A DNA stretch of 64,000 bases from Ferrithrix thermotolerans DSM 19514. Lineage in GTDB: Bacteria > Actinomycetota > Acidimicrobiia > Acidimicrobiales > Acidimicrobiaceae. This document shows, one piece after another, positions 1 through 64,000 of the stretch. Made by a program: the position numbers and the translations under genes. The stretch spans positions 62,001 to 126,000 of the forward strand of contig NZ_FQUL01000003.1 of NCBI RefSeq assembly GCF_900128965.1, read 5' to 3'. Below the pieces are notes generated by a model that saw only the letters and a list, made by a program, of their open reading frames with translations, was not told the DNA's origin and searched no databases. Numbering within the stretch: position 1 is the first letter of the stretch; each line of letters begins with the position of its first letter.

Positions 1-1
1 T

Positions 2-253
2 AAGGTTTGGATTCGCATTTTCCCTGATAAACCGATCACTAAGAAGCCAGCCGAGACCCGTATGGGGTCTGGGAAGGGAAACCCAGAGTTTTGGGTAGCG
101 GTAGTAAAACCAGGGCGAATCATGTTCGAGCTGGGCGGTGTCTCAGAGGAGCTCGCTTCCGCCGCTATGAACCGAGCTATTCAGAAGCTTCCCATAAAGG
201 CTCGTTTTGTCGTAAAGGATGAGATGAACTCTGTGTCGGAGGTTGGGGCATGA
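2..253 (+). CDS. rplP: 50S ribosomal protein L16 (C-terminal part)
   Basis: The reading frame is already open at base 2, so the true start lies upstream of the window; 83 C-terminal residues are present. L16 sits near the A-site of the large subunit and helps place tRNA. The retained [29 protein letters not shown] and [11 protein letters not shown] stretches are hallmark L16 sequences. It opens the visible part of an S10/spc-type cluster and overlaps rpmC by 4 nt, which suggests translational coupling. Confidence 0.97.
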
Positions 254-468
254 CGAAGGCTAAGGATCTACGTGTTCTAGCTGATGTCGAGCTGGAAGAA
301 AAGCTGGAAGAGACTAAGAGAGAACTATTCACCTTACGTTTTCAATTAGCAACGGCGCAGTCAACGAATACAGCTCGTCTGTCCCACCTGAAGAAAGAGG
401 TTGCAAGACTTCTGACGTTGAAGGCAGAAAGGGATGCGAGTTCGAAAGACAAGGGAGCAGGAAGATGA
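250..468 (+). CDS. rpmC: 50S ribosomal protein L29
   Basis: This 72-residue protein has the two-helix L29 pattern: an N-terminal [23 protein letters not shown] helix is followed by a second basic helix ([17 protein letters not shown]). L29 binds 23S rRNA around the peptide exit tunnel and forms part of the docking site for the signal recognition particle and trigger factor. The gene overlaps rplP upstream and rpsQ downstream by 4 nt each, the usual bacterial order. The last ten residues are a charged tail slightly longer than in many homologues. Confidence 0.96.
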
Positions 469-737
469 CGGATAGTCGATCAGCCGATAGGGGTCGGAGA
501 AAGGTTAGAGAGGGGATCGTCGTCTCTTCCTCTATGGATAAGACCGTAGTTGTGGCTATCACGGAGAGGGTAAGACACCCTAGATATCAGCGTACGGTCC
601 AAAGAACAAAGAGACTATACGTCCATGATGGCGAGGGAACTGCTCAGGTAGGAGATACCGTCAGAGTGATGGAGACTCGTCCGCTCTCGAAACTCAAAAG
701 ATGGCGGCTTCTAGAGATTGTGGAGCGTGCACGATGA
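465..737 (+). CDS. rpsQ: 30S ribosomal protein S17
   Basis: This 90-residue OB-fold protein binds 16S rRNA early in small-subunit assembly. The diagnostic [18 protein letters not shown] strand pair, the [18 protein letters not shown] loop and [20 protein letters not shown] are visible. The N-terminal dozen residues are basic and variable. It overlaps rpmC by 4 nt and its TGA stop overlaps the ATG of rplN, so the genes are tightly coupled. Confidence 0.97.
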
Positions 738-1102
738 TACAGCAAGAGACCCGTCTTAAGGTAGCGGATAACTCCGGGGCTAAAGAGGTACTTTGCATCA
801 AGGTGCTAGGTGGCTCGAGGCGGCGTTATGCGAGCATTGGTGATGTATTTGTGGCGACCGTAAAAGACGCAATCCCAGGAGCGGCAGTTAAAAAGGGCGA
901 TGTTGTCAAATGTGTGGTCGTGAGGGTAAAGAAAGAGAAGCGAAGAGCTGATGGCAGTTATATACGCTTTGATGAGAACGCAGCTGTTCTTATAAACGAT
1001 GCCATGCAGCCTCGTGGTACCCGTATATTTGGACCTGTAGGTCGGGAGTTGCGAGACAAGCGTTTTATGCGTATCGTCTCCCTAGCTCCGGAGGTGTTGT
1101 AA
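734..1102 (+). CDS. rplN: 50S ribosomal protein L14
   Basis: L14 is a 122-residue beta-barrel protein that binds 23S rRNA at the subunit interface. [17 protein letters not shown] is the almost invariant N-terminus of the family. That is why the ATG at 734, which overlaps the rpsQ TGA, is chosen over an in-frame codon 33 nt earlier inside rpsQ. The centre carries [14 protein letters not shown], and the C-terminus has [13 protein letters not shown] and IVSLAPEVL, matching full-length bacterial L14. Confidence 0.97.
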
Positions 1103-1408
1103 ATGAAGATCAAAAAAGGCGACAAGGTCCGCATTATCGCTGGCAAGGATAGAGGTCAAGAAGGGGAGGTAGTTAGAGTGCTTCCCAAAGAGAGCCGTGT
1201 CGTAGTGGCGGGTGTAAACGTTGCGAAGCGACATACAAAGCCCACTTCAGCGACGACCCAAGGCGGCATTATTGATAAGGCTATGCCCATGCACGTATCG
1301 AATGTGGCGATGCTATGTTCCAAGTGCGGGCCCACTCGTGTTGGGTACTCTATGGACGCTGATGGTAAGAAGAGCCGAGTATGTGCGAAGTGTGGTGCTG
1401 AACTATGA
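1103..1408 (+). CDS. rplX: 50S ribosomal protein L24 with zinc-ribbon-like tail
   Basis: This 101-residue protein starts at the ATG directly after the rplN stop. The N-terminal half is the KOW domain ([19 protein letters not shown]) that initiates large-subunit assembly on 23S rRNA. The C-terminal part carries two CxxC pairs (C72, C75, C94, C97), consistent with a structural zinc ribbon. Such tails occur in some L24 proteins and are missing in others. It overlaps rplE by 4 nt. Confidence 0.96.
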
Positions 1409-1983
1409 GCGAAGTAGTAAGTGTTGTGCGACCTAGGTTGAAGGAGCGCTACGAGAGCGAGATTAAGCAAGCTCTGAAGGAGTCATTGGGTCTCTCCAAT
1501 GTAATGGAGGTCCCAACTCTTGAGAAGATCTCGATTAACATTGGTGTTGGACGTGCTACTCAACAACCGTCTCTCATCGAGAATGCTGTGAGAGATCTCG
1601 AAACCATAGCCGGACAAAAGGCCGTTGTGACGAGAGCTAAGAAGTCTGTAGCCGGCTTTAAGTTGCGCGCCGGTAACGCTATTGGCGTGCGCGTGACGTT
1701 GCGCGGAGACCGGATGTGGGAGTTCTTTGACCGCTTGATAGCTGTTGTTATCCCTCGAATTCGAGACTTTAGGGGACTGAACCCCAAGTCCTTTGATGGC
1801 CATGGCAACTATACCCTGGGTGTTACAGAGCAGCTAATCTTTCCTGAGATCAATTACGACTCTGTGGACGCTACAAGAGGTATGGACATCACCATAGTTA
1901 CCACGGCAAAAAACGATGCGCAAGGGAAAGCACTGTTAGACGCATTTGGCTTTCCGTTCAAGAGAGAGGGTGTGCAGAACTAG
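1405..1983 (+). CDS. rplE: 50S ribosomal protein L5
   Basis: L5 binds 5S rRNA and contacts the P-site tRNA elbow. The 192-residue product has the conserved [18 protein letters not shown] segment, the [18 protein letters not shown] block, [18 protein letters not shown] and the C-terminal [19 protein letters not shown] motif. The N-terminus is a few residues longer than the commonest form. Its TAG stop shares one base with the GTG start of the S14 gene. Confidence 0.97.
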
Positions 1984-2168
1984 TGGCAAAAAAGTCTTTA
2001 ATCGCAAAGCAGGCTAGAACCCCAAAGTTTAAGGTTAGGGCTTACACCCGTTGTAAGAGATGTGGTAGACCTCACGCTGTTTTTAGGAAGTTCGGTCTTT
2101 GCAGGATTTGTTTGCGAGAGATGGTCCACGCAGGGGAGATTCCTGGTGTCAAAAAGGCGAGTTGGTAG
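1983..2168 (+). CDS. rpsN: 30S ribosomal protein S14, zinc-binding type (type Z)
   Basis: This is the short, 61-residue S14 form with the zinc motif C24xxC27...C40xxC43, as opposed to the roughly 100-residue zinc-free paralogue that some bacteria induce on zinc starvation. [21 protein letters not shown] is split here as [11 protein letters not shown] and [14 protein letters not shown]. The start is a GTG whose first base is the last base of the rplE stop codon. No zinc-free copy is present in this window. Confidence 0.97.
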
Positions 2169-2177
2169 GGAGTAGTT

Positions 2178-2582
2178 ATGAGCATGAGTGATCCCATCGC
2201 AGATATGCTGACTCGAATTCGCAACGCAAGTTCAGCAAAACATGAGAAGGTGTTGATGCCAGGGTCTAAGGTCAAGGAAAATTTAGCCAAGATCTTGGAA
2301 AAAGAGGGCTTCATTGCCGGATATCGCATGTCAGACGCTGCCGATCGTCCTGGAAGTGTACTTGAAGTTACACTAAAGTACTCGCCCACCCGACAGGCTG
2401 CAATCAACGGTATTCAAAGGGTCTCAAAGCCGGGACTGAGGGTGTACAGAAGAGCGGATGCGATCCCCAGGGTTCTTGGTGGGCTTGGTGTGGCTGTGTT
2501 ATCGACCTCGAAGGGCTTGATGACCGACAGAGAGGCTCGCAAGGCTCATATGGGTGGAGAGGTTATCTGCTATGTCTGGTAA
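2178..2582 (+). CDS. rpsH: 30S ribosomal protein S8
   Basis: This 134-residue protein binds the central domain of 16S rRNA. In many bacteria it also represses its own operon at the mRNA level. The N-terminal [21 protein letters not shown] and the C-terminal [23 protein letters not shown] are diagnostic. Two in-frame ATG codons, at 2178 and 2184, could both serve. The first is preceded by GGGAG and is taken as start. Confidence 0.97.
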
Positions 2583-2596
2583 ATTGCGAGGTAATT

Positions 2597-3139
2597 ATGT
2601 CAAGAATTGGTAAGGTTCCGGTACCTATTCCATCAGGTGTTGAGGTCTCTGTTGGTGAGGGAAACTACGTCGAAGTAAAAGGTCCCAAGGGTTCGCTATC
2701 GAGAACCCTGCCCTCCCAGGTGACCTTGAACATTGAAAATGGTGTGATCGTTGTCTCAAGGGTAGACGACTCACGGACGGCTCGAGCTATGCATGGTCTT
2801 AGCCGTACACTCATAGCGAACATGGTCAATGGGGTAACGGTTGGTTTCGTTAGGAATCTAGATATCGTTGGCGTTGGCTACCGCGCTGCAGTAAAGTCGC
2901 CAAAAGAGCTTGAGTTAGCGCTTGGATTTTCACATCCTGTGGTTGTGGAGGCGCCAGCTGGTATCGAGTTTGCTTGTCCTACTCCGACCAAGATTGCGGT
3001 GAGCGGCATAGATAAAGAGCTAGTAGGTCAGGTAGCCGCTAACATTCGCAAGATTCGCAAACCGGAGCCCTACAAGGGTAAAGGTGTTCGATATGAGAAT
3101 GAGAAAGTCCTCCGCAAAGTCGGTAAGGCCGGCAAGTAG
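2597..3139 (+). CDS. rplF: 50S ribosomal protein L6
   Basis: This 180-residue protein is the full-length double-domain L6 that binds 23S rRNA near the sarcin-ricin region. [15 protein letters not shown] starts the protein. NVNGVTVGF-like ([22 protein letters not shown]) marks the join between the two alpha/beta domains, and the C-terminus carries [19 protein letters not shown], the strongly conserved rRNA-binding end. It lies between rpsH and rplR in the standard spc order. Confidence 0.97.
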
Positions 3140-3154
3140 GTATAGGAGATTTAG

Positions 3155-3520
3155 ATGTCGGATAGGTCCCATATCTCTGTAAAACGGAGACAAAAAAGAC
3201 ACTTTAGAGTTCGAAAATATATTGCGGGCACTAGTGAGAGACCCCGTCTTGCCGTTTACAGGTCCAATCAGCACATTGTTGCACAGGTAATCGACGACTC
3301 AGTCGGTAAGACGCTTGCGTATGCTTCGACTTACGACGCTTCGTTCAAGGGATCCAAAACGGGCAATATTGAAGCTGCCAAGAAGGTCGGTTCGATGATA
3401 GCTGAAAGAGCCAAGGCGGCCGGAGTTAGTGCTGTTGTGTTTGATCGAGGTGGTTTTGCTTATCATGGTAGGGTTGCCGCCGTGGCTGAGTCTGCCCGTG
3501 AAGGGGGTTTGGTGTTTTAA
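3155..3520 (+). CDS. rplR: 50S ribosomal protein L18
   Basis: L18 binds 5S rRNA together with L5. The 121-residue protein has the basic N-terminus [20 protein letters not shown] and [18 protein letters not shown]. It ends with the [19 protein letters not shown] block followed by AREGGLVF, all typical. A TAGGAG-like ribosome-binding site precedes the ATG. The TAA stop overlaps the rpsE ATG as TAATG. Confidence 0.97.
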
Positions 3521-4056
3521 TGGCTGAGTCCGAGTTTGAAGAAAGAACGATAAAGGTTAATCGAGTTGCCAAGGTGGTAAAGGGTGGGCGTAGGTTCTCC
3601 TTCACCGCTCTTATGGTCGTCGGTGACGGAAACGGGCGTGTTGGTCTGGGTTATGGTAAAGCCAAAGAGGCCGGACTGGCTGTTCAAAAAGGCATCGAAG
3701 AAGCGAAAAAGGCTATGATCGAGGTACCTCTGGCTGGTGGAACCATAACGCATCCAATTTTGGGAGAAGCCGGGGCAGGCAGAGTTCTTCTAAAGCCTGC
3801 GGCACCAGGTACAGGCGTCATAGCAGGCGGTGCAGCGAGAGCAATTTTGGAGATGGCTGGGATAAAAGACATCCTTGCTAAGTCCCTTGGATCTTCTAAC
3901 GGTATTAATGTTGCGCACGCAACGATAGAGGGTCTAAAGCAACTAAAGCGCCCTGACGAGATTGCAAAGCTCAGAGGTAAGGCGCCTGACGAGGTTACTC
4001 CAAGTGGCATCTTGCGTGCCTATGAAGCTTCTGAAAAGGCGAGAAGAGAGGCGTAG
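3520..4056 (+). CDS. rpsE: 30S ribosomal protein S5
   Basis: S5 supports decoding accuracy at the small-subunit neck. This 178-residue protein has the N-terminal double-stranded RNA-binding domain ([20 protein letters not shown] and [14 protein letters not shown]). The C-terminal domain carries [21 protein letters not shown] and [15 protein letters not shown]. The start codon is coupled to rplR through TAATG. Codon use and spacing match the neighbours. Confidence 0.97.
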
Positions 4057-4058
4057 CT

Positions 4059-4244
4059 ATGGTGAAGAGTTTGAAAGTTACTCAAGTGCGTTCATCCATT
4101 GGAACCAAGCCGAAGCACAGAGGAACGCTTAGAGCTCTTGGTTTACACGGCATTGGTACCTCCAACGAACTGGTGGATCGACCTGAGATAAGAGGGATGA
4201 TTAGGCGGGTACCTCACCTAATCGAAGTGGAAGAGGTGGGTTAG
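4059..4244 (+). CDS. rpmD: 50S ribosomal protein L30
   Basis: This small 61-residue L30 has the typical LKVTQVRSSIGTKPKHRGTL segment and ends with MIRRVPHLIEVEEV. It starts 2 nt after the rpsE stop. L30 is a peripheral large-subunit protein. It is absent from some bacterial lineages, but its place between rpsE and rplO here is standard. Confidence 0.96.
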   Translation: MVKSLKVTQVRSSIGTKPKHRGTLRALGLHGIGTSNELVDRPEIRGMIRRVPHLIEVEEVG

Positions 4245-4245
4245 G

Positions 4246-4746
4246 TTGTTAAATACACACGATTTGAAACCCGCTAAGGGTTCACACAAAGACCGTAAGC
4301 GGGTTGGACGCGGTACTGGAGGCAAAGGTGGCAAGACTGCTGGCCGCGGTACCAAGGGTCAAGGTGCAAGAGATACCATTCCTTTGGGATTTGAAGGCGG
4401 TCAGCTGCCTCTAACTCAACGCCTCCCCAAGTTGAAAGGGTTTCATAATCCTTTCCGAGTGTCCTACAGTGTAGTGAATCTACAAACGCTAGAAGAGCTC
4501 GCTGTACAAGGTGTCGTGGTAGTGGATCCTGAGATCCTGTATCGTCGTGGCGTAGTGCGTAAGGGAACCTTAGTGAAGGTGTTGGCTGAAGGTACACTCT
4601 CTAAGGCGATCACGGTCTCTGCCCACGGGTTCTCGAAGAAGGCTGCGGAACAGATTCGTGCTCTTGGTGGTTCTCCAGTTATCCTTGAGAAGCCAAACGG
4701 TGGAAGGCGGGTTCCAGCGCAAGGTAATGCTTTGATGAACCGTTAA
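4246..4746 (+). CDS. rplO: 50S ribosomal protein L15
   Basis: L15 is a late-assembly 23S rRNA-binding protein. The 166-residue product shows the glycine-rich basic N-terminus (GSHKDRKRVGRGTGGKGGKT) with HDLKPAKGS before it, then GFEGGQLPLTQRLPKLKGF and a C-terminal HGFSKKAAEQI motif. It starts with TTG one base after the rpmD stop. The C-terminus carries about 15 residues more than the shortest homologues. Confidence 0.96.
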   Translation: MLNTHDLKPAKGSHKDRKRVGRGTGGKGGKTAGRGTKGQGARDTIPLGFEGGQLPLTQRLPKLKGFHNPFRVSYSVVNLQTLEELAVQGVVVVDPEILYRRGVVRKGTLVKVLAEGTLSKAITVSAHGFSKKAAEQIRALGGSPVILEKPNGGRRVPAQGNALMNR

Positions 4747-4780
4747 CCTCTTGAAACCTGTCGGGTTGAGGTTGTTTTAT
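4745..4780 (+). terminator. Small hairpin between rplO and secY
   Basis: The arms AACCTC and GAGGTT, with inner AACC and GGTT separated by TGTCG, can fold into a bulged hairpin followed by GTTTTAT. It starts inside the rplO stop region and lies about 70 nt before secY. It could be a weak terminator, an attenuator or an RNA-processing site that lowers read-through into secY. The stem is short, so this is a modest call. Confidence 0.4.
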
Positions 4781-4846
4781 AAAGTTGTGTTAGATTCATG
4801 GTATGGGTCACTCGATAAGGCGTATAACTGTTGAGGAGTTCGGGCT

Positions 4847-6142
4847 GTGCTTTCAAGCCTAAAAAATGTGTTCAGGGTTCCTGACCTAAGAAATAAGTTA
4901 CTGTTTACCCTATTAATTATCGCCTTATACCAGTTGGGCGCCAACATACCAGTTCCTGGCATTGACTTTCATCAGATTCAGACGCTTGAGTCCCAGGTCA
5001 ACGGAGGCGTCTTTGGTTTTCTAAATCTATTCTCGGGTGGCGCGATAGCCAGGGCCGCTCTTTTTGGCCTCGGAGTCATGCCCTATATTACATCGTCGAT
5101 CATTATCCAGCTCCTTACGACGGTGATTCCGAAGCTGGAAGAGTGGCGTGACCAAGGTGCGGTTGGTGAAAAGAAGATAACGCAGACTACAAGGTATCTG
5201 ACTATAGCGCTGGCGCTCATGCAGGCAACTGGACTTGCGTTCATATTCCATGATGGCGGCACTGGTCTTTTGAGCAGTAATGGCCGGCCAGTCGATTTGA
5301 TTCCCCACTTCACCGTCCCAAGGGTCTTGTTCATAGTGCTGACCCTTACTGCCGGTACTGCTTTAGTTATGTGGATGGGTGAGCTCGTCACGCAAAGAGG
5401 GATTGGTCAGGGCATGTCGATTTTGATCTTTGCCAACGTGGTTGCCAGCCTTCCCTCTGCAGGTAGGATTATCCTTGCCGACGCTGGGGTATTCAAGTTC
5501 GTAGTAGTTTTTGTGGTTGCAGTTGCGATTCTCGTAGCGATTGTCTTTGTCGAGCAGGGACAGAGGCGAATTCCAGTGGTCTTTGCACGTCGGGTTGTGG
5601 GAAGAAAAATGTACGAAGGCGGTAACAGCTATATTCCCCTCAAGGTGAATCAGGCCGGTGTTATACCGATAATTTTTGCGTCTTCGATCCTGTATTTCCC
5701 GGTACTTTTGGCGAGTATCATACCGTGGGCACCTTTTCGATCTTTCGTAAATAATCATCTCGTCTCTTCCACGAGTCTCTTTTACATTTCTATCTACGGC
5801 GTACTGATTGTCATGTTTACGTTCTTCTACGTGCAGGTGTCTTTTGACCCTCATCAGCAGTCAGAGATTATTAGGAAACAGGGTGGTTACATTCAAGGGG
5901 TTAGACCTGGTCCGAATACTGAGCGTTATCTCGGACAGATTCTCAATCGCATCACCTTTCCAGGGGCCTTGTTCTTGGCAGCAGTGGCTTTGATACCAGC
6001 AATATTGCTTGCGCTCTGGCATGTCAACAACGTACCCTTTGCTGGAACGACCCTTCTGATCGCTGTAGGAGTTGGTCTAGAGACCCTGAAGCAGATCGAC
6101 TCCCAGCTGACGATGCGAAACTACGACGGTTTTCTGCGCTAA
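4847..6142 (+). CDS. secY: Protein translocase subunit SecY
   Basis: SecY forms the channel of the Sec translocase in the cytoplasmic membrane. The 431-residue protein has about ten hydrophobic segments. Family signatures are present: GANIPVPGID after helix 1, LFSGGAIARAALFGLGVMPYI at the plug/helix 2 region, TQRGIGQGMSILIF, the cytoplasmic loop with YIPLKVNQAGVIPIIFASSI, and GVRPGPNTERYL. The start is GTG with GAGGAG 9 nt upstream. It is followed by adk and map, the common spc-operon tail. Confidence 0.97.
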   Translation: MLSSLKNVFRVPDLRNKLLFTLLIIALYQLGANIPVPGIDFHQIQTLESQVNGGVFGFLNLFSGGAIARAALFGLGVMPYITSSIIIQLLTTVIPKLEEWRDQGAVGEKKITQTTRYLTIALALMQATGLAFIFHDGGTGLLSSNGRPVDLIPHFTVPRVLFIVLTLTAGTALVMWMGELVTQRGIGQGMSILIFANVVASLPSAGRIILADAGVFKFVVVFVVAVAILVAIVFVEQGQRRIPVVFARRVVGRKMYEGGNSYIPLKVNQAGVIPIIFASSILYFPVLLASIIPWAPFRSFVNNHLVSSTSLFYISIYGVLIVMFTFFYVQVSFDPHQQSEIIRKQGGYIQGVRPGPNTERYLGQILNRITFPGALFLAAVALIPAILLALWHVNNVPFAGTTLLIAVGVGLETLKQIDSQLTMRNYDGFLR

Positions 6143-6159
6143 GTCGAGGTTGCAAAGCT

Positions 6160-6834
6160 ATGGCCACTCCCACGCGCATCGTAATGCTTGGTAAGCAAGG
6201 TGCGGGTAAAGGTACCCAGTCCACCCGCCTATCTCACCATTATGTGATTCCGCATATCTCAACAGGAGATATGCTTCGATCTGCCGCCAAGGGAACATCC
6301 GAGTTTGGCACCTTGGCCAAGAGTTACATGGAAAAGGGAGAGCTTGTTCCGGACGAGGTGATAACCGGGGTGGTCAAGGAGAGGCTAGAAGAGCCTGATG
6401 CACGACTAAGAGGGTTCTTACTTGACGGTTACCCAAGAACGCTGGGCCAGGCCCAGGACCTCGAAAAGATCCTTTATCCCTTTGACTTAGATATCGTTGT
6501 GGATCTCGATGTGCCGACCGATCTGGTTCTGAAACGCCTAGCTTCTCGTCGGGTCTGCTCGGTGTGTGGAGCAAACTACTCGTTGACCGATCGACCAAAA
6601 CACGACTGGACTTGCGACAGTTGTGGTGGTGAGGTAATTCAAAGGGAAGATGATACAGAGGCAGCCATTCAAAGGCGCTTAGATCTCTATGAGACTCAGA
6701 CTGCACCGTTGATTCGTTACTACCAGGACAGAGATAGGCTGGTTGTAGTAAACGGCGTTGGTGATCCTGATGAGGTAATGGCAAGGCTGATCTCCGTCAT
6801 AAACAGAATGAGGGGAAACCCCATTGACCTTTAG
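6160..6834 (+). CDS. adk: Adenylate kinase, long zinc-lid form
   Basis: This enzyme interconverts ATP plus AMP and two ADP. The P-loop GKQGAGKGT (K17), the AMP-site GYPRT (residues 90-94) and the lid are visible. The lid has four cysteines (C133, C136, C152, C155), a structural zinc site found in Gram-positive-type adenylate kinases. The length of 224 residues fits the long-lid class. The gene lies 17 nt behind secY and just before map. Confidence 0.97.
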   Translation: MATPTRIVMLGKQGAGKGTQSTRLSHHYVIPHISTGDMLRSAAKGTSEFGTLAKSYMEKGELVPDEVITGVVKERLEEPDARLRGFLLDGYPRTLGQAQDLEKILYPFDLDIVVDLDVPTDLVLKRLASRRVCSVCGANYSLTDRPKHDWTCDSCGGEVIQREDDTEAAIQRRLDLYETQTAPLIRYYQDRDRLVVVNGVGDPDEVMARLISVINRMRGNPIDL

Positions 6835-6858
6835 TTGTAGTGTCGACAGGCGTAGATA

Positions 6859-7599
6859 ATGATTAGAACAAAAGAAGAGCTCGCCAAGATGCGAAAAGCA
6901 GGGCGAGTGGTAGCAGAGATACATGAAAAGACAAGGGAGGCGATCCGTCCAGGGGTAACGACCCTCGAGATCGATAAGGTGGCCAGGGAGGTGCTCGAAA
7001 AAAGGGGAGCTCGTTCTAACTTTTTGAACTATCACGGTTTCCCTGCTGTAATCTGTACATCCCCGAACTCCATGATCGTACACGGAATTCCTGGAAAATA
7101 TAGGTTACAGGAAGGGGACATCATATCCATCGATGCAGGCGCTATCGTGGAGGGGTACCATGGCGATGCTGCTTATACCGCCGCCGTTGGAAAGGTGTCT
7201 AAGCTGGCGGAGCAACTCATCGAGGTCACAGAACGATCGCTTTATGCAGGGATAGATGTGATGTGGCCTGGTAGGCACCTTCATGAAGTCGGAAGAGCGG
7301 TTCAAGAGGTCTGTGAAAAGGCAGGGTTCTCGGTGGTCCGGGAGTACGTTGGTCATGGAATTGGAACGGCGATGCATGAACCGCCTAACGTGCCGAACTA
7401 TTGGCCTGGATCTCCAGGACCAAAGATGCGAGCAGGAAACGTGTTCGCAGTTGAGCCGATGGTCAATGTAGGTGGGCCGGAGACCGTACAGCTCTCTGAC
7501 GGTTGGAGCGTTGTAACGAAGGATGGGTCCCTTTCAGCGCACTTCGAACACACTATTGCGGTGACAGAGGAGGGACCAGAAATCTTCACCGCTCCCTAG
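6859..7599 (+). CDS. map: Methionine aminopeptidase, type I
   Basis: This enzyme removes the initiator methionine from nascent proteins. The 246-residue sequence is the catalytic pita-bread domain only, without an N-terminal zinc-finger extension. Metal ligands are visible in SIDAGAIVEGYHGDAA (two Asp), YVGHGIG (His), FAVEPM (Glu) and FEHTIAV (Glu). It follows adk in the spc-operon tail, a very common arrangement. Confidence 0.97.
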   Translation: MIRTKEELAKMRKAGRVVAEIHEKTREAIRPGVTTLEIDKVAREVLEKRGARSNFLNYHGFPAVICTSPNSMIVHGIPGKYRLQEGDIISIDAGAIVEGYHGDAAYTAAVGKVSKLAEQLIEVTERSLYAGIDVMWPGRHLHEVGRAVQEVCEKAGFSVVREYVGHGIGTAMHEPPNVPNYWPGSPGPKMRAGNVFAVEPMVNVGGPETVQLSDGWSVVTKDGSLSAHFEHTIAVTEEGPEIFTAP

Positions 7600-7614
7600 G
7601 AATTATAGGGTATC

Positions 7615-7645
7615 TTGGTGGTTGGTGAAGTTTAGCTATTATAAT
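7615..7645 (+). promoter_or_regulatory. Putative sigma-A type promoter before infA
   Basis: A perfect TATAAT lies at 7640-7645. TTGGTG at 7615-7620 is a possible -35 element, with a 19-nt spacer that is longer than ideal. It lies in the 120-nt gap between map and infA and would drive infA-rpmJ-rpsM-rpsK-rpsD-rpoA-rplQ, leaving a leader of roughly 65 nt. The call rests on the -10 match and position only. Confidence 0.45.
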
Positions 7646-7719
7646 GACCTTTCGGGTGATTTTTGCCAGGTGGTGTTCTAAACCGCTGAGGTAGTAAACA
7701 TTTATTTAGGAGGAGTAAG

Positions 7720-7944
7720 CTGTCGCAACCAAAAGAGGACGTGATTGTGGTGGAGGGCAAAGTTATTGAGCCTCTTCCCAACGCAATGTTTCGTGTCGAG
7801 TTGGAGAACGGGCATAAGGTGTTAGCCCACAGTTCTGGAAAGATGCGAATGCATCGCATAAGGATACTGCCAGGAGATCGCGTCCAGGTTGAGTTTACTC
7901 CTTACGACCTTACGAGAGGGCGCATTACTTACCGATATAAGTAA
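7720..7944 (+). CDS. infA: Translation initiation factor IF-1, probable CTG start
   Basis: IF-1 occupies the ribosomal A-site during initiation. The S1/OB-fold sequence [21 protein letters not shown] and [14 protein letters not shown] are unmistakable. No ATG, GTG or TTG gives a normal length: the first conventional start (GTG 7741) would remove the N-terminal strand. A CTG at 7720 lies 6 nt after a perfect AGGAGG (7708-7713). It yields a 74-residue protein beginning [15 protein letters not shown], which aligns with the usual AKED-type N-terminus. CTG is therefore taken as start; the codon assignment is an inference, the gene identity is not. Confidence 0.93.
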
Positions 7945-8003
7945 GTACCTCTCCTAAACGGTGAGAAAAGTAGGGTTAGTTAGAGACTAGGTGAGTGCGC
8001 GAA

Positions 8004-8117
8004 ATGAAGGTTAGACCAAGCGTAAAGACTATTTGCGAGAAGTGCAAGGTCATTAAGAGAGAGAGAACAGTTCTTGTAATTTGCGAGAACCCAAGACATA
8101 AGCAGCGGCAAGGATAA
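8004..8117 (+). CDS. rpmJ: 50S ribosomal protein L36, zinc-binding form
   Basis: This 37-residue protein begins [16 protein letters not shown] and ends NPRHKQRQG. It carries the zinc ligands C11, C14, C27 and H32 of the C+ type of L36. It lies between infA and rpsM, its standard place, and the TAA is 7 nt before rpsM. The frame is short but the match to the family is end to end. Confidence 0.95.
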
Positions 8118-8123
8118 CGTTTT

Positions 8124-8504
8124 ATGGCACGTATAGCAGGTGTTGATATCCCTAGGGACAAGAGGCTTGAGATTTCCCTCACCTACATATATGGAATAGG
8201 ATTAGCTACGTCGCAAAAGATCTGCCGAGAAACGCAAGTAGATCCTAACACTAGAGTTAAGGATCTTACCGATGAGGAAGTGAGCAGGCTTCGTAGCTAT
8301 ATTGATCAAAACCTGCAGGTCGAAGGTGACTTGAGACGTGAAGTTGATCAAGATATCAAACGCAAGATCCAAATTGGTTGCTACCAAGGGCTTCGTCATC
8401 GAAGGGGTCTTCCCGTTCACGGTCAGCGCACTCACACTAACGCAAGAACGAGAAAAGGTCCCAAGAAGACGGTTGCCGGTAAGAAGAAGGCAACACGCAA
8501 GTAG
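8124..8504 (+). CDS. rpsM: 30S ribosomal protein S13
   Basis: S13 sits on the head of the small subunit and contacts tRNA and L5. The 126-residue protein shows [33 protein letters not shown], the helical middle and the basic [20 protein letters not shown] segment followed by a lysine-rich tail. It starts 7 nt after rpmJ and belongs to the alpha-operon-like group with rpsK, rpsD, rpoA and rplQ. Confidence 0.97.
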
Positions 8505-8542
8505 CCGACAAGGTTGATTATATGATAGGAGGGTTCTAGCTG

Positions 8543-8941
8543 ATGGCTAAGCCAAGGGCCGGGGGACGACGTCCTCGCAGGCGCGAAAGAAAGAATGTAG
8601 CGTACGGAGTGGCTCATATTCACTCGTCGTTTAACAACACGATCGTGACGATCACAGATCAGCAGGGAAATGTTTTGGCCTGGGCATCCGCTGGAAACGT
8701 AGGTTTCAAGGGTTCTAGAAAATCAACCCCCTTCGCAGCGCAGGTGGCTGCTGAAACTTGTGCTAAGAGGGCTCAGGAGCATGGAGTACGCCAGGTCGAG
8801 GTTTTAGTTAAGGGACCAGGTTCTGGGAGAGAGACGGCTCATCGCGCGATTGCGAACGCCGGTATCGAGATCGTGTCGGTAAGAGACGTCACTCCTATTC
8901 CTCACAACGGCTGCAGGCCTAAGAAACGCAGAAGGGTGTAA
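8543..8941 (+). CDS. rpsK: 30S ribosomal protein S11
   Basis: This 132-residue protein of the platform interacts with mRNA near the E-site. The conserved [50 protein letters not shown] and the C-terminal [18 protein letters not shown] blocks are all present. A GGAGGG-like ribosome-binding site lies upstream of the ATG in the 38-nt gap after rpsM. Confidence 0.97.
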
Positions 8942-8948
8942 GTTCGAA

Positions 8949-9569
8949 GTGGCACGTTATACAGGACCGGTATGTAGGTTATGCAGACGAGAGCGGATGA
9001 AGCTCTACCTCAAGGGGCCAAAGTGTGACTCATCTCGTTGCCCGATGGAGTCGAGGCCATTTCCTCCTGGCGAACATGGTCGCGATAGAACTCGCCAAGG
9101 GTCAGAGTACTCTGCGCAGCTGCGCGAAAAGCAAAAAGCAAGAAGAATATATGGGGTCTTGGAGAAGCAGTTTCGCAACATCTATGAAGAAGCCAACCGT
9201 CAAAGTGGTATTACTGGTGAAAACCTTCTCCGCATGCTCGAACTCCGGCTAGACAACGTGGTGTTCAGAGCAGGGTGGGCTTCATCAAGGTCGCAGGCTC
9301 GACAGTTCGTTCGTCACCGTCATGTTCTTGTAAATGGGAAGAGGGTCGATATACCCTCCATGAGAGTCAAGAAGGGTGACCTTGTATCCCTGGGCGAAAG
9401 GGCCGAGCAACTTATCGTAGTGCAACATAATAGGGATATCCTTGACAGGCAGCTCCCAGGATGGCTTGAACGGGAAGGGAATGCAGTTAGGGTGCTTAAC
9501 CCCCCGCTACGGGAACAGATCGACGTCCAGGTGCGCGAACAGCTGATCGTCGAGCTTTACTCGAAGTAA
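8949..9569 (+). CDS. rpsD: 30S ribosomal protein S4, zinc-binding form
   Basis: S4 nucleates assembly of the 5' domain of 16S rRNA. The 206-residue protein begins MARYTGPVCRLCRRE and carries four N-terminal cysteines (C9, C12, C26, C31), the zinc-finger form of S4. The S4 RNA-binding fold follows (MLELRLDNVVFRAGWASSRSQARQFVRH given in parts as LELRLDNVVFRAGWA and SRSQARQFVRHRHVLVNG). The GTG start is 7 nt after rpsK. Confidence 0.97.
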   Translation: MARYTGPVCRLCRRERMKLYLKGPKCDSSRCPMESRPFPPGEHGRDRTRQGSEYSAQLREKQKARRIYGVLEKQFRNIYEEANRQSGITGENLLRMLELRLDNVVFRAGWASSRSQARQFVRHRHVLVNGKRVDIPSMRVKKGDLVSLGERAEQLIVVQHNRDILDRQLPGWLEREGNAVRVLNPPLREQIDVQVREQLIVELYSK

Positions 9570-9585
9570 GAACTAAGGAGAGAGA

Positions 9586-10524
9586 GTGTTATATATTCAG
9601 CGTCCCTCCATTGAGGCTCAGGGTGAAGAGGTAGGTGGCCGTCAAAAGTTCGTATTTGGTCCGCTTGAGCCAGGCTTCGGTTACACCTTGGGAGGAATGC
9701 TCCGACGTGTTCTGCTTTCCTCGATTCCGGGAGCAGCTATAACCCAGGTACGCTTCGATGATGCTCTGCATGAGTTCACCACGTTACCGGGTGTTAAAGA
9801 AGACGTTACCGATATCGTTCTCAACCTGAAAGATATAGTCTTTAGAAGTTATTCAGACGAGCCGGTGACGATACGCCTGGATGTGCGCGGGCCCAGGATT
9901 GTGCGAGCGGAAGACTTTGTTCTCTCCTCAGACGTTGAGATCGTCAATCCTGATCTACATCTTGCCACACTCTCGCAGCGTGGCAGGCTCGCCTTGGATG
10001 CGGTAGTGGAGCGAGGGAGAGGATACTCTTCCGCCGAAAAGAACAAGAAGACTTCGTCGATCGGGATCATCCCCATTGACTCTATTTTCTCTCCTGTTAG
10101 GAGAGTAGCCGTAGACGTAGAACCCACCAGAGTTGGGCAGTCGACCGACTACGATCAGCTAATTCTTGACGTTGAGACCGACGGTTCGATCTCTCCGAGA
10201 GAAGCGCTAGCGTCAGCAGGTGAGACGTTGAGAAATCTTGTCACGTTAGTCGCCGAGATCTCCGATGATCCGCACGGTTTGGAACTGTCAGAGGCTGAGG
10301 TGCTCGAGGAGCGTTCACCCGATCTTGATCTCCCGATCGAGGACTTGGAGCTCACTGAGCGTCCTCGAAACTGTCTGAAACGAGCGCAAATCAACTCCAT
10401 AGGAGAGCTGATTGTAAGGACACCAGAGGATCTTCTTTCGATTACGAACTTTGGTCAAAAGTCGCTGGATGAAGTTGTAGACAAGTTGGAGCGTAGAGGT
10501 TTATCACTAAGGAGTAAAGACTGA
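9586..10524 (+). CDS. rpoA: RNA polymerase alpha subunit
   Basis: The 312-residue protein contains the N-terminal dimerisation and assembly domain ([20 protein letters not shown], with [19 protein letters not shown]). A linker precedes the C-terminal DNA- and activator-binding domain ([35 protein letters not shown]). The start is GTG with AAGGAG 5 nt upstream. The TGA stop overlaps the rplQ ATG. Length is typical for actinobacteria. Confidence 0.97.
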
Positions 10525-10880
10525 TGGTGCCTGGACGACCTAAACAGGGACAGAGGCTTGGTGGCAGTGCGGCGCATCAACGTGCATTGCTTGCAAATCT
10601 AGCGGCATCACTAATTGCAGCAGAGTCGATCTTGACTACCGAAGCGAAGGCTAAGATGCTGAAGCCAATAATTGAGCGTCTCATCACCAAAGCAAAAAAG
10701 GGCGGAGTGCACAATCACCGTCAGGTGGTAGCTTTCCTTCGAGATAAGGACATGGCGCACAAGCTATTCGCTGAGGTGGCACCTCGTTACGAAGAGCGTC
10801 CCGGTGGATACACAAGGGTTCTAAAGAGGGGTCCTCGGCAGGGTGATAACGCTCCAATGGTAGTTATCGAACTGGTTTAG
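10524..10880 (+). CDS. rplQ: 50S ribosomal protein L17
   Basis: L17 is a 118-residue large-subunit protein near the exit tunnel. The family motif [19 protein letters not shown] followed by [20 protein letters not shown] is clear, and it ends with [22 protein letters not shown]. It starts within the rpoA stop codon, the last gene of the alpha cluster before truA. Confidence 0.97.
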
Positions 10881-10931
10881 ATCTGAAGAGCGACCGTTTT
10901 TTAGGGAGCAGGTCGTCGGAGGCACCTCGTC

Positions 10932-11756
10932 ATGCGTTGGGTTGCGTTAGTGTCGTACAACGGTTCGCAGTTCCACGGTTTCGGGGTACAGCCGGGGGGA
11001 GTTGAGACGGTAGGCGGAGCGTTGATGTCCGCCCTTTCCGTCGTTTTCCAGCGCCAGATAGATATAGTCGTTGCGGGGCGGACGGATAAAGGCGTTCATG
11101 CGGTAGGTCAGGTGATCTCCTTTGATGCGCCTGACCCTAGATCAAAGGCTCCGCTTAGGTCCATCAACCGGCTTTTGCCCTCTTCAGTCAAGGTTCATGC
11201 TCTTGAGACTACGGTTTGTAGTTTCTCTGCGCGATTCTCTGCACGTTACCGGCTCTATCTGTATCGGATAGTTAAGAATAACTCTGGGACACCTTTCTTA
11301 AGGGATTTGAGCTGGGCAATTCAAGAACCGCTTGATGTGAAGAAAATGATAAACGCTTCTTTTGCGCTTGTGGGTAGCCACGACTTCCGTGCGTTTTGCA
11401 AGTCAGGCGGGAACGACGGTCGCCCAACCCGACGTAGGCTTTATGGTGTAGAGATCGTTGAGTCCGATCACTTCGTGGACATCTTGATCTGGTCTAACTC
11501 GTTCTGTCATCAAATGGTTAGGTCGATCGTCTCTGTGTTAGTGGAGGTTGGCCTGGGCAGGCGACAAGGTGTTGTGCTACGGCAGGCCCTCGTGTCAGGT
11601 GATCGGTCCCTTGTGCACTCAGTGGCGCCACCGGAAGGTCTCTATTTATTTGGAGTAGGTTACCAGTCATTTGATCCTCTATCTCGCAGGCTATGGCTCG
11701 AAAGAACAAACTCATGGGACTTTTCTGGTCCGACTTGGGGTATCGAGCGTATATGA
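10932..11756 (+). CDS. truA: tRNA pseudouridine(38-40) synthase TruA
   Basis: TruA converts U38-U40 of many tRNA anticodon arms to pseudouridine. The 274-residue protein has the catalytic Asp in AGRTDKGVHAVGQ (D52). FHGFGVQPG lies near the N-terminus, FSARFSARYRLYLYRI in the middle, and FCHQMVRSIVSVLVEVGLGR towards the C-terminus. It sits between rplQ and rplM, a common order. The ATG lies about 10 nt behind a GGAGG. Confidence 0.95.
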   Translation: MRWVALVSYNGSQFHGFGVQPGGVETVGGALMSALSVVFQRQIDIVVAGRTDKGVHAVGQVISFDAPDPRSKAPLRSINRLLPSSVKVHALETTVCSFSARFSARYRLYLYRIVKNNSGTPFLRDLSWAIQEPLDVKKMINASFALVGSHDFRAFCKSGGNDGRPTRRRLYGVEIVESDHFVDILIWSNSFCHQMVRSIVSVLVEVGLGRRQGVVLRQALVSGDRSLVHSVAPPEGLYLFGVGYQSFDPLSRRLWLERTNSWDFSGPTWGIERI

Positions 11757-11774
11757 TTTTGTCTTGTGTCTTGA

Positions 11775-11787
11775 GCGCACAGTGCGC
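11775..11787 (+). promoter_or_regulatory. Short perfect inverted repeat upstream of rplM
   Basis: GCGCAC and GTGCGC flank a single A, 28 nt before the rplM ATG. As RNA it could form a small stem with a CAG loop; as DNA it is a compact palindrome. Leaders of rplM-rpsI operons are sites of autoregulation in some bacteria, so an RNA role is possible, but nothing else in the sequence proves it. Confidence 0.3.
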
Positions 11788-11815
11788 CGATAATGACAGA
11801 TATTCGGTGAGGATT

Positions 11816-12277
11816 ATGAAGACCGTAGCTACGAAACAGTCGGATATAACTAGGCAGTGGTTTGTTGTTGACGCCTCTGACATGGTCCTGGGTCGCTTGG
11901 CGACGGAGGTCGCAACAATACTAAAGGGTAAACATAAGACCGCCTATTCACCGTACCTTGACTGCGGTGACCACGTTATCGTGGTGAACGCATCCAAGGT
12001 AGTGCTTACCTCAAATAAGGCTGAGCGAAAGTATGCATACAGGCACTCTGGTTATCCTGGATCTTTGAGAGCGTCTTTGTATAAGGATCTACTCGAAGAA
12101 AAACCAGAGTTTGTTGTTGAAAAGGCCATAAAGGGTATGTTGCCCAAGGGTCCGCTTGGCCGTAAGATGGCCAAGAAACTGAAGGTTTATGGAGGAAGTA
12201 CACACCCTCATCAAGCACAAAACGCTCTTCCGCTGGAGTTTTCCGGTGCGAGAAAAAGTCAAGACTACGTGGGATAG
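11816..12277 (+). CDS. rplM: 50S ribosomal protein L13
   Basis: L13 is an early-assembly large-subunit protein. The ATG at 11816 gives 153 residues, beginning MKTVATKQSDITRQWFVVDA, and is preceded by a GGTGAGG ribosome-binding site. An in-frame codon 123 nt upstream lies inside truA and is rejected. Diagnostic stretches are VLGRLATEVATILKGKHK, HVIVVNASKVVLT, AIKGMLPKGPLGRKM and LKVYGGSTHPHQAQ. rpsI follows after 10 nt. Confidence 0.97.
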   Translation: MKTVATKQSDITRQWFVVDASDMVLGRLATEVATILKGKHKTAYSPYLDCGDHVIVVNASKVVLTSNKAERKYAYRHSGYPGSLRASLYKDLLEEKPEFVVEKAIKGMLPKGPLGRKMAKKLKVYGGSTHPHQAQNALPLEFSGARKSQDYVG

Positions 12278-12287
12278 GTAGGATACA

Positions 12288-12683
12288 ATGGCAACTAAAC
12301 CCCTAACACAAAGTACAGGGCGCCGTAAAGAAGCGGTTGCTCGCGTCAGGCTCAGGGAAGGCGAAGGCAAGGTAGTTGTAAATGGAAGACCGGTCGAAGA
12401 CTACATACCTTCCCTAACAAGTCGTAACTACGCTATGGAGCCCATGACTTCTCAGACTTTATCGACTACCTTTGATGTCGATATAACCGTTGACGGTGGT
12501 GGGATTTCTGGCCAAGCGGGTGCTATCAGACTTGGATTGGCAAGAGCCCTCGTTGAAGTGAACCCGGAACTACGTTCGGTAATGAAGGCTGCTGGATTTC
12601 TCACGAGAGACGCGCGTGAGAAGGAATCTAAAAAGTACGGTTTGAAGAAGGCCAGGAAAGCTCCACAGTACTCCAAGCGTTAG
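12288..12683 (+). CDS. rpsI: 30S ribosomal protein S9
   Basis: S9 reaches into the P-site with its C-terminal tail. The 131-residue protein shows STGRRKEAVARVRL at the N-terminus and DVDITVDGGGISGQAGAIRL with GLARAL in the middle. It ends RKAPQYSKR, the basic tail that contacts P-site tRNA. It forms the usual pair with rplM and is followed after 3 nt by glmM. Confidence 0.97.
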   Translation: MATKPLTQSTGRRKEAVARVRLREGEGKVVVNGRPVEDYIPSLTSRNYAMEPMTSQTLSTTFDVDITVDGGGISGQAGAIRLGLARALVEVNPELRSVMKAAGFLTRDAREKESKKYGLKKARKAPQYSKR

Positions 12684-12686
12684 ACA

Positions 12687-14021
12687 GTGATCTCCTTCGG
12701 TACAGATGGCATCAGGGGTGTTGCAAATCTCGAGCTAACTCCGGAACTAGCCTTATCTCTCGGATTGGCTTACATGAGATTGCTAGATAAAGGGTGCACC
12801 CTTTATATAGCAAGAGATACAAGGGTGTCTGGAGCGATGTTGAGTTCTGCTTTGGCCGCTGGGATATCCTCTGGCGGAGGCAATGTCGTTGATCTTGGTG
12901 TAATGCCCACCGGAGCTTTGGCTCACCTTTGTGCGCGTAACGGTGTTCCAGGAGCAGTCATATCTGCTTCTCACAACCCATATCAAGATAATGGAATAAA
13001 GTTATTCGGAGCGGGTGGGAGGAAGCTAACCGACCTAGAGGAAGAGGATCTGGAGCGAATTCTGCTGGAGTTGAGTTCCTCTGGCAATCGGGAACGTGGT
13101 GGAAAGATCGGAGAGATCAGCGGAGAGGATTTGTCCGAAAGTTATGTCAGTTACGTTACAACCGTTGCTGACGCGAGCCTTACGAAAGGTATCAAGGTAG
13201 CGGTTGACTTTGCCAATGGAGCCTCCTATCCGTTGGCTAAATCTCTGCTCGAATCACTAGGTTGCAATGTTGTTGCTACCCTCGGTGACGCTCCTGACGG
13301 CTACAACATAAACAAAGAGGTTGGTTCTACCAACCCGAAACCGCTCGTTGATGCTGTTTGCGCAAGCGGAGCCGATGTGGGTCTTGCGTTTGATGGCGAC
13401 GCCGACCGTTTGATCGCAGTCTCCAACTTGGGCGAGATAGTAGATGGGGATGACCTCCTCGCTCTTTTTGCGATGGATTTGCTTGAGAGGTCTTTGCTCG
13501 CCCGCAACTCCGTCGCACTCACTGTGATGAGTAATATGGGTCTCGAACTGTTTTTGAAGGCGCGTGGTATTGCGTGTGTACGCACCAGCGTAGGAGACAG
13601 ATATGTCTTAGAGGCTATGGAAAGAGATGGCCTCAGTCTAGGAGGCGAACAGTCGGGACATATTATTTTTGCTGATCATGCAACCACAGGGGATGGACTG
13701 TTAAGTGCAGCACTTTTGCTGGAGTTGCTAGGCCGTAAAGGCGCGCCTCTTTCGGAGCTGTTGAAGGGTTCTTTCCAGCGCTATCCACAAGTGTTGATAA
13801 ATGTGGCAGTTAGAGATGGCAAGGAGCTCTTGGAAACCAAAGTAGTAAAAGATGTAGTTAGTAGCCTCTCGGATTATCTTGGGGAGCGTGGACGAATACT
13901 GGTTAGAGCCTCTGGTACAGAGCCGCTAGTTAGAGTAATGGTTGAGGCGTTGACCGACGAGCTAGCTCGTGAAGTGGCGTTTCGTATCGAAGAAACAGTT
14001 CGTGCTTCGGCAAAAGAGTGA
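12687..14021 (+). CDS. glmM: Phosphoglucosamine mutase
   Basis: GlmM turns glucosamine-6-phosphate into glucosamine-1-phosphate for UDP-GlcNAc and so for peptidoglycan. The 444-residue protein starts with FGTDGIRGVAN. The phospho-serine loop ISASHNPYQDNGIK places the active Ser at residue 95. DGDADR (D236, D238, D240) is the Mg2+ site, GGEQSGHII binds the sugar, and RASGTEPLVRVMVEA is the phosphate-binding loop. The start is GTG. With glmS next door it supplies two successive steps. Confidence 0.97.
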   Translation: MISFGTDGIRGVANLELTPELALSLGLAYMRLLDKGCTLYIARDTRVSGAMLSSALAAGISSGGGNVVDLGVMPTGALAHLCARNGVPGAVISASHNPYQDNGIKLFGAGGRKLTDLEEEDLERILLELSSSGNRERGGKIGEISGEDLSESYVSYVTTVADASLTKGIKVAVDFANGASYPLAKSLLESLGCNVVATLGDAPDGYNINKEVGSTNPKPLVDAVCASGADVGLAFDGDADRLIAVSNLGEIVDGDDLLALFAMDLLERSLLARNSVALTVMSNMGLELFLKARGIACVRTSVGDRYVLEAMERDGLSLGGEQSGHIIFADHATTGDGLLSAALLLELLGRKGAPLSELLKGSFQRYPQVLINVAVRDGKELLETKVVKDVVSSLSDYLGERGRILVRASGTEPLVRVMVEALTDELAREVAFRIEETVRASAKE

Positions 14022-14029
14022 GGCAGTAA

Positions 14030-15865
14030 ATGTGCGGAATCGTGGGTATTGTTGGCAGTGGTGCTACCGCAGCGGCGGTTGTCGAAGGTCTACGACGCCT
14101 GGAGTACAGAGGATACGACTCAGCAGGCATGGTTCTTGCATCTTCATCAGGTTTTGAAGTAAGGCGAGTTGCCAGAGATACCTCTTCAATTGCAGCATTG
14201 TCGGAGTGGCTTGAGGGTCAGAACCCCCCTAGACAGCTTGTTGCAGCGATTGGGCATACTCGCTGGGCGACTCATGGAAGGCCTTCCGAGATGAATGCGC
14301 ACCCTCATCTTGACTGCTCTGGACACTTCGCAGTGGTACACAACGGTATCGTGGAGAACTACAAAGAGCTCAAAGATGAGCTGATTGCCCTTGGGCATGA
14401 GTTTGCCTCTGAGACCGATACTGAGGTTATCGTGCACCTGGTCGAAGAGAGATTCAGGCTCAACGGAGATGCTGAGGCTTCGGTACAAGAAGCCTTTTCA
14501 AGGCTGATGGGGTCCATGGCCGTTGTAGTGCTCGATTTAAGGGAACCCAACACTTTGTACATGATGCGACGGATGGCGCCTCTCGTTGTTGGCGTGGATG
14601 ACAGCACCTTATTTGTTGCCTCGGATGTCCCGGCTCTTTTAGATAGCGCCTCCTCTTACTTTATGGTACCTGAGGATACCCTCACCGTTGGGAAGGTTAG
14701 GTCGAATATAGTAACGCTCTCTCCGGAGTTGGATGAACTTCGGGTAGAGTGGGATGTCTCAAGGGTCGAGGTCGGAGGCTTTTCAGATTTTATGTCGAAA
14801 GAGATCGACGAACAGCCTCGCTCTCTGCGAGATACTTTGGCAGGGCGTGTTGACCAGGAGGGTCGGATCTCTCTTGACGAGCTCAATATAACGCAGGAAG
14901 AGCTGAAGACGATACAAAAAGTAGTGATTGTCGGCTGTGGCACCTCGTTACACGCAGGTATGGTGGCTCGCTATGCGCTTGAGCACTTTGTTAGAGTGCC
15001 TGTTGAGATCGATGTCTCCTCTGAGTTTCGCTATAGAGATCCGGTTCTGAGCCCGACGACTTTAGTTGTTGGCGTCTCACAGTCCGGGGAGACTCTAGAT
15101 ACGATGGTGGCGCTCTCCGAGGCCAAGGCTTCCGGAGCAAAAACCTTAGTCGTATCCAACGTAGTTGGTTCATCCATGGCCAGAATGGCCGATGCCGTGT
15201 TGTACACAAGAGCTGGTCCGGAGATATCGGTAGCTTCGACCAAGACCTTCATAGCTCAGATCGGAGCTCTGGAGATTTTAGCTCTTTACCTGGCAGATCT
15301 AAAGAGAACCTTATATCCTTCAGAAGTGAACGAACTGATAGGGAGACTGAACGCAGTTCCAGAGGCGATATCTGTTGCGTTATCTCAGATAAAGGAGTAC
15401 GAGCGAGTAGCACAAAGGCTCCTCGGCTACGACAGATTCTACTTTATCGGAAGAAACGTTGGCTATCCGGTAGCTCTAGAAGGGGCTCTAAAGCTCAAGG
15501 AGATCACTTATACTCCGTCCGAGGGCTACCCCGCCGGCGAGCTCAAGCACGGCCCAATTGCAATGATCGACGAACAGGCCGTCGTTGTGGCGATAGCACC
15601 AAAGGGAGCTCTATACGAGAAGGTTTTAGCTAACGTCGAAGAGGTGAGGGCCAGGGGTGCCAAGGTAGTTCTCGTAGTTAACGAGATGCCTGCGGGGCAC
15701 ATGGCATCCGATGATGACGTATTTTTAGTTCCACAGGTTCATCAACTATTTTCTCCTATGGTCGATGTCGTACCTCTTCAGGTGTTGGCACACTACACAT
15801 CCGTCGCCAGGGGACTTGATCCGGATCGTCCTAGGAATCTTGCAAAGACTGTTACGGTTGAGTAG
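14030..15865 (+). CDS. glmS: Glutamine--fructose-6-phosphate aminotransferase (isomerizing)
   Basis: GlmS makes glucosamine-6-phosphate from fructose-6-phosphate and glutamine. The 611-residue protein begins MCGIVGIVG, so Cys2 is the amidotransferase nucleophile after Met removal. GHTRWATHG and the N-terminal Ntn domain follow. Two SIS isomerase domains are present (CGTSLHAGMVARYALE, VSQSGETLDTMVAL, EGALKLKEITYTPSEGYPAGELKHGPI), ending LAKTVTVE. Its last 14 nt overlap the 3' end of the convergent glycosyltransferase. No glmS ribozyme was recognised. Confidence 0.97.
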   Translation: MCGIVGIVGSGATAAAVVEGLRRLEYRGYDSAGMVLASSSGFEVRRVARDTSSIAALSEWLEGQNPPRQLVAAIGHTRWATHGRPSEMNAHPHLDCSGHFAVVHNGIVENYKELKDELIALGHEFASETDTEVIVHLVEERFRLNGDAEASVQEAFSRLMGSMAVVVLDLREPNTLYMMRRMAPLVVGVDDSTLFVASDVPALLDSASSYFMVPEDTLTVGKVRSNIVTLSPELDELRVEWDVSRVEVGGFSDFMSKEIDEQPRSLRDTLAGRVDQEGRISLDELNITQEELKTIQKVVIVGCGTSLHAGMVARYALEHFVRVPVEIDVSSEFRYRDPVLSPTTLVVGVSQSGETLDTMVALSEAKASGAKTLVVSNVVGSSMARMADAVLYTRAGPEISVASTKTFIAQIGALEILALYLADLKRTLYPSEVNELIGRLNAVPEAISVALSQIKEYERVAQRLLGYDRFYFIGRNVGYPVALEGALKLKEITYTPSEGYPAGELKHGPIAMIDEQAVVVAIAPKGALYEKVLANVEEVRARGAKVVLVVNEMPAGHMASDDDVFLVPQVHQLFSPMVDVVPLQVLAHYTSVARGLDPDRPRNLAKTVTVE

Positions 15866-16988
15866 CTCGGAGTAAGACAGAAAGAAGTGAGGCTGCCGAT
15901 CTCTCGAGACAGAGATTCTCCCGGATGAACTTTATTTCTGGTATTGGTTGTTCGATCTCCCCGAGGTCAGTAAGCGTCTTGGCAAAGCTCGGGCTGTGGA
16001 GTGGGTCAATGGGGATTGCTCCACATTCAACAGCGTGACTAAGTCCTCCGAGGTTTGAGGCGACAACGGGAAGCCCTAGGCTCAAAGCCTCCATCGCTAC
16101 GAGACCAAAGCCCTCTGGTTCTACAGAAGGCATCAAGATGCCGTCGTAGTCAAGCATTAGATCAGCGAGGTCGTAAGGGTGAGATACAGATCTGATCAAT
16201 CGAGCATGCTCGGTGTGGTTCACTCTTTTGATTGCAAGATTAGTAAAGTGACGGTCGCTCGGGTTTGGAGAGAGACTTAGAGTGAAGTCGATGTCAACTT
16301 TCCCTCCGATTAGGTCCAAAGCGTCGAGAGTTGCCCATACGCCTTTTTTATACATTATACGATTTGGGAAGAGTAGCTTCAGTTGACCCTGCTTTGTCTT
16401 GCGAAATATAGTGCTGCCCTCAAGAAAGGCCGGATCTAAAAAGGGGTAAACCATATCAAGCTGTTCGAAGTTCAACCCAAGGACCTCTCTAGCATGAAAC
16501 ATTAGTGCATTTGAAAGAGCTATCACCTTGGTGGCAGGAGATACAGGCTGCTGGGGGTATCTATGTAGCCGCCAGGCGGTTGAGAAGTTATGAAGAATTA
16601 GGACCGGGGTAGTCCCTGTTAGGTGAAGCCAACCCGGCCTGTTGTTGACGCAGCAGAGATCGATGTGGTGTGTCTTGCATATCCCTGCAAGATCACTAGG
16701 ACTCGACGCCCAGATGTGCCTAAGATCTCCCAAGTCGCCGGAGTAATCTTCGGTCACACCCTGTCCAATGGATATCAGAGTCACCTCGTGCTCTTGAGCT
16801 ATCCACTTAGCCCAGCCTCTGACTAGGCGTTCTAGAGCACCTTGTCCGTAAATCGGCAACAGTTCCGTTGAGACAAACGCTATGTGCACTAGGCCTACTT
16901 TAGCGGTAAAGCCGTGATGTACCACTTTTTGTGTTTTAGACGGAGCGAAGGGGACCACAAGGACTCCCATGTGCGAAGTTTGATTCAT
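15852..16988 (-). CDS. GT4-family glycosyltransferase
   Basis: The protein has a GT-B layout. The N-terminal acceptor domain is KVGLVHIAFVSTELLPIYGQG, given in parts as VGLVHIAFVST and LLPIYGQGALERLV. The C-terminal nucleotide-sugar domain has LLFPNRIMYKKGVWATLDAL and the E-x7-E type motif PEGFGLVAMEALSLGLPVVAS. The family transfers sugars from activated donors, often to lipids or polysaccharides; the substrate cannot be read from sequence. The start is uncertain: ATG at 16988 or 16970, or a TTG at 17024, none with a good ribosome-binding site. It converges on glmS with a 14-nt overlap. Confidence 0.85.
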   Translation of the reverse strand: MNQTSHMGVLVVPFAPSKTQKVVHHGFTAKVGLVHIAFVSTELLPIYGQGALERLVRGWAKWIAQEHEVTLISIGQGVTEDYSGDLGDLRHIWASSPSDLAGICKTHHIDLCCVNNRPGWLHLTGTTPVLILHNFSTAWRLHRYPQQPVSPATKVIALSNALMFHAREVLGLNFEQLDMVYPFLDPAFLEGSTIFRKTKQGQLKLLFPNRIMYKKGVWATLDALDLIGGKVDIDFTLSLSPNPSDRHFTNLAIKRVNHTEHARLIRSVSHPYDLADLMLDYDGILMPSVEPEGFGLVAMEALSLGLPVVASNLGGLSHAVECGAIPIDPLHSPSFAKTLTDLGEIEQPIPEIKFIRENLCLERSAASLLSVLLRATQP

Positions 16989-17120
16989 GGGGGATATTGC
17001 TTCGGGCCGACTCCTATGGGTCAATATTTAGCACCGATCTGTAACGGGTGGAGACCGGCGGATACCTGAGAAGCGTGCTGCGTGATACTCCATGAAAGGC
17101 TGTAAAAAATCAGTAGAAAA

Positions 17121-17150
17121 TTGGCACATTTGAAGAATTTATTTTATTAT
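17121..17150 (+). promoter_or_regulatory. Putative promoter of the LysR-type regulator
   Basis: TTGGCA (17121-17126) and TATTAT (17145-17150) are separated by 18 nt in a strikingly AT-rich divergent intergenic region between the glycosyltransferase and the lysR-type gene. A second possible -10 (TATAGT, 17173-17178) lies closer to the GTG start. LysR regulators often bind such shared regions, but no clear T-N11-A dyad could be assigned. Confidence 0.4.
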
Positions 17151-17189
17151 TAGCTATCAATCCAAGATTTTTTATAGTAGATAGTAGTT

Positions 17190-18143
17190 GTGGTGAATTT
17201 TACACAGGTTCTAACTGGCGAGAGGTCTATGACACTGCATCGGCTTCAGCGCGTGAGTTCTGACTATCTGGTCACACTAGTAGTTGTGGCGGAGACGGAG
17301 AATCTGTCTGAGGCGGCTTCGCTACTCGGTATCTCACAGCCAGCTGTCTCCCAGCAGCTCAAGGCACTATCTCAGGCCGTTGGTGAACGTCTTCATGAAC
17401 GCTCAGGACACGGAGTTACTCTCACGCGCGCTGGGCGAGAATTAGCGCGTGAGTCCGCCCCTCTTCTTAGGGGTTATAGGGGGGTCATGGAGTACCTAAG
17501 TTCCTTGGAGAAAGGCGAAGCCGGTGTCCTCTCGGTTGCGGCGTCGAACACGGTCGCAGCGCATGTTCTGCCTAACTGGCTTATAAAGTTTCGCCGAGCG
17601 TACCCGGGAGTACGAGTTAGCGCACGGTCAACCAACTCTGAACTTGTCGTGTCGTCTTTGGACAACGGAGAGATGGAGGTGGGGTTGATAGAGTCTCCGG
17701 AGTATTCACACTCAAAGGAGCTAGTAGAGAGAGTGATAGGCGGAGATGAGCTAGTGCTTGCGTGTTCTCCTTCGCTGTTTGACTTTACATTACCTGAGGT
17801 CTCTTACAGTGAGATCGAACATCTTCCAATGGTCTGGAGGGAGAGCGGTTCTGGCGTGCGCTCCACGGTCGAAGCTGCTATGGTAAAGGCTGGAATCTTC
17901 CCTCGAACGGTATTTGAACTGGCGGGCGGGGAGGCTGTAAAAGAAGCTCTAGTTGCAGGTCTTGGAGTGGGATTTGTTTCATCGCTGGCGGTGGGGCGCG
18001 AGGTCGAAGACGGGCTATTGAAGCTGGCTATGGTGAAAGAGCTTGGGAGGATTACGCGCGCATTTCGTATCATCTCAAGACCATTTGATGAGCTCTCGAT
18101 TCCGGCACGTTCCTTCTACCAGCTCGTTGTTGGCAAGCCTTAG
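17190..18143 (+). CDS. LysR-family transcriptional regulator
   Basis: An N-terminal winged helix (LVVVAETENLSEAASLLGISQPAVSQQLKAL) is present, seen in parts as LSEAASLLGISQPAVSQQL. It is followed by a periplasmic-binding-protein-like effector domain (LSVAASNTVAAHVLPNWL, KEALVAGLGVGFVSS). These proteins bind a small coinducer and regulate a neighbouring or distant operon; the ligand is unknown. The GTG at 17190 gives 317 residues. An ATG at 17229 behind AGAGG gives 304 and fits the usual LysR start better. The divergent glycosyltransferase and the acpS cluster are the nearest possible targets. Confidence 0.9.
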   Translation: MVNFTQVLTGERSMTLHRLQRVSSDYLVTLVVVAETENLSEAASLLGISQPAVSQQLKALSQAVGERLHERSGHGVTLTRAGRELARESAPLLRGYRGVMEYLSSLEKGEAGVLSVAASNTVAAHVLPNWLIKFRRAYPGVRVSARSTNSELVVSSLDNGEMEVGLIESPEYSHSKELVERVIGGDELVLACSPSLFDFTLPEVSYSEIEHLPMVWRESGSGVRSTVEAAMVKAGIFPRTVFELAGGEAVKEALVAGLGVGFVSSLAVGREVEDGLLKLAMVKELGRITRAFRIISRPFDELSIPARSFYQLVVGKP

Positions 18144-18177
18144 GGCAATCAGAGTTGGCTGACGATCGAGACGTTAC

Positions 18178-18555
18178 GTGAAGGTTCTCTGCGGTATAGA
18201 CGTGCTTGAGATCGAGCGAATGAGAAAGGCTGTCGTTAGGTCTCCAGCACTCGTTGAAAGGATCTTCTGTCCTTTAGAGATTAGTTACGCCGATGCTCAC
18301 AAAGATCCAATTCCATACCTAGCAGCTCGCTTCTGTGCGAAGGAGGCGGTTATGAAGCTTTTAGGGAGTGGAATTGGTGTAATTAGCTTTAGGGAGGTTG
18401 AGGTGGTAAGGACGCCATCTCGGCGTCCAAAGGTGGAGCTGTCGGGAAGAGCAGCGATAGTCGCAGAGGAGCTAGGAGTTACTTCTATCGATCTATCGAT
18501 CTCTCACTCTCACAGCGTTGCTGTGGCAACAGCTGTAGCCATGGTTCAAGGCTAA
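18178..18555 (+). CDS. acpS: Holo-[acyl-carrier-protein] synthase
   Basis: AcpS transfers 4'-phosphopantetheine from CoA to the acyl carrier protein of fatty-acid synthesis. The 125-residue protein has both metal-binding motifs: GIDVLEIERM (D8) and AARFCAKEAVMKLL (E56). It ends in SISHSHSVAVATAVA. A GTG start is used. Placement before nnr and alr is widespread in bacteria. Confidence 0.95.
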   Translation: MKVLCGIDVLEIERMRKAVVRSPALVERIFCPLEISYADAHKDPIPYLAARFCAKEAVMKLLGSGIGVISFREVEVVRTPSRRPKVELSGRAAIVAEELGVTSIDLSISHSHSVAVATAVAMVQG

Positions 18556-18595
18556 TCTCTGGGTAGAGAAGGAATAGGTTCTGTAGGGAGATTCG

Positions 18596-20017
18596 ATGAA
18601 AAAGGTCGCTTACGCAGCTGATGTGCGGGGTCTCGATGCAGATATCTCCCAGCGCGGTGAGCTTGAAGCTGTAGTTGCAAGGGTCGGTTTTGCTGTTGCA
18701 AGGATCACCATGAAGATGCTCTCAGGTGCATATGGGAAGAGGGTCTATATTGAGGCTGGTCCTGGCAACAACGGTGAGGATGCCCGCTCAGCTGCAAGGT
18801 TTCTATCGGAACGAGGTGTCAAGGTTATTGTAAAGGGGATAAAAGATCGTGACATGGGTTCGATAAAGGAAGCCGACCTGTTTATCGATGGATCATTTGG
18901 AGTTGGGATCAATCGGGAGTTTGAGCCAGTCAAGCTTCCACCCCATATCCCCGTGCTTAGCGTTGATGTTCCCTCTGGGCTTGACGCAGATCTTGGAACG
19001 CTTTGGGGAGGATGTCTAGCTGCTGATGTTACCGCTACCGTAGGTGCCCTAAAGATAGGGCTACTTCAAAATCAAGGACCTCTTGTCTCGGGCAAGGTTG
19101 AAGTAGCACTTGAAGACCTTTACACATCTGGCACTTCAGTTTCGCTCATAGAAGACACCGATGTTTTGGAGCATCTCGGCGAGGGCGATCTTTATGACCA
19201 TAAGTGGCGTCACTCGGTATTTGTTCTTGCGGGGTCAGAAGGAATGTTCGGAGCCGCCGAGCTATCGGCAAATGCAAGCTATCGACTTGCCTCAGGCATC
19301 GTGCATCTATATTATCCCTCCACTCCCGGTGGTCGAATGGGGGTTACCTTGTCTCCGGAGATTGTTCGCGTTGGACTAGATAGCCTTTGGGCGGAACCTG
19401 TTATCGACGCAGCTAGGCACTTTAAGTCTACCGTAATTGGTCCTGGGCTTGGGCGCAGTCTTCAGCTCTCTAACCTAGTGCGAAGGCTGCTGAACAACAC
19501 CGAGATGCCGGCTTTATTGGATGCGGATGGAATCTTCGCTCTTGGTGATCCGGCACGCCTACGCCGTATAGCCACTTCGAGAAATGCTCCAATCGTGATT
19601 ACGCCGCACGAAGGTGAGTTCAACGCATTCTTTGAAGGCTCTGGTGTAAAGGTGGTTCGAGGAGAAGACCGAGTCAAAGCTGCGGTCAGAGCAGCAGAGA
19701 TGTGCGGAGCCATAGTTTTGCTTAAAGGGTCTCTCACGGTGGTGGCTAGTCCGCATGGTGCTGCATACCTCGTTGGGTCTGGATCCTCTCGCCTGGGAGT
19801 TGGAGGAAGCGGTGATGTCCTCTCTGGTGTGATTGGAGGCTTGATGGCCCGTGGGGTGGAACCTGCTCTTGCATCTGCTTTAGGTGCGCATATTCACGGA
19901 AGAGCCTCTTCTTTCTTGGGTGGATACTCAGTTAGAGCCTCTGACCTTATCGAAGGGTGTGTTGGATGGCTCAGCTCCCTTGACAAGAGATGGCACCGTG
20001 GGCTTGATGTTATTTAG
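18596..20017 (+). CDS. nnr: Bifunctional NAD(P)H-hydrate epimerase / ADP-dependent dehydratase
   Basis: This enzyme repairs damaged NAD(P)H. The N-terminal YjeF_N epimerase domain (about residues 1-190) shows EAGPGNNGEDARSAARFL and SVDVPSGLDAD. The C-terminal kinase-like dehydratase (about 200-470) has VIGPGLGRS, LDADGIFAL, ITPHEGEF, VLLKGSLTVV and the GVGGSGDVLSGVIGG active-site loop. The common epimerase GG after NN reads GED here. At 473 residues it is somewhat shorter than many fused homologues. It lies between acpS and alr. Confidence 0.93.
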   Translation: MKKVAYAADVRGLDADISQRGELEAVVARVGFAVARITMKMLSGAYGKRVYIEAGPGNNGEDARSAARFLSERGVKVIVKGIKDRDMGSIKEADLFIDGSFGVGINREFEPVKLPPHIPVLSVDVPSGLDADLGTLWGGCLAADVTATVGALKIGLLQNQGPLVSGKVEVALEDLYTSGTSVSLIEDTDVLEHLGEGDLYDHKWRHSVFVLAGSEGMFGAAELSANASYRLASGIVHLYYPSTPGGRMGVTLSPEIVRVGLDSLWAEPVIDAARHFKSTVIGPGLGRSLQLSNLVRRLLNNTEMPALLDADGIFALGDPARLRRIATSRNAPIVITPHEGEFNAFFEGSGVKVVRGEDRVKAAVRAAEMCGAIVLLKGSLTVVASPHGAAYLVGSGSSRLGVGGSGDVLSGVIGGLMARGVEPALASALGAHIHGRASSFLGGYSVRASDLIEGCVGWLSSLDKRWHRGLDVI

Positions 20018-20065
20018 TCTGTATCTAACGTTCAGGTGAACATTAAATAGTTGTAGGGAGACGTA

Positions 20066-21244
20066 GTGGCATATCGTTCCAGAGCGCTTTGGGCTGAGGT
20101 TGACCTCTCTGCGCTAAGGCACAACATCTCCGTGCTGAAAAGAACGGTCTACCCAGCACAGCTTGCAGTAGTGGTAAAGGCCAATGGTTATGGTCACGGA
20201 GCTACTCAAATAGCTCGTCAGGCTAGTGAGCTCGGTGTCTCGTTCTTCTGCGTAGCCACGGTGGAGGAAGGGATAGAGCTAAAGGACGCTGATATTAAGG
20301 GTGAGGTTATTGTCCTGATGGAGCCGGAGCGGGAGTACATAGAAGAGGCCTTGGCTAAGGATCTTACTTTGACCATCTATAACGCTCGTACTTTAGTGGA
20401 GGTAGTAGCGTCTTGGCAACGTCTGGCGAGAGGGTCTAAGTCCACCTCCTCTCCAAAGATACACATCAAGGTCGATACTGGTATGCACCGTCTCGGCGTG
20501 AGCGAGGAAGAAGCCCTAGAACTGGCGAGGCTGGCGAGAGATAGTGGGGTCTCTGTCGGCGGACTCAGTTCTCACTTAGCCGTGGCTGACGCAGGAGAGT
20601 TAGGTAGAGGCTATACCTTAGAGCAGATCGCACGCTTTGAACGTGTTGTTGCCAGGCTTGCTACGATCAACATCCGGCCCTCTCTACTGCATCTCGCTAA
20701 CACTGCTGGAGGGGTCGCTTATCCGAGTGCACGTTACGATCTAGTGCGCTCCGGAATAGGCGTCTATGGATATCTACCGAGCCAAGAGATCAACCTGGTT
20801 GGGCTGCGGCCTGTTATGTCGCTTAAGTCGAGAGTGTCCTTTGTTAGGAGACTCAAAGCGGGTGAGGCGGTGTCATATGGGTTGAGACGTCCGCTAGCCT
20901 CCGCTTCTTTCATTGCTACGGTTCCGATAGGTTATGCAGATGGGCTGCGTAGGACTCTATTTGACAGGGGTCAGGAGGTTCTTATAAAGGGGGAACGTGT
21001 CCCTATAGCAGGTACTGTGACTATGGATCAGATTATGATCGACTGCGGGGATGTGGAGGTCGCTCAAGGGGAAGAGGTGGTTCTGCTTGGACGACAAGGT
21101 GCGAACGTGGTAACGGCTCTTGAGTGGGCTGAGGCGTTGGAGACCATTCCGTATGAGGTACTAACCTCCATTGCTGCACGGGTGCCACGAATCTATATTG
21201 ATGGAAGTGACAAAGGAGCTGACCCTTACCGTGTTGATCTGTAG
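20066..21244 (+). CDS. alr: Alanine racemase
   Basis: Alr supplies D-alanine for peptidoglycan using pyridoxal phosphate. The cofactor lysine lies in VVVKANGYGHG (K38). VDTGMHRLGV, HLANTAGG, VSYGLRR (catalytic Tyr region), TVPIGYADGLRR and AGTVTMDQIMID follow in the right order. The 392-residue length is typical. GTG is the start, with AGGGAG 5 nt upstream. The uracil-DNA glycosylase gene starts at or just after its stop. Confidence 0.96.
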   Translation: MAYRSRALWAEVDLSALRHNISVLKRTVYPAQLAVVVKANGYGHGATQIARQASELGVSFFCVATVEEGIELKDADIKGEVIVLMEPEREYIEEALAKDLTLTIYNARTLVEVVASWQRLARGSKSTSSPKIHIKVDTGMHRLGVSEEEALELARLARDSGVSVGGLSSHLAVADAGELGRGYTLEQIARFERVVARLATINIRPSLLHLANTAGGVAYPSARYDLVRSGIGVYGYLPSQEINLVGLRPVMSLKSRVSFVRRLKAGEAVSYGLRRPLASASFIATVPIGYADGLRRTLFDRGQEVLIKGERVPIAGTVTMDQIMIDCGDVEVAQGEEVVLLGRQGANVVTALEWAEALETIPYEVLTSIAARVPRIYIDGSDKGADPYRVDL

Positions 21245-21273
21245 TGTACGGACCCAACGTCTGGAGCAGATCA

Positions 21274-21864
21274 ATGAGTGACAAGGTAACGACTCTGGGA
21301 GCGATGGAGAAAGAGGTCTCCAGTTGCACGAGATGTCCACTTCATGAGTCTCGTACTCATACAGTGTTTGGGGAGGGTGCCGTCGACGCGGATGTCTTAG
21401 TAGTGGGTGAAGCTCCGGGAAAGGATGAGGATATCTCGGGTCGTCCCTTCGTGGGTCGATCGGGTCGTTTGTTGCGAGACTTACTCAACGAGAACTTGGG
21501 TGAAAGTGGTGTTGATATCTTTATCGCAAACTTAGTCAAGTGTAGACCACCCAATAACCGAAACCCTGAGTCGACAGAGATTGAAGCTTGTGTGGGTTAC
21601 CTTTATCGACAAATCGAGACGATCTCGCCAAAGGTCGTACTTGCCGTTGGCGCCTTTGCGGCGAAGACGCTGCTTAGTACAAAGTTAGGCGTTGGGGCGC
21701 TTCGGGGACAGATCTACTACGACGGCAAGTTGGCTGTTGCACCATCATTTCACCCCGCTGCTGCTCTGAGGGGAGGTCCATCTGTGGTTACAAAGATTCG
21801 AGCGGACTTGGCGCTCGTGAATCTGTTTCTAAAAGGAGAGATCCAACCGTGCCCATATCCATAG
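21274..21864 (+). CDS. Family 4 type uracil-DNA glycosylase (4Fe-4S)
   Basis: This base-excision repair enzyme removes uracil from DNA. Four cysteines (C18, C21, C90, C106, counted from the ATG at 21274) match the [4Fe-4S] ligands of the family 4/5 enzymes. VVGEAPGKDED is the catalytic-side motif, NLVKCRPPNNRNP is typical of family 4, and SFHPAAAL carries the conserved His. ATG 21274 has GGAG 9 nt upstream. A GTG at 21244 sharing a base with the alr stop would add ten residues. It overlaps tsaE by 16 nt. Confidence 0.93.
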   Translation: MSDKVTTLGAMEKEVSSCTRCPLHESRTHTVFGEGAVDADVLVVGEAPGKDEDISGRPFVGRSGRLLRDLLNENLGESGVDIFIANLVKCRPPNNRNPESTEIEACVGYLYRQIETISPKVVLAVGAFAAKTLLSTKLGVGALRGQIYYDGKLAVAPSFHPAAALRGGPSVVTKIRADLALVNLFLKGEIQPCPYP

Positions 21865-22343
21865 AGGTGAACTCAGCCCAAGAGATGACTGCCTTGGGCT
21901 TTGCCGTTGGACGTGATATCCCTTCACCGTCCATTCTTCTTCTTCGGGGAGGAATGGGAGCTGGAAAGACGACCTTTGTGCAGGGTCTTGCGCGAGCCCT
22001 TGGGGTTAGCAGGGTCGTGACATCTCCCACTTTTCTCACCGCCCGGGAGTACAAGGCAACTTGTGGTAAGTTTATCCATTGTGATCTTTATAGGATAGAA
22101 GACCCAATGTATCTCGAGGAGCTTGGGGTGCTCGATGAGGCGGAGAAAGGGGCGGTAGTCGCCATCGAGTGGCCCAAAGATATCGACTTAGAAGGTATCG
22201 ACCTGATCTCTTACGACCTTACAATCTCGCAGGGTGTGTCAGAGTTGCATAGGGTTGTTACGTTTTCGAACCTTGGTAACTTGGCGTGTTTCCCAACAGT
22301 TGCAGGGCTATTGGAGACGAATGAGGGTGTCCGGTGCAGTTGA
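21849..22343 (+). CDS. tsaE: tRNA threonylcarbamoyladenosine biosynthesis ATPase TsaE
   Basis: TsaE is the ATPase of the t6A37 tRNA-modification complex with TsaB and TsaD. The 164-residue protein carries the Walker A loop GGMGAGKTTF (K40), the family sequence VTSPTFLTAREYKA, FIHCDLYRIED and a C-terminal VVAIEWPKD. The GTG start lies within the preceding gene. tsaB follows with a 10-nt overlap, so these genes look translationally coupled. Confidence 0.95.
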   Translation: MPISIEVNSAQEMTALGFAVGRDIPSPSILLLRGGMGAGKTTFVQGLARALGVSRVVTSPTFLTAREYKATCGKFIHCDLYRIEDPMYLEELGVLDEAEKGAVVAIEWPKDIDLEGIDLISYDLTISQGVSELHRVVTFSNLGNLACFPTVAGLLETNEGVRCS

Positions 22344-23077
22344 ACTTTCTCTGTGTCGACACCTCGGGGGAGTTCACTTTAGTGGCTGCATCTGTCGAAG
22401 GTGTAAACAGCGTCAGCAGGTATAGAGAGGGACAGTTTCACGTCGAAAGTCTGGCGCCTCTAACTAAAGAGGTCCTTTCAGACAGTGGTCTAGGACTCGA
22501 TGACCTCTCCTTTATAGCTGTTGTCTGTGGTCCGGGGGGGTTTAGTGGTCTTAGGGTGGGAGTTACCTTTGTATCTGTCTTGGCACAGGCCGCTGCCCTG
22601 TCAGTGGTGGAACTTTCGAGGCTTGAGTTGGCGGTCTACGGGGAGCTAGGCGAGTGGGACTATATCTTGATTATCGAAGACGGCAAACGTCAAGAGGTGT
22701 TTTACGGCCTCTTCAGTGGCCCGAAGGACCAAAGAACGCTTCTAGAGGAAGGACACATGGCTCCAGAGGAGCTAACGGGGTATCTCTTGTCTAAGTACCC
22801 TCAGCTTTCGAATTTAGGGCAGAGGGTTCTCGTGAGGGGAGGAGGTCTTGTAAAGTACCGCAACAGATGGAAGAGCTATCCTACGTGGAACGAAAATGTG
22901 GATTTGACGCCACCGGGAGATGCAAGTTCACATTTACGGTTGGCGATGGAGAAGTTTCTCCGTAACGAAGTGGTAGACCCCTTGCATGTCTCTGTTAGCT
23001 ACCTTAGAGAGGCGGATGCTAGGCCCAACTTTCGAAGATTTGACTCTCCGATAGATGGAGGCCGGGTTGAAACGTAG
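22334..23077 (+). CDS. tsaB: tRNA threonylcarbamoyladenosine biosynthesis protein TsaB
   Basis: TsaB is the inactive ASKHA-fold partner that dimerises with TsaD. The N-terminus LCVDTSGEFTLVAA is the phosphate-1-like loop. AVVCGPGGFSGLRVGVTF is the family signature. The 247-residue length matches actinobacterial TsaB. It overlaps tsaE by 10 nt and rimI by 23 nt. A GTG start is used. Confidence 0.93.
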   Translation: MQLNFLCVDTSGEFTLVAASVEGVNSVSRYREGQFHVESLAPLTKEVLSDSGLGLDDLSFIAVVCGPGGFSGLRVGVTFVSVLAQAAALSVVELSRLELAVYGELGEWDYILIIEDGKRQEVFYGLFSGPKDQRTLLEEGHMAPEELTGYLLSKYPQLSNLGQRVLVRGGGLVKYRNRWKSYPTWNENVDLTPPGDASSHLRLAMEKFLRNEVVDPLHVSVSYLREADARPNFRRFDSPIDGGRVET

Positions 23078-23606
23078 TGCGTTGGTTGCAGAGATCTCTA
23101 TTTCTCCGATGAAGAAGAGACACCTCACTCAGGTATTGAGGATAGAGGCGAAGGTGTATCCAAGGCCTTGGTCATTAGGAATATTTCTGTCGGAACTCAA
23201 CCTTCCTGAATCCAGGTACTACTACGTCGCACAGGTTAGGCGGAAGGTGGTCGGTTACTGTGGACTGATGGTTGCTGTTGGCGAAGGTCACATCACGAAC
23301 GTCGCTGTGGATCCAGAGTTTTGGGGGGTAAAGGTAGCTACCAGGCTGTTGTTGAACGCCTTTGAGGTTGCCAAACAAAGTGGAGCCAAAGACATGACGC
23401 TAGAGGTGAGGGCGTCAAATACCAGAGCTCAAAAGCTTTACTTTAGGTTCGGATTCGTACCGGTGGGGATACGAAAGGGTTACTACAAAGAGAATAATGA
23501 GGATGCTATTGTAATGTGGTCGTACAACATCGATACAGAGATCTTCGAGCAACGACTCGCCGAGATTCGCCAAGGTCTAAACGAGGGCGAGGTGAACCTC
23601 GATTAG
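23055..23606 (+). CDS. rimI: Ribosomal-protein-alanine N-acetyltransferase RimI-like
   Basis: This GNAT-fold acetyltransferase has 183 residues. The first conserved part ISPMKKRHLTQVLRIEAKVYPRPW is RimI-like, seen as KRHLTQVLRIEAKVYPRPW. HITNVAVDPEFWGVKVATRLL holds the acetyl-CoA loop, with VKVATR in place of the usual RxxGxG/A form, and LEVRASNTRAQKLYFRFGF is the C-terminal motif. RimI acetylates the N-terminus of S18, and family members between tsaB and tsaD are common. The true substrate here is untested. It overlaps tsaD by about 5 nt. Confidence 0.9.
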   Translation: MEAGLKRSALVAEISISPMKKRHLTQVLRIEAKVYPRPWSLGIFLSELNLPESRYYYVAQVRRKVVGYCGLMVAVGEGHITNVAVDPEFWGVKVATRLLLNAFEVAKQSGAKDMTLEVRASNTRAQKLYFRFGFVPVGIRKGYYKENNEDAIVMWSYNIDTEIFEQRLAEIRQGLNEGEVNLD

Positions 23607-24621
23607 CAACTACCTTGATTATCCCAAAGGTCTCAATATCCTTGGGATAGAGACCTCGTGTGACGAGACAGCTGTTGCGGTGCTAAAAAGAGGACGGGTG
23701 ACTGCTGAGACGATTGTGGCGCAAAATGATCTTCACGCCGACTTCGGAGGAGTCGTGCCCGAGTTGGCCTCGCGGCAGCACGCAAGAGCCATTACCCGAT
23801 CTATCTCTGATGTGCTAAGGCAGTCCCAGCTTAGTTCGCCCGCAAAGGACCTCGATGGCGTTGCGGTCACTTACGGACCGGGACTAGCTGGTTCTTTGAT
23901 GGTTGGAGTCTCCGCTGCCAAGGCGCTCTCACTCGCATGGGACGTTCCCTTAGTGGCCGTCGATCACATGGAGGGACATCTTTTCGCTGGCACTTTGATG
24001 AGTCCTGTGGATCTGCCATCTCTTACCCTGCTGGTGTCGGGAGGCCATAGCCAACTAATTGAGATCACCGAGCCGGGGCGGTACGTAGAGTTGGGTGGCA
24101 CTTTAGATGACGCAGCGGGTGAGGCCTTCGACAAGGTTGCTCGGTTGCTCGGTCTTTCTTTTCCAGGCGGTCCTGAGATCGAAAGAGTGGCACTTTTAGG
24201 CGACGGGTCTTATATTCGATTTCCTAGGGCGCTGTCTGGGGATACCCTTGATTTTTCGTTCTCGGGGCTCAAGACTGCGGTGTTGCGTTATCTGGAGATT
24301 CACGGTCCTGTCAACGTAAACGACGTTGCAGCGGCGTTTCAAGAGGCGGTTGTGGATGCGCTTGCCCATAAAGTGGGTATGGCGCTTAGAAAAAGAGAAT
24401 ACCGTTCGGTTGTCATAGGGGGAGGAGTGGCTGCAAACACCTTGCTTCGCAGTCGCATCGAAGAACTGTGTGCAGCTGCGGGTGTCAAAGCAGTCATACC
24501 CCCTAAACGCCTATGTACCGACAACGGTGCGATGATCGCAGCTGCTGGTGCCTTTCGTCTTGGTCTAGGGCAGGTGGCTGCTTTGGACATCGGTATCGAT
24601 ACCTCCCTGTCTCTTGCGTAG
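23602..24621 (+). CDS. tsaD: tRNA N6-threonylcarbamoyltransferase TsaD, non-canonical start
   Basis: TsaD transfers the threonylcarbamoyl group to A37 of ANN-decoding tRNAs. The essential N-terminal phosphate loop GIETSCDETAVAV, the metal motif VDHMEGHLFAG, TLLVSGGHSQLI, LDDAAGEAFDKVARLLGL and FPGGPEIE are all present. The first ATG/GTG/TTG in frame (GTG 23680) lies after GIETSCDET and would destroy the fold. Upstream in-frame codons up to the TGA at 23593 offer only ATT 23602 or ATC 23638. ATT 23602, 9 nt after GAGG and overlapping the rimI TAG, gives 339 residues and is chosen. A base error in the sequence is the alternative. Confidence 0.88.
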   Translation: MSNYLDYPKGLNILGIETSCDETAVAVLKRGRVTAETIVAQNDLHADFGGVVPELASRQHARAITRSISDVLRQSQLSSPAKDLDGVAVTYGPGLAGSLMVGVSAAKALSLAWDVPLVAVDHMEGHLFAGTLMSPVDLPSLTLLVSGGHSQLIEITEPGRYVELGGTLDDAAGEAFDKVARLLGLSFPGGPEIERVALLGDGSYIRFPRALSGDTLDFSFSGLKTAVLRYLEIHGPVNVNDVAAAFQEAVVDALAHKVGMALRKREYRSVVIGGGVAANTLLRSRIEELCAAAGVKAVIPPKRLCTDNGAMIAAAGAFRLGLGQVAALDIGIDTSLSLA

Positions 24622-24654
24622 GGAACCAAAAAATTTTTCCTGCAAGTGCAGAAA

Positions 24655-24681
24655 TTAGCACTCAAGGGGCTAGAGTGCTAA
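24655..24681 (+). promoter_or_regulatory. CIRCE operator (HrcA site) before groES-groEL
   Basis: A perfect TTAGCACTC-N9-GAGTGCTAA inverted repeat lies 44 nt upstream of groES. This is the CIRCE element bound by the heat-shock repressor HrcA, so groES-groEL should be derepressed on heat or protein-folding stress. hrcA itself is not in the window. Confidence 0.95.
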
Positions 24682-24724
24682 ATGGCCATTAAGAGGCGTG
24701 ATTCAACCAAGGAGGCTTGAAGTT

Positions 24725-26652
<1,928 letters not shown>

Positions 26653-26689
26653 GAAGAGTTTTTCCAGTCAAAAAGAGCTGGATGTCTCT

Positions 26690-26727
26690 GGGGCAGTCCC
26701 TGATAGGGGGCTGTCCCTTTATCGTTT
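26690..26727 (+). terminator. Intrinsic terminator of groES-groEL
   Basis: GGGGCAGTCCC and GGGGGCTGTCCC pair across a TGATA loop into an 11-bp stem with one bulged G and two G-U pairs. TTTATCGTTTT follows. It lies 38 nt after the groEL stop and separates it from the convergent kdpE relic. Confidence 0.8.
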
Positions 26728-26773
26728 TAGGTTTTGGAGGCGGCTTCGTGTTGGAGGCCTTGGTGGTATCACA

Positions 26774-27475
26774 CTACAACTCGATGCGGTAAGCCATGCC
26801 AGGTTTTGTTCGAATGAGATCCTCTCCATAAGGGCCGAGCTTCCTGCGAAGACGGTTTATGTATACCCTCAGATAGTTTGTCTCTGAGAAGTACTCCGCC
26901 CCCCACACCTCTTTCAGGAGGTCTTCGTGCGTAAAGATCTTGCCAGTATGAGAGGCTAATAGACAAAGAAGGTCGTACTCTTTTGCCGTTACTTCGATGG
27001 GGTTGTCGTCTACGAACACCTCGTGTCTGACTGTATCTAAAATTACGTGTAGACCGAGTAGGATTTGGGTGCTCTTGTGTTCAGTCCTCACTACCTGTGT
27101 GTTTAGATAGGTAAGACTACCCTCAGGCGTGCAAGTAGCTCCCCCATTGAATGTGGCTTGGTAACGTAGTTATCCACACCCGATATCCAGCGCACGAATC
27201 TTCATTTCTTCATCTGGGGTTGCTGAGAGAACTATGATCGGAGCACTGCTAAAGGGCTGATGGTTCGGCACAGGGAGACCCCGTCTATGTCGGAAAGCCC
27301 AAGATCCAAGATAAATGCATTTGAGGATGTCTCTACGGTTGCCTCAACTCCGCTTTCGGCGTTTAAAGCGTATGGCCACCTCATAACCCTTTGAGGTTAG
27401 GCCTGTGCGCAACGCAGTCAGGAGGGATGGGTCGTCGTCGATGACAACTACCTTGTGGATTATGGTTCTACCCTG
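26774..27475 (-). pseudogene. kdpE: Decayed KdpE-like response regulator
   Basis: The C-terminal winged-helix domain is still open at 26774-27091 (TAKEYDLLCLLASHTGKIFTHEDLL given as EYDLLCLLASHTGKIF and ...NRLRRKLGPYGEDLIRTKPGMAYRI). The receiver domain upstream is readable only by changing frame: KVVVIDDDPSLLTAL, then NAFILDLGLSDIDGVSLCRT, then APIIVLSATPDEEMKIRALDIG, then VDNYVTKPHSMGELLARL. At least three frameshifts and an in-frame stop separate these pieces. KdpE activates the high-affinity potassium pump operon; no kdpFABC genes are in the window. The surviving DNA-binding part could in theory still be made, but that is unlikely. Confidence 0.85.
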
Positions 27476-27479
27476 CTCT

Positions 27480-28935
27480 CTCTAATGCGGCGGGCTCTTT
27501 GACTTGCGGTATTATGAAGAAAAACGTGGTTCGCCCCTCTGTGTAAGGTGCTACTGATATAGTTCCACTATGCAGATCGATAAGGGTGTGGGCGATCCAA
27601 AGACCAAGGCTGCTTGACTTGGTCTACCTAGCTCGATTGGAAAAATCGAACAGATGTCCTCTTGCATCTTTGTCGGAATCATCGGTCCGTAGTTGGTAAC
27701 CGCTACTCTTATCTCTTCTTGCGTTAATGAGAGCCTAACGGTTACAGCCTTGTTCTTTGGGCTATGTCGGATAGAGATTTCAACTAGGTTAGCGACGACC
27801 CGAGATACTGGGGTCTTATCAAGGTACACCGCTGATATCGGGGTATCTGGATCTATGAACGATACTTTTGAGACAGACTTCTCGCCAAGGGTTCTTACTC
27901 CTTCGACTACCGTTTCAAAGATGTCACGCCTAGAGAGGCGGAGCTTCAACATTCCCGACTGTACCTTTGTTGCGTCTAAGAGATTGAAGACCATCTGCGT
28001 AAGTCTGTCTGGATTGATCTAGTGTTTGAAGGTGTTGAAAGGTCGTTGGGCTTAGTCTGGACTCGGGGCCTGCTAGGACCGACGTTGCTGCTTCGATAAA
28101 AGCCAAATAGGGTTCTAAAGTCATGAGACACCGTCTCCAAAAGGATCCTTCTCCACCGATCGACCTTTACAAGTTCTCGAGTCCTCGAGGATTCTTTGTC
28201 CAAGATCGCTTTATGCAGAGCGAGAGCGCTCTGGCTGATAAATACAGAAAGTAGTTCTAAGCGAGCTTGAGGCAACTCTGGACCTTTGGTTATCAACATC
28301 CCTAGAAGTACCCCAGAGGAGCTAAGGGGCATCCCTGTAGTGATCTTGTTCGAGCTATCTTCGCCGCATCTGCGAAACTGACTTGTATGAATGCTTCCTC
28401 TCCTGGGGGGTGAGCGACGCGATAACGTCACTTTGGATCGGCCGTCCGAGAGCGATCATCTCTTTGAGATTATGTGTCATGTCCGAGAGGTAAAGAGAGA
28501 CCGAATCTAAGGCTGATACCTCAAATAAAGCTTCTGCTGTGGCTGCGGTTACGATCTCGGGGGATCTTTGACCAACGAGATCCTGCTAGAACTCCATGAG
28601 TCGCCTTGTATCTCTACTTGCCTGATCTGCACGTCCCCTAGCTTCCTTTAGATCGAGACCACCAGCATCACTGTGGTGTGGATCACCAGGGCAACCCAGT
28701 TTTGGCTTTCTCCCACGGAAAGTGTGTAGTAGAGAGGATAAGGACATGGTTGTATTTTAAGAACCCTACTGCAACATCAAAGGCGCCTATGTAAAAACCA
28801 TCTGTCGAGACTCCGACGACGGGGACCATCAGTATTAGTGCCGTTGTAGAGATGGAGAGGGAAGCCCGAAAAGGAACGATCGCTAAGGCGAGAACGATAA
28901 AGGGGCCAAGTGATACTCCAACTGCCACATAAGGT
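27480..28935 (-). pseudogene. kdpD: Decayed KdpD C-terminal part: membrane, GAF and histidine-kinase region
   Basis: Read from 28935 downwards, the fragments follow KdpD order. The membrane domain comes first (SLSISTTALILMVPVVGV, IGAFDVAVGFLKYN), then the GAF remnant GMPLSSSGVLLGMLIT. Next is the dimerisation helix with the phosphorylatable His (RILLETVSHDFRT), then the ATPase domain (SRVVANLVEISIRHSPKNKAVTV and a broken G-box). The last piece is EGRTTFFFIIPQVKEP. Each sits in a different frame or is interrupted by stops. It runs into the kdpE relic in the same orientation. The N-terminal half lies on the opposite strand next door. Confidence 0.8.
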
Positions 28936-29032
28936 TGTCTGGAAGGGGACGCAGTCCTGATGGCTATGTGCTAGCTATCTTGGCGGCGCTTACTAGGTTG
29001 GTCGAGAGGCGATTCCTTTGGCAGGAGATACG

Positions 29033-30110
29033 ATGAACCAGGGAGCTCTCGTTGATCCGGCGGGTAAGTTTCGCATATATCTAGGCGTTGCTGCTGGTGT
29101 TGGGAAAACGGTTGCGATGCTAGATGAAGGGCGCTCTGGGTTGAAACGTGGTGCTGATGTCGTTATGGGCTTTGTGGAGACGCATCAGAGGACCAACGTG
29201 GCAGCCAGGTTATAGGGGATGGAGATAGTTCTGTCTAAGAAGGTAGCGTACCGAGGGTCGGTATTTGAGGAGATGGATCTTGAGCAATCTTGGCAAGGCA
29301 GCTTAGGTGGTACTGATAGACGAGCTTGCGCACTCTAACGTGTCTGGCAGTGGAAGGCACGAAAAAAGGTGGGAGGATGTGCTGGATGTGCTTTCGAGGG
29401 GAACTTCGGTAGTTATAACTTGGAACATTCAGCACCTAGGGTCTGTAGCCGACGCTGTCGAGGAGTTTGTGGGTGCAAAGGTTCGGGAGCGTGTTCCAGA
29501 CCAGGTTGTTAGGAGGGCGGATCAGATCAAACTCGTCGACTCCTCCATATAGCAGCTAAGAAGACGGCTGTTGCATGCAGATGTATATCCACCTGAAAGG
29601 ATTGAAGGTGCTTTTTCTAACTTCTTTCGATTTGAAACCTATCAGCCCTGCGTGAGTTGGCGTTGCGCTTCTTAGCCGATGAGACAGAAGAGGAGATGCT
29701 CACCTATCTCTCAAAGTTTCATAATCCCAAGGCCTTTGAGAACACCGAGAGGATAGTGGACGGGGTGACAAGTGCCCCGGATACCGATCACCTTTTATAC
29801 AGAGCAGTCCTATGGCCAAGAGAGCCCGTACCCCGCTTATGGCTGTGCACGTTAGCCAGGACGAAGACGGACGTAAGATCGACGAGGTTAGAAAGATCTG
29901 TGGTGATCTTGGGGCCACTTTATACGACCTACCAGGGGACTACGTGGCTACTGTGCTTTTTAGTTTTCAAAGGAACATTAGATTACCCAGATAGTGGTAG
30001 GGGCGTCACAACGTAGCCGAGTCGCTGAACTGATAAAGGGATCCTTGCTCAGCAAGGTTCTTCGCCTCGCCAGCCATACTAGCGTCGGTGTACGCGTAGT
30101 CGCACAATGA
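29033..30110 (+). pseudogene. kdpD: Decayed KdpD N-terminal part: KdpD and universal-stress-like domains
   Basis: The start ATGAACCAGGG lies behind CAGGAG, with KFRIYLGVAAGVGKTVAMLDEG, the Walker-like loop typical of KdpD, and VVMGFVETHQRT. An in-frame TAG follows, then EEMDLE. A frameshift leads to VVLIDELAHSNVSGSGRHEKRW and NIQHLGSVADAVEEF, then LLHADVYPPERIEGAFSNFF. Another shift gives LRELALRFLADETEEEM, and another MAKRARTPLMAVHVSQDEDG. The USP-like piece ends near 30100. At least four lesions make it nonfunctional. Its orientation is opposite to the kinase half. Confidence 0.82.
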
Positions 30111-30464
30111 AGACAAGAGTCGGGTCTTACTTACATGGATGAGGTAGAGGAGTCTTAGATACACGAACTCTACTTTTGTAGGTGTTTACGGGGATTGCTT
30201 TGACGCTGCGGTTCAGACAGATAGGCTTTGCAGAGGTGGAGGTTCATCAACCTCTCAAAGCGTGAGCGGTGAGACCACACAGACTCAAGTAGAAAATTGA
30301 GGTTTCCTTTGCTGTGACAGCGGTGCGAACATGTCAACTAAGTCTCACAACCTATTAGTAACCTCTGGTTGTACGGCTATTATTGATCCAAATAAGGTTG
30401 GCACTGAGATCGCATCACTAGGTCCATGTTGTGTCTCTCGTGCGTCGGTTGAAATGGAGGCTCT
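30111..30464 (+). other. Gene-free stretch before guaB3
   Basis: About 350 nt between the kdpD relic and guaB3. It may contain further worn-out kdpD sequence and the guaB3 promoter, but no confident -35/-10 pair, hairpin or conserved peptide could be picked out. The GGAGG ribosome-binding site of guaB3 is at 30456-30460. Confidence 0.6.
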
Positions 30465-31628
30465 GTGGCAGAGGTCGAGATCGGAATTGGTAAGTCTGGC
30501 CGAAGGGCGTATGGGTTCGATGACATCGCCATTGTGCCCTCAAGGCGCACTAGAGATCCTGAGGACGTGGATATAACCTGGGAGATCGACGCATTCAAAT
30601 TTGACATACCCCTTATGGCCTCTGCGATGGACGGCGTGGTAAGTCCGGCAACGGCGATCGAAATAGGAAGGCTTGGAGGGGTTGGTGTCCTAAACCTCGA
30701 GGGACTTTGGACTAGATATGAGGATCCAGAACCCTATCTTAGGGAGATAGCCTCACTCGATCCTGACAAAGCGACCGCTCGTATGCAGCAGATATATTCC
30801 GAGGAGATTAAACCTGAGCTGATAACGGAGCGAATCAAAGAGATCAAATCGGCTGGCGTGGTAACGTGCGCCTCAGTTACTCCTCAGCGTACGAAGAGCT
30901 TTATGAAGGCTATCCTGGCTGCAGAGCTCGACATGCTAGTTATACAGGGAACTGTAGTCTCGGCGGAGCATGTCTCCAAGACCTCCGAGCCGCTCAATCT
31001 CAAGAGTTTTATTAGAGAGCTTGAGATTCCGGTGATAGTAGGAGGTTGCGCCTCCTATCAAGCCGCCTTACACCTCATGCGTACAGGAGCTGTGGGTGTC
31101 TTGGTGGGTGTTGGACCTGGAAATGCCTGTACGACAAGAGGTGTACTAGGTATTGGCGTACCTCAAGCGACGGCGATTGCCGATGCTGCTGGTGCAAGGA
31201 TGCGACATCTAGATGAGACCGGAGTCTACGTGCACGTTATAGCTGATGGCGGACTGAGCAAAGGTGGAGATGTTGCGAAGGCTATCGCATGTGGTGCCGA
31301 TGCAGTGATGATGGGATCACCCCTGGCTTCTGCTTACGAAGCACCTGGTCACGGATATCACTGGGGTATGGCTACCTTCCATCCGACGCTTCCACGAGGA
31401 ACGCGAGTAAAGACAGAACAGAGAGGTACATTGAAAGAGATACTACTTGGCCCGGCACACGAAAACGATGGAAGGCTGAATCTCTTTGGAGCGCTTAGAA
31501 CCTCAATGGCAACGTGTGGATATGAGACTCTGAAGGAGTTCCAAAAGGCTGAGGTTATGGTGGCGCCAGCCCTACAGACCGAAGGCAAAGCTTTGCAGCA
31601 AAGCCAAAAAGTTGGGATGGGGCACTAA
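30465..31628 (+). CDS. guaB3: GuaB3-type IMP dehydrogenase family protein
   Basis: The 387-residue (beta/alpha)8 protein has the actinobacterial GuaB3 N-terminus (EIGIGKSGRRAYGFDDIAIVPSRRTR, in part IGKSGRRAYGFDDIAIVPS). The active-site loop GPGNACTTRGVLGIGVPQ has its Cys at residue 222, and HVIADGGLSKGGDVAKAIACGADAVMMGS is the IMP phosphate site. No CBS pair interrupts the barrel, unlike canonical GuaB. GuaB3 proteins are a separate IMPDH-like class in actinobacteria and cyanobacteria. IMP oxidation to XMP just before GuaA fits the context. A GTG start lies 4 nt after GGAGG. Confidence 0.9.
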   Translation: MAEVEIGIGKSGRRAYGFDDIAIVPSRRTRDPEDVDITWEIDAFKFDIPLMASAMDGVVSPATAIEIGRLGGVGVLNLEGLWTRYEDPEPYLREIASLDPDKATARMQQIYSEEIKPELITERIKEIKSAGVVTCASVTPQRTKSFMKAILAAELDMLVIQGTVVSAEHVSKTSEPLNLKSFIRELEIPVIVGGCASYQAALHLMRTGAVGVLVGVGPGNACTTRGVLGIGVPQATAIADAAGARMRHLDETGVYVHVIADGGLSKGGDVAKAIACGADAVMMGSPLASAYEAPGHGYHWGMATFHPTLPRGTRVKTEQRGTLKEILLGPAHENDGRLNLFGALRTSMATCGYETLKEFQKAEVMVAPALQTEGKALQQSQKVGMGH

Positions 31629-31631
31629 AGG

Positions 31632-33182
31632 TTGAAGGAGATCAGAACCTCACCTGTCCTAGTTGTGGACTTTGGTGCACAGTATGCCCAAGTTATAGCG
31701 CGTCGAGTGCGAGAGGTTCATGTCTACTCTGAGATCGTTCCTCACGATATCTCAGCTGAGGAGGTAAAGGCCAAAAATCCCGCTGCGATCATCCTCTCTG
31801 GTGGTCCCAAGTCTGTCAACGAGGATGGGGCACCATCTCTGGACGAGCGTATCTATGACCTTGGTGTTCCGATCCTCGGGATCTGTTACGGAGCCCAGCT
31901 GCTTGCGCGTGACCTAGGCGGGGAGGTTGTTAGAAACGGTGTAGGTGAGTACGGACGAACAGGGATCAGGCGTAGCTTGGCTAGTACGTCAACACTTTTT
32001 AGCTCACTACCCACCGAGTTCTCTGTGTGGATGAGCCACTTCGACGCTATCACGCAGGCTCCAGTGGGAGCGACGCCTACGTCGTCTACGGCTGTGTCTA
32101 AAGTGGCATCCTTTGAAGACGCCGTCAAAAAAATCGCCGGAGTCCAGTTTCACCCTGAAGTTACTCACTCTGAATTCGGCAAAGAGGTTTTATCCAACTT
32201 TCTCTTTGAACTAGCACAGGTTCCCAAAGTCTGGACTAACTACTCGATCATCGAAGAAGCGGTGAAGGAGGTGCGTGCGCAGGTTGGGGAGCGAAAAGTT
32301 ATCTGTGCCCTCTCGGGAGGTGTTGACTCCTCTGTGGCTGCAGCGCTGGTGCATGAAGCCGTGGGAGACCAGCTGACGTGTGTTTTTGTGGATACGGGGC
32401 TAATGCGCCAGGGCGAGGTCGAGGCGGTCGAGAGAACATTTAGAGACCAGTTCTCCATCAAACTCATAACCGTTGACGCATCTGATCGTTTCTTTTCCGT
32501 ACTAAGGGGGGTGGAGGACCCTGAAGCAAAGCGAAAGGCGATTGGAGAGACCTTCATCCGGGTCTTTGAAGATCTCAAGCCTGAGATAGAGGATGCTTCA
32601 GTTCTAGTGCAGGGGACGCTTTATCCTGATGTGATTGAGTCGGGAACAAAAACTGCGGCAAAGATTAAGTCCCACCATAACGTTGGCGGACTTCCCGACG
32701 TCATGAGTTTCGATCTCGTGGAGCCACTGCGTTGGCTCTTTAAAGATGAGGTTCGTTCAGTCGGATCTGAGCTGGGTCTCCCTGATGAGATACTTTGGCG
32801 GCAACCCTTTCCCGGTCCAGGTCTGGCCGTACGAATTTTGGGAGAGGTCACGCCTGAGAGGGCAGAAACCTTGCGCAAGGCTGATCTGATCGTCGCAGAG
32901 GAGATTTACAAGGCGGGTCTAACCAAGACCCTTTGGCAAAGCTTTGCGGTGCTGGTGGCAAAAGTCAAGACGGTGGGGGTAATGGGGGATGAGCGAACCT
33001 ACGACTCGCCCGTGATCCTAAGAGCTGTAACCTCTGAGGACGCAATGACAGCGGATTGGGCCAGACTCCCTTACGAAGTCTTAGAAAGCATCTCAAGGCG
33101 CATAGTCGCTGAGGTACGAGGCGTAAACCGAGTTGCCTACGATATTACTTCAAAGCCACCAGGTACTATAGAGTGGGAGTAA
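31632..33182 (+). CDS. guaA: GMP synthase (glutamine-hydrolysing)
   Basis: GuaA converts XMP to GMP. The 516-residue protein has an N-terminal class I glutamine amidotransferase with the nucleophile in GICYGAQL (C85) and the His-Glu pair in [14 protein letters not shown]. The ATP-pyrophosphatase domain has the P-loop [15 protein letters not shown], and the dimerisation domain ends KPPGTIEWE. The TTG start is 3 nt after guaB3, so the two consecutive GMP-branch steps are likely cotranscribed. Confidence 0.97.
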
Positions 33183-33205
33183 GCTCAAGCTGAAAGGAAG
33201 CTTAG

Positions 33206-35392
33206 GTGCCCAGCCGTATCTTAGAGGGTTTGACCTCCACTCAGTTGGAGGCAGTTACCTGCGGGAAGGGTCCTGTTTTGGTCGTCGCCGGTGCTGGCTC
33301 GGGCAAAACCAGGGTATTAACTCGGAGAATGGCTTACCTGATTGAGACTGGAGTCTCACCTTACTCCATGTTGGCGATAACCTTTACTAACAAGGCCGCC
33401 CGGGAGATGAAGGAGAGAGTCGCCGAGCTGGTGGGAGAGGTTGGTCGTTCCATGTGGGTATCAACCTTCCACTCTGCTGCATTGCGGATACTGAGAGTCC
33501 ATCCCGAGCCGGTTGGTTATCGTACTTCATTTGTAATCTATGACCAGAGTGACTCGAGACGTCTGCTTGAGTATGTGATCAAGGACATGGGGCTAGATGC
33601 AAAAAGATTTCCTCCAAGGGGTGTGCAGTCCGCTATATCTCAGGCAAAGTCTGTCTCGGTTACCCCACAGATCTATCAAGATAGAGCATCGGGGTTATAT
33701 GAAAAAAAGATAGGGGAGATCTTTGCGTCATACCAAGATCGGCTCGTCTCTGCTAACGCCATGGACTTTGACGATATCTTGCTCCTAACCCTTCGGTTGC
33801 TAACAGACAACCCCGAGATAGCTGACTACTACCAAAGGAAGTTTGAGCACATCTTGGTCGATGAGTTCCAAGATACCAACGATGTCCAAAGTGACCTCAT
33901 CAGAGTGCTAGCGAAGCCCGATGACAATGTGTTCGCCGTAGGTGACTCAGATCAGTCGATATACGCATTTAGGGGAGCCAAGGTCAACAATATCTTGGAG
34001 TTTGAGGACACATATTTAGGTGCCAAAGTTGTTGTCTTGGAGGAGAACTTTAGATCTACGCAAGCGATCTTAGACGTGGCAAACGCATCGATCAGTAACA
34101 ACAGATCCCGGTACTCCAAAAGACTCTACTCGGCGCAGATGCAAGGCGAGAAGGTAAAGGTAGTGAAACTACCCACCGATCTCGATGAAGCAAATTTTGT
34201 GGCCTCTCAGGTTTTATCTCTAACCTCTGGGGGTCAAAACAGATTTAGTGACTTTGCCGTGTTCTACCGAGCAAACTCTCAGAGCCGTATCGTTGAAGAG
34301 GCTCTAATGCAAAGAGGCATTCCTTTCCAGGTGGTTGGGGGTGTGCCGTTCTATGAGCGCAAAGAGATCAAAGATCTTATCTGTTACCTACGACTTCTAC
34401 TGAATCGTCAAGACGAGGTGTCGCTGAAAAGAGTGATCAACACTCCCAAGCGTGCGATAGGCGATGCAACCATATCAAAGGCTGAGGCGCTTGCGAAATC
34501 CTCGGGGACGAGTCTTTATGACGCTCTTCGTTGGCCGGAGAAGGCCGGTATCGCGCACAAGACGTCAAAGCAGATTGAATCCTTTATCAGTCTGATTGAA
34601 GAGTCTTCTGCCTTGGCCGATAGGTCTAAGCCACTTGTAGTTTTAGACCACGTACTTGAAGAGTCGGGCTATTTGGAGATGCTCAAGTCCGACAGGTCGC
34701 ACGAAGGGTTGGGAAGAGTTGAAAACGTCGAAGAGCTCAGGCGTGTGGTTGATGAGTTCGAGACCTTGTCTGATTTTCTAGAGACTACTGCGCTTCACTC
34801 GGCAACAGACGATCTGGACGATGTTGCAAAGGTCACTATCATGACTCTTCACGCAGCCAAAGGCCTGGAGTTCGATACAGTCTTTCTTGTCGGATTGGAG
34901 GACGGGATATTTCCACACGTGAGATCCTTGACGGACCCTCAAAGTGTTGAGGAAGAGAGACGTCTCTTCTACGTTGGGGTTACTAGAGCGATGAGAAAGT
35001 TGTACTTGATGTATGCACGTACCCGAAGGTCCTTTGGTGATACCTCTTACAACCCTCCCTCTAGATTCCTAGAGGAGATACCCCTTGAGCTTGTGGAGAC
35101 CTTGGAGCCACTCGGCTTTGGAGCTAATCTGTCTGAGTTCTCCTCGTACAAAGACACGACCGTGAGTGATTCCTTAAGGGGTACGAGAGTTCGATCAAGA
35201 GGGTTTGAGGAAAGTATCTCATCGGCTCGACCAGGAGAGATCGTCTTTCATCAACGATGGGGTGAGGGTCTGGTTCTGGAGCGGATTGGATCGGGTGATA
35301 AGGCGGAACTCGTCGTGAACTTTACCGAGGTAGGGGAGAAACGTCTGTTGGCTTTGTACGCCAACCTGAAGATCATAGGCAAGGCCACCTAG
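33206..35392 (+). CDS. pcrA: UvrD/PcrA-type ATP-dependent DNA helicase
   Basis: This superfamily 1A 3'-5' helicase acts in repair and replication. The 728-residue protein has motif I VVAGAGSGKTRVLT, Ia TFTNKAAREMKERV, II LVDEFQDTND, III GDSDQSIYAFRGA, IV LEENFRST, V TLHAAKGLEFDTVFLVG and VI EERRLFYVGVTRAM. The PcrA-type Tudor-like C-terminus is visible in VFHQRWGEGLVLERIGSG. The GTG start follows guaA by 24 nt. Length fits PcrA/UvrD1. Confidence 0.95.
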   Translation: MPSRILEGLTSTQLEAVTCGKGPVLVVAGAGSGKTRVLTRRMAYLIETGVSPYSMLAITFTNKAAREMKERVAELVGEVGRSMWVSTFHSAALRILRVHPEPVGYRTSFVIYDQSDSRRLLEYVIKDMGLDAKRFPPRGVQSAISQAKSVSVTPQIYQDRASGLYEKKIGEIFASYQDRLVSANAMDFDDILLLTLRLLTDNPEIADYYQRKFEHILVDEFQDTNDVQSDLIRVLAKPDDNVFAVGDSDQSIYAFRGAKVNNILEFEDTYLGAKVVVLEENFRSTQAILDVANASISNNRSRYSKRLYSAQMQGEKVKVVKLPTDLDEANFVASQVLSLTSGGQNRFSDFAVFYRANSQSRIVEEALMQRGIPFQVVGGVPFYERKEIKDLICYLRLLLNRQDEVSLKRVINTPKRAIGDATISKAEALAKSSGTSLYDALRWPEKAGIAHKTSKQIESFISLIEESSALADRSKPLVVLDHVLEESGYLEMLKSDRSHEGLGRVENVEELRRVVDEFETLSDFLETTALHSATDDLDDVAKVTIMTLHAAKGLEFDTVFLVGLEDGIFPHVRSLTDPQSVEEERRLFYVGVTRAMRKLYLMYARTRRSFGDTSYNPPSRFLEEIPLELVETLEPLGFGANLSEFSSYKDTTVSDSLRGTRVRSRGFEESISSARPGEIVFHQRWGEGLVLERIGSGDKAELVVNFTEVGEKRLLALYANLKIIGKAT

Positions 35393-35468
35393 TTATTTTA
35401 TGTTCGCAAGAGGTCCAAGGACCGCTCCTGGTTGCGTAACTCCAAATAGGTGACTAGTATTTGCGCTT

Positions 35469-35888
35469 GTGGAACGTCCTTATCGTGTAGTTGTGGCCAA
35501 GCCTGGACTCGACGGCCATGACCGTGGTGCAAAGGTGGTAGCCAGATCGCTCAGGGACGCAGGTTTCGAGGTGATCTATACGGGTCTGCATCAGATGCCG
35601 GAGCAGATCGTTCAGGCTGTTATTCAAGAAGATGCTGACGCTCTTGGGCTCTCTCTGCTTTCGGGTGCACACCTAACGCTCGTGCCCAAAATTACAGAGT
35701 CACTGAGAGAAGAGGGGCTTGGTGATGTCCTAGTCGTGGTTGGTGGCATAATCCCCGAAAAGGATATCCCCGCACTGAAGGAAGCGGGTGTAAGTGAGGT
35801 GTTTACACCGGGATCCCCTCTGCCCAACATCGCTGCTTGGCTCGAGCAGGAGCTGGATCAAAGAGAGATCAGATCGAGATCTAAGTAA
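35469..35888 (+). CDS. Stand-alone B12-binding subunit of a methylmalonyl-CoA mutase-type enzyme
   Basis: The 139-residue protein is just the cobalamin-binding Rossmann domain. GLDGHDRGAKVVAR holds the DxHxxG motif (D15, H17, G20), LSLLSGAHLTLVP corresponds to the SxL region, and VVVGGIIPEKDIPAL to the GG motif. Such small subunits pair with a separate catalytic subunit of methylmalonyl-CoA or related acyl-CoA mutases. No large subunit is in the window. Its place before sucCD fits a route that feeds succinyl-CoA into the TCA cycle. A GTG start is used. Confidence 0.93.
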   Translation: MERPYRVVVAKPGLDGHDRGAKVVARSLRDAGFEVIYTGLHQMPEQIVQAVIQEDADALGLSLLSGAHLTLVPKITESLREEGLGDVLVVVGGIIPEKDIPALKEAGVSEVFTPGSPLPNIAAWLEQELDQREIRSRSK

Positions 35889-35955
35889 ATTAGTCCCCGG
35901 TGCATCCAGTTTCGTCTGAGTGCTAGCCGGGGTAGGTTGAGAAAGAAGGAGAAAG

Positions 35956-37101
35956 TTGGATCTATTTGAGTATCAGGGAAAGAAGTTTTTCTCCGCATAC
36001 GGCATCCCCACCTCTGAAGGCGATGTAACAGAGAACGTGGAGGAGGCGGTCTCGATCGCCCGGCGTGTTGGATTCCCGGCGGTAGTGAAGGCTCAAGTAC
36101 AAGTTGGTGGACGTGGAAAGGCCGGCGGAATACGCCTTGTGGGTACCGAAGATGAGGCCCGAGAAGCTGCGTCTGCTATCTTGGGGATGGATATTAAGGG
36201 TCATCTGGTCAGACGAGTCTGGATCGAACACGCCTCCGACATAGCTAAAGAATACTACGTCTCAGTTACCTTGGACCGTGGTGCAAAGGATCACCTTATC
36301 ATGGTCTCCTCACAAGGTGGAGTCGAGATAGAAGAGGTAGCGGCATCCAACCCCGACGCCATCAAACGTCTTCATGTAAATCCAATCGACGGCCTGAAAG
36401 AGGCTGAAGCGAAAAAGATAGTGGTCGAGGCCGCTATCGATGAGGCGGCCCAGGCCGGGGTGGTTGACGTTCTACTCAAGCTCTATCGCGCCTACGTTGA
36501 AGGCGACGCAGACTTGGTCGAGATTAATCCTCTGATTCTTACAACATCAGGCAAGGTGCACGCTCTAGATGCCAAGGTGACCTTAGACGATAACGCAGCC
36601 TTTAGACATCCGGAATGGGATGAGTTTAGAGCAACACAAGAACTCGACGGTAGAGAAAAACTGGCAAAGGAGAAGCACCTGAACTACATCGGATTAGAAG
36701 GCTCTGTCGGTATCATAGCCAACGGCGCTGGGCTAGCTATGTCCACTTTGGATGTGGTCAATCAGGTAGGAGGCAAGGCCGCTAACTTTCTTGACCTGGG
36801 AGGTGGTGCTGGGGCGGACGTTATGGCTGCGGCTTTGGAGGTCATCAACACCGATGAGAACGTGCGGTCGGTGCTGATCAATGTCTTCGGTGGTATCACG
36901 AGATGTGATCAGGTGGCAAAAGGTATCGTAGATGCGCTAAGTAGGGTCGATATTAAGTCACCTCTGGTGGTTCGCTTAGACGGAACCAACGCTCAGGAAG
37001 GGAGAAAGATCCTGGAAGACTTTAAATCTGAGAAGGTCGTGGTGGAGGCAACCATGATCGGAGCAGCCAGGAGAGCTGTTGAACTGGCAGGGAAGGAATA
37101 G
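35956..37101 (+). CDS. sucC: Succinyl-CoA synthetase beta subunit (ADP/GDP-forming)
   Basis: SucC carries the nucleotide-binding ATP-grasp domain and part of the succinate site. The 381-residue protein begins MDLFEYQGKKFFSAYGIP and has VVKAQVQVGGRGKAGGI, LVEINPLI and the C-terminal ligase domain FLDLGGGAGADVMAAALE and VFGGITRCDQVAKGI. The TTG start is preceded by AGAAGGAGAAAG. It is followed after 2 nt by sucD. Nucleotide preference cannot be read from sequence. Confidence 0.97.
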   Translation: MDLFEYQGKKFFSAYGIPTSEGDVTENVEEAVSIARRVGFPAVVKAQVQVGGRGKAGGIRLVGTEDEAREAASAILGMDIKGHLVRRVWIEHASDIAKEYYVSVTLDRGAKDHLIMVSSQGGVEIEEVAASNPDAIKRLHVNPIDGLKEAEAKKIVVEAAIDEAAQAGVVDVLLKLYRAYVEGDADLVEINPLILTTSGKVHALDAKVTLDDNAAFRHPEWDEFRATQELDGREKLAKEKHLNYIGLEGSVGIIANGAGLAMSTLDVVNQVGGKAANFLDLGGGAGADVMAAALEVINTDENVRSVLINVFGGITRCDQVAKGIVDALSRVDIKSPLVVRLDGTNAQEGRKILEDFKSEKVVVEATMIGAARRAVELAGKE

Positions 37102-37103
37102 AA

Positions 37104-37988
37104 GTGGCGATCTTTGTCGATGAAAATACCAAGGTTATAGTTCAAGGGCTTACGGGGTCTCAGGGTAAATTCCACGGCCTGCGAAACCGCGACTACGGCA
37201 CCAAGGTGGTGGCAGGCGTTACCCCAGGCAAGGGTGGCTTTGATGTAGAGGGAATTCCAGTTTTTGACACCGTCGAAGAAGCCGTTGTGGCGACGGGTGC
37301 GACCGCTTCGTTTGTAGCAGTTCCCCCACGATTTGCCTCGGCAGCGGTTTTAGAAGCAGCTGCAGCGGGCATAACCTTTATAGTCTGCATCACTGAGTTT
37401 ATTCCTGCGCGAGATGAGGCTATGTTCTACAACATCATAAAGAGGGATTTCGGCGGTACCCGAGTTCTCGGTCCTAACTGCCCTGGAATAATCTCGCCAG
37501 GCAGATGTAATATAGGAATCACCTCTGGGGACATAGCTATGCCAGGTGGTCCAGTTGGCATCGTATCGAGATCTGGAACCTTGACCTACCAAGCCCTCTA
37601 TGAACTCTCACAAAAAGGTGTTGGGCAGACCACCTGTGTTGGAATTGGAGGGGATCCGGTTCCAGGAACCAATTTTATAGACTGCCTCGCTGCATTTGAG
37701 GCTGATCCTGAAACTAAGGCGATACTGATGATCGGTGAGATCGGCGGCTCCGAGGAGGAGAAGGCAGCCGAATTTATCAGGGACAACATGACAAAACCTG
37801 TCGTCTCGTACATAGCCGGTGTAACCGCCCCTCCGGGTAGGAAGATGGGTCATGCTGGTGCAATTATCTCTGGTTCCCAAGGTAGTGCGAAGGCCAAGAT
37901 GGAGGCCCTAAGAGACGCCGGTGTAACCGTCGCTCAGAATCCCACCGAGGCGGGGGAGCTTATGGTGGACCTCATCCACTCTATGTGA
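37104..37988 (+). CDS. sucD: Succinyl-CoA synthetase alpha subunit
   Basis: SucD holds the CoA-binding domain and the phosphorylated histidine. The 294-residue protein has VIVQGLTGSQGKFHGLR, VTPGKGG, GPNCPGIISPG and the active His in GHAGAIISG (H250), with SRSGTLTYQALYEL between. It completes the alpha-beta enzyme with sucC. A GTG start is used. Confidence 0.97.
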   Translation: MAIFVDENTKVIVQGLTGSQGKFHGLRNRDYGTKVVAGVTPGKGGFDVEGIPVFDTVEEAVVATGATASFVAVPPRFASAAVLEAAAAGITFIVCITEFIPARDEAMFYNIIKRDFGGTRVLGPNCPGIISPGRCNIGITSGDIAMPGGPVGIVSRSGTLTYQALYELSQKGVGQTTCVGIGGDPVPGTNFIDCLAAFEADPETKAILMIGEIGGSEEEKAAEFIRDNMTKPVVSYIAGVTAPPGRKMGHAGAIISGSQGSAKAKMEALRDAGVTVAQNPTEAGELMVDLIHSM

Positions 37989-38711
37989 CCGCAAGGTGCT
38001 CTGCAAAGATCACTTGAGCGGAGGTTTCTACTGCTGGATGACCTCAAGAGTCGCTTTGTCTATTTAGTTCGGGTCCCATCCCCTTTACTTATGCGATCTC
38101 CAACCTTGCTTGAAGGAGTAAGGATTGGACTGAATCGACTTTTTGGAGTCTGAGAGTCTTGGGTGTATTGATTTATTGGCAGAAAGACCGAAGCGTAGCT
38201 AGCCCTAGCCTTCAGTGTTGGCATGAAAGGCTATTTTGGATCCTAACTTCTTGGAGAACCTTAGAAGTTCTCGCTTTCAGACCCATAGGAGCAGATCTGT
38301 CGCAGGTGTGATGTGCTTTGCTATCTAGGGTTATGGTGTTGAGGTGTAACTTGCAGAGGATAAGTGACACCTTGTATCCCCCAAGATCTAGTCTGTCCTC
38401 TGACGCCTCTTTGATGTAAATGCGGCTGGGGGCACAGCTATCTTGTTCATGGATCCATTTATTCTCGTCAGGTCTGCGTATCGTTGAGATGAATTGCATA
38501 GTGTGTATCGACTTTCAGATGTGAGCCGCCACCTAACTATTCCACGGGATGAGGAAGTGGCCATTGGCTTAGAAGCATGGGTGTTTTAGGTCTTCTCCGA
38601 CGGCCCCTTAGAGGAAGAAATGAAATTGGACAGTGTCTCGCAAACAGACCGCCAAAGCCATAAGGTTAGGTTGGGACGGTTGTTATGGCTGTGTGAGAGA
38701 GATCTAAATCT
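37989..38711 (+). other. Gene-free stretch between sucD and the Nudix gene
   Basis: About 720 nt without a gene I can support. A 95-codon open frame on the minus strand (38212-38499) has no recognisable motif, a low-complexity-free but unfamiliar sequence and no good ribosome-binding site. The rest contains frequent stops in all frames. The region may hold a decayed gene, or regulatory sequence for the convergent ends. Confidence 0.55.
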
Positions 38712-39455
38712 TTACCCAGGTAAAACACTGGATAGGAGTTGTAAAAAGTTTGCCAAGACATAGGCGGTTGCTCCCCATACCAGTTCTCCTTCCAGCTCAA
38801 AGAAGTGCATGGTCCTTGCGTTGTGCTTCGAGAAGTACCAGAGTTCGCAGTGATAACGGTTGCTATCCGTTAGCTGCCTTATTGAGGGGATCAATATCCT
38901 TTCCACCTCAGATGGAGAGGGTCGTAGCCCCCTCAAATCGTCTAATACCCCTACTACTGCGGCAAAAACCGTACCTCTTACCGTAACGCTAGGCTGCATC
39001 TCACCTAGTGTTATCTGTGGTATTACTCCGATCTCTTCTTTGCATTCTCGTTTGGCAGCCTCGGATACCGTTTCTTCTCGTTCGACTTTTCCACCAGGGA
39101 AAGATATTTCGTTTCTGTGGCGACTGAGGTTGGCGCTTCGCTTGGTTAGCAGAGTTCGAAGATCTCCCACTTCAGTAACTGCCTCGTCCCTTATTATCGG
39201 CACCATAACCGCTGCGTTTGGCACCTGCTTTGAGCAACTTTGTACCCTCTCTTGATCGTTGTGGAGTCGCTTTATGATGTCATTAGTCAGGGCGTCAAAG
39301 TCCAAAGTTTTATGGAGAGATCTCTTCAAGGTTTCAAGTGTGCTAAGTAGCGTCGGCTCAGCGATCTCTGACTTTCTGTAAGGTTGCGGTAATCTCTGAG
39401 GAAACAGACCTTCGCTGCTATCAGACCAGTACCGTTTATCTTGCGCCACGATCAA
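38712..39455 (-). CDS. Nudix hydrolase, CoA-pyrophosphatase (NudL-like) type
   Basis: A complete Nudix box runs from G122 to G143 (GKVEREETVSEAAKRECKEEIG). It is preceded by LLTKRSANLSRHRNEISFPGG, which is typical of the UPF0035/NudL subgroup that cleaves CoA to 4'-phosphopantetheine and 3',5'-ADP. The 247-residue length includes about 75 unusual N-terminal residues, so the true start may be later. It is divergent from purN. The CoA substrate is inferred from the subgroup. Confidence 0.85.
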   Translation of the reverse strand: MIVAQDKRYWSDSSEGLFPQRLPQPYRKSEIAEPTLLSTLETLKRSLHKTLDFDALTNDIIKRLHNDQERVQSCSKQVPNAAVMVPIIRDEAVTEVGDLRTLLTKRSANLSRHRNEISFPGGKVEREETVSEAAKRECKEEIGVIPQITLGEMQPSVTVRGTVFAAVVGVLDDLRGLRPSPSEVERILIPSIRQLTDSNRYHCELWYFSKHNARTMHFFELEGELVWGATAYVLANFLQLLSSVLPG

Positions 39456-39520
39456 GGTCCTCTGTTCTTTACCTATAGGTTCTAAGTCACGAAACTTGCT
39501 TGCTTTGGTTCCTATTCAAG

Positions 39521-39526
39521 TATCCT
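39521..39526 (+). promoter_or_regulatory. Putative -10 element for a leaderless purN transcript
   Basis: TATCCT fits the TANNNT pattern of actinobacterial -10 elements. It lies 7 nt before the GTG of purN, which would place the transcription start on the start codon. No Shine-Dalgarno sequence precedes purN, which agrees with leaderless initiation. No strong -35 is visible. Confidence 0.4.
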
Positions 39527-39532
39527 GTTGTT

Positions 39533-40165
39533 GTGAATTTAGCGGTCCTTGCTTCTGGCTCGGGAACAGTTCTGGAATCCATTCTAAAGTACTGTCAGAA
39601 CGTCGAGGCTGTCGTAATCGACAGACCTTGTAGGGCGGCAGATGTGGCGCAAGAGGCCGGGGTAAAGGTGGTTCGTCACATACGAGAGGACTTTGGTAGT
39701 GATTTTGACCGCAAAGGATACACCGATGGACTGGTCGAGACGCTAAGGGATCTGGGGGTCGACATAGTGGCGATGGCTGGTTTTGGAACGATTCTCTCTG
39801 GATCTCTCTACGTTGACTACGAGGCAAAAGTGCTAAACACCCACCCATCGCTGCTCCCCTCGTTTCCCGGGTGGCATGCGGTTCGAGCAGCCTTAGAGTA
39901 CGGCGTGAAGGTAACAGGGTGCACGGTTCATGTGGCCACAGAGGTGGTGGACGAAGGTCCGATACTTGCGCAGTTCGCAGTGCCAGTACTTCAAGGAGAC
40001 GATGAAGCAAAGCTTCATGAAAGAATTAAGTCGGTTGAAAGGTCCGTCTATCCTCGAGTCATCGAGTCCTACACCTCTTTCCTAAAGAGATTTAGGAATG
40101 CGGAGGTGAAAGCTGAGGACTTCTGGTTCGACGCGGATCTGTTGGAGAAAGAGGAGCGGATTTGA
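39533..40165 (+). CDS. purN: Phosphoribosylglycinamide formyltransferase
   Basis: PurN formylates GAR with 10-formyl-THF in purine synthesis. The GTG at 39533 gives 210 residues starting MNLAVLASGSGTVLESILKY, close to the family norm; an in-frame TTG 33 nt upstream would add a poorly conserved tail. The catalytic motif LNTHPSLLPSFPG (N102, H104) and CTVHVATEVVDEGPI with the conserved Asp are present. It overlaps purH by 4 nt. Confidence 0.95.
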   Translation: MNLAVLASGSGTVLESILKYCQNVEAVVIDRPCRAADVAQEAGVKVVRHIREDFGSDFDRKGYTDGLVETLRDLGVDIVAMAGFGTILSGSLYVDYEAKVLNTHPSLLPSFPGWHAVRAALEYGVKVTGCTVHVATEVVDEGPILAQFAVPVLQGDDEAKLHERIKSVERSVYPRVIESYTSFLKRFRNAEVKAEDFWFDADLLEKEERI

Positions 40166-41655
40166 GGGCTTTGATTTCGGTGTATGACAAGACCGGATTA
40201 CTGGACTTTGCGCAAGCTTTACAGACACTTGGTGTCGAGATCGTTGCTAGCGGTGGAACCGCTAGCGAGTTAGAGAAAAACGGTGTTCAACATCAAAAAG
40301 TTGAGGATCTGACCGGATTTGCAGAACTATTGGACGGTAGAGTAAAGACACTTCATCCTAAGGTCCACGGTGCCATCTTAGCTGATCGTTCCAAAGAGTC
40401 GCATTTGAAAGACCTTTCCTTCCTAGGTGTTGACCCTATAGATATAGTTGTATGTAATCTCTATCCCTTCTCTTCCAATCCATCTGTAGAGCTTATTGAC
40501 ATAGGCGGTCCGGCGATGTTGCGGGCTGCAGCGAAAAACTTTGCCTATGTCGCAGCGGTAGTCGATCCTTCGGACTACCCAGCGGTTCTGGAGGAGCTAG
40601 GTAGAGATCGTGCTGTTTCCTTTAGAACCCGGAAATATCTAGCGCATAAGGTTTTTGACCACACGTCCCGATACGACTACCTCGTGGCTTCATGGTTGCA
40701 GGAAAACGCAGACGATAGACCACTGGCGTCTGACTTCAACTTCTCCTTCCAAAAGGAGCTAAAGTACGGGGAAAATCCCCACCAGCGAGGGTACCTCTAT
40801 CAGGATGAAGGAGACTCCGTCTGGAAAGACCCTAAGTGGATTTTAGGTCCAGAGCCGTCCTACCTCAACATCTTTGACTCGGATGCTGCGTGGACACTTG
40901 TAAATTCAGTCGACGGAGACAACGCCGTAGTGATTGTGAAACACGCCAATCCATGCGGTGTGGCCGTAGCAAACTCTCTGGTTGAGGCGTATGAGAAGGC
41001 GTTCGACTGCGATCCGATCTCTGCCTTTGGCGGCGTGGTGGCGTTCAAGGGCGAGGTAGATGCAGATCTGGCTGAAGCCATTTTATCTAGGCCTAAGGCC
41101 GATGTGCTGATAGCTCCGAGTTATAGCGAAGCGGCCTTGGAGGTTTTATCTTCTAAGCGTAAAAATACGAGGGTAGTCGCTCTGGATCGCCCAAGGAAGA
41201 GACGTTGGTCCTTTAGAAGTGTCGGAGGGTCTTTGCTTGTTCAGGAGATCGACTCGGTGGAGTCGGTTGAGCGTCTGATAAGTGTAACCAGCCGTCAACT
41301 CCTTGACAACGAGATAGAAAATCTCGACCTCGCTTGGAAGGTATGTGCAGCAACCTCCTCAAACGCAATCGTTGTAGTGAACGATAAAGCGGCTGTAGGG
41401 ATTGGATGTGGACAACAAAACAGGGTGGATTCTGCCCGATTAGCGGTGGCTAGAGCTGGCGAGGCAGCCAAGGGAGCTGTAGCAGCTTCTGACGCCTTTT
41501 TCCCATTTCCCGATGGACTAGAGACCTTGGCTTCGGCTGGCGTTAGTGTTGTGATAGCCCCATCGGGGTCAATTAGAGATCAGGATATTGCTGCAAGGGC
41601 AGAAGAGCTTGGAATATCGTTTATCTTTGCAGCCAACCGTCACTTTAGGCACTAA
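40162..41655 (+). CDS. purH: Bifunctional AICAR formyltransferase / IMP cyclohydrolase
   Basis: PurH carries out the last two steps to IMP. The 497-residue protein has the N-terminal cyclohydrolase domain (ALISVYDKTGLLDFAQAL, DGRVKTLHPKVHGAIL, NLYPF) and the C-terminal transformylase domain (LKYGENPHQRGYLY, VIVKHANPCGVAVA, ISAFGGVVAF, GIGCGQQNRVDSARLA, DAFFPFPDGLE). It ends FIFAANRHFRH. The TTG start is coupled to purN. Both enzymes use 10-formyl-THF, the product of the folD gene next door. Confidence 0.97.
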   Translation: MRALISVYDKTGLLDFAQALQTLGVEIVASGGTASELEKNGVQHQKVEDLTGFAELLDGRVKTLHPKVHGAILADRSKESHLKDLSFLGVDPIDIVVCNLYPFSSNPSVELIDIGGPAMLRAAAKNFAYVAAVVDPSDYPAVLEELGRDRAVSFRTRKYLAHKVFDHTSRYDYLVASWLQENADDRPLASDFNFSFQKELKYGENPHQRGYLYQDEGDSVWKDPKWILGPEPSYLNIFDSDAAWTLVNSVDGDNAVVIVKHANPCGVAVANSLVEAYEKAFDCDPISAFGGVVAFKGEVDADLAEAILSRPKADVLIAPSYSEAALEVLSSKRKNTRVVALDRPRKRRWSFRSVGGSLLVQEIDSVESVERLISVTSRQLLDNEIENLDLAWKVCAATSSNAIVVVNDKAAVGIGCGQQNRVDSARLAVARAGEAAKGAVAASDAFFPFPDGLETLASAGVSVVIAPSGSIRDQDIAARAEELGISFIFAANRHFRH

Positions 41656-41716
41656 CTATAACCTTTCTAGTGTGTATCTTAGAGAGATATAGCCACTACT
41701 TATAAGGAAGGTCGAT

Positions 41717-42574
41717 TTGCCAGCGAAGCTTCTAGACGGTCAATCCTTAGCCAATGAGATGAAAGTCAAGGCCAGGGAGAAGGTTGAGCTCCTAAAGGGT
41801 CGGGGTATCCCAGTTGGGCTTGGAACCATACTTGTTGGAGACGATGGTCCGAGTGCCAACTACGTGGCAATGAAACATAAGGACTGCAGCGAGGTTGGTG
41901 TAACATCCTTCCATCGACATCTGTCTAAGGGTGCGAGTCTCAGTGAGATCCTGGAAGCGGTAGAGGAGTTTAATGATTCGCCTGATGTAAGTGCCTTCAT
42001 AGTTCAGTTACCGTTACCTGATCCGGATATTGAGGAGGAGGTTTTAGATAAGGTACTTCCAGCTAAAGATGCCGACGGTCTTCACCCTGTCAATCTGGGC
42101 AAGCTTGTTATGTCGAAGCCTGGAATTTTGCCGTGTACGCCAGCGGGAATATTGAAACTTCTCCAGAGATACGATATCGCTGTCGAAGGTCGAAGAGTGG
42201 TTATCGTGGGCAGGGGCCTTACCGTTGGTAGACCTCTTGCGTTGCTCCTCTCCTCCTCTCTGCCCGGATGTAACGCTGCAGTGACGGTTGTGCACTCCAG
42301 AGTCAAAGACATTGGGGAGATCCTGTGCGAAGCTGATGTTATAGTGTCGGCGGCCGGTGTACCAGGAATTATAAGAAGTGAGTTTGTAAAGATCGGAGCC
42401 GTTGTTGTTGGTGCTGGAACGTCGTTTGATGGTAGGAGGCTCCTCTCGGACCTCGAGGACGGTGTTGCGGAGGTGGCGTCCTTTGTCACTCCCCGAATCG
42501 GCGGCGTAGGACCGATGACCAGAGCGATGTTGGTGGAAAATACCGTTTTGGCGGCAGAGCGTAAGGCGGTGTGA
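41717..42574 (+). CDS. folD: Methylenetetrahydrofolate dehydrogenase / methenyl-THF cyclohydrolase
   Basis: FolD links 5,10-methylene-THF and 10-formyl-THF, the donor for purN and purH. The 285-residue protein has LGTILVGDDGPSANYVAMKHKDC with the catalytic Lys, FIVQLPLP, PAKDADGLHPVNLGKL, PCTPAGI, the NADP loop VIVGRGLTVGRPLALLL and the C-terminal GGVGPMTRAMLVENT. The TTG start lies behind AAGGAAGG. metF starts 2 nt after its end. Confidence 0.97.
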   Translation: MPAKLLDGQSLANEMKVKAREKVELLKGRGIPVGLGTILVGDDGPSANYVAMKHKDCSEVGVTSFHRHLSKGASLSEILEAVEEFNDSPDVSAFIVQLPLPDPDIEEEVLDKVLPAKDADGLHPVNLGKLVMSKPGILPCTPAGILKLLQRYDIAVEGRRVVIVGRGLTVGRPLALLLSSSLPGCNAAVTVVHSRVKDIGEILCEADVIVSAAGVPGIIRSEFVKIGAVVVGAGTSFDGRRLLSDLEDGVAEVASFVTPRIGGVGPMTRAMLVENTVLAAERKAV

Positions 42575-42575
42575 T

Positions 42576-43454
42576 GTGGCCTCAGCTCTAGTTCAAAGAG
42601 TAAAAGACTCCAAGCCGACCTTCTCTGTGGAGCTTTGGCCGCCGCGAAGCGAAACGGCGTAAAAAAGACTCGAGGTTGCCCTCGACGAACTTCGCAAGAT
42701 AAGTCCAGACTTTGTCTCTATAACCTATGGAGCGGGCGGATCTACGAGAGACCGAACTCACTCCTTGGTCGTAGAGATAGCGGAGCAGGGATGGACGATT
42801 CCTATGGCTCATCTGACCTGTGCTGCGCACTCCGAAGGCGAGCTTAAGACGATCCTTTTGAAGTATAAGGCGGCAAACGTTAATGACGTTCTGGCTCTCA
42901 GAGGCGACCCGCCGCTTGAGGGAGATGGGTTCTTACCAAAGGGAGAGCTTGACTACGCTTACCAGCTCGTGGAGCTTGCAAAGGAGTTGGCGGACTTTGG
43001 TGTGGCGGTCGCTGTTCACCCCGAGGGTCATCCGGCGTCAAAAGATCTAAAAACTGACCGGATCCATCTCAAGCGAAAGTTAGAGCTCGCTGACTTTGGG
43101 GTGACTCAGTTCTACTTTACCCATGAAGCGTACGAACGAGTGCGAGACCAGATGTCTACTCTCGGTGTCGACCGACCAATAGTTCCAGGGATCATGGCAC
43201 CAACCTCGTGGTCGACACTGCAGAGAATGGCACAGCTTTCAGGGACGACGATACCATCGTACGTTGTAGATCTTTTCGATAGCGTTGGAGGTGATCCAAA
43301 GGAGATAAGGAAAGTCGGGGTCGATATCGCGATCCAGCTCTGCATCTCTGCTATAGAGGCAGGTGCTCCCGGAGTGCACATATACTCCATGAACTCAGCG
43401 GAGGCAACTAGGGAGATCTACGACGCAGTGAAGCCTTATCTCCAACGAGACTAA
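42576..43454 (+). pseudogene. metF: Methylenetetrahydrofolate reductase with in-frame TAA
   Basis: MetF reduces 5,10-methylene-THF to 5-methyl-THF for methionine synthesis. A GTG at 42576, directly after folD, opens a frame with the family N-terminus KPTFSVELWPPRSETA (catalytic Glu at codon 19). Codon 29 is TAA (42660-42662). The same frame continues without shift through RLEVALDELRKISPDFVSITYGAGGST in parts (SPDFVSITYGAGGSTRDRTH), RGDPPLEGDG, VAVHPEGHP, TQFYFT and PGIMAPTS to the end. A restart downstream at ATG/GTG codons (first long one 42765) would lose the catalytic Glu. A single base change or a sequencing error explains the stop. Confidence 0.9.
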
Positions 43455-43586
43455 GAGCCTATCTTGGGCGCTTAGTTGGATACAGCCTTTGGGTGGTTGA
43501 GCTGGACGAACCAAGGTTTTCGCAAAGGAACTGCGCAACGGGGTGGCATACCTCAGCTTAAGGGTTTCGATTAGACGAGAAGGTAT

Positions 43587-44804
43587 GTGGTGGCTAGGAT
43601 GATGTCTATGCCAGAGAAAATTTCGACTAACCCTGACGGGTCGCTATTTGTGCCCGAAAACCCTATCATTCCCTTCATTGAAGGAGACGGCACCGGGGTT
43701 GACATATGGCCGGCTTCAAGGCTGGTCTTTGATGCGGCTTGTGCGAAGTACGGGCACAAGGTGCAGTGGAAAGAAGTGCTAGCAGGAGAGAAGGCCTTCA
43801 ATGAGACAGGTGAGTGGCTACCAAACGAGACGGTCGAGGCTTTCCGAGAGTACCTGATCGGCATCAAAGGACCTCTAACTACTCCTGTAGGTGGTGGAAT
43901 AAGGTCGCTTAACGTAGCGCTGCGGCAGATTCTAGATCTATATGTATGCCTGAGACCCGTTCGGTACTTCAAGGGAGTTCCTTCTCCTGTCAAACACCCC
44001 GAGAAGGTGGACATGGTGATCTTTCGGGAGAACACTGAAGACGTCTATGCGGGGATGGAAGTAGAGGCCTTTACCAAGGAGGCTGCCAAACTCCGGGAGT
44101 TTTTACTTGAGAGTTTCGGCTGGCAGATTCGAGATGACGCCGGGATAGGTGTAAAGCCGATATCAGAGACTGGGTCAAAACGCCTCATTCGTGCGGCCTT
44201 GAACTATGCGATCTCAAGAGGTCGGCGCTCCGTCACCCTTGTGCATAAGGGAAACATTCAAAAGTTCACGGAAGGAGCGTTTAGGGGATGGGGATACGAC
44301 TTGGTAAAAGAGGAGTTCAATGACAAGGCTGTATCTTGGGATGACTGTGGGGGTAAGCCGGGGGATAAAGTCCTTGTCAAAGATGCGATTGCAGACATAA
44401 CGTTGCAGCAGGTTCTCACACGTGCAGAGGAGTTTGACGTTATCGCTACGATGAACCTAAACGGTGACTATCTCTCAGATGCCCTTGCAGCTCAGGTCGG
44501 AGGGATTGGCATCGCTCCGGGAGGAAACATTAACTACGTAACCGGTCACGGAGTATTCGAAGCCACGCACGGAACGGCACCCAAGTACGCTGGCCTAGAC
44601 AAGGTGAACCCAGGTTCCGTTATTCTCTCGGGAGTAATGATGTTTGAGCATCTCGGCTGGTTCGATGTTGCCAACGATATCGTTGCGGCACTAGAAAAAA
44701 CTATTGCGGACAAGATCGTAACCTACGACTTTGCCCGCCTGATGGACGGTGCTACAGAAGTGAAGTGTTCCGAGTTCGCCTCGGCGATAGTCGATCGGCT
44801 CTAG
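43587..44804 (+). CDS. icd: NADP-dependent isocitrate dehydrogenase
   Basis: Icd oxidises isocitrate to 2-oxoglutarate. The 405-residue homodimeric (E. coli-type) enzyme has [18 protein letters not shown], the substrate and regulatory loop [17 protein letters not shown] (including the Ser phosphorylated in E. coli), [11 protein letters not shown], the RAALNYA helix, VHKGNI and [23 protein letters not shown], seen as [19 protein letters not shown] with GAGAAGG 3 nt before serves as start. mdh follows after a short gap. Confidence 0.97.
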
Positions 44805-44828
44805 GTCGCTAGAAGGGAGTTGGAGATA

Positions 44829-45818
44829 GTGGGCGATATGAAAAAGGTGAAGGTGGCGGTTACAGGTGCCGCAGGTCAGATAGCATATTCGTTACTGTTT
44901 CGTATTGCGTCTGGTGAGCTTTTCGGCTTAGACACTAAGGTGACTCTTAATCTCATAGAGATCGAGCCAGCTATGAAGGCGCTTGAGGGGGTGGCGATGG
45001 AGCTCGATGACTGTGCGTTCCCCCTACTTGAGTCGATGGAACTCAGCTCTGACCTAAAGACAGGCTTCGATGGGATAAATTGGGCGCTTCTTATCGGGTC
45101 TGTACCGAGAAAGGCTGGGATGGAGCGTAGGGATCTTCTGTCTGTGAACGGGGGGATCTTCAAGCCACAAGGAGAAGCTATTGCGAGGTATGCAGCTTCT
45201 GACGTGAGGGTCTTTGTTGTGGGTAATCCGTGCAATACAAATGCCCTTATTGCTCGTAAAAACGCTGACGGTGTCCCTGAGGACCGCTTTTTTGCGATGA
45301 CCCGTTTGGATCAAAATCGAGCGATGACTCAGCTTGCCAAGAAGTCAGGGGTCGCTGTGGACAACGTCTCTAACATGGCTATCTGGGGAAACCACTCCTC
45401 AACGCAGTTCCCAGACTTTGAAAACGCTCGCATCGGTGGAGAGCCAGCCGAAAAGGTAATAGGAGACAGAGCTTGGCTTGAAGGTGAGTTTATATCAACC
45501 GTGCAAAAAAGAGGAGCTGCGATAATAGACGCTAGGGGCTCTTCTTCTGCAGCCTCGGCGGCTAACGCGATCGTTGACTCGGTGCGTTCCATATTTACAC
45601 CCACAAAAGATGGTGATTGGGTCTCCCTTGCGGTGTGCTCGAAGGGCGAGTATGGAGTACCCGAAGGACTGCAGTTTGGATTCCCTGTTGTTTCAGACGG
45701 TAACTCGGTGAGGGTGGTCGAAGGGCTGTCTCACGATGACTTTGCGAGGCAGGCCATCGCAAAGACGACGGAGGAACTTACGGGGGAGCGATCTGAGGTT
45801 GTAGAACTGATTAGCTAG
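44829..45818 (+). CDS. mdh: Malate dehydrogenase
   Basis: Mdh interconverts malate and oxaloacetate with NAD. The GTG at 44829 sits 9 nt after AAGGGAG; a TTG at 44820 and an ATG at 44838 are alternatives. The Rossmann loop [42 protein letters not shown] and the catalytic region [13 protein letters not shown] are of the cytosolic-type MDH (as in actinobacteria and eukaryotic cytosol). It follows icd and lies near sucCD and sdhAB, giving a partial TCA-cycle gene group. Confidence 0.96.
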
Positions 45819-46364
45819 GGTCAAGCTAGCGCATTAAGTTCTAGAAGCCACCAAGACACACCTAGTGGGTCAATTCGAACTAGTGTCCACGCGGGATGAT
45901 ATGAAGTTAGCGAATCAGATTCCATCGACAGATTCGACTGTAAAGACATATCTTGCCTTACGCGAGAGTTGGAATTTCACCTGTCATGGTTGGATGCAAG
46001 GTCTTTTTGAAGTGAAGAGTTATCCGTGTTAACCGGTCCGCATTGGTCTGACTGTTTTATTAGCTTGATTAACAGTTATTTGCGTCGATGGATGGGTGTT
46101 CGTTAGCGAGACGTCTGAGCTGTCTAAGTAGAGTCAGAGGTTGAGACTTGTTTGTTCGTGCTAATACCGACTCCGCAGACAACGAAACTTTTTTGTCGAC
46201 TAAAGGCGTGTCTACTTGAGATATCGTTGCAAAGTTGGACTACTAGGTAGATAGATGAGAGCTACGATATTGTCCTGTGCGACAAGAACACTGACCCAAG
46301 ACTAGGCAGACCTCGGGAGAGAGGGACCATAGAGTTGGAAGTTTAGCTATGAACATTTGTCAAG
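45819..46364 (+). other. Gene-free stretch after mdh
   Basis: About 545 nt between convergent mdh and a minus-strand hypothetical gene. Stops are frequent in all frames and no repeat, tRNA, insertion-sequence end or strong terminator hairpin was recognised. It may be a worn-out gene or simply unconstrained DNA. Confidence 0.6.
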
Positions 46365-46616
46365 CTACAGCGAGATCGACGATCTACTTCGGAGACACTC
46401 TTTCCACTCGGGTCCCAGGAGCGCAAACCCACACTTCTCCAGATACTGCAACTTAGCCTCGATGCAGCTTCTCCAAAGTTTAAGATCCGCTTGAAACTGC
46501 TCTCGGTCACCTTCTTCGTAGGCGTGCTCGACTGCGTTGAACGCTGAGTCTTCAGCGTCTAGGAGCCCTCTGTAGTGTTCAAGGATGTGGTCATCAATTA
46601 CACCGGCATTGCTCAT
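46365..46616 (-). CDS. Small hypothetical protein downstream of the sdh group
   Basis: The 83-residue acidic, alpha-helical protein has a VIDDHILEHYRGLLDAED start and ends with RSRSSISL. The ATG at 46616 has GGGGG 7 nt upstream; a longer frame to 46694 overlaps the preceding gene and is less likely. No family is recognised. It is the last gene of the minus-strand run sdhA-sdhB-SCP2-like-DUF2510. Confidence 0.6.
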   Translation of the reverse strand: MSNAGVIDDHILEHYRGLLDAEDSAFNAVEHAYEEGDREQFQADLKLWRSCIEAKLQYLEKCGFALLGPEWKECLRSRSSISL

Positions 46617-46663
46617 ACTTTGCCCCCATTTCGGTGAAGTTCCGACTCCCCAACTATACATCT

Positions 46664-47425
46664 TTAGAAGAGCTCTGTCGAGAAAACGGCGCAACTATTG
46701 AGAGTGTTTGCCTTGGCAAATACGTTGATCCACTCTAAGTTCGCAGAGGCAGTTTTGTAGTCTGAGCGAGTAGAGGCAGAACGATGACGAAGAGCGTTGT
46801 TGTAGAGTGCGAGAGATCTAAGAGCATCGGTCCATGCAGATATCCAAGATGATACAGCACTTTGAGAACCAGGGTATGGGGGTAGGGATTCGAACTGTTT
46901 TGTAGCAATCTTCAACTGCCTATATAGCTCGTCGTCGTGTTGTACGGCTTGTCTTAGGACCTTAGGTGATAGTCCTTGGAAGGGTGAGGATAGGTACGTG
47001 AAGGAGCTGGTGTTGACTGAGTACTGGGCTCCGGTCAGAGCGATTGAGGGCTGTGGGGGTAGCGTCTTCGAGCAGATAGTTGTGGCGGCCTGAGTAAAGT
47101 TTTGATCGGTGATAAGCGGTACAAACTTGTTGGACTGCGTTGAGGAACTCCAAAAGGCTGTCATCTGCGATAAGGCACTAGCAGCCAATATGAGTACGAT
47201 AGTAATAGACAACCCTTTGCGGAGGTGGGCTTTCGTCTTTGGTCGGGACTTTATTCGATAGGGCGGCAGATTGGAGAAGCCGGGAAGGTCAACGTACTGG
47301 GGTATGGGTCTGGTGCGTTCGGTCCACCCAAGTCTACTGTAGTACCTTAGTGACCCTGATCCATCGCTATACCATCCAGGGGATGAAGGCAACCTAGAGC
47401 GATCTGATCTGCGACGTAACCTCAT
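46664..47425 (-). CDS. DUF2510-domain membrane protein
   Basis: Residues about 16-45 (SPGWYSDGSGSLRYYSRLGW, WTERTRPIP) match the short DUF2510 motif frequent in actinobacterial membrane proteins. A basic segment and one transmembrane helix (LSITIVLILAASALSQMTAF) follow, then an outside region of about 160 residues with no known domain. It overlaps the SCP2-like gene by 4 nt. The function is unknown; it is probably anchored with its C-terminus outside. Confidence 0.75.
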   Translation of the reverse strand: MRLRRRSDRSRLPSSPGWYSDGSGSLRYYSRLGWTERTRPIPQYVDLPGFSNLPPYRIKSRPKTKAHLRKGLSITIVLILAASALSQMTAFWSSSTQSNKFVPLITDQNFTQAATTICSKTLPPQPSIALTGAQYSVNTSSFTYLSSPFQGLSPKVLRQAVQHDDELYRQLKIATKQFESLPPYPGSQSAVSSWISAWTDALRSLALYNNALRHRSASTRSDYKTASANLEWINVFAKANTLNSCAVFSTELF

Positions 47426-47805
47426 AACTCTTCCTCGTCTGACGCATCAGAAGGAGTTAGGGAGCTGGCCTTTCGTGAAAGAGCCGTGAAGTCACCGTTG
47501 AACTTTACAGATCCGCAAGATAACACCGTTTCGAGATCTATTTCTCCTTGAACTATAGAGAGCGCCTCTGCAGAGGAACCTACTGTTATCTCGATGTCGA
47601 TAGAGTCATACGACACCTGTTCTTGGGTCAGATAGGTAGCTAGTCCGTCTTTGATCTCCACGATCCAGCCTGGACTGAGATCGCCCTCTTTGACAGAGAC
47701 CTGTAGTCTGAAGGCTGGATCCTCATCGGCGAGATGCCTTTGCCCGTTAGCTAAGGAGCTAGAGTTGAGTCTTTGGATCAGAGAGCTTAGGGCTGAGTTA
47801 GTCAT
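47422..47805 (-). CDS. SCP2 sterol-carrier-like domain protein
   Basis: The 127-residue protein shows the SCP2-fold pattern (GWIVEIKDGLATYL, IDIEITVGSSAEALSIVQGEID, then LSCGSVKFNGDFTALSRKAS). It resembles the actinobacterial small SCP2 family that binds hydrophobic ligands. It lies 3 nt after sdhB and is likely part of the sdh operon. A ligand cannot be assigned. Confidence 0.65.
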   Translation of the reverse strand: MTNSALSSLIQRLNSSSLANGQRHLADEDPAFRLQVSVKEGDLSPGWIVEIKDGLATYLTQEQVSYDSIDIEITVGSSAEALSIVQGEIDLETVLSCGSVKFNGDFTALSRKASSLTPSDASDEEEL

Positions 47806-47808
47806 CTG

Positions 47809-48555
47809 TTACACCCTGTCATACAAGATCGCTCTTTTCACCTCTTCGATCGCTTGTGTTACCTTAATTCCCCTCGGGCATGCTTCCGTGCAGTTGAAAG
47901 AGGTCCTGCACCTCCATACTCCGGACTTCTGATTTAGTATATCCAGTCTGCGTTCGGTTCCTTGATCTCGAGAGTCAAAGATGAACCGGTGTGCGTTTAC
48001 GATCGCAGCCGGACCGACATACTCCCCGTTGGCCCAGTAGACGGGGCAGGAGGTCGTGCAACATGCACACAAAATGCACTTGGTGGTGTCGTCATATCGC
48101 GCTCGATCCTCTTGGGACTGATACCTTTCTTTGTACCCAGGATCATCCTCGGCGATGAGATAGGGGATAACCGATCTGTACTGAGCGAAGAAGGGCTCCA
48201 TATCAACGATTAGGTCTTTGATAACCGGAAGTCCTCGAATAGGCTCGATGACCAGATCGGTACCGACATCGGAGATTAGATTGACGCATGAAAGTTTGTT
48301 CTCGCCGTTGATTACCATTGCGTCCGAACCGCATACACCGTGCGCACAACTTCTTCTAAAGGAGAGAGTGCCGTCGACTGTCCACTTTATGTTGTGCAGC
48401 GCGTTTAAGACGGTGTCCGATGCTTTCTGCTGCACCTCGAACTCTTCCCAGTGAGGTTTGGTGTCAACTTCAGGGTTGTAACGCTTTATGCGAAGGTGAA
48501 CCGTTAGCAGCTCCATTGCGTCAACTGACCCGGTCTTCGCTATCGTCGTTGTCAT
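47809..48555 (-). CDS. sdhB: Succinate dehydrogenase / fumarate reductase iron-sulfur subunit
   Basis: SdhB passes electrons from SdhA through three Fe-S clusters. The [2Fe-2S] motif SCAHGVCGSDAMVINGENKLSC is seen as SCAHGVCGSDAM and NKLSC. The [4Fe-4S] motif is CILCACCTTSCPV and the third motif CRTSFNCTEACPRGI. The 248-residue length is typical. The ATG at 48555 overlaps the sdhA TGA by one base (TGATG); an in-frame TTG lies just before it. No sdhC or sdhD anchor gene is adjacent. Confidence 0.96.
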   Translation of the reverse strand: MTTTIAKTGSVDAMELLTVHLRIKRYNPEVDTKPHWEEFEVQQKASDTVLNALHNIKWTVDGTLSFRRSCAHGVCGSDAMVINGENKLSCVNLISDVGTDLVIEPIRGLPVIKDLIVDMEPFFAQYRSVIPYLIAEDDPGYKERYQSQEDRARYDDTTKCILCACCTTSCPVYWANGEYVGPAAIVNAHRFIFDSRDQGTERRLDILNQKSGVWRCRTSFNCTEACPRGIKVTQAIEEVKRAILYDRV

Positions 48556-50312
48556 CAATACTTCCTCTCCATGGGTTGATACTTTCCGCCGACAACATCT
48601 TTGTAGTCGAGCGTCACGTTCCCTTCAGCGTCTTGGTGTGCGAAGGTGTGCTTCATCCATTTAACGTCATCTCTTACAGGGAAGTCGTCCCTCCAGTGCG
48701 CACCGCGACTTTCTTGTCTAGCCATCGCCCCTACTACAAGACCATTAGCAAGATCGAGGAGATGAGAGAGCTCAAGAGCTTCGGTCAAGTCGCTGTTGAA
48801 GACGGAGCCCTTGTCATCGATCGATATGCTCTCGTAGCGCTTTCTTAGATCGTCGATAGTAGCCTTTGCCTCCTTGAGGGATTCTTCGGTCCTTACCACT
48901 GACGCATTTCTTGTCATAGTCTCTTGTAAGGCAGTCCTCAACTCTGCGACCTTCTCTCCGCCCTTGGAGGACTTTAACCTTTCAATGTGATCACGCACCT
49001 TGTCCGCTGCCGCCTTGGTTACATCGGGATGTCCAACTGAACTTACATACTCTGCCATGGCTCTGCCGCCTCGACGTCCAAATACGACGATATCCAACAG
49101 GGAGTTCGTTCCGAGGCGGTTCGCTCCGTGTACAGAGACACAGGCGCACTCACCGGCGGCGTAAAGACCAGGCATGACCGTGTTGTTGGTGTCAATCACA
49201 ACCTCAGCGTTTACGTTGGTCGGAATTCCCCCCATGGCGTAGTGGGCGGTGGGCTGTATTGGAATGGGGTCTTTCTTCGGCTCTATTCCGAGGTAGGTCC
49301 GTACGAAACCAGTTATGTCCGGCAGTTTTGCGTCTATCTGTTCAGGAGGCAGGTGGGTCAGATCCAGGTAGACGTAGTCCTTATCTGGACCGGCTCCTCG
49401 CCCCTCCTTAATCTCAGCATGGATGGCTCGTGATACCATGTCTCTTGGAGCTAAATCCTTAACTGTTGGCGCTACTCGCTCCATAAAGCGCTCTCCGAGT
49501 CCGTTGCGGAGAATTCCTCCCTCACCTCGAGCGCCCTCGGTAAGCAAGATCCCAAGACCGTAGATTCCCGTGGGGTGAAACTGGTAGAACTCAAGGTCTT
49601 CCATGGGAAGACCGTTTTGAAACAGCACACCTGGGCCATCTCCCGTTAGGGTGTGGGCGTTTGAAGAGATGCGAAACATCTTTCCAAATCCGCCAGTTGC
49701 AAAGAGTACACCCTTGGACGCAAATACGTGAAGATCGCCGGTTGCAAGTTCATAGGCCACAACCCCAGCGCAACGCCGCTCTGTACCTTCGCCCTCAAAT
49801 ATTACGTCAAAGACTTGGAATTCGTTGAAAAAGTTCACGTCTCTTGCAACGCACTGTTGGTATAAGGTCTGCAAGATCATGTGCCCGGTACGGTCGGCGG
49901 CGTAACATGATCTCCTAACCGGTGCTTCGCCGTGGTTCCTGGTGTGTCCACCGAACCGTCTCTGGTCGATCTTGCCCTGTGGAGTACGAGAGAACGCAAG
50001 TCCAAAGTGCTCAAGGTCGATTACTGCATCAATAGCCTCTTGACACATGATGTCGATAGCGGGTTGATCTCCAAGGTAGTCGGAACCCTTGACGGTGTCA
50101 AAGGCGTGCCACTCCCAATAGTCTTCTTCTACGTTCGCAAGCGCAGCGCACATCCCGCCCTGTGCAGCTCCGGTGTGTGAACGCGTCGGATATAGCTTGG
50201 TGAGAACTGCGGTTCTACACTTGCCTGATACCTCGATAGCGGCTCTAAGACCAGCTCCTCCAGCCCCTACTATGACGGCATCGTAGCTATGAAAATGGAC
50301 ATTAAGGCTCAA
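48555..50312 (-). CDS. sdhA: Succinate dehydrogenase / fumarate reductase flavoprotein subunit
   Basis: SdhA oxidises succinate using covalent FAD. The 585-residue protein has the dinucleotide loop AVIVGAGGAGLRAA, the flavinylation His in RSHTGAAQGG, FQFHPTG-like QFHPTGIYG, LTEGARGEGG, and HYAMGGIPTN with GLYAAGECACVSVHGANRLG. The start is TTG with only a weak ribosome-binding site. It heads the minus-strand operon and is divergent from a whiB gene. Confidence 0.97.
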   Translation of the reverse strand: MSLNVHFHSYDAVIVGAGGAGLRAAIEVSGKCRTAVLTKLYPTRSHTGAAQGGMCAALANVEEDYWEWHAFDTVKGSDYLGDQPAIDIMCQEAIDAVIDLEHFGLAFSRTPQGKIDQRRFGGHTRNHGEAPVRRSCYAADRTGHMILQTLYQQCVARDVNFFNEFQVFDVIFEGEGTERRCAGVVAYELATGDLHVFASKGVLFATGGFGKMFRISSNAHTLTGDGPGVLFQNGLPMEDLEFYQFHPTGIYGLGILLTEGARGEGGILRNGLGERFMERVAPTVKDLAPRDMVSRAIHAEIKEGRGAGPDKDYVYLDLTHLPPEQIDAKLPDITGFVRTYLGIEPKKDPIPIQPTAHYAMGGIPTNVNAEVVIDTNNTVMPGLYAAGECACVSVHGANRLGTNSLLDIVVFGRRGGRAMAEYVSSVGHPDVTKAAADKVRDHIERLKSSKGGEKVAELRTALQETMTRNASVVRTEESLKEAKATIDDLRKRYESISIDDKGSVFNSDLTEALELSHLLDLANGLVVGAMARQESRGAHWRDDFPVRDDVKWMKHTFAHQDAEGNVTLDYKDVVGGKYQPMERKY

Positions 50313-50415
50313 TGTAAGTCACTTTCTTGTCGGTGTCCATATCGAACATTACCTATCTTATTACGATCTTCGTACTATTACATATCCCCATGTTCTAGGG
50401 AGAAGGAGGTTGTCG

Positions 50416-50481
50416 ATGGGACTCGTTATCGTACCCTCGCTAGCTCTATTGGGTGAGAACGGCGTTGTGGGTTGGAGTTAG
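50416..50481 (+). CDS. Short ORF with consensus ribosome-binding site upstream of whiB
   Basis: A 21-codon frame (starts MGLVIVPSLALLGENGV, ends WS) is preceded by AGAAGGAGG at 50401-50409, one of the best Shine-Dalgarno sequences in the window. It ends 74 nt before the whiB ATG. It could encode a leader peptide, or be the remains of a broken dihydrofolate-reductase-like N-terminus, because the sequence LGENGVVG resembles that family. Neither reading is firm. Confidence 0.3.
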   Translation: MGLVIVPSLALLGENGVVGWS

Positions 50482-50555
50482 ACTTACCCAAACCTAAAGT
50501 CCGTGTGACTTGCATATTGGTGTACTCTCGAACGACTGCACTAAAAGGGGGCTTA

Positions 50556-50849
50556 ATGTACGTGGTTTCAAGAACGTCCACCGGGATCGGAAGGGATGGC
50601 CTGTCCTGGTTCGAACGTGCTCGGTGTAGGGGTGCTAGCAACTCTGTCTTTTATCCCCAAAGAGGAGTGCCATCCGCATCAGCTCTGGCGATGTGCCGAA
50701 GTTGTGAGGTACGCGTTGAATGCCTTGAGTATGCGCTCGAGAACGATGAGGAGTTTGGGATCTGGGGTGGCCTGTCGGAGCGGGAGCGCCGTAAGCTGAA
50801 GAGCGACAGAGAGAGAATATCTGCTGTGGTAAGGACGAGATTCTCCTAG
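50556..50849 (+). CDS. WhiB-family iron-sulfur transcription regulator
   Basis: WhiB proteins bind a [4Fe-4S] cluster and act with the sigma factor. The ATG at 50556 behind AAAAGGGGG gives 97 residues. Cys24, Cys47, Cys50 and Cys56 form the C-x22-C-x2-C-x5-C set, followed by the FGIWGGLSERERRKLK turn and basic tail. An upstream in-frame ATG at 50472 would give an unusual extension. It is divergent from sdhA. The subtype was not assigned. Confidence 0.92.
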   Translation: MYVVSRTSTGIGRDGLSWFERARCRGASNSVFYPQRGVPSASALAMCRSCEVRVECLEYALENDEEFGIWGGLSERERRKLKSDRERISAVVRTRFS

Positions 50850-50906
50850 GTTACGTGCTAAAAAGTTGCAAGGCGCTCTTGGTGGATTGAGATGATGTCG
50901 ATAGTG

Positions 50907-51713
50907 TCATATGAGTGGAGGCTCGTAACCGTTTCTTAGTCGACTTTGAAAGGTGTCTTCATAGTAGATGTCCAGCGTTGGTCGAAACCTTTCAGGGATT
51001 TGGGCTAGGTACTCATCATCTATAACTCCCACCATCTCACCCTTTAGGATTCGGAAGGCTTTGCGTATGTCAAAGTAGAGGTCCAATGGCCCATAGCTAC
51101 CTGGGTTGATTAGGTTGGTGGAGAGTTGAACGTACTCACCTACTTTGAAAGCTAGTGCCCGTACGTCTGAGGAGCGAATGCTTGCTGCAAGTCGCTTAGC
51201 ACTTTCGATATCTGTATCTAGTACGAGATTATAGGCTATCAACGGGGATCTCACACCTAGACATGAAGCTCCAAGGAACTTATGCGACTCTTGCGGACCG
51301 ATATCTGGCATCAGGCCCTGAAAGGCGTGTTTCCTTACGTATGGTAGAGATCTTTCTTTGCCGTAGTAGAAGCTTGGAACATCCAACTCCCGTGCCAAGA
51401 ACTCAGCGAACGCCTGTCTCATAGCCTCAGCTTCATCGAAAGACGAACCCATTTTCGGAATGAAGGGCGCTACGTCGATGATTCCCAGTCTTGGATGTAC
51501 CCCACTGTGGCTGTCGATGTTTAGGTGAGCAGCACAGTAGAGCGTCATCTCCATAAGGTCCTCTAATAGATGATCCCCTGCAAGGGTGAACACGGAGCGA
51601 TTGTGGTGGGGATCGAAGTGGAGATCTAGTAGGCTTCGGCTTGATAGATTCGCTAGGTCAGTCAACGCTGCGTAGTTCGACCCCTCTGAGATATTTAGCA
51701 CGCACTCTATCAC
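50907..51713 (-). CDS. Glutamate formiminotransferase-like protein
   Basis: The 268-residue protein matches the N- and C-subdomains of the formiminotransferase domain. CVLNISEGSNY begins it, then FDPHHNRSVFTLAG, SHSGVHPRLGIIDVAPF (with the catalytic His) and FYYGKERSLPYVRK. These enzymes move the formimino group of formiminoglutamate to THF in histidine breakdown. No cyclodeaminase domain or hut genes are present here, so the real role may differ. It lies between two whiB genes. Confidence 0.85.
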   Translation of the reverse strand: MIECVLNISEGSNYAALTDLANLSSRSLLDLHFDPHHNRSVFTLAGDHLLEDLMEMTLYCAAHLNIDSHSGVHPRLGIIDVAPFIPKMGSSFDEAEAMRQAFAEFLARELDVPSFYYGKERSLPYVRKHAFQGLMPDIGPQESHKFLGASCLGVRSPLIAYNLVLDTDIESAKRLAASIRSSDVRALAFKVGEYVQLSTNLINPGSYGPLDLYFDIRKAFRILKGEMVGVIDDEYLAQIPERFRPTLDIYYEDTFQSRLRNGYEPPLI

Positions 51714-51759
51714 GGCGAGACTCTCCTTCTAGTTATGCGACGAATCTCACCTGATTAGA

Positions 51760-52011
51760 CTAAGCGGAGTTAGACTCCGAGAGTACGGCGAGCTTGCGAC
51801 GTCGATTTATTCTACGTCTTTCCCTCTCCGATGCGCCGCCCCAAACTCCATGTTCTATCTTCAGCTTCAAAGCGTACTCAAGACACTGCTCACGTACCTT
51901 ACAGGATTGGCAGATCTTTCTTGCTTTGTCAACACCCACACCATCACTTGGGAAGAAGACAACCGGTTCAATGTCTCGACAAAGTCCAAACTGCATCCAA
52001 GAACTATCCAA
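51760..52011 (-). CDS. WhiB-family iron-sulfur transcription regulator
   Basis: The 83-residue protein has Cys11, Cys34, Cys37 and Cys43 as cluster ligands, with DIEPVVFFPSDG after the first Cys, and the HGVWGGASERERRRINRRRK turn and DNA-binding tail. TTG at 52011 is taken as start because it keeps the Trp found before the first Cys in the family; ATG 51996 is the alternative. It is shorter than the other WhiB of this window and more like the WhiB1/WhiB2 size class. Confidence 0.9.
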   Translation of the reverse strand: MDSSWMQFGLCRDIEPVVFFPSDGVGVDKARKICQSCKVREQCLEYALKLKIEHGVWGGASERERRRINRRRKLAVLSESNSA

Positions 52012-52926
52012 TGTTCCCCCGTTTCAAGGACCATATGACTACGTCTTTTCCGACTAGATTCACTTTATTACTTTAGAGTAACAAGGTGCAAAAGAGTTCG
52101 GCTTCTCCTTATTTTTACCCTTGAGTTATTTATATCGTGGGATCTGGTTAGTGATTCATGAATAGTTAAGACCCCGGACACGTCACCTTGATCGTAGCGT
52201 CGTTCTGACCTCTATGCGCATCGTGCGTGATCTCGACTCTGAGGGAATTCCTTGTGACTAAGGTGTACCTCAAAGCTAGCTGGCAAGAAATCCAAGTGAT
52301 CTCTCATGTGATTTCCGTAGTATCCAGTCGGTCGAGTGCAACAGGCCGGTGGCCGCAACCGACCGAGTATGCGTTAGCGGTCTGATAGTCGGTTCTGCCT
52401 ATCTCGACGGATGGTTTACCCGCCGTGTTTCATTTATATGCCAGATACGAGGTTTGAAGGTTTAGATCATCGCCGACTGTGTAAGGTACAGTCGCACATA
52501 GGAGATGGCGCTCCTTGTGCAACCGCAGTGGTTATGGTCGCTCCAAGCCATACTTATCGTCTAAAGACGGTCGATCAGGATTTTTAGGCTTTCGAGCTGT
52601 CTTAAGTCTTGGCAGCGTGATACTGCTGAAGTTGGCGCGCACCTGTTTTTGCGACTTCTTCGATCTCGTTACATGCTGTGCGGTCTTCAAAGTGCTGCTA
52701 ATAGACTCTTCGGCGGGACCACGCAAAGATACTGGTCAGTGTCCTTCTGACGTGACCGCAATGACACATTTCAAGTAGAGTGCGTCGAGCAACTCCGTCA
52801 GCCACCGTAGTTGCGTGCTGATCGGCCTTTGCATGACAGTAGACTTCTCAGGGTCGTATGTGTCAAGGCGTACAGCTAATATAGGCAAAGGTCTACTGTG
52901 GTAGTTGGACCATCGAGAAGAGGTGC
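52012..52926 (+). other. Long gene-free stretch with an inverted repeat
   Basis: About 915 nt with no gene I can support. Open frames of 64-87 codons on both strands (52515-52778 and 52532-52726) lack recognisable motifs and overlap each other. An inverted repeat lies near the right end (52836-52899). The left end should contain the promoter of the minus-strand whiB. A decayed mobile element is possible but no transposase motif could be read. Confidence 0.55.
52836..52899. repeat. Spaced 9-bp inverted repeat
   Basis: ACAGTAGAC (52836-52844) and GTCTACTGT (52891-52899) are perfect inverted copies separated by 46 nt, just upstream of a small hypothetical gene. The spacing suits two operator half-sites, the ends of a small element, or chance. 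Confidence 0.35.
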
Positions 52927-53187
52927 TTGTTGGACGCAGAGTTGGTTACGCCGCCGCGTGCTAAAGTCGTGATTGTTTATCTTGGGCCTGTTGCACCACA
53001 CTGGGAGGTACGCCACGTATCAGGAGATGCACGTTTGGTCGATGAGTTTAGGCAAAGGGTTTTAGCACGGCTACTCATGCTCCCAGTGAACGATCCACAG
53101 TTCAGGCGGAATCGCGAGCGGGTTATCAGGGATGCAGAGCGCGAAGGCGTAATACTGGAGTGGGATATACCTGGTTCTGTGGATTGA
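52927..53187 (+). CDS. Small hypothetical protein
   Basis: The 86-residue product has a compact central part (KVVIVYLGPVAPHWEVRHV) and an arginine-rich helical end (NDPQFRRNRERVIRDAEREG). No family is recognised. TTG at 52927 is the start, a few bases after AGAAGAGG. A second TTG follows directly. It is isolated between a non-coding stretch and a convergent minus-strand gene. The coding call rests on the ribosome-binding site and the protein-like composition. Confidence 0.6.
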   Translation: MLDAELVTPPRAKVVIVYLGPVAPHWEVRHVSGDARLVDEFRQRVLARLLMLPVNDPQFRRNRERVIRDAEREGVILEWDIPGSVD

Positions 53188-53208
53188 GGGCCTAAGTCGA
53201 TATCCCTG

Positions 53209-54156
53209 TTAGTGCTTTTTTAGTCCCCATCGTCTCTTTGCTGAAACCACAAGGTCGTCCGAGCGTGGGTCCCATCCTTGTCGTTCGAGGCGGTCGGTCG
53301 TCTTCTCTAGTGTCTCGTCGAGCTTTCCGGTCTGCTCAAAAACCTTGTTCTTCAGTTCCATGGTCGTGAAAAAGGGATGCTCTTCGAAGGACGAGTCTTC
53401 CCGATCGATTTCCTGCTTATTGCGCTCGTTACCTAGTCGGGTTGTCGGATCTGTGTTTGGCTGTAAATCGTCCAGTCCCTCGAGAAGCCCTTGTACTTTG
53501 TGGTAGGTATCGATCGGTCTTTTGGTCTCAGCAGTAGATTCACTGACGGGGTTGACCTCCTCGCTTACCGCCTTAGGGAAGGGCTTGAGGGCCTCCCCGG
53601 GCCGTAAACCTAGAGCAGCTACCTTGCTCAACCTTGTCCATGTCTCCTGGCGGCTGTAGGTTGTGTTAGTTGTACTTTGACTAGAGATCGTAGTTGAGTC
53701 TTCATGGAGGTTTCGATCCTCTTCCGGTTTGTCCATTATTGGATTCGGCGCTGGATTTGAGTCTGTAACGCTGTGGTCGGGGACCGGGATCGATGGAGTT
53801 TGGTCGGCATCGAGGGGCAGTGGGTGGATGTAGATAGATGACGAGTCCTCTCCCTCGTGTGAAGAAAGGTTAGTGGAGAGACCCGAGTTGTCTAGCTGCA
53901 TATTAGTGTTGCTAGGGTAAAGGGACATCGAGACCGTCGATAGTGCTGTAGTGTCGAGAGGATCTCCTTGAACCCTAAAGTCCTGGTCACTTAGCAAGCC
54001 GTCTTTTGGGTATGACGTACTCTCTGTGTTGAACTCTTCAGACTCTAGCCACGCGTGTTTATAGGCAAAGGTAGAGTCTGAGGCGTCTACGTCAGTGGTG
54101 TCTATCTCAAACCATGAAAACTCGGAGTTATAACCTCGTCCGTCGTCTTTGTTCAT
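53209..54156 (-). CDS. Acidic low-complexity hypothetical protein
   Basis: The 315-residue product is rich in Ser, Thr, Asp, Glu and Pro and is probably disordered over most of its length. No transmembrane segment or signal peptide is seen. A more ordered C-terminal 70 residues carry ELKNKVFEQTGKLDETLEKT and end in the basic DDLVVSAKRRWGLKKH. No family is recognised. It is followed upstream (higher coordinates) by the zincin-like gene in the same orientation, with a 130-nt gap. Confidence 0.65.
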   Translation of the reverse strand: MNKDDGRGYNSEFSWFEIDTTDVDASDSTFAYKHAWLESEEFNTESTSYPKDGLLSDQDFRVQGDPLDTTALSTVSMSLYPSNTNMQLDNSGLSTNLSSHEGEDSSSIYIHPLPLDADQTPSIPVPDHSVTDSNPAPNPIMDKPEEDRNLHEDSTTISSQSTTNTTYSRQETWTRLSKVAALGLRPGEALKPFPKAVSEEVNPVSESTAETKRPIDTYHKVQGLLEGLDDLQPNTDPTTRLGNERNKQEIDREDSSFEEHPFFTTMELKNKVFEQTGKLDETLEKTTDRLERQGWDPRSDDLVVSAKRRWGLKKH

Positions 54157-54286
54157 ACCCGCTCCTAGTCATGCCGTCGTTCACAGTGTGGCGCTCGCCT
54201 CTGTATTCCTATCGACAATGTGTGAGGAATTACTTACATGTAATCCTGCGAGTTTGCAAAATTCTCACTTATAGTGAGCACCAGGG

Positions 54287-55459
54287 TCAGGCCTCAACTC
54301 TAATTCTCCAGAGCTCAAAGTCCTCTAGCTCCTCAGGAGTCGGGAGATATTCGGGCTGAAGAAGTGCTTTTGCGAGATCCTCTTGACATTCACGCTCAGA
54401 TATGTAGTTCGCAAACTCACTTGCAAGTTCGATGACGCGGGAGGATATATCGATTCCGAACATTCGGCCTAAAAGCAACTCCGGTTGTGATCCATCGATC
54501 CTGCGTCGCCTCGAGGCCTCTTCGATTAGGTAGAACTCCCCGAAAAGAGCGGTGGCGATCCGGCGACTCACGATGTTGAGAGTTGTTTCGATAACCACTA
54601 GCGTTACCTCGATATTTGCATAATTGATACGCTGGGCCTCAGTCATTTCGCTTCCCACCAGCTCCGTGGGGTCGGCAAATATTGCCTGCAGAGCCTCTGG
54701 ATCCGTCGGGTTTATCTCTCGCAGTTTGTCCATCATGGCGTTCACATCAGCCCTCATGTCTGCAAGATGGAGCCGAATCTGGACGTCGAAGTGATCTCGG
54801 AACTCCTTTATCCCGAGCACCAATGCGGTTGTCATCTCTTGAACCAGGGTCCAGAGCATGACCTGGTCAAGATCTAGATTCCACTCTTTAGCGAACTTCG
54901 AGACTGAGTATGGAACAAGTATCGTCTTATCTGTGCTGTTCATGGGAATGGACAGCTCGAGGGCCCTCATCGCATCTTTGCAGTAGTGGCCCAAAACAGA
55001 TCCGATCTGGGCTCCCGATATCATGGGGGACATTGCGTTTCCGAGCTGCCCCACCACCATCGCGATCGGACTTTCAATGCCTAAATTTTGTGGCATAGGC
55101 ATAGGTGAACTCGACATACCTAGTGTCTCAGCGAGGATCGAGATGTAGGTGTTCCACTGTTTCATCAGCACGTCTACAAGTCCTCTTGGGTTGACAAGTT
55201 CAAGCTTCAAAGACGATACTGAAGTACTTGCCAATAAATCGGTATTTACTAGGTGTAGTTTGGCGACCTCGAAGAGCTGCTCATACTTGACTCTTTGCAG
55301 AGGGTCGACGTTCGATTCATATTGCGGTTCCGATACGGGCAATAGTGAAAACTGGGCGATGAAGTCGGACGCCTTCACATTGTTTGAGGCAAGTGTTCTC
55401 ATTAGGTCGTTTAGTAGATAGTCGAAAGGGTTGTTCGATCCAGGGGTTTCATCGCTCAT
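54287..55459 (-). CDS. Zincin_2-family protein lacking the HExxH motif
   Basis: The 390-residue protein matches the actinobacterial Zincin_2 / 'coenzyme F420 biosynthesis-associated' family in its layout. The mid-region has VGQLGNAMSPMISGAQIGSVLGHY, and the C-terminal helix bundle has SEMTEAQRINYANIEVTLVVIE and GGD-like SRRIATALFGEFYLIEEASRRRR. Where the family has HExxH, this protein reads Q207-E208-M-T-T211, so zinc binding and proteolysis are unlikely. Family members stand near the PDZ-Lon and UPF0182 genes in actinobacteria, as here. The molecular role is unknown. Confidence 0.75.
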   Translation of the reverse strand: MSDETPGSNNPFDYLLNDLMRTLASNNVKASDFIAQFSLLPVSEPQYESNVDPLQRVKYEQLFEVAKLHLVNTDLLASTSVSSLKLELVNPRGLVDVLMKQWNTYISILAETLGMSSSPMPMPQNLGIESPIAMVVGQLGNAMSPMISGAQIGSVLGHYCKDAMRALELSIPMNSTDKTILVPYSVSKFAKEWNLDLDQVMLWTLVQEMTTALVLGIKEFRDHFDVQIRLHLADMRADVNAMMDKLREINPTDPEALQAIFADPTELVGSEMTEAQRINYANIEVTLVVIETTLNIVSRRIATALFGEFYLIEEASRRRRIDGSQPELLLGRMFGIDISSRVIELASEFANYISERECQEDLAKALLQPEYLPTPEELEDFELWRIRVEA

Positions 55460-55982
55460 ACTCGAAGTCTATTTGATTTTTCTGAGCTGCCGATAGGGTG
55501 TATCCATGAGTAAGGTAGGGTCTGCTTGCCCAAAGTACGTGGTCGAAGGCGTGTGTAGGTCAGACCACTCTTAAAAGCCAAGTAGTGCTGCACGAAGTTT
55601 TCGGCAATCTTTGGAGTCTCACCTGTACTGGAGCTTTTGGTTACCACTGCATTGACTTATGCGGGCTTTTTGCCTTCCTCTGTATCAGACACCGAGGTTC
55701 GGTCGACGCAAGCGAATTTTCTACTGCGTGCGACCCCGATACCCGATAGGCTTCACATCAAGGGGAGATCCCCAAAGGTGTATAGGCAAAGCAGTGTTGC
55801 ATCGGTGGATTGGCAACGAGGTCACTTTGGTTGTCGTGTTTAAAGGCGTGCTGAAGCAGCCAAGAAAGATCTCTAGCAACAAGTTTCGTGCTGTAGAATC
55901 ATCTTTACTGTGAGATCTCTAACTGGGTTTCATACGTTGTGTTTTTGCTTCTAAAAAGGGGCTGTGAGGACTGTCTGGGCCA
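55460..55982 (+). other. Gene-free stretch before moaE
   Basis: About 520 nt between the divergent zincin-like gene and moaE. Overlapping open frames of 68 and 84 codons on the plus strand (55637-55843 and 55659-55913) have no known motif and poor ribosome-binding sites. Promoters for both flanking genes should lie here, but none could be assigned with confidence. Confidence 0.55.
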
Positions 55983-56432
55983 ATGGTAGATTCAAGCAAG
56001 ATCTGGGTTTCCCTGCAAGACGATGAGATATCGGTGGGAAAGCTCTACGAGTTTTGTCTCGACTCGTCATGTGGAGCTGTGGTACTGTTCTCGGGAATCG
56101 TGCGAGACTTTTCTGAAGGAAGAATTAATGTGACCGCCCTGACCTACGAGGCGTTTGAGTCTCTTGCGGTCAAGAAACTTGAAGAAATAGCCGAGAATGT
56201 ATTTGAGTTGTATCAAGGGGTGAGAAGAGTCGCAATTGTACATAGATTAGGGAAGCTGGATCTTTCGGAATCCTCGGTAGTGGTAGCCGTGGGTTCGGAA
56301 CACAGGGACGAAGCGTTTCTAGGAGCCAAGTACGCCATTGACTCCCTAAAGGTGAAAGCTCCAATCTGGAAGAAGGAGACTTGGTCAGGTGGAGAAGACT
56401 GGTCTAGTGTAGCGACGACGATTATCGATTAG
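55983..56432 (+). CDS. moaE: Molybdopterin synthase catalytic subunit MoaE
   Basis: MoaE transfers sulfur with MoaD to make molybdopterin. The 149-residue protein has GAVVLFSGIVRDFSEGR, LTYEAFESLAVKKLEEI, VAIVHRLGKLDLSESSVVVAVGSEHR and the C-terminal KAPIWKKETWSGGEDW with the active-site lysines. No moaD or other moa gene is adjacent, so the operon is split in this genome. Confidence 0.94.
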   Translation: MVDSSKIWVSLQDDEISVGKLYEFCLDSSCGAVVLFSGIVRDFSEGRINVTALTYEAFESLAVKKLEEIAENVFELYQGVRRVAIVHRLGKLDLSESSVVVAVGSEHRDEAFLGAKYAIDSLKVKAPIWKKETWSGGEDWSSVATTIID

Positions 56433-56469
56433 CGAAGTCATAGAATGCACTTTAGAAGGGGTGTTTGGG

Positions 56470-56652
56470 GTGAGTGTATTACTGTACATAGTTGTTCCTG
56501 TGGCCGCTGCTATTGTAGCAGGCCTAGTGTTTAGCTTGCGTGATCGGAAACCCAAGTCTTTCGAGTCGGGAATTCAAGACTTTGCAAAGACGATTCAGGC
56601 GCTGTCTCACTCAGCCGAAAGTGTGCGGGGATCTAGCCGCAACGAGGGTTGA
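56470..56652 (+). CDS. Small single-span membrane protein
   Basis: One N-terminal hydrophobic helix (VLLYIVVPVAAAIVAGLVFSL) is followed by a short charged tail with SFESGIQDFAKTIQALSHSAES. The GTG at 56470 lies about 9 nt after GAAGGGG; a GTG at 56461 is the alternative. About 60 residues. It stops one base before the GTG of the MreB-like gene, so the two are probably coupled. Small proteins of this kind with an S/F-x-ALSP-type tail occur in actinobacteria; the role is unknown. Confidence 0.6.
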   Translation: MSVLLYIVVPVAAAIVAGLVFSLRDRKPKSFESGIQDFAKTIQALSHSAESVRGSSRNEG

Positions 56653-56653
56653 G

Positions 56654-57652
56654 GTGGACCTGGTTTGTGCTATCGATGTAGGGGCCAGCAAGACTAGAGT
56701 AGCTTTACAAGGCAAGGGTCTAATCTACGACTCTTGGTCTGTTGTTGCCGTTGATGCAGGTAGTAGCTCGATTAGAGCCTGTGGTGAAGCCGCTTACGAC
56801 CTGGTAAGGAGAAGTGGTGGTCGTCATGTGATCAAGGCACCCTTTGGGCATGGTATGACGGCAGACCCGGAGGCCGTAGCACCTTATGTTCGAACCCTCT
56901 TCAACCAGATAGGCTTGCCCTCGCCCTCGAAGTTTCGTATAGGAGTAGCGACTCCCTCCCAGATGACGCCTCTTGAGACCGAGGTCTTAGCTGGGTGCTT
57001 ACGAGAGATTGGATCAAAAGCCGTCGTCCTCGTGCCATCGCTCATGGCGGGATCGCTCGTAGGTGGTATGGACGGCTCTAAAGCGGACGGATTTATGACC
57101 GTGATCGCCGGTGCTGCACGAAGTGAGGCTGCGGTGTTTTCTCTTGGGCAGATGACTGCAGTGACCTCCACAAATGCTGGCGGCGTGAAGGTGTCTCGTC
57201 GTATTTCTAAGGCGATCCTGGATAACTTTGGACTTCTTGTCTCTCCGGACACTGTTGAGCAGGTTAAAGAGCATCTAATATCCCTTGGGCGGCGCGACAA
57301 GGTAAGAGTTGCGGATCTGTGGGGTAGAGATTCCAAGACAGGTGAGACTCGGCAGGTTCGCGTGGAGGATTCACTGTTTATAGATGAGGTTCTACCCATC
57401 TTCAAAGAGATAGCCTCTCTGCCCTCCTTGGTATTTTCAAAGTGTGAGGCTGAGTTGGTGGCCGACATAAGTTACCAGGGGTTGACCTTCATTGGGGGTC
57501 TTTCGGTTGTCCAAGGACTAAAGGAAATGCTCTCATACTCATCAAAGGTCGATGTTATTGTCTTGTCAAGACCCAGCTCTGCGGTAGTTGAGGGTGTACT
57601 TTCGCTCATGACAGGGAGTTCAAAGGTTACTAGGGCTGTATCTCTATCGTAG
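56654..57652 (+). CDS. Divergent MreB-like actin-fold protein
   Basis: The 332-residue product aligns with MreB over its length: phosphate-1 loop AIDVGASKTRVAL, then KGLIYDSWSVVAVD, PFGHGMTADPEAVAPYV, and an adenosine-site-like GLTFIGGLSVVQGLKEM. The phosphate-2 motif DIGGGTTE reads IAGAARSE (residues 151-158). The catalytic EEPMA reads PSLMA (128-132), so ATP hydrolysis is probably lost. MreB polymers guide wall growth. This copy, next to a small membrane protein and away from mreC/mreD, may be a structural or regulatory paralogue. Confidence 0.75.
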   Translation: MDLVCAIDVGASKTRVALQGKGLIYDSWSVVAVDAGSSSIRACGEAAYDLVRRSGGRHVIKAPFGHGMTADPEAVAPYVRTLFNQIGLPSPSKFRIGVATPSQMTPLETEVLAGCLREIGSKAVVLVPSLMAGSLVGGMDGSKADGFMTVIAGAARSEAAVFSLGQMTAVTSTNAGGVKVSRRISKAILDNFGLLVSPDTVEQVKEHLISLGRRDKVRVADLWGRDSKTGETRQVRVEDSLFIDEVLPIFKEIASLPSLVFSKCEAELVADISYQGLTFIGGLSVVQGLKEMLSYSSKVDVIVLSRPSSAVVEGVLSLMTGSSKVTRAVSLS

Positions 57653-58270
57653 GAGATCTTCAGCGATTGCTCTAACTTGGAAGTCTCGGTCTTTACACGC
57701 GTGACGTAGGGCCTCTTCGACATCAGGACCCTCGAAGTTCGAGAGAGCGACTACTGCACGCCTGCGTATATAGACCTTGTCCGAAAGCGCTTCAAGGATG
57801 GTCGTAAGCGAAGAAGGGTCACCTAAGCTTCCCAGCGCTGCAATGGCAGACTCCCGTACACTGTCGTACTTAGAGCCTTGGGCGAGTTCTTGTAGTCGAG
57901 ATATGAAGGATAGATCTTTGATCTCGCCGATCGTGAAACAAGCTGCCTCAAGAGGGCGTTCGTAGTTATCTTGCTCTACGAGTACAGCTAGGACCGATCT
58001 GTATCTACCGGCGTAGGTAAGTGCAACTTCGGTAACCAAGGTGGTCTTGGATAGATCTTCGACTAGTTCAGCTACCTCATGTTCTGTTAGTGGGAACGAC
58101 ATGTTCCATAGGCCTCTAACTGCTAGAGCCGCAGTCAGCTCAAAGTCGTGTTTTGTGGCAAGTCCCTTTCTTAGATGTCTGCGCAGTTCGGCTGAGTCCC
58201 GCTTTAGAGAACTCCTTGCTAGGTTAAAAAGTGAGTTGGGATCAAAGCCGTTAGTTTGGGGTTCTTGCAT
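57644..58270 (-). CDS. HEAT-repeat protein
   Basis: The 208-residue protein has several ~30-residue HEAT-like helical pairs, clearest in VRESAIAALGSLGDPSSLTTIL and RRRAVVALSNFEGPDVEEAL. Such repeats form curved scaffolds for protein binding; no catalytic motif is seen. It converges on the MreB-like gene and overlaps its 3' end by 9 nt. It is divergent from the PDZ-Lon gene. Confidence 0.75.
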   Translation of the reverse strand: MQEPQTNGFDPNSLFNLARSSLKRDSAELRRHLRKGLATKHDFELTAALAVRGLWNMSFPLTEHEVAELVEDLSKTTLVTEVALTYAGRYRSVLAVLVEQDNYERPLEAACFTIGEIKDLSFISRLQELAQGSKYDSVRESAIAALGSLGDPSSLTTILEALSDKVYIRRRAVVALSNFEGPDVEEALRHACKDRDFQVRAIAEDLLR

Positions 58271-58320
58271 CGGTATGTATCTAATATAGCTTCAAAGTGC
58301 AGCGTGGATGAAGGTGAAAG

Positions 58321-59352
58321 TTGGCAAAGACGGCGATTAGGTGGCGTTTTTTCTTTATGGCGCTTCCGGTGGTGGTGTTGATTGGATGGGCGACTGGGTT
58401 CTCGATCCCTGAATACTCGATCTCGCCGGGCCAGGCTATTGACACGGCTACCTTGGTGACGGTTCCCCAGGTGCGACCCAAGGATTACGTCGGCTCCATC
58501 TACATGACCGATGTTACCCTTATCCACTTGACTCCGATTCTGTGGATATACGATCACGTTGTCTCTGACGTCTCGATCTATCCCGCTTCAGAGATAGTGG
58601 GGAGTTCCGATCCATCCCAGTTCTCTCAGCAGCAGCTCTCCCAGATGGCGAACGCAAAACTTGCCGCCGGAGTTGCAGCGTTTAGCTACCTAAACCGTCG
58701 CGTACCGGAGGTATACGGCGCTGAGGTTCTTGCCACCGTTCCTGGGACACCGGCTTACGGCGTATTACGACCCGGTGATCTCGTAACGGAAGTAGGAGGT
58801 AAGACGGTTACTTCGATGTCGACGTTTGCGGCCGCAATCACATCCTACCCCCCTGGCTCAGTCGTTAGATTGTTAGTGATTAGGCAAAACGTCAACTCCA
58901 GTTCTTTAGACTTCAAACGTATCAGCTTTACCGTAAAGCTTGGGAGCGATCCACGTAACGGAAAGAAGGCCTTTTTAGGAGTCGAGTACACCCAGGGAGT
59001 ATTTTACGTTCTGCCTGGATCGATCAAGATAGCTACAGGTGAGATTGGAGGTCCGTCGGCAGGTCTAGCCTTCGCTCTGCAACTGGTGCAGGAACTCTCG
59101 CACCATAGGTTTGCTAGAGGTGTCAAGGTAGCAGCGACGGGGACCATAGCGCCGAACGGGATCGTTGGTGAAGTTGGAGGAGTCCCTCAGAAAGCCGTTG
59201 CGGTTTATAGAGCCGGTGTCAAGATCTTCCTGGTTCCTAAGCAACAGGTGTCTCAAGCGAGAACCTATGTAGGGAAGAAGCTCACAATCATAGGCGTCTC
59301 AAGCCTTTCGCAGGCAATTGATGCTATAAAGGGGCTGCGAGGTATCTCTTAG
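58321..59352 (+). CDS. PDZ and Lon-type serine protease (YlbL/SepM-like)
   Basis: One N-terminal signal-anchor helix (FFFMALPVVVLIGWATGF) precedes a PDZ domain around residues 130-200 (GVLRPGDLVTEVGGKTV) and a Lon proteolytic domain. In that domain GEIGGPSAGLAFAL holds the active Ser246 and GVPQKAVAVYRAGV the Lys291 base. TTG at 58321 follows AAGGTG by 4 nt. The family cleaves outside-facing membrane or secreted substrates. It lies directly before the coiled-coil gene and close to the UPF0182 gene, an actinobacterial neighbourhood I recall from mycobacteria. Confidence 0.9.
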   Translation: MAKTAIRWRFFFMALPVVVLIGWATGFSIPEYSISPGQAIDTATLVTVPQVRPKDYVGSIYMTDVTLIHLTPILWIYDHVVSDVSIYPASEIVGSSDPSQFSQQQLSQMANAKLAAGVAAFSYLNRRVPEVYGAEVLATVPGTPAYGVLRPGDLVTEVGGKTVTSMSTFAAAITSYPPGSVVRLLVIRQNVNSSSLDFKRISFTVKLGSDPRNGKKAFLGVEYTQGVFYVLPGSIKIATGEIGGPSAGLAFALQLVQELSHHRFARGVKVAATGTIAPNGIVGEVGGVPQKAVAVYRAGVKIFLVPKQQVSQARTYVGKKLTIIGVSSLSQAIDAIKGLRGIS

Positions 59353-59370
59353 AGTACCTAAGCTATTGCT

Positions 59371-61677
59371 ATGCGCGGTATTAGAGAGGGTGAGGGAGTT
59401 GTGAACGGTGGATCCGAGACTACGCCAAGATTCCCCATTGTTCGTAAGGGGCTGGATCAGAGGGAGGTCTACCCTTATCTCGAGCGTCTAAAGCTTAGGA
59501 TAGAGGAGCTAGAGCGGGACAACCAGCGCTTGCAGGGGGAGTTGGAAGAACTAAGACGACAGGTTGAGAACCCAGAACTTGACATCGATAGAGTTACAGA
59601 GATCTTTGGTAAGCAAGCCTCCGAGATCTTGCGAAGCGCACATGACATCTCCTCGTCGATAAGAAAGCGTGCTGAGCTGAACGCTAAAGACATTATTTCG
59701 AAGGCTGAAAGGCAGGCTACTGATCTAGAACTCCAAGCATCAGTTGCTGCCGAGGCTCAGATGACGGAGGCTGCAGAACGAGCCAGAGAAATTGTGGACA
59801 GGGCCAAGGCAGAGGCTACCGAGATCATTGCGCTAGCTGAACAGGGAGCTCAGAGTATCTCGGAACGTGCAAAGGCGGAAGGTCGATCACTTCTTCATAG
59901 GGCTCGGGAACTTCGTAGCAAGGTATTCAATGAGATGCAGAGCAGAATTGAACTCCTCAATAGCGATATTGAGGAGTTGGAAACCTCACGGACCACGCTT
60001 TTGCAGATGCTTAGCGCCGCAGAGACCGTCCTCTCTGAAGTGAAAAGAGACATAGTTGGCAGATCAGTCGTGTCAGACGTTCTGGAGACACAGGGTGTTG
60101 AAGACGAACTCGAAGGCAATGTTCTAGTCGCCGAAGATCTGAGCCTCGCACACGAGGAAAACTTGCTTACCCCCCTTTATGAGGAGGGAGACACCTTAGG
60201 AGCTAGCGACCACGAAGATCTGCCAACTGAACATCGCCTAGGTGACCTCTTATCTAGAGGTAGGGGTTCCGATCTCGATGACCAGAGCGAAGACTCTGCT
60301 CGAAATGAAGCTGCAGGCGAGGTCACCAAAGATTCCGATACTTTGCAGTCGGAGGCGAAAGGTTTCGTAGAAGAAAACCGTGTTGCGGGCGAGTTGCACA
60401 CAGAAGATCTGTATGAAGGTGTGATCTCGATAAGGCCCATCCCAACCTCAGCTGAAGTTCTAGGTGATAGCAGTTTTGACAGCGAGCCTTTGGACGATGA
60501 GAGCCTCGTAGATGACTTTGATGATAAAAGTTTTCCCGTGGACGTAGAGGCTGCGGCCACGGTATGTTTCGATGATCAAGTTCTCGAGACGGAGGTGCAC
60601 GGAAGTGATGAGACCTCTGTCGCTGGTGACCCATCTTGGGGAATCGATGAGGAAAAAACAGAGGTGTTTGCCGCATTGTCGACGGGGGAAACAGATCCGC
60701 AAGATGTGGATGATGAAACAGACGAACCTTTGAAATATAGGGAAACCATTGCTCATAGTTCGCATGCGAACGACTCTCACGAACCTGAGGAAGCAGTCGA
60801 AGAATCCTTGCAGCTAGATCTCCTTGAGAAGCTTTTTGAGCGACTAAGAGAGGGAAGATCTCAAGAAGTGCAAGTTGCGTCGCAAACAGTGGACGTTGCG
60901 GTGAAAGATAGCCTAGATCTAAAAGATCAAACGACTTCAGAGCCTGCTTTAGGAGTTGATCTCATAAGCGAGACCAGGCACGAAACAAGCGTTCAGTCTG
61001 ACACCAGCGTTCCAGACTACTCCGAGATGCTCAATCGACGCGAGGAGGCGCTCTCTGAGCCTTCACTACAGATGTCTAGACGCGTAAAGAGATTGCTTCA
61101 AGACGATCAGAATGAGCTGCTTGACGTACTAAGAAAGTCTGGGGTAGATGGGCTTCTGAAGAGGCTAAATGAGCTTTTGACTAAATTTCATAGTCACTCT
61201 ATGGAGATCTATGAGTACCTGGAGCGTTCTAGGAGCGAGGGGCTTAGGCTTTTCGTCGACCAAGGAGTTGAAGTGGAGTTAGATGTAGCGGAGCTGATGC
61301 AAGTTGCCGAGGACGTCTGCTCTTTGATTGCTGAACTTTCACTCAAGAGAGTTATGGCGATCTACTCCTCCATCGAAAGCGGGGAGGGGCAAGATCAAGT
61401 AGCGCTTATCAACTCAATCTACAGGGACTTGCGCGTGCAGAAGGTAGACGAGATCGTGGGTGACTATGTAAACTCTGCCTTTAACCTTGGGGTCCGTAAC
61501 GTTCCAGGACTCTCGTCGCTGAACTGGGTAACCTTCGATCTTGGCGGGAACTGTTCAGACTGTGATGACAACACACTGGCAAATCCAAATCCAAAAGATG
61601 AAGATTTCCCAACAGGTCATAAGGTTCCACCCGTGCATCCGGGCTGTCGATGTCTGATTGTCCCAACTATCGCCTAG
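59371..61677 (+). CDS. Large coiled-coil protein with a phage Mu F-like C-terminal motif
   Basis: The 768-residue product starts with a DivIVA-like coiled coil (residues about 35-240: LERLKLRIEELERDNQRL and long heptads of A/E/R). A long acidic, probably disordered stretch follows (about 240-560). A helical C-terminus ends with C728xxC731 and GHKVPPVHPGCRCLI (H756, C759, C761). The last motif resembles the CxxC...HPxCRC end of Mu gpF / SPP1 gp7 minor head proteins. GTG at 59401 behind GAGGGAG may be the true start. No phage gene is nearby. Confidence 0.7.
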   Translation: MRGIREGEGVVNGGSETTPRFPIVRKGLDQREVYPYLERLKLRIEELERDNQRLQGELEELRRQVENPELDIDRVTEIFGKQASEILRSAHDISSSIRKRAELNAKDIISKAERQATDLELQASVAAEAQMTEAAERAREIVDRAKAEATEIIALAEQGAQSISERAKAEGRSLLHRARELRSKVFNEMQSRIELLNSDIEELETSRTTLLQMLSAAETVLSEVKRDIVGRSVVSDVLETQGVEDELEGNVLVAEDLSLAHEENLLTPLYEEGDTLGASDHEDLPTEHRLGDLLSRGRGSDLDDQSEDSARNEAAGEVTKDSDTLQSEAKGFVEENRVAGELHTEDLYEGVISIRPIPTSAEVLGDSSFDSEPLDDESLVDDFDDKSFPVDVEAAATVCFDDQVLETEVHGSDETSVAGDPSWGIDEEKTEVFAALSTGETDPQDVDDETDEPLKYRETIAHSSHANDSHEPEEAVEESLQLDLLEKLFERLREGRSQEVQVASQTVDVAVKDSLDLKDQTTSEPALGVDLISETRHETSVQSDTSVPDYSEMLNRREEALSEPSLQMSRRVKRLLQDDQNELLDVLRKSGVDGLLKRLNELLTKFHSHSMEIYEYLERSRSEGLRLFVDQGVEVELDVAELMQVAEDVCSLIAELSLKRVMAIYSSIESGEGQDQVALINSIYRDLRVQKVDEIVGDYVNSAFNLGVRNVPGLSSLNWVTFDLGGNCSDCDDNTLANPNPKDEDFPTGHKVPPVHPGCRCLIVPTIA

Positions 61678-61687
61678 TTTTGTTGTT

Positions 61688-64000
61688 ATGCGTGTTCCCG
61701 GTGACATAGTTCAGAGGAGAGGCGACTCCTCAAAGCGACAGGTTGTTATTGTACTGGTCGTCGCTGCCTTAGTGGTTCTTATCCTGTCTCTTAGAGGGAT
61801 TGCGGTCTTTTATACAGACTATCTTTGGTTCCGTAGCATAAATCTCTCTGTTGTTTGGCGGAACACCCTCTTTGCAAAGCTTGAGCTCGCTGGAGCTTTT
61901 ACGGTCGGGTTCTTTGTTCTAAGCCTAATCAGCCTTACCATCGCAGATAAGATGCAAACACAGGTTCCGCCCGTAGACGCTAACAAAGATGAACTGGTTG
62001 CTCGCTACGGACAGTCGAAGGAGCGTCACCCCAGACTTCTTAGAGTGCTGGCGTCTTTAGTTGCAGCTCTCATAGTCGGATCAGGTGCTTCGGCACAGTG
62101 GAAGTCCTTCATACTCTTTCAGCACTCGGTACCGTTTCATAAGGTCGATCCACAGTTCCACATGGACTATAGCTTTTTCGTCTTCAAACTCCCGTTTCTT
62201 ATGTTTCTAGTACGTTGGAGTTTCCTGGCGCTTGTGATCATCTTTATACTGACCACCGGTCTTTACTATCTGAACGGAAACATTCGATCCCAGGGTCGAG
62301 CGCCTAGGGTGTCTCCGAAGGTTAAGGCACATATGTCGGTTTTATTAGCTCTCTTAGCCATTGTCAAGGCCTATGGGTATTACCTTCAGAGATTTCAGCT
62401 CGACACATCTACCAGTGGATACGTTGAAGGGGCTGCCTACACAGATGTACATGCTTTATTGCCTGCTCTGACGTTGTTGGTCTTTATATCCTTAGGTGCT
62501 GGTGTATTGTTTGTTATCAACATAAGGCGGCAGGGGTGGGTATTGCCGCTTATCGGCTTGGGGCTATGGGCGTTCCTCTCACTGGTGCTCGGTGCAATAT
62601 ATCCGGCAATTATTCAACAGTTCGTGGTTCAGCCGGCCCAAGGGACGAAAGAGCTTCCTTACATTGCACGTAACATCGAGGCCACCCGCTACGGAATGAG
62701 CCTTGAGAATGTTCAGACGCAAAATTACAACGCTTCTCAAAATATAAGTGGACAAGGGATCCGAGCTTATGCAAAGACTCTGGCCGGCGTGAGATTGTGG
62801 GATGCCTCTGTCGCACTTCCTACCTTCGATAAGCTCCAGGACATACGCTCTTACTACCACTTCAACTCCCTTGCGGTAGACGATTACTCAATAGACGGCA
62901 CCAAGACGCCGATCATACTTGGTATAAGGCAACTAAACTCCTCAAACCTTCCGTCTCAGTCATGGGTGAACCTGCACCTTCAGTACACTCATGGATATGG
63001 TGCGGTAGTTGCCCCTGCTAACAAGGTCAACTCGGACGGTAATCCCAACTTCCTACTAGCCAATCTCCCCCCAAGTGCTCAAAGTGGCGCTCCTTCCTTG
63101 ACGCAACCTCAGGTGTATTACTCTTTGAATAATCCGGGATACGTAATTGCGAACTCGCGGCAACCCGAGATCGATTACCAGGTTCCATCGGGGTTGAGCG
63201 TGGAGACCCACTACGCAGGTTCTGGAGGCGTGCGGCTTTCCTCAACCCTGATCAAGGCTGCATTTGCACTTAGATATGGCGATATCAACATTCTCATCTC
63301 CTCTTTGGTCGATACCAACTCACGGCTGATGTTGCGGCGAGACATTCAGGTCGAGGCCCAAGATGCGGCACCGTTTCTAAAGTTTGGCTCTAATCCCTAT
63401 CCTGTGATTGCGAACGGTTCGATATATTGGGTTCAAAATGCTTATACAACGACGAGCCAGTTACCATATGGACAGGCCGCTGATGTTTCGAATCTCTCAC
63501 CGTCAAGTGGTCTAAATGCCTACTTTAACTACGTGAGAAACTCCGTCAAGGTCGTCACCAATGCCTATACCGGCCAGATGACTTTCTACGTTTCTGATCC
63601 CAGGGACCCGATCATACGAGCGTATGAGGCTGAGTTCCCAGGTGTGTTCAAGCCCATGTCGCAGATGAGTCAGGCGTTGCGATCGCACATGAGGTATCCA
63701 GAAGACCTCTTTGTGGTGCAAAGCACTATGTATGGCAAGTATCACGTTACCAATGCCTCCAACTTCTACAGTGCAGGCAGTGCCTGGACTTTGTCTCCTA
63801 ATCCAGGAAACGGGTCTCCCAGCGCTGCTCTAAGTCAGACTGTGACGACCAATGCAGCAGGGTTTCCAGTGTCCTCCCAGATTAGTGCGATGCCGCCTCT
63901 ATATGAGCAGCTCACCTTACCAAACTCCGATGAGCCTCACTTTGGGATCGTGGAAGCTTTTGTGCCGATAAGCCAGACGCAGGTGCAGCAAAACTTGACA
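61688..64000 (+). CDS. UPF0182 family membrane protein (truncated by the window end)
   Basis: The frame is open from ATG 61688 to the last base, giving 771 codons of a protein usually about 900-1000 residues long. Several N-terminal membrane helices are seen (VVIVLVVAALVVLILSL, then ARFYTDYLWF-like AVFYTDYLWFRS). A central family sequence follows (PAIIQQFVVQPAQGTKELPYI, RNIEATRYGM), then ATL-type large outside domain sequence (AYEAEFPGVFKPM, HMRYPEDLF). UPF0182 proteins are conserved in actinobacteria and of unknown function. The ATG lacks a clear ribosome-binding site. Confidence 0.93.
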   Translation, partial: MRVPGDIVQRRGDSSKRQVVIVLVVAALVVLILSLRGIAVFYTDYLWFRSINLSVVWRNTLFAKLELAGAFTVGFFVLSLISLTIADKMQTQVPPVDANKDELVARYGQSKERHPRLLRVLASLVAALIVGSGASAQWKSFILFQHSVPFHKVDPQFHMDYSFFVFKLPFLMFLVRWSFLALVIIFILTTGLYYLNGNIRSQGRAPRVSPKVKAHMSVLLALLAIVKAYGYYLQRFQLDTSTSGYVEGAAYTDVHALLPALTLLVFISLGAGVLFVINIRRQGWVLPLIGLGLWAFLSLVLGAIYPAIIQQFVVQPAQGTKELPYIARNIEATRYGMSLENVQTQNYNASQNISGQGIRAYAKTLAGVRLWDASVALPTFDKLQDIRSYYHFNSLAVDDYSIDGTKTPIILGIRQLNSSNLPSQSWVNLHLQYTHGYGAVVAPANKVNSDGNPNFLLANLPPSAQSGAPSLTQPQVYYSLNNPGYVIANSRQPEIDYQVPSGLSVETHYAGSGGVRLSSTLIKAAFALRYGDINILISSLVDTNSRLMLRRDIQVEAQDAAPFLKFGSNPYPVIANGSIYWVQNAYTTTSQLPYGQAADVSNLSPSSGLNAYFNYVRNSVKVVTNAYTGQMTFYVSDPRDPIIRAYEAEFPGVFKPMSQMSQALRSHMRYPEDLFVVQSTMYGKYHVTNASNFYSAGSAWTLSPNPGNGSPSAALSQTVTTNAAGFPVSSQISAMPPLYEQLTLPNSDEPHFGIVEAFVPISQTQVQQNLT

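Follow-up and report, generated by a model that had tools for sequence, protein, structure and literature searches.

RodZ is a one-span membrane protein that serves as an anchor and adaptor of the actin-like protein MreB and couples it to the envelope. The role of ATP hydrolysis for MreB is still debated (PMC10718530, PMC9195046). Excerpts of the former paper state that MreB does not strictly need hydrolysis to form filaments, and that hydrolysis promotes its binding to the membrane; excerpts of the latter state that changing the catalytic glutamate of Spiroplasma MreB5 alters membrane binding. The roles of E140 (PMC4051119, PMC9597168) and of T167 and E169 (PMC9597168, PMC4051119) in CcMreB are likewise described in passages of these two papers. 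An MreB that naturally lacks the E...T-X-[D/E] motif is found in Spiroplasma MreB3, which, according to an excerpt, is still able to assemble into filaments and has been proposed to give other filaments a stable attachment to the membrane (PMC9597168). In S. coelicolor, Mbl acts with MreB in spore wall synthesis, as stated in an excerpt of PMC4255298.

We analyzed a stretch of 64,000 nucleotides from Ferrithrix thermotolerans DSM 19514 (the window), for which an earlier reading made from the letters alone (the sequence-only reading) had proposed an MreB-like protein of 332 aa at 56654-57652, coupled to a one-span membrane peptide. This open reading frame was present, and we refer to the gene as mreB2 and to its product as MreB2. 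The features of the locus are as follows.

55983..56432, + strand: moaE, molybdopterin synthase large subunit (Pfam MoaE, E 2.4e-33); upstream in 39/39 family loci
56461..56652, + strand: one-span membrane microprotein, 63 aa (profile matches); a single base separates its end from the mreB2 start codon
56557..56631, + strand: juxtamembrane helix of the microprotein, with S-x-x-x-x-F-x-R/K-x-x-x-A-L; AlphaFold2 helix of low to medium confidence
56654..57652, + strand: mreB2, MreB-fold paralogue with a degenerate site, 332 aa, GTG start (PF06723, AlphaFold2 model, Z score to 2wus_A, syntenic orthologues)
57644..58270, - strand: HEAT-repeat protein, conserved downstream neighbour; adjoins mreB2 in 36/39 family loci

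In-frame GTG/TTG codons further upstream are possible alternative starts of mreB2. The product is an MreB by fold and sequence, as judged from the Pfam match, the AlphaFold2 model and the Foldseek and VIA-align rankings. The Pfam profile PF06723 (MreB_Mbl) matched residues 6-321 with an E-value of 7.4e-51 and 173.4 bits (cut-off, 27), in agreement with the MreB-like nature that had been proposed; the NCBIfam MreB models were not reached (119.6 vs. 365.75 bits for TIGR00904, and 143.4 vs. 293 bits for NF010539). The AlphaFold2 model, computed from ten sequences taken from the window and related loci, was a full-length fold with a mean pLDDT of 90.6 and a pTM of 0.88. When this model was used in Foldseek, the first 25 entries were MreB or Mbl, and in VIA-align 2 the best PDB match was T. 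maritima MreB (2wus_A; Z 37.6, 2.4 A over 329 residues). The top 23 rows of the latter search were all MreB/Mbl, with Z scores of 32.5-37.6, and actins came lower, at about 30. The top PDB match by sequence was SpeMreB3 (7e1c_A, E 5e-28). A different fold was looked for by structure prediction and PDB fold search and was not found. FtsA, DnaK or another fold was ruled out, because MreBs led the fold searches by a wide margin and the FtsA profile gave 22 bits, below its curated cut-off of 31.8. The retained actin fold is that of MreB and not that of FtsA or DnaK.

Some other open frames gave related matches. On contig C44 of genome G000 (46026-46418; loci L004 and L218), a 593-aa open frame showed weak matches to FtsA (E 1.4e-8) and MreB (E 1.7e-4), and no FtsA-family match was found in that genome besides this frame and the canonical MreB. 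In the window itself, positions 59371-61677 (+ strand) encode a protein of 768 aa. Its N-terminus is DivIVA-like (PF05103, E 1e-7), and its C-terminal CxxC...HPGCRC tail is weakly similar to the C-termini of phage head-morphogenesis/maturation proteins (PHROGs, E 0.005-0.013). Relatives, among them L079, L080 and L081, have matches to both ends of this protein.

The F. thermotolerans genome also contains one canonical MreB with intact motifs, adjoining mreC and mreD on another contig. Therefore, the gene at 56654-57652 is a paralogue, and it does lie away from mreC and mreD, as the sequence-only reading had noted. In the order-wide sample, matches to the MreB2 protein were obtained in 59/59 genomes, with at least two matches in 55/59, and in most loci the same slot was seen, consisting of moaE, a one-span microprotein, mreB2, an oppositely oriented HEAT gene, and a gene for a PDZ/Lon-type protease. 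The F. thermotolerans gene sits in the moaE - microprotein - mreB2 slot by which we recognized the orthologue group in Acidimicrobiia. MreB2 and the same microprotein are also present, next to the protease or moaE, in other classes of Actinomycetota; the conserved moaE neighbour is probably not functionally linked to mreB2. An orphan or laterally acquired gene was ruled out by the order-wide synteny, and we concluded that the gene is the Acidimicrobiaceae form of MreB2, a widespread second MreB paralogue. The family set analyzed below comprises 39 Acidimicrobiaceae mreB2 copies from 38/42 genomes. The genomes without a usable copy were G070 (a fragmentary copy, left unused), G081 and G094 (canonical MreB only), and G067 (no match), and the nine named records of the family group were all metagenome-assembled. 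Genome G080 had two mreB2 loci (L035 and L071) with full neighbourhoods on different contigs, which may reflect either a gene duplication or an assembly of more than one strain.

The residues of the nucleotide site in F. thermotolerans MreB2 are the following.

56675..56683, + strand: Asp8-Val-Gly10, remnant of phosphate-1; Asp and Gly kept in 39/39 of the family, the next residues changed from Thr to Ala and from Asn to Lys
57035..57049, + strand: PSLMA (residues 128-132) replacing EEPMA of connect-1; Ser129 at the catalytic Glu position (CcMreB E140)
57104..57127, + strand: IAGAARSE (residues 151-158) replacing DIGGGTTE of phosphate-2; D162 changed to Ile, T167 to Arg, E169 kept

In CcMreB numbering, MreB2 has Ser for E140, Ile for D162 and Arg for T167 and retains E169; the hydrolytic E...T-X-[D/E] motif and the phosphate-2 Asp are absent. 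Both replacements had been picked out by the sequence-only reading. Their alignment is unambiguous, because the AVFSLG that follows matches AVISLG of intact homologues. That reading had asked whether homologues with intact motifs would show its alignment to be wrong. Homologues in the same slot do exist in which the motifs are wholly or partly intact, but they align unambiguously around both motifs and confirmed the alignment, so misalignment was ruled out. The further claim, that both ATPase motifs are lost, holds for the residues of hydrolysis (E140, D162 and T167) but not for the pocket as a whole: the motif alignment showed that Asp8 and Gly10 of phosphate-1, the E-K of AEEIK, and the GG of TGGG are still there. 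Because these residues survive, the nucleotide pocket of MreB2 is not wholly erased.

We compared these positions among distinct sequences of canonical MreB, MreB2 and the family (identical sequences were dropped, nine duplicate loci were left out of the alignment, and the decayed copies L021, L119, L081 and L111 were kept apart from MreB2). The catalytic Glu at E140 was present in 70/70 canonical MreBs, in 21/63 intact MreB2s and in 0/39 members of the family, a loss that is more than chance when set against the 70/70. The phosphate-2 Asp (D162) was found in 70/70, 63/63 and 4/39, and T/S-X-D/E in 70/70, 62/63 and 1/39 of the same three groups, respectively, and the second and third Gly of the phosphate-2 GGG were also lost in the family. 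The phosphate-1 Asp was kept in all groups, with its Gly kept in 39/39 of the family, where the first G of the adenosine GG was kept in 39/39 and the second in 30/39. At the E140 position, Glu or Gln was found in 62/63 intact MreB2s: Glu in 20/24 from other classes, and Gln in 38/39 from Acidimicrobiia. The loss looks stepwise, from Glu to Gln to loss of the whole site, a direction suggested by the distribution among groups and not by a rooted reconstruction. Four strongly diverged MreB2-like copies occurred outside the Acidimicrobiaceae family (L021, L081, L111 and L119, in order genomes G022, G031 and G048); G031 carried two of them besides its canonical MreB.

Trees were built from 24/39 family sequences, 41 MreB2s, 23 canonical MreBs and three Mbl-like sequences. 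The careful tree grouped all 24 family rows in one clade (93/87), which recurred in 91% of the bootstrap trees; its branches were long, and the bootstrap was unsettled. The quick tree, which the careful one supersedes, had placed the family with MreB2 (96*). The canonical MreBs did not form one clade in the careful tree, with two rows on the wrong side. The main grounds for the orthology of MreB2 are synteny and the microprotein that these loci share.

The microprotein has no family name above cut-off in Pfam or NCBIfam. We describe it by a profile of our own, made from 16 peptides that come from the order but from outside the window's family, and searched against 13,155 stop-to-stop ORFs of 215 loci. 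It was found just upstream of mreB2 in 38/39 family loci at E<0.01 (39/39 at E<1) and upstream in 46/67 other MreB2 loci at E<0.01 (16 of these in training), with no match at this threshold at canonical mreB loci (0/74) or Mbl-like loci (0/3). The sole match away from mreB2 among the 13,155 ORFs had an E-value of 0.81, and ten further matches outside the upstream count came from duplicate or named copies, which likewise lie in front of mreB2. The 21/67 non-family MreB2 loci without a microprotein at E<0.01 include the decayed L021, L081, L111 and L119, which adjoin no detectable microprotein; this counts against decay driven by a tether. In whole genomes of the phylum, 56/149 had a match at E<=0.01. 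Among the 23 matches at E<=1e-6, 21 were within about 210 bases upstream of mreB2, the one in G142 was 574 bases upstream, and the one in G153 was on another contig. In the order, 52/59 whole genomes matched at E<=0.01, the weak matches often lying elsewhere. Weak secondary matches were seen inside longer ORFs of about 160-250 aa (e.g., G018:C10:8655-8816 and G053:C9:147782-147925), and we suspect that these are other proteins in which an N-terminal span is followed by a helix. The coupling of the MreB-like protein to a one-span peptide, first noticed in this one sequence, is thus conserved across the order and in other classes.

After the span, the microprotein has a conserved core, S-x-x-x-x-F-x-R/K-x-x-x-A-L, with Phe41 invariant in 18/18 aligned sequences. 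AlphaFold modelled two helices, residues 2-28 and residues 33-57, at a modest mean pLDDT of 69.6. A fusion of microprotein and MreB2 was sought as evidence of linkage in the long N-termini of the MreB2s L027, L162 and L081, and was dropped, since no span was obvious there by eye.

MreB2 is predicted, from start positions that are our own calls, to be without the canonical hydrophobic N-terminal extension. Canonical MreBs have about 15 residues before the phosphate-1 Asp, of which a mean of 3.9, and never zero, are hydrophobic. MreB2 typically starts M-x-R-D-L-A-I-D, with a mean of 0.9 hydrophobic residues in Acidimicrobiia (27/39 assessed) and 0.4 in other classes (24/24); the N-termini of the family were mixed, with a mean of 1.7 (33/39 assessed). 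A start codon at most eight residues from the Asp was found in 25/27 MreB2s of Acidimicrobiia, in 22/24 of other classes and in 19/70 canonical MreBs. Many family members retain a hydrophobic IA loop, the other membrane contact (Phe in 27/39; Pro in F. thermotolerans MreB2), which argues against a complete loss of self-binding.

The open reading frame was intact in every family mreB2 copy taken. With our own Nei-Gojobori script, dN/dS in the six closest within-genus pairs was 0.099, 0.040, 0.044, 0.027, 0.096 and 0.150, values that indicate purifying selection on mreB2 (0.03-0.15). The confident fold and these ratios ruled out a pseudogene. At the same time, mreB2 evolves far faster than canonical mreB (median identity in genus g1, 0.71 vs. 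0.97 for the canonical MreB, MreB1). Two further segments are kept in the family, one in a loop of subdomain IIB and one at the longitudinal filament interface.

57323..57328, + strand: Gly224-Arg225 of the G-R-D-x-x-T-G loop; kept in 39/39 of the family
57452..57466, + strand: ELVAD, longitudinal-interface segment (region of CcMreB S283); Asp271 (of ELxxD) kept in 39/39

The longitudinal interface of CcMreB around S283 is described in an excerpt of PMC4051119. Val118 of the antiparallel dimer helix, which is an inter-protofilament contact, was kept in only 10/39 family members and was Leu in 14, and canonical antiparallel pairing may therefore be weakened.

We propose that MreB2 in Acidimicrobiaceae may be a pseudo-ATPase that keeps the MreB fold and serves as a microprotein-tethered, hydrolysis-independent membrane scaffold, a reading to which we give an even chance. 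The fold, the residue losses, the conserved pairing, the short N-terminus and the purifying selection support it at the sequence level. The cytoplasmic helix of the microprotein would bind MreB2 and hold it at the membrane in trans, and we infer that this binding is physical. Such a tether would replace the self-anchoring that ATP hydrolysis assists in canonical MreB, a proposal made because of what excerpts report on hydrolysis, membrane binding and filaments (PMC10718530, PMC9195046, PMC9597168). Under constant tethering, hydrolysis would become dispensable and cease, with Glu changing first to Gln and the whole site being lost later. MreB2 would then persist at the membrane as a scaffold and, by itself or in mixture with canonical MreB, set the place of envelope synthesis. 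Loss of the motif does not require a microprotein, because Streptomyces-like Mbl lost the same residues without one nearby. The broader form of the proposal, which we hold more tentatively, at somewhat less than an even chance, is a two-part module in Actinomycetota, in which an anchorless MreB paralogue would be paired with a dedicated trans-anchoring microprotein, the Acidimicrobiaceae form being a scaffold without a nucleotide cycle that kept its filament interface.

The surviving parts of the pocket can be read in another way. MreB2 might behave like Spiroplasma MreB3, with an altered pocket that still binds ATP, polymerization upon binding and slow turnover from poor hydrolysis, the microprotein being an accessory. 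The phosphate-1 Asp/Gly (39/39) and the adenosine GG (first G in 39/39, second in 30/39) agree with this, as do the standing of SpeMreB3 (7e1c_A, E 5e-28) as the best PDB sequence match and the formation of filaments with ATP by SpeMreB3, which is without the same E...T-X-[D/E] residues according to an excerpt of PMC9597168. However, the family has also lost the phosphate-2 Asp (35/39) and the last two glycines of GGG, and the two Spiroplasma MreB alignments that we examined retain Asp-x-Gly-Gly-Gly, which makes this reading rather unlikely. These same losses, of D162 and the glycine run, would fit a nucleotide-free adaptor, that is, a non-polymerizing MreB fold that links the microprotein to canonical MreB or to the wall machinery. 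Such an adaptor could also explain why Val118 of the dimerization helix is kept in only 10/39 and why the divergence is high (0.71 vs. 0.97 in g1). The longitudinal-interface Asp and the Gly-Arg of IIB are nevertheless kept in 39/39, and we regard the adaptor as unlikely too. Lastly, high divergence and a lost ATPase site would be seen in a decaying relic without function. This is highly improbable, given frames that are open in every family copy, a dN/dS of 0.03-0.15 in six within-genus pairs, a confident full-length fold, and a microprotein kept alongside in 38/39.

If the tethered-scaffold proposal is true, the link between hydrolysis and membrane attachment becomes directly testable, the elongation machinery of actinobacteria gains a new family of membrane microproteins, and nature offers for study an actin scaffold that is independent of nucleotide. 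MreB2 seems to be a natural experiment, in which an MreB without its own N-terminal anchor has a membrane partner and has lost its hydrolysis residues stepwise across living lineages.

Compared with canonical MreB (CcMreB, TmMreB and GsMreB; PF06723), MreB2 shares the fold (Z 34-38), the phosphate-1 Asp/Gly, ELxxD and the GR loop, but it has lost the catalytic Glu, the phosphate-2 Asp and the Thr, is without the hydrophobic N-terminal extension, and is paired with a microprotein instead of lying beside mreCD. RodZ resembles the microprotein in that both are one-span membrane proteins, whereas the microprotein has 63 aa, an N-terminal span, no helix-turn-helix domain and no Pfam match; a search for RodZ in the F. 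thermotolerans genome gave one borderline HTH_25 match. Like MreB2, Spiroplasma MreB3 is a natural MreB paralogue without the E...T-X-[D/E] motif; in contrast to MreB2, it is one of five MreBs in a wall-less host, SpeMreB3 retains D-x-GGG, and the excerpts of PMC9597168 mention no microprotein partner.

Three actinobacterial loci (L208-L210) encode a second MreB that we would identify as Streptomyces-type Mbl. Like MreB2, these have lost E140, D162 and T-X-E (3/3); unlike it, they have no moaE, HEAT, YlbL or microprotein nearby, keep a 15-residue N-terminus, and fall outside the Acidimicrobiaceae family clade in the trees. Two of these genomes also have a third, internally deleted MreB-like ORF, as in SCO6166, and the putative Streptomyces label draws in part on this. 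Should L208-L210 be Mbl, then an MreB that has already been studied by genetics may be a pseudo-ATPase too. The MreB2s of other Acidimicrobiia and actinobacterial classes have the same slot and/or the same microprotein and the short N-terminus, but differ from the family in an intact phosphate-2 Asp (63/63) and Glu/Gln at E140 (62/63).

A search of open-licence PMC literature by title and start of the abstract, a scope largely outside subscription papers, did not find the microprotein-MreB2 module. Of the unusual cytoskeletal module envisaged by the sequence-only reading, the order-wide conserved coupling to a microprotein stands, whereas the MreB itself turns out to be the lineage-specific form of a widespread MreB2. 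Because ATPase-poor MreBs are already known, in Spiroplasma MreB3 and the Streptomyces-like Mbl of L208-L210, MreB2 itself is a variant of something known, and the new part is the microprotein conserved with it.

Follow-up and report, generated by a model that had tools for sequence, protein, structure and literature searches.

What is a domain known from the heads of tailed phages doing at the end of a protein that otherwise resembles a scaffold of the bacterial cell pole? This question is raised by a gene of Ferrithrix thermotolerans DSM 19514 that lies near the end of the stretch of DNA analysed here, which is 64,000 nucleotides long and is referred to as the window (Table 1). The open frame is a real gene. 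Its reverse complement is riddled with stop codons, and translation could begin either at the ATG at 59371 or at a nearby GTG at 59401. The product consists of a hairpin, a coiled coil, a 300-residue acidic linker and a 223-residue helical domain closed by a CxxC...HPGCRC arrangement.

Table 1. Positions in the window of the DivIVA-MuF gene, its parts and its two neighbours.
Feature	Position	Strand	Basis and remarks
SepM/YlbL-type membrane PDZ-Lon (S16) protease	58321..59352	+	18 nt upstream of the DivIVA-MuF gene; Lon_C 9.4e-10, PDZ
DivIVA-linker-MuF protein	59371..61677	+	768 aa; ORF and orthologues
DivIVA N-terminal domain, residues 22-120 (FPIVRKGLDQREV hairpin motif and start of coiled coil)	59434..59730	+	PF05103, PDB profile matches, AF2
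Coiled-coil region, residues 32-245 (limits set by eye)	59464..60105	+	Sequence; AF2 helices in residues 30-124; omega about 0.05 in close orthologue pairs
Acidic fast-evolving linker, residues 246-545, net charge -64	60106..61005	+	Charge, omega
MuF-derived C-terminal domain, residues 546-768	61006..61674	+	Profile matches, AF2 model, hhalign
Helical bundle of the MuF-derived domain, RRxKRxLQDxQNxLLDxLR signature	61006..61515	+	AF2 helices, conserved residues
Predicted zinc hairpin, W719...C728xxC731...PTGH..PPVH756PGC759RC761	61525..61674	+	Alignment conservation; hhalign
UPF0182 membrane protein (PF03699)	61688..64000	+	Likely ATG at 61688, 10 nt past the DivIVA-MuF stop; continues beyond the window end

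The N-terminal end carries the (R/K)G(Y/F/L)D..EV hairpin motif and the coiled coil that the DivIVA family demands. PF05103 matches the window protein at 1.1e-7, and its 32.3 bits satisfy the family cut-off of 28; the same model was found in all 20 orthologue N-termini scanned (best 2.8e-17). A profile built from these 20 N-termini retrieved from the PDB the N-domain of Bacillus subtilis DivIVA (2wuj, 7.9e-13) and Wag31 (6lfa, 4e-7), as well as GpsB. In the AlphaFold (AF2) model of this end, a pair of short strands leads into long helices. The window protein has RKGLD in place of the usual RGYD motif, and many orthologues have RGYD or RGFD. Together with the net charge of -64 over residues 246-545, the PF05103 score bears out an earlier note on this DNA, which had described a DivIVA-like coiled coil with an acidic linker. 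The hairpin with its GYD-type motif and the coiled coil are shared with the DivIVA, Wag31 and GpsB scaffolds, whereas the acidic linker and the MuF-derived domain are additional. The canonical DivIVA of the same genome is encoded on another contig, in an FtsZ-SepF cluster, and the window protein is best explained as a second, specialised DivIVA-family scaffold paralogous to it. Both ends were found together on 89 fetched ORFs, some of which derive from overlapping loci of one genome.

The C-terminal end is less easily assigned from the window sequence alone. A direct scan of Pfam, NCBIfam and PHROGs returned only weak MuF-type matches, with TIGR01641 (NCBIfam) at 0.021; PF04233 was not matched in Pfam at E values up to 1, and its curated cut-off was thus not reached. 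Even the best orthologue, at 28.4 bits, falls below the cut-off of 29.6. In whole-genome searches, the protein matched phrog_2662, a phage portal family whose matched end is MuF-like, at 9.7e-4. The C-terminal 223 residues were aligned with those of 28 orthologues (alignment A1, 29 sequences). PF04233 was matched by 13 of these 29 (best 6.3e-6) and phrog_2662, the top profile match of the orthologues, by 26 (best 3.2e-14), and one orthologue found in the whole-genome searches covers positions 2-111 of the 112 in PF04233 at 4.1e-6. When the 29 orthologues were compared with ten phage MuF proteins by hhalign, a probability of 98.4% was obtained over 113 columns, and five column shuffles and one reversal all remained below 1%. 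The helix, the tryptophan strand and the CxxC and HPxCxC core are colinear with phage MuF, as homology requires. The AlphaFold model of the domain (pLDDT 92.7, pTM 0.89) matched 39 viral proteins at E values up to 1e-3 in a viral library, the named ones being mainly minor capsid, head morphogenesis and capsid maturation proteins. Because the orthologue matches to PF04233 and phrog_2662, the controlled hhalign comparison and the viral fold matches agree, homology of the C-terminal domain with the MuF (phage Mu F / SPP1 gp7) minor-head domain is well supported by sequence profiles and by predicted structure. The earlier note had proposed this relationship and would have been refuted by a lack of PF04233 similarity combined with another fold; as orthologues do match PF04233, that outcome did not arise. 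The window protein itself is filed as a divergent homologue of Phage_Mu_F (PF04233), not as a member.

Not every search contributed. The PDB fold search returned only generic helical bundles at E values above 0.5 (best Z 10.2, a designed bundle) and no solved MuF structure, which is not evidence for a new fold; a PDB sequence search with the C-terminal profile gave nothing relevant, and a scan of viral contigs using the alignment confirmed no relative. It could be argued that the C-terminus is an unrelated small zinc ribbon that has converged on the HPxCRC end of MuF. The window sequence alone does not match PF04233, and most of the profile signal lies within the hairpin, which on its own reaches 98.4%, the helical part alone being only weakly alignable (11%). 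We find convergence barely credible, given that the colinear match of helix, tryptophan strand and hairpin spans 113 columns, that an orthologue covers nearly the whole PF04233 model, that the viral fold matches span the whole domain, and that the host-domain profile picks up a phage portal-MuF protein at 55.9 bits.

The nearest phage relatives of this MuF-homologous domain are best explained as the MuF domains of portal-MuF fusion proteins. Most of the phage genes retrieved by tblastn encode head morphogenesis, minor capsid or portal proteins, and wherever a phage record was inspected, the related gene sits after the portal gene or is fused with it. Homologous C-terminal domains occur in such fusions (phrog_2662), as in gp3 of Arthrobacter phage Sonali and the putative portal of Brevundimonas phage Strzyga, the latter sharing W...CxxC...FPSGH..P.HPxCRC with the host domain. 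In phages the domain is joined to a portal within a capsid operon, whereas in the host it is joined to DivIVA within a chromosomal housekeeping cluster. With SPP1 gp7 and Mu gpF (PF04233, TIGR01641), homology spans the helix-strand-hairpin core, but the host protein stays under the curated cut-offs, has no adjacent portal and belongs to no virion. Prophages of relatives also encode portal-MuF fusions; a 1224-residue ORF with portal and MuF regions in one relative (L053:1841-5512, plus strand) is apparently such a fusion and a candidate donor type. In a tree of host and phage domains, a single origin of the host clade was not rejected (p-AU 0.53) but remains unproven, the columns being too few.

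The residues named in the earlier note as possible zinc ligands (C728, C731, H756, C759 and C761) are all found at those positions in the window sequence. C759 and C761 do not vary in any of 81 non-redundant homologues (100%), and H756 (96%), W719 (95%), C728 (93%) and C731 (80%) are highly conserved, so the C-terminal Cys/His pattern is not due to chance. P747 also falls within the 93-98% band, as do the basic residues K573 and R574 (98%), R685 (93%) and, marginally below it, R588 (92%). At least four of the five candidate ligands are retained in most homologues; some drop one cysteine and keep the histidine, and a few replace the histidine and keep both cysteine pairs. Such changes are what a four-ligand zinc site drawn from five residues would tolerate, with neither metal data nor model coordinates at hand. 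Zinc binding by the hairpin is plausible, but it is inferred and has not been shown. With few exceptions among the 81 homologues, the C-terminal domain is acidic, its net charge averaging -8.8 (range -20 to +1).

The neighbourhood of the gene is strikingly constant. UPF0182 lies directly downstream in all 57 contexts read, 55 of which were assigned by an automatic rule and two (L042 and L125) through a UPF0182 frame listed as extending upstream. Within the class, the SepM/YlbL-type PDZ-Lon protease is found just upstream in 37 of 41 cases; outside it the protease is not directly upstream, and it lies a few kilobases upstream in some. The synteny check suggested in the earlier note thus agrees with its picture of a stable housekeeping setting beside a membrane protease. 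UPF0182 matches PF03699 at 1.7e-238 (on L034:5659-8616), and the protease matches the SepM family at 1.6e-29, yet under that family's cut-off. In many other Actinomycetota, protease and UPF0182 are adjacent with nothing in between. Past the window end, transposase-like ORFs (L034:11291-12541, minus strand) follow UPF0182 and a tRNA-Met gene (L034:8693-8767), which suggests that the region beyond these two is insertion-prone. Elsewhere in the window, few long ORFs were seen at 26700-30400, between GroEL-like and IMP-dehydrogenase-like genes; one of 151 residues (27976-28431, minus strand) resembles a sensor kinase fragment and is perhaps a decayed gene.

Of the MuF genes in bacterial chromosomes, 96% are reported to be associated with prophages, and what the MuF domain itself does is described as unknown (PMC5576092). 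From that statistic, the gene might be expected to be a prophage remnant, or the fusion an assembly artefact, but we give this practically no credence. No portal or terminase gene was recognised near it, and the fused gene recurs with its neighbours in dozens of independent assemblies, including the single-contig genomes G010, G037 and G041; a remnant or artefact is contradicted by this synteny and was rejected. With a protease and UPF0182 as neighbours and no portal, the gene does not meet the context expected of a phage minor head protein.

Of 60 near relatives, 54 gave a match to the full protein. The C-terminal domain was matched in 165 of the 247 class genomes, nearly always as a single copy, and a sample of 396 genomes from the whole phylum yielded it in 70; among these are families belonging to other classes, in which the protein has the same DivIVA N-terminus. 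These counts are lower bounds: genome G071 gave no match and has two divergent DivIVA-MuF / UPF0182 pairs (L196 and L197), neither with the zinc hairpin. In some other lineages too, the MuF domain stops before the hairpin, which has been lost repeatedly with retention of the bundle. The gene is absent from three families (f29, f31 and f40), where the protease abuts UPF0182, and in two lineages (family f90 and genome G046) a MuF-less DivIVA occupies the same position. In L107:3725-5827 and L123:4070-6385 (both plus strand), the C-terminal part seems shortened or broken by a frame change, the hairpin of L123 sitting in a different frame. As far as sequence comparison can show, the gene has been inherited mainly vertically.

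In close orthologue pairs, omega was 0.05-0.06 in the N-terminal part and 0.05-0.09 in the MuF part, against 0.23-0.45 in the linker. The contrast was absent in one outgroup pair that is more distant and whose sites are close to saturation, and other pairs were saturated. On these estimates, both ends are under strong purifying selection and the linker much less; selection therefore holds the MuF part about as tightly as the DivIVA part. Since the gene is single-copy across the class (at least 165 of 247 genomes), holds a fixed gene order and is under purifying selection, it is supported that the MuF end is a domesticated phage domain, as had been suspected in the earlier note, and that the hybrid gene is selectively maintained across the class. 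The motif had also been linked there with toxins and polymorphic secretion proteins. MuF polymorphic toxins likewise hold a MuF domain within a fusion, but their toxin domain extends C-terminal of it (Jamet et al. 2017, PMC5576092), whereas the host protein ends seven residues after C761 with no further domain. A toxin was rejected on this ground, and the suggested link is unsupported.

Among MuF proteins, SPP1 gp7 has been studied best; it binds strongly to the portal protein gp6 and enters the procapsid in a few copies (PMC6316719). A DivIVA-anchored MuF domain could thus serve as a host-encoded decoy that binds the portals of infecting phages and spoils head assembly, and the closest phage relatives do adjoin or fuse with portals, including those in prophages of related hosts. 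The wide single-copy distribution in a fixed housekeeping order, outside any defence island, and an omega that is very low instead of indicating diversification make a decoy very improbable. Among the known defence families in PADLOC, the best match of the window protein was 0.023, within its coiled coil, and does not qualify it as an anti-phage protein; a defence role was rejected for want of a PADLOC match of note, together with the fixed order and low omega.

We tentatively propose, at slightly below an even chance and without localisation or binding data, that the protein is a DivIVA-family scaffold whose domesticated MuF module docks UPF0182, and perhaps the protease, at a growth or division site. 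The DivIVA end would gather on curved membrane at the pole or septum and oligomerise, and the acidic linker would extend the C-terminal domain into the cytoplasm. There, the MuF-derived bundle, closed by its predicted Cys/His zinc hairpin, may act as a protein-docking module taken over from the capsid, where it would keep a minor head protein attached to the portal. Its likeliest clients would be encoded in its own gene cluster, namely the UPF0182 membrane protein and perhaps also the SepM/YlbL-type protease; the scaffold would gather them where the cell grows or divides. That it acts at the pole or septum is plausible, although inferred without localisation data. A functional link to UPF0182 is favoured by the invariant adjacency and by the MuF-less DivIVA found at the same place in two other lineages.

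RacA and Wag31-ParA systems tie the nucleoid or origin to a DivIVA-marked pole, and the MuF-derived domain might likewise bind DNA as a chromosome tether. The title of Stiege et al. 2003, as cited in PMC6316719, calls gp7 a DNA-binding protein, and K573, R574, R588 and R685 are conserved basic residues. We consider a tether improbable: the domain is attached to a very acidic linker, and the gene neighbourhood speaks for membrane proteins instead of parABS. Protein docking is favoured over DNA binding because the host domain is itself acidic.

Several observations nevertheless weigh against docking. The hairpin, the MuF part or the whole gene is missing in several lineages, and the helical part aligns only weakly with phage MuF. 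UPF0182 is still present where the gene is missing, so it does not need the DivIVA-MuF partner; and a column search found no convincing UPF0182 residues or long insertions separating gene-bearing from gene-less genomes, so the docking partner remains a guess. The same lack of a co-varying feature, the loss of the hairpin with the bundle kept and the two MuF-less lineages would also suit a mainly structural domain that dimerises or caps the DivIVA filament without clients, its hairpin merely stabilising the bundle. This is unlikely but cannot be set aside; in most of the class, the helix signature and the hairpin are conserved down to their motifs, which seems to exceed what a cap would need.

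We take Rv3193c to be the UPF0182 gene of M. tuberculosis. In Tn-seq, Rv3193c came up as a hit with the divisome protein Rv0954, alongside rodA, pbpA and perM (PMC8093794). This link and the gene pairing with UPF0182 suggest that the scaffold helps to organise proteins of envelope growth or division. More speculatively, and on the unlikely side without being negligible, a phage head-assembly domain may have been captured early in actinobacterial history, fused to DivIVA and left still docking a ring-shaped or membrane oligomer, now a UPF0182-containing envelope complex of the host at the pole or septum.

In summary, no published report of a DivIVA-MuF fusion was found in the open-access literature. 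A MuF domain, otherwise reported as almost always prophage-associated in chromosomes, is retained here in a gene of the host, class-wide and also outside the class, on a scaffold of the cell-pole type. This provides a non-viral setting in which to learn what the MuF fold binds, and UPF0182, a large and uncharacterised family of actinobacterial membrane proteins, gains a candidate scaffold.
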